Positions 1 through 21,226 of a stretch of 21,226 nt of DNA are shown here, in pieces. The stretch covers positions 1 through 21,226 of IMG/VR virus record IMGVR_UViG_3300030012_001447; one strand, 5' to 3'. Position numbers and translations under genes: made by a program. Position 1 is the first letter of the stretch, and every line of letters starts with the position of its first letter. A model generated the notes under the pieces. It did no database searches. It saw only the letters and a program-made list of their open reading frames with translations, and was not told the origin of the DNA. Source of the stretch: a virus.

Positions 1-3000
1 ACTCAACATCAAGGTGATATCACTTCTCTTGGAACTCTAACGGCTCTTACTGGTGGAACAGGAGATTTAGTTTGGGACACGAAAACATTAGTTGTTGACT
101 CATCAGCCGATAGAGTTGGCATAGGCACTACAAGTCCCGAATCTAAGTTAGAGGTTGTTTCTGCTCTTAACCCATCATCTGCGACTCAATTCACATACGC
201 TGAGACATTAAAGTTAGATGTCGAAGACAGTGATTCTGCCGAAGGGCCAGCAATAAGATTCAGGCATGGTGCGACAAGCGACCACAACGCTGCTGACTAT
301 ATGTTCCAAGTGAACGGTGATGGTGGTAGTGCGGTTTCACACGAATACTCCTTCAACTATGGATTCAGAAAATGGCATCATGCTACTGGTGCTGATGGCT
401 TCAAGCCAGTAATGAGATTCAAGGCAGCAGGAGACACTAGTGCTAGTGGAACACAATACGGAGAGTTTATTCTAACTTCAACCGATACTGCATGGGATGT
501 CTATGATGGAACACATACAGGAATTGAGCCTTCTACATACAATACTCAAATAAAGTTGAGTGGTGGTGAAACATCTTACATCAACAATGGACAGAACTTC
601 GGAATAGGCACTACGAGTCCAGATGAAGCACTTCATGTAGTCGGTGACATCAAGGCTTCTGCTCATCTACACGGAACAAGAGTCAACATCCAACATGGCA
701 GTGATTATGGTTCTATTGAGATGGGTGGCCCTTCGGGTGCTTTCATCGACATGAAGAATCCATTCTCAGATGACTATGATGTTAGATTCTTCACAACAGG
801 AACAAACTTGGACATCATTACTGCAAACGCTGCCTCACCTATACAACTCAAGACACAAGGCACAACAAGACTAACAGTAGCAGACGCTACAACCACAGTC
901 GCTAACGACTTAGCAGTAAGTGGTGATTTATCTGTCACAGGCTCATATGGATTAGCAGCAGGAGATATACCAAATCTAGCAGCGTCTAAGATTACTTCAG
1001 GAACTTTCGCAACCGCAAGAATTGCTGATGACGCTATCACAACGGCTAAGATAGCAGATGACCAAATAACAAATGCTCTGATGGCTGATGATGCGATTGA
1101 TAGCGCACAACTGGCTGACGCTTCAATAGATGAAGTTCATTTGAATGCAACAAATACTGCTGTGGATAACTATCTACTAAGTTTTGATTCTGCATCAGGT
1201 GGATTTACTTGGGTAGCAGCAGGTGCAGGTGGAGAGAACAATCAGAATGCCTTCAGCAATGTAGTAGTTGGTTCAGATACAATAGCAGCAGATTCGGCAA
1301 CTGATACGCTGACATTAGCAGCAGGTTCTAATGTAACAATTACGGCTAATACATCTAACGATACTGTTACCATTGCATCCACAGATACCAACACACAACT
1401 CTCTACTGAGCAGGTTCAAGATATCGTAGGTGCAATGTTTAGTTCAAACACCGAGACTAGAATATCCGCAACGTATCAAGACGGTGACGGTACGATTGAC
1501 CTCGTTGTAGATGATATGACAGCAGATACTAACACCCAACTGTCAAATGAACAAGTACAGGACATTGTAGGAGCAATGTTTACCACTACAAACACCGAAA
1601 CTGGAATCACCGCTACATACCAAGACTCGACAGGAGACATAGACCTAGTTGTTGGAACTCTGAATCAAGACACAACAGGTAATGCTGCCACTGCTACATT
1701 AGCATCAACAGTCACTGTGTCAGACAGCAATGCAGACACAAACTTCCCTATTGTGTTTCATAATGAGTCAAATGGTCTACTTGATGACACTGGTAAATTG
1801 AGATACAATCCAAGCATAGGAAAACTGCTTGTTCCTGAACTACAAGTTTCCGGTGACACTACAATATACAATGGTACTAGCGAAGCACATCTAATACTCA
1901 GAAGAAACGCTACTGGTACAAACTTTGGTTCAGCAATTAAGTTCCAATTTGGTGATTCAGGTAGTGCTTCCTCTGGACATGAGTACGCTAGAATAGTGGG
2001 GGCAATCCAAGACTCGACTGATGGTTCAGAAGACGGGTACATGACATTCTCAACTTCAAAGGATGGGACTCTCACCGAAGCCATTCGGATTAACAAGGAT
2101 GGGGATGTCGGAATAGGCACTTCTAGTCCTCAAGGAGAATTGCACGTTGCAGGTAGTATCATCGTTGATTTCGCTTTAGCACACGGAGGAGATACCAACA
2201 ATCAAATCACCTTCACTACTGATACTCAGACATTCAAGACAGACGGAACTTCCCGCATGGATATTACCGATAGTGGTATCAGATTGGGTGCTGCTAACTC
2301 AAGAGTGACTACTATCCTAGATGAAGATGCTATGGGTAGTAACAGTGCAACTGCACTAGCAACACAACAATCAATCAAAACTTACGTTGACAATTCTGTA
2401 TCTAACTTGGTTGATTCAGCACCTTCAGCACTTAACACTCTAAATGAACTTGCAGCAGCATTAGGTGATGATGCTAGTTTCTCAACAACAACTGCTACCG
2501 CTTTGGGCAACAGATTGAGAATTGATGACAGTCAATCCCTCAATAGCACACAACAGGCACAAGGTCTGACTAACTTGGGCATTACTGCATCCTTAGCGGA
2601 AATCAATATCCTTGATGATGGATTATCCGCATCCGACATTCCTACATTAAACGCATCTAAGATAACAGCAGGGACTTTTGGAACTGCAAGAATACCCACA
2701 CTGAACACTTCAAAGATAACAGCAGGGACATTCAACGATAACAGAATAGCAGAAAGCAACGTGACTCAACATTTAGCAGTTGGTTCAGGTGGAGGTATCG
2801 GTCTATCAGGCAAGACATTCTCACTAGATGTTGATGGAATGACGGACATCGGAGCGGCATTAGTAGACGATGACCTAATGATAGTCGATGATGGTGCAAA
2901 CGGCACTAACAGAAAGGCAACGATGTCTAGACTAAAGACATACATGCAGAACAATCTCACGTTCACCACAGATACGAATACCACAACTACTGCTGATGTT

Positions 3001-6000
3001 AAAACTGCTCTTAACGCTGACTTAGGTGGCAATTTCACCATAGGAACGCAAAGCAATGATATAGCAACATTCACAGGCGGGTTAAATATTCCCGGTTCAA
3101 GTGCGGCTTCTGACAACAACCCGCCTTATGATGGCTATCAATTTAGAGATAGACAAGACTTAGGTATGTTTGAGGAAAACTTTTCTATTCTAATCAAAGC
3201 ACCTGAAGAAATCTATATGCAATTAGATTCTAACAGTAACAATAGCGATAATACTTTCTTTGCTATAACCAAAAATGGAAAAACAAGTCATGCAGGTAGT
3301 CATACTCAGATATTCAAAGTGTTGGAAACAGGTGCTGTTACATTCAATAACGCATTTACATTCCCAACCTCAGACGGTTCAGCAAATCAAGTATTGAGAA
3401 CAGATGGTAGCGGAGCAGTAACTTGGGAAAATCAAACTGATACTAACACACAGTTAACGACTGAACAAGTTCAGGACATAGCAGGGCCATTGGTAGCAAC
3501 AGGCGGAACTAAGACTAGAATCGCAGTAACCTATGATGACACAAACAACAACATGGATTTCGTTGTAGATGACATGAACTTCTCTGTATCAGATATCACA
3601 GGTGCAGATGCTCTAACAAGCGGTCTTGCATCAACAGATGAGTTAGTTCTCAGTGACGCTGGAACACTCAAGAGGATGGATATCTCTGTTCTTCAATCAT
3701 ACATGCAGAGCAATCTCTCATTCTCCAACAACGCAGGAGATATTACAGGAGTTACTGCCGGAACAGGACTGAGTGGTGGTGGTGCGAGTGGTGCAGTTAC
3801 ACTTGCTGTTGATTTATCAGAATTAACAGACATGACTGCTGCTGTCAATTCCAGTGAAGATGAGTTGATTATACTAGATAATGGTGCGGATAGAAGAAAA
3901 TTAATCTCAGAGATACCATTATCAGCATTCAATAACGATAGTAGTTTTACTTCTAATACTGGTGACATAACCGCAGTTGTAGCAGGTACTGGTTTAACTG
4001 GTGGGGCATCAAGTGGTTCTGCTACACTCAATGTTATTGGCGGAACTGGTATAACCGCTAATGCAAATGATGTGGCGATAACGGCTGCACAAACAGGAAT
4101 AACCTCCGTTCTGAACTCCTCGTTGAAGTTAGGATATGGAGCATCAGATGCTTACATCAACTTCGGAACTGATAATCAGATTGACTTTGCAGTAGACAAT
4201 GCGAATCAATTGATACTTTCGGATGGTATGTTCAGACCTGCGGGTAGCAATGATGTCTCATTGGGAGATGATGCAAAGAGGTGGTCAAATGTAGTGACTC
4301 TCGGTTTGAGTCTTGGAAGTGGTGGAAGTGGAACAATGACCGCCATCTTAGATGAAGATGACATGACTTCTGACTCCGATACTGCTCTAGCAACTCAACA
4401 GTCTATCAAAGCATATGTAGATGCAAATGCAGGTGGTGGTGGTGCATCACTCTCCAACGGTGTAAATAACAGAGTAGTCACTGCAACAGGCTCAAGTGGT
4501 TTGAATGGAGAAGCCAATCTGACATTCAATGGAAGCACTCTTGCTTTGACAGGAGACTTGAATGTAGGCAGTGGTGACTTGTTCGTTGATGACTCCACTG
4601 GTAGAGTGGGGATAGGAATAGGAACAAGCCCAATCAACCTATTGCATATCAAGGGAGACAACTCAACCACATCGCAATCAAGCGGTGGTGCAGCAAGCAT
4701 TACCATAGAACAAGATGGTACAGGAGATGCTGCCCTCAACTTCCTACTCACAGCGACACAAAGATACATCTTGGGTGTTGACAACAGTGACTCTGACAAG
4801 TTCAAAATTCAAACAGGCGTGACTTCTCTAGGTTCAGACTCTGGAACAGCAAGACAAGCAGGATTCACGATGGACACTAGTGGTAATGTCGGTATAGGAA
4901 CTACCAGCCCACAATCATTATTGCATGTAACAAGCGGTGCTTCCGGTGATGCTGTTCTTCTCCTTGAGGCAGACACGGACAATGGCGATGAGACAGACCA
5001 ACCATTCATTATCTTTGCACAAGATGGTGGAACTCAACACTCAGCAATCGGCAGTTTCTCAGGTGCAAACGCCGACAACAACGCTTTGATTCTTTCAAAC
5101 TCGGTTTCTTCAAGTGGTGTTGAAGCAGGTATCATCTTCAAGACAGGAACTTCTGCTGGCTTTGAGAATGGTAACGAAAGGCTGAGAATACTACCTGCGG
5201 GTGGTATCAAATTCAACGAGGCATACACATTCCCCACATCAGACGGTAATGCTAACCAAGTGTTACAGACAGATGGCAGTGGTACACTCTCCTTTGCAAC
5301 AGTAAGCAGTGGAGGAGGAAGTAGTGGTAGTACGGGTGCAAAACCATCCGTGTATATGGATGCGGGTAACGTCAATGTCACCACAACAGAAGTAACTATA
5401 CCATTTGACACCGAGGTATTAGACCCTGATAACAATGCATCATCAACTACTGATGGACATATCAGACTTGCTGCTGCTGGCTTATATGAGATTTCATATT
5501 CCATACCCATAAACGATGACGCTCCAAGCGGAGACAGTGGTGCTGATAGAACGAGGATATTCGCCTTTGTTCAACATGATGACAATAACTCATTCTCCTC
5601 TCCAACAACTATCGCACAGTCAAGGTCACAAGTCTATACGAGAGAAAACTCAGGCGGTTCGGGTCTTAGCACTTCATTCATCTATGAGCATACTGCTAAC
5701 GATTACATTAGAATAAGAATAGACGCAGAGAGAACGACAAACATATCCACTGAAACGGGAGAAGCACAGATTAGCATAAGGATGCTATCTACTGCTTCTG
5801 AGACTATTGTTATCACTGCTGAAGAGTCGGATGATTATATCAGTGCCGAGGCTGCTGCTGGTAATGCCAATGGTTTCTTCCCTTCATACGGTAATGGAGC
5901 GCATAACACAACCAAGTCTTCCAGTGGAAGTGACTTTGGTATTGTTATACCCGTTGATTGTACTCTAACTAGAATTGATTTAACCTTCGGTAACAAAGGC

Positions 6001-6249
6001 AGTGAGACAAACTCAACTAATCAGACGGTTACAGTATTCAAGAACAGGTCTGCATCAACTACCACATTCACATATAATGCAAGCGGAAGTGGTGGTAATG
6101 CATTTACAAGGTCTTTCACATCCTTCAGTGGTAATGGAACATCTTATTCCGCAGGTGATACATTCAACTTGAGGGCAACTGGATTGGCAGGATACACCGA
6201 TACACAAGTCGGCCCTGCAAGAATGACAGCGACATTTACGGTATCGTGA
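1..6249 (+). CDS. giant repetitive tail-fibre-like structural protein (5' end outside window)
   Basis: The frame is open from base 1, so this is the C-terminal 2082 residues of a larger protein; the ATG at 301 is internal. It is rich in Gly, Ser, Thr, Asn and Asp with almost no Cys, typical of beta-structured virion fibres. Modules recur: GIGTTSP turns followed by an LHV-type strand, TNTQLSTEQVQDI blocks, DIPNLAASKITSGTF blocks, GDITGVTAGTGLSGG blocks, ATALATQQSIKTYVD blocks and FPTSDGSANQVL blocks. From about base 5341 to 5800 a domain starting KPSVYMDAGNVNV and containing GLYEISYSI resembles a C1q/TNF-like jelly roll, a common receptor-binding tip. A last beta-rich domain (about 5810-6249) ends MTATFTVS. 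There is no C-terminal intramolecular chaperone peptidase signature. Similar GIGTTSP/LHV proteins are known from marine phages. Likely role: long tail or side fibre for host attachment. The fibre assignment is inferred from repeats and from the following gene. Confidence 0.85.
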   Translation, partial: TQHQGDITSLGTLTALTGGTGDLVWDTKTLVVDSSADRVGIGTTSPESKLEVVSALNPSSATQFTYAETLKLDVEDSDSAEGPAIRFRHGATSDHNAADYMFQVNGDGGSAVSHEYSFNYGFRKWHHATGADGFKPVMRFKAAGDTSASGTQYGEFILTSTDTAWDVYDGTHTGIEPSTYNTQIKLSGGETSYINNGQNFGIGTTSPDEALHVVGDIKASAHLHGTRVNIQHGSDYGSIEMGGPSGAFIDMKNPFSDDYDVRFFTTGTNLDIITANAASPIQLKTQGTTRLTVADATTTVANDLAVSGDLSVTGSYGLAAGDIPNLAASKITSGTFATARIADDAITTAKIADDQITNALMADDAIDSAQLADASIDEVHLNATNTAVDNYLLSFDSASGGFTWVAAGAGGENNQNAFSNVVVGSDTIAADSATDTLTLAAGSNVTITANTSNDTVTIASTDTNTQLSTEQVQDIVGAMFSSNTETRISATYQDGDGTIDLVVDDMTADTNTQLSNEQVQDIVGAMFTTTNTETGITATYQDSTGDIDLVVGTLNQDTTGNAATATLASTVTVSDSNADTNFPIVFHNESNGLLDDTGKLRYNPSIGKLLVPELQVSGDTTIYNGTSEAHLILRRNATGTNFGSAIKFQFGDSGSASSGHEYARIVGAIQDSTDGSEDGYMTFSTSKDGTLTEAIRINKDGDVGIGTSSPQGELHVAGSIIVDFALAHGGDTNNQITFTTDTQTFKTDGTSRMDITDSGIRLGAANSRVTTILDEDAMGSNSATALATQQSIKTYVDNSVSNLVDSAPSALNTLNELAAALGDDASFSTTTATALGNRLRIDDSQSLNSTQQAQGLTNLGITASLAEINILDDGLSASDIPTLNASKITAGTFGTARIPTLNTSKITAGTFNDNRIAESNVTQHLAVGSGGGIGLSGKTFSLDVDGMTDIGAALVDDDLMIVDDGANGTNRKATMSRLKTYMQNNLTFTTDTNTTTTADVKTALNADLGGNFTIGTQSNDIATFTGGLNIPGSSAASDNNPPYDGYQFRDRQDLGMFEENFSILIKAPEEIYMQLDSNSNNSDNTFFAITKNGKTSHAGSHTQIFKVLETGAVTFNNAFTFPTSDGSANQVLRTDGSGAVTWENQTDTNTQLTTEQVQDIAGPLVATGGTKTRIAVTYDDTNNNMDFVVDDMNFSVSDITGADALTSGLASTDELVLSDAGTLKRMDISVLQSYMQSNLSFSNNAGDITGVTAGTGLSGGGASGAVTLAVDLSELTDMTAAVNSSEDELIILDNGADRRKLISEIPLSAFNNDSSFTSNTGDITAVVAGTGLTGGASSGSATLNVIGGTGITANANDVAITAAQTGITSVLNSSLKLGYGASDAYINFGTDNQIDFAVDNANQLILSDGMFRPAGSNDVSLGDDAKRWSNVVTLGLSLGSGGSGTMTAILDEDDMTSDSDTALATQQSIKAYVDANAGGGGASLSNGVNNRVVTATGSSGLNGEANLTFNGSTLALTGDLNVGSGDLFVDDSTGRVGIGIGTSPINLLHIKGDNSTTSQSSGGAASITIEQDGTGDAALNFLLTATQRYILGVDNSDSDKFKIQTGVTSLGSDSGTARQAGFTMDTSGNVGIGTTSPQSLLHVTSGASGDAVLLLEADTDNGDETDQPFIIFAQDGGTQHSAIGSFSGANADNNALILSNSVSSSGVEAGIIFKTGTSAGFENGNERLRILPAGGIKFNEAYTFPTSDGNANQVLQTDGSGTLSFATVSSGGGSSGSTGAKPSVYMDAGNVNVTTTEVTIPFDTEVLDPDNNASSTTDGHIRLAAAGLYEISYSIPINDDAPSGDSGADRTRIFAFVQHDDNNSFSSPTTIAQSRSQVYTRENSGGSGLSTSFIYEHTANDYIRIRIDAERTTNISTETGEAQISIRMLSTASETIVITAEESDDYISAEAAAGNANGFFPSYGNGAHNTTKSSSGSDFGIVIPVDCTLTRIDLTFGNKGSETNSTNQTVTVFKNRSASTTTFTYNASGSGGNAFTRSFTSFSGNGTSYSAGDTFNLRATGLAGYTDTQVGPARMTATFTVS
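118..4911 (+). repeat. GIGTxSP-type protein repeat, five copies in the fibre gene
   Basis: Copies of the GIGT(T/S)SP turn, followed by a short strand such as LHV or LEV, lie at 118-138, 601-621, 2110-2130, about 4609-4632 (variant GIGIGTSP) and 4891-4911. Each begins a module of about 100-200 residues. The DNA copies have diverged at many third positions, so they are old repeats kept at protein level rather than recent duplications. Confidence 0.8.
1384..3600 (+). repeat. TNTQLSxEQVQDI module, three copies in the fibre gene
   Basis: A module of about 47 residues starts with TNTQL-EQVQDI, continues with an ATYQD-like strand and usually ends DLVVDDM. Copies start near 1384, 1525 and 3439. The first two are tandem; the third is about 1.9 kb downstream. 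Copy three has lost the GAMF segment (GPLV instead) but keeps the ending DFVVDDM. Confidence 0.75.
2317..5283 (+). repeat. paired distant modules (LDEDxM/QQSIKxYVD and FPTSDGxANQVL) in the fibre gene
   Basis: Two further module families occur as distant pairs. LDEDAM...ATALATQQSIKTYVD is at about 2317-2394, with LDEDDM...TALATQQSIKAYVD at 4348-4425. FPTSDGSANQVLRTDGSG is at 3361-3414 and again as FPTSDGNANQVLQTDGSG at 5230-5283. The spacing between members is 2031 bases for the first pair and 1869 for the second. This suggests that a block of about 2 kb was duplicated, or that modules are shuffled as units. Confidence 0.65.
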
Positions 6250-6258
6250 GGTGATTAA

Positions 6259-6603
6259 ATGGCAATAGGAGAACACGGAGAAGAAATAACGATTAGCATG
6301 GAAGAAGCGATGGCAAAGGTCAGGTCAACAAGAGACTCAATGTTAGAGATTTATGTAGACTATTATCAATCAAAGCCTATGCTTTGGAACGCATTGACGG
6401 ATGATGAGAGACAACAGTTGACTGATTACAGACAGGCACTTCTCGATTGGCCTGAAATGATACAACAGATATACGGTGACACACCGCCTAACTCATACGC
6501 TAAACATCAGCCATACCAGCCTGATTTCTTTCAGAACCATCCAAGAGGTATAATGTTCGTAGACCCACAATCTCCATTGGGTAGAACACTTAATGGAAAC
6601 TAA
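6259..6603 (+). CDS. tail fibre assembly chaperone-like protein
   Basis: A 114-residue protein starting ATG after GAGGTGAT, a near-perfect archaeal ribosome binding site four bases upstream. Residues 47-66 read LTDDERQQLTDYRQALLDWP. This matches the hallmark of the phage tail assembly chaperone family (pfam16778 type): a DEQR-like turn, then a YRQALRDLP-like helix. The N-terminus (about 9-40) is predicted helical. It lies nine bases after the fibre gene, the usual position for a fibre chaperone, and probably shares its transcript. In phages such proteins help fold or trimerise the fibre and are not always in the virion. Its stop codon overlaps the stop of the convergent minus-strand gene. The family call rests on one motif plus position. 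Confidence 0.7.
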   Translation: MAIGEHGEEITISMEEAMAKVRSTRDSMLEIYVDYYQSKPMLWNALTDDERQQLTDYRQALLDWPEMIQQIYGDTPPNSYAKHQPYQPDFFQNHPRGIMFVDPQSPLGRTLNGN

Positions 6604-6884
6604 GCCTTCTTCTTTCTTCCCTTCCTCTTAGGTGTCAGGATATTCCTAGCAGTTTGCGAACAGAAACGAATCTTCTGTGTAGATTCTAACTTCCAAAAAG
6701 AATCTCTTTCCAATCCGAACTTATCCTCAATGTGACAACACAACTCATACCTGCTCATCTTAGCAAAGTCATCATCAATCTCCAAACCGAGAACTGGCCC
6801 TTCAGGATGGTCTAGTTTCTTATCTAGCCAAACGTAGGTGTTTCCCATCAATGCAATTAGTTTTCTGATTAGCCACTGTTTCAT
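6600..6884 (-). CDS. hypothetical protein, basic tail
   Basis: A 94-residue protein of unknown function, last gene of the short minus-strand unit. Its start shares an ATGA overlap with the stop of the upstream gene, which fixes the start at 6884. The first 20 residues (MKQWLIRKLIALMGNTYVWL) are amphipathic or weakly hydrophobic. The middle is acidic (EIDDDFAKMSRYELCCHIED) and the end is very basic (PKRKGRKKKA), which could bind nucleic acid. No catalytic motif is visible. Its last four bases overlap the plus-strand chaperone-like gene, so transcription converges here with no spacer. Confidence 0.7.
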   Translation of the reverse strand: MKQWLIRKLIALMGNTYVWLDKKLDHPEGPVLGLEIDDDFAKMSRYELCCHIEDKFGLERDSFWKLESTQKIRFCSQTARNILTPKRKGRKKKA

Positions 6885-7195
6885 TTCTTAGCCTCCGTCT
6901 TCTTTTTCTGCTGTTCTATGAACTTCCTGTATATGGCTGCTTCCTTAGTCTTACCCATCTCCCTTGCTCTTTGCTCCATTGCTATTGCAGCCTGAGTCTT
7001 ATGTGCATGGCTTCTATCACTTCGCTTTATCTTCGCTACTGATTTCCTAGATGTCTCCTCATCTTTGAATCCTAATCCATGAATAGTTCCTTTTGGGTTC
7101 TCATCGGTATACAAATCAGAATGCTTCTTTGAGTTTCTTCTTTGTCCTTTCTTTCTTGGGATACGAGGTGCTTTTACTGTGTCAAACCAACTCAT
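6881..7195 (-). CDS. hypothetical basic protein
   Basis: A 104-residue, Lys/Arg-rich protein, probably mostly helical. The start at 7195 (MSWFDTVKAPRIPRKKGQRR) is chosen because it overlaps the stop of the upstream zinc-finger ORF as ATGA. A longer reading from 7225 would run through that ORF. A conserved-looking core, GTIHGLGFKDEETSRKSVAK, is followed by helix-forming charged sequence ending QQKKKTEAKK. Cell location and role are unknown; the charge suggests DNA or RNA binding. It resembles small phage proteins of unknown function that carry an HGxGFxxxxxA-type motif, but I cannot name a family with confidence. Confidence 0.7.
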   Translation of the reverse strand: MSWFDTVKAPRIPRKKGQRRNSKKHSDLYTDENPKGTIHGLGFKDEETSRKSVAKIKRSDRSHAHKTQAAIAMEQRAREMGKTKEAAIYRKFIEQQKKKTEAKK

Positions 7196-7299
7196 ACATA
7201 TGCCCCACAATAAATGCAGAAGCATCCTTGTCTTGAAAACACGATTGGTCTAATCCATTCACAAGTGATACATACGCCTAAGTCGAACTCACTTTTCAT
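7192..7299 (-). CDS. small zinc-ribbon protein (35 residues)
   Basis: This 35-residue ORF has five cysteines arranged CITC (10 and 13) and CFCIYC (26, 28 and 31), which is a compact zinc ribbon. Its ATG overlaps the stop of the preceding 18-residue ORF as ATGA. Its own stop overlaps the ATG of the 104-residue basic protein in the same way. The Cys spacing and the two-sided coupling make it credible despite its size. Likely role: protein or nucleic acid contact; substrate unknown. Confidence 0.6.
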   Translation of the reverse strand: MKSEFDLGVCITCEWIRPIVFSRQGCFCIYCGAYV

Positions 7300-7352
7300 G
7301 GCCTGAACCTACTCCAACACCACAGCCCACGACACAGTTCCCATATAATCAT
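7296..7352 (-). CDS. 18-residue micro-ORF, tentative
   Basis: The peptide is MIIWELCRGLWCWSRFRP. It is listed because its start and stop both form exact ATGA overlaps with its neighbours, joining the 23-residue and 35-residue ORFs without a gap. It may act only as a ribosome bridge, or encode a short Trp/Cys-rich peptide. No homology can be claimed. Confidence 0.35.
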   Translation of the reverse strand: MIIWELCRGLWCWSRFRP

Positions 7353-7420
7353 TCATCATCCCATTCTTTGAACATCTCTTCTAGGCATCGTAGAAACATC
7401 GCACTGTTTGACTTACTCAT
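7349..7420 (-). CDS. 23-residue micro-ORF, tentative
   Basis: The 23-residue peptide starts MSKSNSAMFLRCLEEMFKEW and ends in acidic residues. It looks like one amphipathic helix. Its ATG directly follows the TAA of the 43-residue membrane peptide, and its stop overlaps the next ATG as ATGA. No function can be assigned. Confidence 0.4.
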   Translation of the reverse strand: MSKSNSAMFLRCLEEMFKEWDDE

Positions 7421-7552
7421 TTAAGCACCCCATTTTAGATATGCTATACCAGCAAAAGTGAGAAACAACATCACTATGCCTAACGGCATAAGGTTGATTT
7501 CTATTTCAGCATTTATTATGTCATTTATTAATCGTTCATCTACTAGAAGCAT
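7421..7552 (-). CDS. small membrane peptide (43 residues)
   Basis: The first ORF of the short minus-strand unit. It begins MLLVDERLINDIINAEIEIN, and a hydrophobic stretch (about residues 23-39, PLGIVMLFLTFAGIAYL) can span the membrane once before a short KWGA tail. There is no clear ribosome binding site. The ATG lies about 30 bases after a TATA-like box, so it may be read from a leaderless or very short-leader transcript, as is common in archaea. Role unknown. Confidence 0.5.
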   Translation of the reverse strand: MLLVDERLINDIINAEIEINLMPLGIVMLFLTFAGIAYLKWGA

Positions 7553-7554
7553 AC

Positions 7555-7571
7555 AGTGTACTTTCCACACT
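7555..7571. promoter_or_regulatory. AGTGT-N7-ACACT palindrome between TATA box and start codon
   Basis: A 5-base inverted repeat, AGTGT and ACACT, separated by seven bases sits where transcription would begin. It is a possible operator for a dimeric repressor that would block the short unit. The arms are short, so chance is not excluded. Confidence 0.3.
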
Positions 7572-7577
7572 AGGAAG

Positions 7578-7587
7578 TAAAAATAAA
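7578..7587 (-). promoter_or_regulatory. putative TATA box for the short minus-strand unit
   Basis: On the minus strand TTTATTTTTA follows a purine-rich GTCGGAA stretch that could serve as a BRE. The next ATG is about 26-30 bases downstream, which fits archaeal TATA-to-start spacing with a leaderless message. It lies just after the terminator that closes the upstream operon. Confidence 0.4.
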
Positions 7588-7643
7588 TTCCGACTTTAAG
7601 TGCGCTGCTGTTGCATGAAAAAAATTGCTAAAATGAAAAGCCG

Positions 7644-7683
7644 AAAAAAACGAAGTGGCCTAGTAAAATTAATTACTAGACCA
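7644..7683 (-). terminator. hairpin plus T-tract terminator of the replication operon
   Basis: Minus-strand arms TGGTCTAGTAA and TTACTAGGCCA pair over 11 positions (one G-U) around a 6-base loop, followed by CTTCG and seven T. It is oriented to end minus-strand transcripts. The stop codon of the last operon ORF lies at the start of the loop. The T run is what archaeal RNA polymerase needs; the neat stem is more bacterial in style. Confidence 0.65.
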
Positions 7684-7806
7684 CAACGCTTTACATTCTC
7701 TGCACTGCCATATGTGCAAAGTCTCAGAAGAGCCAACGACCCTACCTTCTATTCTTCTAGGAATAGTCTCCCTAGAACATTGAAAGCATATCTTAGCCAG
7801 TGCCAC
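7669..7806 (-). CDS. small zinc-ribbon protein, non-ATG start
   Basis: The frame encodes CFQC, a basic and polar linker (SRETIPRRIEGRVVGSSE), then CREC and a TAA stop: a CxxC-24-CxxC zinc ribbon. There is no in-frame ATG. The frame is open only after a TGA just above 7827, so possible starts are TTG at 7827, GTG at 7815 or GTG at 7806 (45 residues, used here). It overlaps the end of the 52-residue membrane protein and ends inside the operon terminator. The paired CxxC motifs are the whole case for it. Its role is unknown; such ribbons often bind DNA, RNA or transcription proteins. Confidence 0.5.
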   Translation of the reverse strand: MALAKICFQCSRETIPRRIEGRVVGSSETLHIWQCRECKALWSSN

Positions 7807-7951
7807 TGCGACCACGTTCGTCTTCAATCAGGTTCTCCATGTACTCTTCGATGCTGGATTCAGTGTACTTACTGTTACCAAACGCAGCGAAGAATAAAAG
7901 AGAAATGATGATGACGAAAATAATCCATCCGAACCATTCCCACGGACTCAT
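7793..7951 (-). CDS. small single-pass membrane protein (52 residues)
   Basis: The ATG directly follows the TAG stop of the DEDD exonuclease, so it is translationally coupled. Residues 8-24 (GWIIFVIIISLLFFAAF) form a clear membrane span after a short MSPWEWF head. The remaining residues (about 26-52) are polar and acidic, including SSIEEYMENLIEDERG, and probably face the cytoplasm. Size and shape resemble phage holin-like or spanin-like small membrane proteins, but many other roles are possible and no family is recognised. Confidence 0.6.
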   Translation of the reverse strand: MSPWEWFGWIIFVIIISLLFFAAFGNSKYTESSIEEYMENLIEDERGRSGTG

Positions 7952-8545
7952 CTACCACTTCACCTCCAACTCTTTTGCTTTTTCATCTTTGATGGAAAAT
8001 CCCTTCACTAGATTGTTTTCCCTGCCGTATATCCACAGGTCATAGACCATCTCGGTATCCTTGAGACAGTAATCTGCTACTTCAGTGTATCTACCTGCTT
8101 TCCATACTAGAGGAGCATCAGCACTAGCCATTAGTTTCTCTGTTCCTAGAGTATGATGTGCTAGATTGTTAAGTGGATATCTCTCTCCATATTCCTTACT
8201 TAGAATTGCACTTGTATCGATATAGGCTTTCTTGTCCAAGTATTCTTTTATGCAATAGATATCCATAGCATTCTTCAATACCGCCAAATCAAAGGCAACG
8301 ATATTATGTCCTAGAAGAATCCCATCATTCTGTCGATGTTTATCTAAGTCGAACTTTAACTCAGATAGTGGTTTGACAACAGTGTTTGACTTACTTAGAG
8401 AGCCAATTGGCTTGTCAATATACACTGTTCCAACGTTGCCATCATATGTGCATACAGTGGACACCTGAAACAAATGTGTGTTGTCCCACCCACCTATTTC
8501 ATGTGAGAAGTTCTTTGTTTCAATGTCAATGGCTAAGACGTTCAC
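7952..8545 (-). CDS. DEDD-family 3'-5' exonuclease (DnaQ/RNase H-like fold)
   Basis: A 197-residue protein with the full DEDDy set: AIDIET (D7, E9), GHNIVAFD (N81, D86) and YCLKD (Y159, D163). This is a stand-alone exonuclease domain of the kind that fuses to or assists polymerases, removing nucleotides from 3' ends with two metal ions. The start is GTG: GGTGACGAGTG places it in a GTGA overlap with the stop of the DUF4177-like gene and behind a GGTGA binding site. It lies at the end of the replication operon and could proofread, degrade host DNA or process recombination ends. Unlike the exonuclease domain of the local polymerase, its second motif keeps the usual Asn. Confidence 0.8.
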   Translation of the reverse strand: MNVLAIDIETKNFSHEIGGWDNTHLFQVSTVCTYDGNVGTVYIDKPIGSLSKSNTVVKPLSELKFDLDKHRQNDGILLGHNIVAFDLAVLKNAMDIYCIKEYLDKKAYIDTSAILSKEYGERYPLNNLAHHTLGTEKLMASADAPLVWKAGRYTEVADYCLKDTEMVYDLWIYGRENNLVKGFSIKDEKAKELEVKW

Positions 8546-8793
8546 TCGTCACCACTTTCCCCTGTCCAAAGATTTGCTAGTTTCTTAGCCTGAGCCTCTG
8601 CCGGGTTAGGAGCAACGATTAGGTTTGGTTTAACCATCCACGCTACTAGATGTTCTCCGCCACCGACTGTTATCATCGTTGACAGATACCACCCATCCTT
8701 CCCATATGTATTCAGGGACTCATTTATCACTTTTGGGCCATCACTAACACTAAACACCAAGAACTGATGTTCATATGTATCTTTTTTTGTCAT
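8542..8793 (-). CDS. DUF4177-like small protein
   Basis: An 83-residue protein starting after GGAGGAAAAATA-ATG. The pattern YEHQFLVFSV, then LNTYGKDGWYLSTMITVGGG and VAWMVKPN, matches the DUF4177 layout: a strand, a helix ending LNxxGxxGW, then two strands. The family is common in bacteria and phages and has no known biochemical role. The C-terminal 25 residues are Ala/Lys-rich and end acidic (ESGDE). It lies between the helicase and exonuclease genes and overlaps the latter. Confidence 0.6.
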   Translation of the reverse strand: MTKKDTYEHQFLVFSVSDGPKVINESLNTYGKDGWYLSTMITVGGGEHLVAWMVKPNLIVAPNPAEAQAKKLANLWTGESGDE

Positions 8794-10268
8794 TATTTTT
8801 CCTCCTTATTTTTCATTCTCACATATGCCCGTATACCTATTTTCTTGTTATCAAACATATCTGAAATTTCCTTAAACTGCCTGTATATGGTTGCTTGTCC
8901 TTTTTTCGTATCTTTCCTTACTTTTTCTAACAGTAGTGCTTTATTCACCCAACCATCATCGTCTTCTCTTAGCAACTTTGTGTACGCTATTCTAAAAGCA
9001 TTAACATTCACTTTCTCATGTAAAGCAGTTGCCTTCACCTTCAAGGCTACATCAAGCCACGTTACCAGCGATTTATAGCATTGTCGAATCACTGAAGAGG
9101 CTTGACGTACATGCCTTTCAGTTACAATAAACCTCTTATCTTTGTCCTTTATGTTAGGTGCTTCAGCGATACAACATAGGACTGCAAGCCTAGTCATAGT
9201 CTGATTCAGCCTTGTGATAAAGTTGCCAGCAATCTCAAACACTTCAGGTCTGCTGCTTGATACATAGTTCCTCATCTTATTAGATTCGTTCTTCAGAGCA
9301 TCATTGAATCCTCTGCCGAACCTGATGGTGTGAAGTGGGTCATTACCTGCATCTTCATACCTCTCCCTAAGAGCATCATAAATCAGAGCAATGTTGTTTG
9401 CATGTTTCTGAATAGGAGCATTCTTCGGTTTGATTGTTCCTATCTCATCTAGAATCATCTCTCTCAATTCATCCTGTATTTCCTGTGGAACTTCAGAGAT
9501 GAAAATCAACGTTCTCTGAATGACTCCCTTCTCTGCTATGATGCTTGTTAGCATCTTAGGAATGTAGGTAGTAGCATACAGACTCCTCTGACTCCTGCAC
9601 TCAATCATGTCACCCTGTCGTAGTTTCTTCTGTATAATCCAGTTCTCTCCATAGATAGTGTTCATCATCTTGTTAAGATACATGATTACATTCTCTTTGT
9701 GCTGTGAAGCCTTGAATACACCTGAGTATTCAAACTCATCATAGGCAACTAATCCACTGCCTTCAAAACCACCATCAATCTGAACTAGTTGTTCTTCCCA
9801 ACTGGTGTTTCCATTCTCATCCTCTACTGCTACACGCTCCTTCTCAATAGAACCAATCAACGCAGCATCAGTAGCATCATCAACTGAGAACACATCAAAC
9901 TTAGTGCCAAACTTAGCATTGATTAAACGCATTGCTTCCTTAGCAACAGGGCCAAAGAAATCATACAGCACAGTCTTTCCAGTTCCTGATGTTTGCATCC
10001 ACAGGAAATGTATTCTTGTGTCATCTCTTCTTGTCCCACTTGGTATAGAAACCATGTCTTTGCATATTTGTCCTAAAATAACAAAGAAACCAATCGTTGC
10101 TGGTATCTCGTTGTACTTCGACATATCTGCTGCGTCTTTCACATACTGTTCTACTACCTTCGGTAAACTGTTCTTCTTTTGAACAGGGACTACATTGCTA
10201 TCACTCAGTCCTTCGTAGTATAGGCGGTCATCATTATATTCATCATTTTCATTCATATTGGTATCCAT
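8793..10268 (-). CDS. AAA+ ATPase, probable replicative helicase
   Basis: A 491-residue P-loop ATPase. Walker A is QTSGTGKT (residues 92-99) and Walker B is GLVAYDEFE (172-180). A later segment, KGVIQRTLIFISEVP, is where an arginine finger or sensor would lie. The helical lid region (about 290-420) is followed by a probable winged-helix domain (about 425-480, LLLEKVRKDTKKGQATIYRQ). The layout fits DUF3987-like or MCM/SF3-related virus helicases better than DnaB, and I cannot decide among them by eye. Its position next to primase and XPF genes supports a helicase at the fork. The start at 10268 follows GGTGAT by five bases. It directly abuts the XPF-like gene stop (TGA-ATG). Confidence 0.7.
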   Translation of the reverse strand: MDTNMNENDEYNDDRLYYEGLSDSNVVPVQKKNSLPKVVEQYVKDAADMSKYNEIPATIGFFVILGQICKDMVSIPSGTRRDDTRIHFLWMQTSGTGKTVLYDFFGPVAKEAMRLINAKFGTKFDVFSVDDATDAALIGSIEKERVAVEDENGNTSWEEQLVQIDGGFEGSGLVAYDEFEYSGVFKASQHKENVIMYLNKMMNTIYGENWIIQKKLRQGDMIECRSQRSLYATTYIPKMLTSIIAEKGVIQRTLIFISEVPQEIQDELREMILDEIGTIKPKNAPIQKHANNIALIYDALRERYEDAGNDPLHTIRFGRGFNDALKNESNKMRNYVSSSRPEVFEIAGNFITRLNQTMTRLAVLCCIAEAPNIKDKDKRFIVTERHVRQASSVIRQCYKSLVTWLDVALKVKATALHEKVNVNAFRIAYTKLLREDDDGWVNKALLLEKVRKDTKKGQATIYRQFKEISDMFDNKKIGIRAYVRMKNKEEK

Positions 10269-10961
10269 TCATATCACCATTTTTTCTTCTTTGTTCAGCA
10301 CATCGACTACCCTCTTGGCAATCACCTTTCCGAATCCATCTAATTCACATATCTCTTCGATGGATGCTTCCCCTATCTCCATGATAGAGCCGAACCTTTC
10401 TATCAGGAGTTTTGCTTTCTTAGGGCTTATGCCCTTTATCGTGCATAGCACATCTATTCTCAAATCAGTAGTTGCTATGCGCTTTCTGATTATGCTAGGA
10501 GTGTGTATCTCTCTATCTATCGGATGCATCTTACAGACAACAGCGATTAGTCTCGCTGCTTGTCTAGCAGATGATACCCAAATGATGTTAGCGTCTGTAT
10601 CTAGTATTATCTTACCAAACGCACCATCAAACTTGTTTCTCAACATCCTTGCCTGTCCTGCCTTGTTGTTGACATAATGCAAGTGATTCTCCAAAGCATC
10701 ATTGAAACTGCCATATACAATCACAACGTTATTGACGAACTTCGCATCCATGTTATCTAATTGATTCCAAAGCCTCTTGTTTATCACAGAGGATAGGAAA
10801 TCAAAGGTTGACTTCGCTTCAAAGCATACATCAGCAAAGGTATAATCCCCAATGTCCAACCATTCTTTCTCGTATGGCACATTCAACTGTTTACAATATG
10901 TCTCTACTAATTCAGAGAGTTCTGAGTCTTCTCTACTGTCAATCTTCAGTTTATCCATCAT
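10269..10961 (-). CDS. XPF/Mus81-family structure-specific nuclease
   Basis: Counted from the ATG at 10961 (230 residues, placed behind GGAGGTATC and overlapping the primase stop), an ERCC4 nuclease domain occupies about 5-145: IDSRE (D8), IGDYTF (38-39) and FEAKSTFD (E48, K50, D54). A tandem helix-hairpin-helix follows (173-222, TIKGISPKKAKLLIERFG and LDGFGKVIAKRVVDVL). This is the short archaeal XPF plan without a helicase domain. Such enzymes cut 3' flaps, forks and nicked junctions, usually as PCNA-bound dimers. The conserved ERK is EAK here: the Arg is replaced while Glu and Lys remain. No PCNA box is evident at the end (NKEEKMVI). Role: fork or recombination intermediate processing. Confidence 0.88.
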   Translation of the reverse strand: MMDKLKIDSREDSELSELVETYCKQLNVPYEKEWLDIGDYTFADVCFEAKSTFDFLSSVINKRLWNQLDNMDAKFVNNVVIVYGSFNDALENHLHYVNNKAGQARMLRNKFDGAFGKIILDTDANIIWVSSARQAARLIAVVCKMHPIDREIHTPSIIRKRIATTDLRIDVLCTIKGISPKKAKLLIERFGSIMEIGEASIEEICELDGFGKVIAKRVVDVLNKEEKMVI

Positions 10962-11961
10962 GATACCTCCAACACTTACCAACACAGAATCCTTGAGGAA
11001 TCAGAACATTTCCACAACTTGGGGCGTTGTATCCTTTATCCACGATTCCCCTAACATACCTCTCGGTAGTAGGTGCATTCCAATCAAGCCATATATCGGT
11101 CTTTGATGCTATTGTCTCAAGTTCATTCATTATGCTAGTTGTGATTTGTTTGTTCTGTTCAGGGGTAGGATTCCTATTACCCATGCTAAGTAAATCACGA
11201 TACCATTGAACAAGATAGACTCTAGCATAATGACTAGGGTTCTCCACCATGATTGCATTGTGTAGACATGGGAGTATGGGAATCTTACCAACAGGAGTTG
11301 GTATCTCCACTTCTATGTCGCTCATTTCAATTGGCTTCATCTCAGGGAACACAACTAGTTTAGTTCCATTGTTTGATACTACCTTTCTAGGTCTCTTAGC
11401 CATCTCCAAGATAGAGTATAGACTACCCTCTAAGTCTTCGACTAGAAGGGGTATGCAGAAGTAGGGATTACCATTCTCATCAGAACTACTCAGATTCATT
11501 GAGTTTGGTAGTCTCCTTAACCTATTAGTTTGGATACCCGTTCTATCAAGCGTAGGCACACCATCACTGACTTTGGAATAATACTGCTGAATGCTTCTGA
11601 TATCATCTACTGGTTCTCCATAGACAAAGACATGGAAGCCCTTCCCGCTAAAATACATTTTGAAGATAATGTCCTCTAAGACCAAATCAGAGACTACTTT
11701 CTTCAAGTCTCGATAAGCATCTTCTAATGGCTCATCATGGGCATCAAAATCTAGAAACGCTCTATCTAATACAACAGAGTTCTCCATCTTTACTTCGTTC
11801 TTGAAGTGTTCAAAATCATAGACTGTCGTATAGCAGTTCATCTTCCCATTAAAGGAATTGAACCAATTAACAAACTCACTCTTCGTCTTGACTACTCTTC
11901 TCTTCATCTGTGGAGCGTTTCTTAGATGACTTCCGGCCCACACTTCTCTTGGCATTTTCAT
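10951..11961 (-). CDS. archaeo-eukaryotic primase with PriL-type Fe-S domain
   Basis: A 336-residue protein. The start at 11961 is chosen because AAGGAGG lies nine bases upstream; a longer reading from 11997 lacks this. The AEP catalytic core shows motif I FLDFDAHD (D71, D73), motif II FSGKGFH (S105, H110) and motif III around LDRTGIQTNRLRRLPNSMN (D139, R147, R149). After residue 225 the sequence switches to the PriL C-terminal plan: LPC (C232), a helical region, APSC (C316), GFC (C326), GKC (C330), giving four cysteines for a 4Fe-4S cluster. Cellular archaea keep these parts on two subunits, PriS and PriL; here one small chain has both. It would make primers or act as a primase-polymerase for viral replication. 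It overlaps both neighbours. Confidence 0.88.
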   Translation of the reverse strand: MKMPREVWAGSHLRNAPQMKRRVVKTKSEFVNWFNSFNGKMNCYTTVYDFEHFKNEVKMENSVVLDRAFLDFDAHDEPLEDAYRDLKKVVSDLVLEDIIFKMYFSGKGFHVFVYGEPVDDIRSIQQYYSKVSDGVPTLDRTGIQTNRLRRLPNSMNLSSSDENGNPYFCIPLLVEDLEGSLYSILEMAKRPRKVVSNNGTKLVVFPEMKPIEMSDIEVEIPTPVGKIPILPCLHNAIMVENPSHYARVYLVQWYRDLLSMGNRNPTPEQNKQITTSIMNELETIASKTDIWLDWNAPTTERYVRGIVDKGYNAPSCGNVLIPQGFCVGKCWRYHDG

Positions 11962-12250
11962 TTTTATTATCCTCCTTAAACGAGACTTCCGCTTCAAGCA
12001 ACTCTGCTCTTACGACTTCTGCTATTTTTATTCTTAATTCTGTCATCACTGTATTCATGTATATCTGACCGAATGGTGTTCTCTCTTCAGCAAACACATC
12101 AGTCTCCCATACCATCTTCAGTTTATCAGTTGTAGGCATCTTCTGATACAATATCTCTGCTAGATTGTTTACTGTCTCAGATACATTCGCAATCTCTGAG
12201 AAACTCCATACCTTTTGTTTTAGTTCTTCTTTTACCATTTCATCTATCAT
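11876..12250 (-). CDS. hypothetical protein with charged disordered tail
   Basis: A 124-residue protein from the ATG at 12250, which sits seven bases after GGAGG. An upstream ATG at 12283 lacks this and runs through the 36-residue ORF. Residues 1-90 are predicted helical (MIDEMVKEELKQKVWSFSEI and onward). The last 35 or so are Lys/Ser/Glu-rich and probably disordered, ending KSSQDEE. The gene overlaps the primase start by 86 bases, so it is coupled to it. No family is recognised. A primase accessory role is possible but only by position. Confidence 0.65.
   Translation of the reverse strand: MIDEMVKEELKQKVWSFSEIANVSETVNNLAEILYQKMPTTDKLKMVWETDVFAEERTPFGQIYMNTVMTELRIKIAEVVRAELLEAEVSFKEDNKNENAKRSVGRKSSKKRSTDEEKSSQDEE
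11971..11977 (-). promoter_or_regulatory. ribosome binding site that sets the primase start
   Basis: AAGGAGG on the minus strand, nine bases before the ATG at 11961 and inside the end of the preceding gene. It supports the shorter primase reading over the 348-residue one. Confidence 0.7.
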
Positions 12251-12350
12251 TTTTCTTCCTCCTTGCCTTTCTTTTGTTTTCACGATACTGCTCCCAAGTC
12301 ATCCCATCATCTTCTGTTATGAAAGCCCATAGTCTCCTTAGTAGTTTCAT
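12240..12350 (-). CDS. basic 36-residue peptide
   Basis: The ATG shares one base with the stop of the Cas4-like gene (TGATG), and the ORF runs over the start of the next gene. The sequence starts MKLLRRLWAFITEDDGMTWE and ends in a very basic run (RENKRKARRKKNDR). It fills what would otherwise be a 100-base gap. It could bind DNA or RNA. No homology is recognised and the call depends on coupling and size. Confidence 0.45.
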   Translation of the reverse strand: MKLLRRLWAFITEDDGMTWEQYRENKRKARRKKNDR

Positions 12351-13216
12351 CAGAACCAACTCTCCGTGTTAGCGGCATCACAAATACCAAAGAAACTACA
12401 ATTAGAACAGGTCTTCGCAAAATACTTCGTTGGGAATATTCCTGTTTCATAGGAATGAATCATCTCTGCTATTCCTTTCTTAACAGCAGTCATACTACTC
12501 TTCTTAGCATCCTCGACATAGATGTAATTAGCAGCAGGATAATACCAACCCCAATGGGAGATTGGTAAACTAGGGTCAATACCCATTTCCTCTAGTTCTT
12601 CATTGGGTGTGTTTTCAAACAGTATCTTGTAGAATGCCATCTCTTTACGCATCATGGTCTTCTTCCAATCTTTCCAACCACCAGTCTTCAACTCCATAGG
12701 AATGTATCTATCTCCTTCCTTGAACATCCTATCGATGATTCCCTGTAAGTGAACAGTATAGTTCTGTGATAGTTCGTACTTTGGGTTCTCGTTTCTATCT
12801 ATCTCAATTCTAGCATCTAACATCACTTCATTGACAACAGGAACGAAATCATCAGTAGTACCTTCAACTCTTGATTCCATGAACCTGTTTGCTTCAAAGA
12901 TAGACATAGCCTCATACATCTCAGTGTAATCATCTATTGGATGAAGACTCATGCAATAGTTAACTAGTTCTTCATGCGAAAGATTCTCTGCTTTCTTTAC
13001 ATCGAAGGCATTGAAGAACGCCTCTCTAGCATTGTGTATGATGCTTCCCTTAATCATGACTTCAGTAGTTTCTATTGGTCTTTTTTCGACATATTGAAAC
13101 TCATATCTCTTAGGACACCATTGATAAGAACCTAGAGAAGACTTTGATATCTTCAATATTGGTTCTCCTTCTTGTCCGTAATTCTCAGGCTTCCATTGGT
13201 ATGTATATTCACTCAT
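12350..13216 (-). CDS. Cas4/RecB-like PD-(D/E)XK nuclease with Fe-S cysteines
   Basis: A 288-residue protein. After ISKSSLGSYQWCPKRYEF (C34) comes GSIIH (H61), then GIIDRMF (D162) and MELKTGG (E175, K177): the GxxxH, D and ExK set of RecB-family nucleases. The C-terminus holds CSNCSFFGIC (C270, C273, C279). With C34 these are the four cysteines that hold a 4Fe-4S cluster in Cas4 and AddB. Such enzymes resect DNA ends, usually making 3' overhangs, and are common in archaeal viruses. No cas1 or CRISPR array is nearby, so a viral recombination or genome-processing role is more likely than adaptation. The end, TESWF, resembles the hydrophobic half of a PCNA box but lacks the Gln. Confidence 0.87.
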   Translation of the reverse strand: MSEYTYQWKPENYGQEGEPILKISKSSLGSYQWCPKRYEFQYVEKRPIETTEVMIKGSIIHNAREAFFNAFDVKKAENLSHEELVNYCMSLHPIDDYTEMYEAMSIFEANRFMESRVEGTTDDFVPVVNEVMLDARIEIDRNENPKYELSQNYTVHLQGIIDRMFKEGDRYIPMELKTGGWKDWKKTMMRKEMAFYKILFENTPNEELEEMGIDPSLPISHWGWYYPAANYIYVEDAKKSSMTAVKKGIAEMIHSYETGIFPTKYFAKTCSNCSFFGICDAANTESWF

Positions 13217-13237
13217 TTATTTTCACTTCCATTAATT

Positions 13238-14179
13238 TCAAAACCATTCCTCCAAGGATGATTGTTGTGTGTCTCTCTTTATCTGCATAGTATCCCACCC
13301 CATTGCTCTGAAGATAGGCTCTGCTTTCTTTACCACCGATTCCGCATAATGAGACCAGTCAGGCTCAAAGTCACTAAACTCATCAGCAGTTAATCTAGAT
13401 ACATAGTTAGGAGTGGTAAACTCCCTAGTTATAGGATGCATGTAATGCTCTCTACAATTCTTGATTCTAAGATATAGATAGGTATCCTCTATCTTCTCAT
13501 ATCCCTGTGAATGACTGAACAATACTCCTTCAACTCCTGAAGCAAAAGTAGGTCTTTTACCTCCGACAGTCACGAAGTTGTTATGTTCCATCACTCTACC
13601 AATGTCATCTACACATCCACCATAGTCCATCAAGTCAAAGACACTAACTGACTTGTTGCTCCATCCTTTGTCGAACCTCGCCTTTGGATTACAGTCCTTG
13701 CATACTAATCTGAATCTTTCTTCACGATATCTGCTTCTTTGTAGCACATCTGATAGGGGAATCTTACCTCGCATGACAGAATTGTACTTGTCATTCAGAT
13801 AAGAAACGATTTCTTGCTCTGTTTTACCCTCCACCCACATGTTTAGAACAGAAAGTTGCACATCCTTTGCTAATTGTGTTAAGGATACTCTCTTTGCAGT
13901 GAATCCAGTCATCACAAACTCCTCTTCATCGAGAAATTCACCGTCTTTCCAAGTAATTAGACCTGCATTCCTGTTCTTTGTTGCTCCAACACCTAAAGTT
14001 CGGAAGTATTTCTCAAACTCTAGTGTTACGGGGTGTTCTTTTAGACCCATAACATTAGGAAATGACTCTCTAACGTGTTCATTTAGTATTTTGAGAGTCT
14101 TCTCAGCAGTTTCAATGTTGTTGTCCTCAATATCAACGTAAATTGAGTCAGTATGTCCGTAAACTACCTTCATACGCAT
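13238..14179 (-). CDS. polB: DNA polymerase B, C-terminal part (palm motif C, thumb, PIP box)
   Basis: This 313-residue protein starts at the catalytic motif C: VVYGHTDSIYVD (residues 5-16). It continues through TGFTAKR into the thumb and ends RDTQQSSLEEWF. Archaeal polymerases end the same way (for example RQVGLxxWL), and QSSLEEWF is a PCNA-interacting QxxLxxWF box. The first residues, MRMKVVYGHTDS, align in register with the polymerase just after the end of the N-part, so the two genes together give a full enzyme. The start may be 14179 (seamless alignment) or 14173 (ATGA overlap with the 34-residue ORF). The first Asp of the usual DTD is His; the second (D11) is present. A longer-than-usual thumb region with LVCKDCNP and other Cys lies at about 150-250. 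Confidence 0.9.
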   Translation of the reverse strand: MRMKVVYGHTDSIYVDIEDNNIETAEKTLKILNEHVRESFPNVMGLKEHPVTLEFEKYFRTLGVGATKNRNAGLITWKDGEFLDEEEFVMTGFTAKRVSLTQLAKDVQLSVLNMWVEGKTEQEIVSYLNDKYNSVMRGKIPLSDVLQRSRYREERFRLVCKDCNPKARFDKGWSNKSVSVFDLMDYGGCVDDIGRVMEHNNFVTVGGKRPTFASGVEGVLFSHSQGYEKIEDTYLYLRIKNCREHYMHPITREFTTPNYVSRLTADEFSDFEPDWSHYAESVVKKAEPIFRAMGWDTMQIKRDTQQSSLEEWF

Positions 14180-14274
14180 CCCCCAACTAAATTAAACGTG
14201 TTATTTACGAATGCAACTGTTCCTGTGATGTAAAATGACACTCTAGAGTAGAATATCTTGTCTTCTCTCTTCAT
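14170..14274 (-). CDS. micro-ORF 3 of the polymerase gap (34 residues)
   Basis: The 34-residue ORF starts MKREDKIFYSRVSFYITGTV and continues AFVNNTFNLVGGCV. It is moderately hydrophobic from residue 10 on. The ATG overlaps the previous stop as ATGA at 14271-14274. Its stop overlaps the in-frame ATG at 14173 of the polymerase C-part. Role unknown; it may be a coupled membrane peptide or only a ribosome bridge. Confidence 0.45.
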   Translation of the reverse strand: MKREDKIFYSRVSFYITGTVAFVNNTFNLVGGCV

Positions 14275-14387
14275 GTTAACAACTCCACTGCTATAATTGA
14301 TGCAATAATCAATTTTAATAGACCGAATACTGTTCTAAGCAACGCTAGTGTTGCAAATCTGTCTTGTGACCACTTTTCTATACTCAT
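14271..14387 (-). CDS. micro-ORF 2 of the polymerase gap, membrane peptide (38 residues)
   Basis: The 38-residue ORF starts MSIEKWSQDRFATLALLRTV and continues with a hydrophobic helix (FGLLKLIIASIIAVELL). It would form one membrane span or an amphipathic anchor. Both ends are ATGA overlaps (14384-14387 and 14271-14274). No family is recognised. Confidence 0.5.
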   Translation of the reverse strand: MSIEKWSQDRFATLALLRTVFGLLKLIIASIIAVELLT

Positions 14388-14581
14388 ATTACATTCACAT
14401 CCTGTAAAAGTGAAACTAAACCATACAAGAAGACGAAACCAAACAATATCTTGCCAGTTGTTCTTGCAATTGACCTACTATCCTTCATTAGTTGACGAAT
14501 CGCTTGCTTTCTTAGTTCCGACTCAGATAGTTTCTCTTCCTTGACCTTTGAAAAGTCAATACTTGCACTTTTGATTGGCAT
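14384..14581 (-). CDS. micro-ORF 1 of the polymerase gap, membrane-anchored peptide (65 residues)
   Basis: A 65-residue protein whose ATG shares a base with the TAA stop of the polymerase N-part (TAATG). Residues 1-40 are charged and helical (FSKVKEEKLSESELRKQAIR). Residues 43-60 (GKILFGFVFLYGLVSLLQ) form a membrane span. Its stop overlaps the next ORF as ATGA. There is no Cys/Ser first residue and no C-terminal His-Asn, so it is not an intein half. Role unknown; it could tether replication to the membrane. Confidence 0.6.
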   Translation of the reverse strand: MPIKSASIDFSKVKEEKLSESELRKQAIRQLMKDSRSIARTTGKILFGFVFLYGLVSLLQDVNVI

Positions 14582-16281
14582 TATAGTTCCCTCACTTTGA
14601 ATGCTGCAATGCGAATGGCTTCTCTAGCACTAGCAGTTATACTAGCAGCCAAATCAACATCAGCCCAACCGAATCCCTGATACGCAATAATACCATAGAA
14701 GGATGCCATCAATCTCTTGACAGCAAGTTGGTTGTTGTTCCATTTCACATATTCACTTTTACTTTCACTTTCTTTCATTTTCACTTTGTATTCATTTCTT
14801 AGTTCCTTCAACTCTAGAACTGCTTTAGGTAACAACCCTAGTTCATTGGTGTTGTAATACCTCATGTCATAGTCTTCGACTTTAGAGAAGTCCTTTGGTG
14901 TTCTTAGATTTACACCAAACTCAGTTGGTGTTTTTGATTTGGTTTCCCAAGAGATATTCCTTGCTATCATCATGCTAGGATACAGACCTGCGAAGTCAAA
15001 TGCAGCAACACCCAAATGAAGACCATTTGTGCCTTCACTGAGAGGGTCATAGACCATTGCCCCATCATACTCTACCCTGTCTCCTTTCTTGCCCGTAGGT
15101 GCTTTCCATGAGGCATTTCTCATGAAGTATATTCCACCCATGTTAGAGGCATAGAAACATGCATCGAATGGAGCAATCAGTAAACGTTGTAACGAGAGTA
15201 TTGCTTCAGTTGTGAAGTTCTCCTCGTCTATCCTCTTGATTAACTCAACGTCCTTAACAGCGTACTCTAGATAGGTTTTGGTATCTTCTTGCCAACCTCT
15301 CCTGAAGAACTCGTTCTTATCGGGGAACTTCTCACTCACTAGTTTCTTCTCACCTAAGACATACTCTGAAACATAGTCAAGAGATAGAGATGGTAGAGTA
15401 CCTCGTTGTGCATCATTCCATTGTCTCTCAAAAGCCAAATCAAGCGGGACACATATCCTGCCTTTGATTGGTTGTGCTATTGGAGAATAGTTCTCTATCT
15501 GCTTTGTCTTCAATACTCTCATTCTCTTCTTGATGTTCCATTCAACACCCGTTACTTCGTGGACAGGGGATAACATTCTTGGGTCAATGCTGTTTGCATG
15601 TAGTCTCTCAATCAACTTAGGTAAGTCGAACTTCCAACCGAACCAAGAGATGAGCATGTCAGGGTCTTTCTCTGTCAGCATCATCAGGAATCTTTCAAGC
15701 ACTGTTCTTTCGTTTTCATGACCATCATCATCATAACCATCTCTCCTTGGTTGCCAAGTCAACGTGTAATATTCATCATCGTAGTTATCATACACAACAA
15801 TAGCAGTAATCGCTCCGTCATGTTCACCGCCTTGCATCCATTCCATATCCCAATACCACTTGCGTAGATTATACTCAGGAAGTTCATCTAACTCATCAAC
15901 AGCATATCTGTAATGGTGTTGAACATCTGCTTCGTAAGTCTGAATATCTCTATCATGGTAGTAGGCTCTAACTTTACTCGTTACATTCCTAGCATCTGAC
16001 TTCATTGTTTTATACGGTGTCCATGTTACTTTCACAAGTGAATCACCTTGGAGATTAACCCAATCACCTCTCTCATAAGTTATAGTTGCAGGAAACTTCT
16101 CATTCTGTTGATAGCCTTCCTTCAAGAACACCTTTGTCTCAGTGTCGGTATTAATGATGTTAGAAGCCTCCACAAAGAAATATGGAGAGAAGTCGGCGTA
16201 GGGAATCTCCTTCTCTACAACCTTCCTCTCTTCATCTCTCCATCTTAGGAAGATACCTTCTTTCGTGTTTGCTATTATCAT
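14581..16281 (-). CDS. polB: DNA polymerase B, N-terminal part (exonuclease, motifs A and B)
   Basis: A 566-residue protein. The start is the ATG at 16281, five bases after GAGGG; it gives MIIANTKEGIFLRWRDEERK, like the beginning of archaeal PolB. An upstream TTG at 16341 is rejected. Exonuclease motifs: YWDMEW (D145, E147), SWFGWKFD (D219) and YAVKD (Y340, D344). Polymerase motif A is DFAGLYPSMM (429-438) and motif B is KRLMASFYG (522-530). The protein stops after FKVREL, before motif C, so it lacks one catalytic Asp and cannot polymerise alone. It should need the C-part. In exonuclease motif II, Phe stands where Asn is usual. It follows PCNA and a 28-residue peptide in the operon and is joined to three tiny ORFs and the C-part by overlapping codons. 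Confidence 0.92.
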   Translation of the reverse strand: MIIANTKEGIFLRWRDEERKVVEKEIPYADFSPYFFVEASNIINTDTETKVFLKEGYQQNEKFPATITYERGDWVNLQGDSLVKVTWTPYKTMKSDARNVTSKVRAYYHDRDIQTYEADVQHHYRYAVDELDELPEYNLRKWYWDMEWMQGGEHDGAITAIVVYDNYDDEYYTLTWQPRRDGYDDDGHENERTVLERFLMMLTEKDPDMLISWFGWKFDLPKLIERLHANSIDPRMLSPVHEVTGVEWNIKKRMRVLKTKQIENYSPIAQPIKGRICVPLDLAFERQWNDAQRGTLPSLSLDYVSEYVLGEKKLVSEKFPDKNEFFRRGWQEDTKTYLEYAVKDVELIKRIDEENFTTEAILSLQRLLIAPFDACFYASNMGGIYFMRNASWKAPTGKKGDRVEYDGAMVYDPLSEGTNGLHLGVAAFDFAGLYPSMMIARNISWETKSKTPTEFGVNLRTPKDFSKVEDYDMRYYNTNELGLLPKAVLELKELRNEYKVKMKESESKSEYVKWNNNQLAVKRLMASFYGIIAYQGFGWADVDLAASITASAREAIRIAAFKVREL

Positions 16282-16364
16282 AATATCCCTCTTTTCGTAA
16301 GTACATCTAAAATCGAAAGGGGTGAGTATTCTGTCACCCAAATTGATTTAGTTTTCTTATCCAT
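16278..16364 (-). CDS. 28-residue micro-ORF between PCNA and polymerase
   Basis: The peptide starts MDKKTKSIWVTEYSPLSILD and ends TKRGIL. The ATG follows GGTGAT by three bases, with that site overlapping the PCNA stop codon. Its own stop overlaps the polymerase ATG as ATGA. A ribosome binding site and a coupled end make translation likely. W-x-x-x-Y-x-P-x4-D-V resembles the first residues of RFC subunits, including the one in this window (WTEKYRPKRIADVV). This may be chance or a short adaptor. Confidence 0.5.
   Translation of the reverse strand: MDKKTKSIWVTEYSPLSILDVLTKRGIL
16287..16292 (-). promoter_or_regulatory. ribosome binding site that sets the polymerase start
   Basis: AGAGGG on the minus strand, five bases before the ATG at 16281. 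It lies inside the end of the 28-residue ORF and supports the ATG over the upstream TTG. Confidence 0.65.
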
Positions 16365-16368
16365 ATAA

Positions 16369-17136
16369 TCACCGTGTAATGTATGGGGCTTTGATTAGTA
16401 TTCTGTCTTCACCTGTCCAAATAACAGGAGACTCGTCTTTCAAGTAGATAGTCACAGGAACAGAACCACGAAAGAACTTGTGGAACTGACCAGTTACTTC
16501 TACTGTTGCGGATTCACCATTCATAGATAACGTAGAAACTACAACATCTACATTATCAATGTCAGACTTTCTGCTTGAAATGGTGAAGTGTTGATTGTCT
16601 GTGTCTAACAGATACTTTGCGTTGTTGATAACATCACAAGTCTTGACTGCATCTGCTATTATTGTAGAGCCTGTGGTAATGATAGACTCAAAGACCACAC
16701 TACTAAAGACAGGATTCTCAGGGGTAATGTTGTAGCCTTGAATCCTAGCAATCATTGCCGCATTAGGATGATTGACAACCAATGGGAGACTTGCTCTCTT
16801 TCCTCCACCTTCGTCTTGTAATAAGATAAAGTCATTAGCAACTAGTTGAATCCTGTCTCCTGTAAATGTCTTTAGATACTTCAACATCTTATCTATCTCT
16901 ACGACAATCATATTGTTACCATCTTCACTTGTCTGACTAATGATTGGAACAGAGACTCGACAGATAGTTTGATTGTCGGCATTGTATAGATTCAATATAT
17001 TGTCCTCAACTAGTTCAAGCATAGCGTAGCCTGTCAATTGACTGTTCTTTGCTGAATCTCCGTTGTGATACTTTCCTTTCATCCATACATCTTCTATTGC
17101 GTTTGTTAGCGTTTTATTGTTTATTTCTATTCTCAT
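16369..17136 (-). CDS. pcn: PCNA-like DNA sliding clamp
   Basis: A 255-residue protein, the usual PCNA length. The start at 17136 is fixed by AGGAGG seven bases upstream; an earlier ATG would read through a strong hairpin. The alternating strands and short helices fit two PCNA domains. The first holds MLELVEDNILNLYNAD and IDKMLKYLKTFTGDRIQL; the second holds SSVVFESIITTGSTIIADAV and SDIDNVDVVVSTLS. The end, WTGEDRILIKAPYITR, matches the PCNA C-terminal strand and tail. It would form a trimeric ring that holds the polymerase (which carries a PIP box) and nucleases on DNA, loaded by the RFC protein encoded upstream. Sequence is divergent from cellular PCNA. Confidence 0.85.
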   Translation of the reverse strand: MRIEINNKTLTNAIEDVWMKGKYHNGDSAKNSQLTGYAMLELVEDNILNLYNADNQTICRVSVPIISQTSEDGNNMIVVEIDKMLKYLKTFTGDRIQLVANDFILLQDEGGGKRASLPLVVNHPNAAMIARIQGYNITPENPVFSSVVFESIITTGSTIIADAVKTCDVINNAKYLLDTDNQHFTISSRKSDIDNVDVVVSTLSMNGESATVEVTGQFHKFFRGSVPVTIYLKDESPVIWTGEDRILIKAPYITR

Positions 17137-17143
17137 TTTTATT

Positions 17144-17149
17144 CCTCCT
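17144..17149 (-). promoter_or_regulatory. ribosome binding site that sets the PCNA start
   Basis: AGGAGG on the minus strand, seven bases before the ATG at 17136 and shortly after the intergenic hairpin. Confidence 0.75.
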
Positions 17150-17160
17150 AAATAGCAGAA

Positions 17161-17185
17161 GGGATAGGGGGTTTCCCCCCTACCC
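17161..17185 (-). promoter_or_regulatory. strong GC hairpin with GNRA-type loop before PCNA
   Basis: The minus-strand RNA would read GGGUAGGGGG, GAAA, CCCCCUAUCCC. It has a five-pair G-C core next to the loop, two A-U pairs, then three more G-C pairs past one bulge. No T run follows on either strand, so it is not a standard terminator. Its place, ending 11 bases before the PCNA ribosome binding site, suggests an mRNA processing, stability or translation control element. Confidence 0.6.
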
Positions 17186-17200
17186 ACATCTACATTACGT

Positions 17201-18064
17201 TCAGAGTTCTCCTGCCTTTATCTCAGGGAAACCTGACCAGTCTACTTTACCATCTTCGATGGTTAAGACCTTCAACCTCTTGCCAATCATCTCAGGCTTC
17301 CTAGCACTCGCTTCTACCATAGCGGTGAAGGTTGCACCATTCTTCCTGATGTCTCTTGACATTCTGACTGTTGCAGTAAAGATATCCTCTGTTGTCGAAT
17401 GCCAATTAGCCTCAACACCAACAGGATTAGGATTACCTGCATACTTGTCTTTAGAGTGAGCAATCACTATTCGATGGCAAGCCATCTCTAGTATCTGCTT
17501 GTGCAAGAAGTTCTTGTAAGGAGTATTCCTATCACCCCAAACATACGGTGGTTGCTTGATTACTGTATCAGCATCCATACCATGCTTCTCACGCATCTTG
17601 GTCTCGCATACATCTGTCAGGAGTTTATCTGCCCCATCCACAATGACTGCTTTCAACTTGCCATCTGCAAGATACTCTTTTGCCATCTCATAGAATGCTC
17701 TAGCATTATTCATCGTTTCATCGAAGTCCACTAGGCTACCATCCTTTCTTACGATTGGATTGTAGACAATTAGATTCTCGTTGTTGTCGTAATGATTACG
17801 CTTCACATCTATTGCTCTGTTGTCGAAATCAAACACTAGAACATGTAGTCCATTCTTTATGTCTTCATCAGTTAGCAAATCCATTGCTGTTGCTGACTTA
17901 GCGGATTTAGGTTCTCCCCAAATACCAAGACACAGGTAAGACTTGTTGTTCTCCTGTGATTCCTTAATCTGCTGAAGCATTGCCTCCTTTCGGAGAGCAT
18001 ACTGCCCCTTTGCAGACTCGTTCGTTGTTACTGCTTTTGTTTTATCTGTTGTTGTCCAACTCAT
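17201..18064 (-). CDS. RecA-fold ATPase, Sak4/RadA-like
   Basis: A 287-residue protein from the ATG at 18064, which has GGTGAT four bases upstream; the 298-residue reading has no such site. Walker A is GEPKSAKS (about residues 50-57) after a strand YLCLGIW. FDFDNRA follows as the next strand, and KAVIVDGADKLL (139-149) is Walker B. A later strand, CHRIVIAHSKDK, resembles the RecA-fold strand with a sensor Gln/His. This matches the AAA_24/Sak4 group of phage single-strand annealing or recombination ATPases. It would act with the SSB-like protein and nucleases in recombination-dependent replication. It overlaps the end of the 90-residue gene. Confidence 0.75.
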   Translation of the reverse strand: MSWTTTDKTKAVTTNESAKGQYALRKEAMLQQIKESQENNKSYLCLGIWGEPKSAKSATAMDLLTDEDIKNGLHVLVFDFDNRAIDVKRNHYDNNENLIVYNPIVRKDGSLVDFDETMNNARAFYEMAKEYLADGKLKAVIVDGADKLLTDVCETKMREKHGMDADTVIKQPPYVWGDRNTPYKNFLHKQILEMACHRIVIAHSKDKYAGNPNPVGVEANWHSTTEDIFTATVRMSRDIRKNGATFTAMVEASARKPEMIGKRLKVLTIEDGKVDWSGFPEIKAGEL

Positions 18065-18314
18065 ATCTATCACCATTTTTATATTCATTAGGGTCAAATG
18101 TAATACCCTTCCATTGTTCCAATAGTTCGTTAAGTTCCGTAAGAGATAGTTTCACTCTTACGTCCTTGGAGATAAAGTGGAACTTAGTCCAATAGTCTCC
18201 TGTATCGGGATTGTACTTCCAAGTTAGGAAGTCTACGTCATCCATAAGAAAAGCGAAACTCCTCCCATGAATGACGAGACCTCCATTGGAATCAGCACTC
18301 ATACTGTATTCCAT
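18042..18314 (-). CDS. hypothetical protein (90 residues)
   Basis: The ATG lies three bases after GGTGAC. The sequence begins MEYSMSADSNGGLVIHGRSF, then FLTWKYNPDTGDYWTKFHFI and a helix LSLTELNELLEQWKG. It looks like a small beta sandwich with one helix. No motif or family is recognised. It lies between the SSB-like and RecA-like genes and overlaps the latter by 23 bases, so a role with single-stranded DNA is possible by position only. Confidence 0.65.
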   Translation of the reverse strand: MEYSMSADSNGGLVIHGRSFAFLMDDVDFLTWKYNPDTGDYWTKFHFISKDVRVKLSLTELNELLEQWKGITFDPNEYKNGDRYELDNNR

Positions 18315-18328
18315 TTACGTCACCTACC

Positions 18329-19564
18329 TTACTCAAAGAACCAGTCTTCAGATTCATCAATGAACTCTACTTCTTCAGCACTTCCGCCTCTACTGCTAAT
18401 CACATGAAGACCAGCAACGTTGATGCTTACAGGTCGAATGTTGCCTTCTTGGTCAACACCCTGAGATGTTCTACCAACTACAAGAACCTGTGAACCTATG
18501 CCAAAGTCAATTGGTATGTTCTCAGGAATCCAACAAGTAGTGCCACTCCAACCATCGTTGTCGAAGTCGAAGTCAGTGTTCAGGTCATCGAGATTCAATA
18601 TCCTGTTACCGTTTGCTGTGGGTGTCACGTTGATGCTGTTGACAGTTCCATCAGTAAACACAAACCTGTCATCCCAATTGGCTTTGTTGTTTGCAGTTTG
18701 ATGGTACTTGTCCAACGCAATCAATGGACTGTAATTACCACCACAGTATTCCATCATAGCATCAGACATTACTATCTGAGATACATCTCTCTTCATTTCA
18801 GAATCATCTGCTAAGTCAACATTGTAGACCAATGACTCGACAGTTTGGTTTGCTCCACCATGAATCAAGTCTTCTCTGTTTGAGTTTGGTATCACATCAA
18901 AGTGAATAAACTCAAAGGTCTTAGGCTCAAACTTAACACAGTGTTCTTTCTTGTATGAGAAGAAATACTTACCCATCTTACCATCAACTTCTCCTACAAA
19001 CACACCCTTTCTCTGATACTCAGATGCAGGTTGTGGCTTACCATAGTTCTTGTTCCAGTCACCCTGTCGAGTGTCAAGTGGCACAATGAATCTACCACTG
19101 TCAACTTCTACATTATTCTCAGGCAACTTCTTCATGTGCTTGACAATCTCTTCACCATCTCGCATCATTCTTGCTTCATATCCATCACCATCTTCAGTGA
19201 AGATAGCAACTCTTCCAAGAGAGTAAGTCATATCGCTGTCACGCATATACTCGTTAGTTAGTCTTTCACGACTTCTTGCTGACATATCGATAGCATCATT
19301 CAGTGCTACGAAGAACCCGAAGGCTTTCTTGTATAGACTGTTAGAGTCTTGTCCACTTGGTTGCGTCTGTTGTCTCTTCATTACATTACGAGAATTACTA
19401 AAGAACTGTCGCCAAAGACTACGAGCCAGTAAAGGCTCTTTCTCAGCGTCAACGTTGTTCTTGGAACAGATTTCCTCAAACCTCGCTGTCGCATCGTCTA
19501 GGGACATCCCTAGCAGTTCTGCTGCTTTTTCAATTTCATTTCTTATTTCATCATTCATTTTCAT
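18329..19564 (-). CDS. single-stranded DNA-binding protein candidate (RPA/OB-fold-like)
   Basis: A 411-residue protein. The N-terminal 65 residues are helical (EIEKAAELLGMSLDDATARF). Residues about 110-400 alternate strands with Gly and aromatic residues, as in OB folds: GRVAIFTEDGDGYEARM, RKGVFVGEVDGKMGKYFFSY and FGIGSQVLVVGRTSQGVD. The C-terminus is strongly acidic and ends ESEDWFFE. Acidic tails with a terminal aromatic are typical of phage and bacterial SSBs, where they recruit replication proteins. The start sits four bases after GGAGG and overlaps the membrane-protein gene. Position between RFC and RecA-like genes fits. No zinc finger is seen. The SSB call is an inference from tail, fold pattern and place. 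Confidence 0.6.
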   Translation of the reverse strand: MKMNDEIRNEIEKAAELLGMSLDDATARFEEICSKNNVDAEKEPLLARSLWRQFFSNSRNVMKRQQTQPSGQDSNSLYKKAFGFFVALNDAIDMSARSRERLTNEYMRDSDMTYSLGRVAIFTEDGDGYEARMMRDGEEIVKHMKKLPENNVEVDSGRFIVPLDTRQGDWNKNYGKPQPASEYQRKGVFVGEVDGKMGKYFFSYKKEHCVKFEPKTFEFIHFDVIPNSNREDLIHGGANQTVESLVYNVDLADDSEMKRDVSQIVMSDAMMEYCGGNYSPLIALDKYHQTANNKANWDDRFVFTDGTVNSINVTPTANGNRILNLDDLNTDFDFDNDGWSGTTCWIPENIPIDFGIGSQVLVVGRTSQGVDQEGNIRPVSINVAGLHVISSRGGSAEEVEFIDESEDWFFE

Positions 19565-19805
19565 TTTCCTCCTTTGTTTTCATTCTTTTTCTTTCATGTC
19601 TTATTTCCACTAGTCCTTCTGTCAGCATGACTACGCCACACAATATCCAAAAGAAATTGGAATCTACGCTGATGTAACCTAGCGTGTTCAGTATAGGCAG
19701 TACAATCAGCAATGCACCGCCTAACGCTATTATCTCATACCGGAGCAGTAGATGTTTGATATCTTCAATATCCACTACACCGTCTTTGTTCAAATCCATT
19801 TTCAT
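19551..19805 (-). CDS. membrane protein with dockerin-like calcium loop
   Basis: An 84-residue protein with GAGGT six bases before the ATG. Residues 4-15 read DLNKDGVVDIED, a perfect dockerin/EF-hand calcium loop pattern (D4, N6, D8, D12, D15) followed by the helix IKHLLLRYE. Two membrane spans follow (about 25-44 EIIALGGALLIVLPILNTLG and 52-66 FFWILCGVVMLTEGL), then a charged tail (RHERKRMKTKEENENE). Both ends probably lie on the same side. The family is unknown. It could be a calcium-sensing or holin-like protein, but it sits among replication genes rather than lysis genes. Confidence 0.7.
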   Translation of the reverse strand: MKMDLNKDGVVDIEDIKHLLLRYEIIALGGALLIVLPILNTLGYISVDSNFFWILCGVVMLTEGLVEIRHERKRMKTKEENENE

Positions 19806-19819
19806 ATTTATACCTCATT

Positions 19820-19897
19820 TCAAAATCTCCTTCTTGGTGAATCTAACCACTTAATCAGTTGCCTCAAAATTAGAATCCCCATTAATAACTCAATCAT
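19820..19897 (-). CDS. 25-residue hydrophobic micro-ORF
   Basis: The peptide starts MIELLMGILILRQLIKWLDS and ends PRRRF. The ATG overlaps the RFC stop as ATGA. The ORF fills the 88-base gap between RFC and the calcium-loop protein. A short hydrophobic helix with a basic end could insert in a membrane. Evidence is coupling and composition only. Confidence 0.4.
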   Translation of the reverse strand: MIELLMGILILRQLIKWLDSPRRRF

Positions 19898-20814
19898 CCC
19901 ATCAACTGACCTATCATCCATGATGCAAGCAACTTCGGAGTCATGTTACCACTTCTCCACTCAGCCTCTCCGATGACCCTAAGCATTTTGAACTTCTTGC
20001 CGGATTGCATATCAGTTTTAATGATTACATCATGCAAATTAACACATATAGTCTTCATATCTACTGAATTATACAACAACTCATGCACCTTACCTAAACT
20101 ATTTTCATATTTATTATCATCAATCATTTGCATTATTTCGGTATATGGCTCTAAGTTCTTGTCAATCTGATTTAGTAATGAGGACTTACCGTAGATAGCA
20201 GCCTGAAGTTCAGTAAGCCCTCTTCTCATGTCTCCATGTAAGGAGTCTATGAAAGTTTCTAACTCTTCACTGGTTACATGTGTAATTTCCTCACTTTCTA
20301 ATATCCTCGTTAGAAGGATATGCATTGACTGAGGTTTCAATCTATGGAATGCATAGTTAGCACACCTAGACTGCAACGGATGAATTATCCTGTGTCTCTC
20401 ATTACATGTAATAATGAACCTGACATTCTCAGCATATCTCTCCATGATTCTCTTCAATGCGTTTTGAGCATCCTTAGTCATACCATCCATCTCATCAAGA
20501 AGTATAATCTTGAACGGAGCATTGCCAATCTTCTTCGTTGAAGCAATCTCCTTGATTTGGTTTCTGACTGTCTCTAGTCTCCTGTCATCTGATGCATTGA
20601 TTTCAAAGAAGTTGTTGTCTTTATCTTCTTTCAATATATCATTAGCGAGGGCAATACCAGCAGCCGTCTTACCAACACCTGCTACTCCATACAATAGAAC
20701 ATTGGGCATGTTGTTTTGCTCAACCCAACTCTCTGCATCTATTGTAAAGTTATACTGTCCTACTACATCAGCAATTCTCTTTGGTCTGTATTTCTCTGTC
20801 CATAACATTTTCAT
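19894..20814 (-). CDS. rfcS: replication factor C small subunit (clamp loader)
   Basis: About 306 residues. The N-terminus carries the RFC signature WTEKYRPKRIADVVGQ. Walker A is GVAGVGKTAA, Walker B is ILLDEMDGMTKDAQNALKRI, sensor 1 is FIITCNERHRI, and LQSRC supplies the arginine finger. Sensor 2 and a helical collar follow (GDMRRGLTELQAAI). It is close in size to archaeal RfcS. It would open and load the PCNA encoded downstream, using ATP. No large subunit is seen, so it may act as a homopentamer or borrow the host large subunit. The start is uncertain: ATGs at 20838, 20814 and 20808 are all in frame. 20814 is used because earlier starts have no ribosome binding site. Confidence 0.92.
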   Translation of the reverse strand: MKMLWTEKYRPKRIADVVGQYNFTIDAESWVEQNNMPNVLLYGVAGVGKTAAGIALANDILKEDKDNNFFEINASDDRRLETVRNQIKEIASTKKIGNAPFKIILLDEMDGMTKDAQNALKRIMERYAENVRFIITCNERHRIIHPLQSRCANYAFHRLKPQSMHILLTRILESEEITHVTSEELETFIDSLHGDMRRGLTELQAAIYGKSSLLNQIDKNLEPYTEIMQMIDDNKYENSLGKVHELLYNSVDMKTICVNLHDVIIKTDMQSGKKFKMLRVIGEAEWRSGNMTPKLLASWMIGQLMG

Positions 20815-20956
20815 CTTCTCCATTTTTATTCCATACATCTAGAATATCATTTACTGATATCCATTTGTTGCAAGTCATACATCTTCCATAGTGGAAGTCG
20901 TAAATATTCCATTTGCTCTTATCACACTTGCAATGATAATCGCTCAGTCCAACCAC
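20768..20956 (-). CDS. small zinc-binding protein
   Basis: A 62-residue protein starting GTG; no in-frame ATG exists upstream before a stop. CKC (C9, C11) and CMTC (C26, C29) form a likely single zinc site; a further Cys is the last residue. The middle (WISVNDILDVWNKNGEDENV) is helical and acidic. It overlaps the ends of both neighbours, so it is embedded in the operon. Role unknown; such fingers commonly contact DNA, RNA or polymerase subunits. Confidence 0.6.
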   Translation of the reverse strand: MVGLSDYHCKCDKSKWNIYDFHYGRCMTCNKWISVNDILDVWNKNGEDENVMDREIQTKENC

Positions 20957-21222
20957 CTCGATAATCCGACTGTGGGTATGACTGGTGTTGTCTTTGTTCT
21001 TCTCTTTTTCTCTCCCAGTCCTAGTGTTCTAGTTTCGGAGGAAGATAGTGTCTTTCTACAATGTTCTCTAAAATCAGGGTTTTTCAATAAGTCTTTGAAA
21101 AGATAAACATCAGAATGTCGCATTTTTAACTTCCTCAAAATTTTCGGTATTGTAGAATAGGCTTTTCTTTGAGGTGGAGACATCTTCCTTTGCATTCTCC
21201 CATCGTGGGAGTAAGCGAGCAT
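20944..21222 (-). CDS. hypothetical basic protein at the window edge
   Basis: A 92-residue, Lys/Arg-rich protein. The ATG at 21222 is four bases from the window edge, so a longer N-terminus cannot be excluded. Internal ATGs occur at residues 10 and 14. It has a basic helical core (AYSTIPKILRKLKMRHSDVY), then FKDLLKNPDFREHCRKTLSS and a proline-containing tail ending GLSRWLD. No domain is recognised. It overlaps the zinc-protein gene by 13 bases. The charge suggests nucleic acid binding. Confidence 0.6.
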   Translation of the reverse strand: MLAYSHDGRMQRKMSPPQRKAYSTIPKILRKLKMRHSDVYLFKDLLKNPDFREHCRKTLSSSETRTLGLGEKKRRTKTTPVIPTVGLSRWLD

Positions 21223-21226
21223 CTCG

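Follow-up and report, generated by a model that had tools for sequence, protein, structure and literature searches.

Replicative polymerases are usually counted among the least breakable genes. The viral DNA analyzed here (21,226 nucleotides, hereafter the window) nevertheless carries a family B DNA polymerase in two pieces with three very small open reading frames (ORFs) between them, which raises the question of whether these ORFs belong to the polymerase and of what the cut itself represents. The five reading frames follow one another on the minus strand, all in the same orientation, in the order PolB-N (14581..16281), ORF-a (14384..14581), ORF-b (14271..14387), ORF-c (14170..14274), and PolB-C (13238..14173); the spacer between the polymerase halves spans 14170..14581. 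In addition to the split polymerase, the window encodes a clamp loader and nucleases of the PD-(D/E)XK and ERCC4 types. The PD-(D/E)XK gene (12350..13216, minus strand, Pfam PDDEXK_1) is the next core gene downstream of PolB-C and served as a junction control. A chaperonin is present in 3 of 12 relatives. The virus may belong to the order Magrovirales. Searches of Pfam, PHROGs, and PDB sequences gave no support for labeling the gene upstream of PolB-N as a clamp, a 491-residue gene as a helicase, or a 348-residue gene as a primase, and the first two were used as anonymous junction markers only.

The ORF call for PolB-N yields 566 residues ending in AAFKVREL. This half contains the N-terminal domain, the 3'-5' exonuclease, palm motif A (DFAGLYPS), and fingers motif B (KRLMASFYG); it matches Pfam DNA_pol_B_exo1 and DNA_pol_B, as well as phrog_262 over positions 17 to 560. 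PolB-C (311 residues), assigned through Pfam DNA_pol_B and an alignment of 15 relatives, supplies palm motif C (YGHTDS), the thumb, and a C-terminal PIP-like motif, QSSLEEWF. Searches of annotated phages returned no protein match to PolB-C and no nucleotide match. The two halves thus hold the exonuclease motifs, motifs A, B, and C, and the PolB fold that define a family B polymerase, and two separately initiated ORFs jointly cover one enzyme. The earlier note placed the break between motifs B and C, and this is confirmed, as are its coordinates and junctions; all the features it described are present in the sequence. Its statement that the halves join with no residue missing is roughly right, although about two loop residues are absent relative to an intact haloviral PolB and about ten relative to yeast Pol delta. 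The successive junctions read TAATG, ATGA, ATGA, and ATGA, the last of these only if PolB-C starts at 14173. This second ATG (MKVVYGHTDS) is most likely the true start, as it is the one conserved in relatives; initiation from the first ATG (14179, MRMKVV) would give a 10 nt overlap instead of ATGA.

Structurally, the cut sits in the loop that connects the last helix of the N half to the strand bearing motif C. PolB-N was modeled by AlphaFold with a mean pLDDT of 86; the model ends in a long helix, and its best Foldseek matches are archaeal PolB enzymes. The PolB-C model begins with the motif C strand and aligns from residue 1 onward to residues 534 to 757 of KOD PolB (Z = 12). Confidence is high for its thumb and low for much of its palm, as would be expected if the palm needs the other half to fold. 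Because motifs A and B reside on one chain and motif C on the other, the active site would be common to both, and we infer that the halves assemble into it without a peptide bond.

Loci were gathered from IMG/VR by searches with each half and with profiles. The earlier note had proposed looking for the same junction in related virus contigs, and it is present in every one of the 240 loci that contain both halves (149 distinct PolB-N sequences): all are broken at the same point and none is intact. L119, a contig from outside IMG/VR that was deposited under a Maricaulis MAG and is evidently misbinned, is split as well. The many marine archaeal viruses of this clade always make their polymerase as two pieces. 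Misassembly of the window contig, which had been a concern, is excluded, since every relative is split. In the loci listed, the N tails read FKVREL or near variants thereof, and the C heads read M.VVYGHTDS. A wider profile search did find intact relatives, in haloviruses and others, all with [GS]DTDS at motif C. The split forms instead have [GA]HTDS wherever motif C was found, the first Asp being replaced by His, and they constitute one clade on the N-half tree. Since this represents one event on one branch, the association of the His change with the split may be coincidental. A Shine-Dalgarno match of at least 4 nt stands before 91% of the PolB-C starts; the share is 90% for spacer genes (termed cargo below) and 15 to 23% for control ATGs. 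The window's own PolB-C has a match of only 3 nt by the same measure (ttgggggatgcgtATG). PolB-N and PolB-C are separate, Shine-Dalgarno-led cistrons of one coupled operon, which argues strongly against an intron, an intein, or a frameshift.

While the position of the cut is fixed, what lies in it is not. Spacer length ranges from −4 to 2,088 nt over the 240 loci, with 112 distinct lengths among the 149 loci that differ in PolB-N, and none of the other nine junctions compared in the replication block is as variable. Where two viruses share at least 95% identity in PolB-N, their spacers are at least 60 nt apart in length in 50% of pairs. The figure is 45% for the interval from the PD-(D/E)XK gene to the large gene that follows it, and 0 to 16% at the other eight junctions. 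Identity plots show cargo replaced between well conserved polB flanks. The window and L002, for example, are mostly 90 to 100% identical over PolB-N and PolB-C and 62 to 70% identical at the nucleotide level over ORF-a, and the ORF-a of the window is closer to that of L006 than to that of L002. Each spacer carries 0 to 10 ORFs, for a total of 609 in about 99 families, 39 of them singletons. Median coding coverage is 100%, and the genes are tightly packed (ATGA at 415 and TAATG at 84 of 758 junctions). Several lineages (L086, L104, L105, L109, and L355) have no ORF in the spacer and keep the split, their halves being mutually out of frame and in ATGA or TAATG contact. One cargo family (125 residues in L004, 121 in L085) matches a small PADLOC protein that is sometimes fused to CARF, and the spacers also contain one DNA methylase and one GNAT-type protein; these hint at interaction with the host. 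HNH endonuclease genes of two unrelated types occur in 7 of the 149 spacers, always as the first ORF after PolB-N, and there is none in the window. Most spacers carry no nuclease.

How the split arose is a separate matter. A homing endonuclease gene may have inserted into polB, with the nuclease later lost and other genes moving in, as has been proposed for the origin of split genes in T4-like phages (PMC2988022). The location of the HNH genes directly behind PolB-N fits such an origin, and a precedent exists in Aeromonas phage 25, where a homing endonuclease gene lies between 43A and 43B (PMC2988022). Yet HNH genes are rare, belong to two unrelated types, and lack support for a basal position; the deepest split lineages examined have small ORFs and no obvious nuclease; and the data fit just as well if HNH genes came late to a polymerase gene that was split before. 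We regard homing as a real possibility for the origin, though one that falls somewhat short of probable, and HNH genes as plausible helpers or founders. Loss of an intein near motif C, after which the spacer collected genes, would also explain a break so close to that motif, and erratic intein excision has been proposed for the split PolB3 of Methanobacteriales (PMC4104785). Among the loci listed, however, neither an intein nor split-intein halves of the Nanoarchaeum type were seen at the end of the N half or the start of the C half, and we consider this origin unlikely.

The cut is also a site at which the halves themselves change partners. L154 and L202 share a stretch of 4.0 kb at 97.8% identity, which starts 23 nt before the PolB-N stop and runs through the cargo, PolB-C, and the nuclease gene; over PolB-N, where L202 resembles L272, their identity is only about 67%. 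L203 pairs an L154-like C side with a third N side. In L014 and L015 the agreement is reversed, with PolB-N 99% and PolB-C 71% identical; the PolB-C of L014 is 95% identical to that of L059. Nearest neighbors are discordant in 19 of 250 comparisons at the PolB spacer versus 39 of 1560 elsewhere (Fisher p about 1e-4, which is indicative only, because the sequences are related and some were counted more than once). These comparisons indicate that PolB-N and PolB-C reassort between lineages through crossovers at the split. Metagenomic contigs can be chimeric, which may account for one or another of these swaps, and the transition from L154-like to L202-like sequence takes place within a short stretch. 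Against them, L202 and L203 come from different samples and carry the same type of C side on different N sides, their shared side differs by about 7% of nucleotides, L014/L015 constitutes an independent case, and discordance is enriched at this one junction. Chimerism is an unlikely explanation for the swaps as a whole.

What, then, are the three ORFs of the window? ORF-a encodes 65 residues with a hydrophobic stretch near the C-terminus and overlaps PolB-N through TAATG; ORF-b (38 residues, hydrophobic) and ORF-c (34 residues, weakly hydrophobic) each begin in an ATGA overlap. Their Kyte-Doolittle means peak at 1.7, 2.2, and 1.1, respectively, in keeping with the earlier description of two ORFs with clear membrane-type stretches, namely ORF-a and ORF-b. 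Pfam, PHROGs, and PADLOC returned nothing of note for any of the three. Their families have 30, 15, and 9 members in relatives, and the purifying selection that the earlier note suggested looking for is evident, with median dN/dS of 0.31, 0.15, and 0.17 compared with 0.11 for PolB-C of the same loci; the alternative frames are mostly closed. Relatives of ORF-a are found between PolB halves only. ORF-b has further relatives downstream of PolB-C and in the junction that precedes the ERCC4 gene. The latter junction also holds copies of ORF-c, with 71 to 76% identity, in viruses that have no ORF-c in the PolB spacer. In a set of 20 genomes, of which some are fragments, 9 carry ORF-a and 11 lack it; the corresponding counts are 6 and 14 for ORF-b, and 4 and 16 for ORF-c.

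The earlier note suggested that the peptides might anchor or scaffold the two halves. Such accessory parts or assembly factors, made together with the polymerase, could account for the tight translational coupling, the purifying selection, and the confinement of the ORF-a family to the PolB spacer. They are very hard to reconcile with cargo-free lineages that stay split, with relatives of ORF-b and ORF-c at other junctions, with each ORF missing from the majority of the 20 genomes, and with the unrelated families that occupy the spacer in relatives, and we give this interpretation little credence. Because two of them have relatives at other junctions, all three are frequently absent, and some lineages keep the split without any ORF, the three ORFs are, judging by their distribution, cargo and not polymerase parts. 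The weaker suggestion of the same note, that they are the coding content of an insertion, was correct. Since ORF-a occurs only between PolB halves, a link to the polymerase may still exist for that family alone. Finally, although the halves join almost in register, an intron or frameshift that unites them into a single chain, the former having been named in the note as grounds for abandoning its view, is scarcely credible given no Rfam intron match, a coding spacer with conserved and coupled ORFs whose length and content change freely, and Shine-Dalgarno-like sites at the PolB-C starts of the clade.

The interpretation that we hold to be likely is a fixed two-subunit PolB whose cut acts as an exchange site, both for coupled cargo genes and for the polymerase halves. 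A replicative family B polymerase is encoded here by two cistrons, cut at the loop before motif C, and its halves would associate such that motifs A and B on one chain and motif C on the other complete a single site. As the comparison of loci shows, small coupled genes are gained, lost, and replaced at the cut, with sharp edges where the conserved sequence of either polymerase half begins, and crossovers at the same place also combine PolB-N with the PolB-C of other lineages. The likely motor is homologous recombination via the conserved polB flanks, which would account for the sharp edges, the cargo exchange, and the swapping of halves; visiting HNH endonucleases may sometimes help. More tentatively, and with greater doubt than belief, the split may be kept because it is a safe exchange port: any crossover there would leave two working cistrons while viruses trade host-interaction cargo and whole polymerase halves, and the halves would remain interchangeable even between lineages with N halves only about 64% identical.

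Throughout this virus group a replicative polymerase is broken at one fixed point, and among the junctions of the replication block the break varies most. The natural hybrids, in which one type of C half is combined with diverged N halves, are ready-made tests of split active-site assembly and of how much divergence the interface between the halves tolerates. The cargo in turn provides a catalog of about 99 families, mostly of uncharacterized small viral proteins.

Split family B polymerases as such are already known; what appears to be new is a fixed split that acts as a hotspot for exchange of cargo and of halves. Neither the fixed cut nor the cargo hotspot nor the swapping of halves was found described in the literature searched, which lay outside the main magrovirus papers. 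Among cellular enzymes, the two PolB fragments of Methanothermobacter are similar in size to the halves in the window and are not known to be associated with a cargo hotspot. This enzyme is likewise an archaeal PolB made as two chains (Kelman 1999, cited in PMC4104785), and differs in being cellular and in having intein excision as its proposed origin (PMC4104785). The PolB of Nanoarchaeum equitans is also encoded in two parts, but its halves are non-adjacent and are joined by a split intein, of which none was seen in the window clade (PMC4104785).

Viral examples come closer. The Poseidoniales virus YSH_150918 (Aoguangviridae, Magrovirales) is a marine archaeal tailed virus whose PolB is annotated as N- and C-terminal genes, labeled PolB-NTD and PolB-CTD in a figure legend (PMC10768690). 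The split had therefore already been noticed in magroviruses, and YSH_150918, judged from the figure label, probably has the same one; the label itself conveys neither cut site, spacer, nor variability. In the OM43 phages MEP401 and MEP402, too, the polymerase is split and a small ORF sits in the break; unlike the present clade, they are bacterial phages with a single small ORF, and no exchange analysis was found for them (PMC10580990). In Aeromonas phages 25 and 44RR, gene 43 is split into 43A and 43B, so that a viral family B replicative polymerase is again built from two cistrons, and co-purification and activity of the halves have been reported (PMC2988022, citing Petrov 2010; NC_008208). 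That system has an untranslated spacer and an intron, and its split, unlike the present one, is not a fixed trait of a whole clade with numerous cargo genes. With 498 residues in 43A of phage 25 against 566 in PolB-N of the window, a comparison by length and not by alignment, the cut lies elsewhere, probably in the fingers and not next to motif C. Lastly, phage HEG-islands resemble the PolB spacer in that nuclease genes sit next to essential genes where exchanged stretches have their limits (PMC10448857), whereas most exchange sites in this clade are free of a nuclease gene, and the boundary lies inside the coding sequence of the polymerase.

Among related loci that carry both halves of the split polymerase (L numbers), the small coupled ORFs between the PolB-N and PolB-C genes, here called cargo, include several recognizable families. 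An ORF family of ~120-125 aa recurs in the spacers of L004, L012, L085, L099 and L107 and matches both phrog_21731 and the PADLOC entry Unk_01 (a small protein that in some cases occurs as a CARF fusion), making it a candidate host-defence-related gene. HNH-type ORFs of two unrelated families are the first genes after PolB-N in seven loci (L139, L140, L156, L162, L160, L188 and L243), lying directly behind its stop codon. The spacer of L304 holds a short ORF (4657-4786) that looks like the N-terminal part of a DNA methylase (cf. L134 6496-7239) and is possibly a decayed cargo gene. Cargo proteins from many loci end in EEE (54 of 609). The probable reason is that the codons preceding the stop (e.g., GAGGAGGAA) also serve as the Shine-Dalgarno sequence for the following gene.

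The second most variable junction of the replication block (window 11998-12349) separates the nuclease gene (12350-13216) from a 348-aa gene (10951-11997). In relatives, spacers at this position reach 5.1 kb and share cargo families with the PolB spacer.

Two conserved genes of the block, both on the minus strand (16369-17139 and 8793-10268), gave no matches in searches of Pfam, PHROGs and PDB sequences; the former occupies the position expected for a sliding clamp. On the plus strand, positions 1-6249 hold an open-ended ORF (2,082 aa or more) that contains repeated motifs such as GIGTTSP and resembles a tail fibre or adhesin.

The contig L119 (NZMJ01000151.1), deposited in a Maricaulis MAG, encodes an archaeal-virus type polymerase of the split clade and is evidently misbinned. 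Within PolB-C residues 1-10 (14144-14173, minus strand), motif C reads YGHTDS, not YGDTDS; the His is invariant across the aligned split clade, and Asp is present in the intact relatives found. The PolB-C C-terminus, QSSLEEWF (13241-13264, minus strand), resembles a PCNA-interacting peptide in sequence. Its Gln, Leu and Trp are retained in most relatives, and this conservation, together with the likeness to PCNA-binding peptides, suggests that the clamp may be recruited by the C half of the polymerase.
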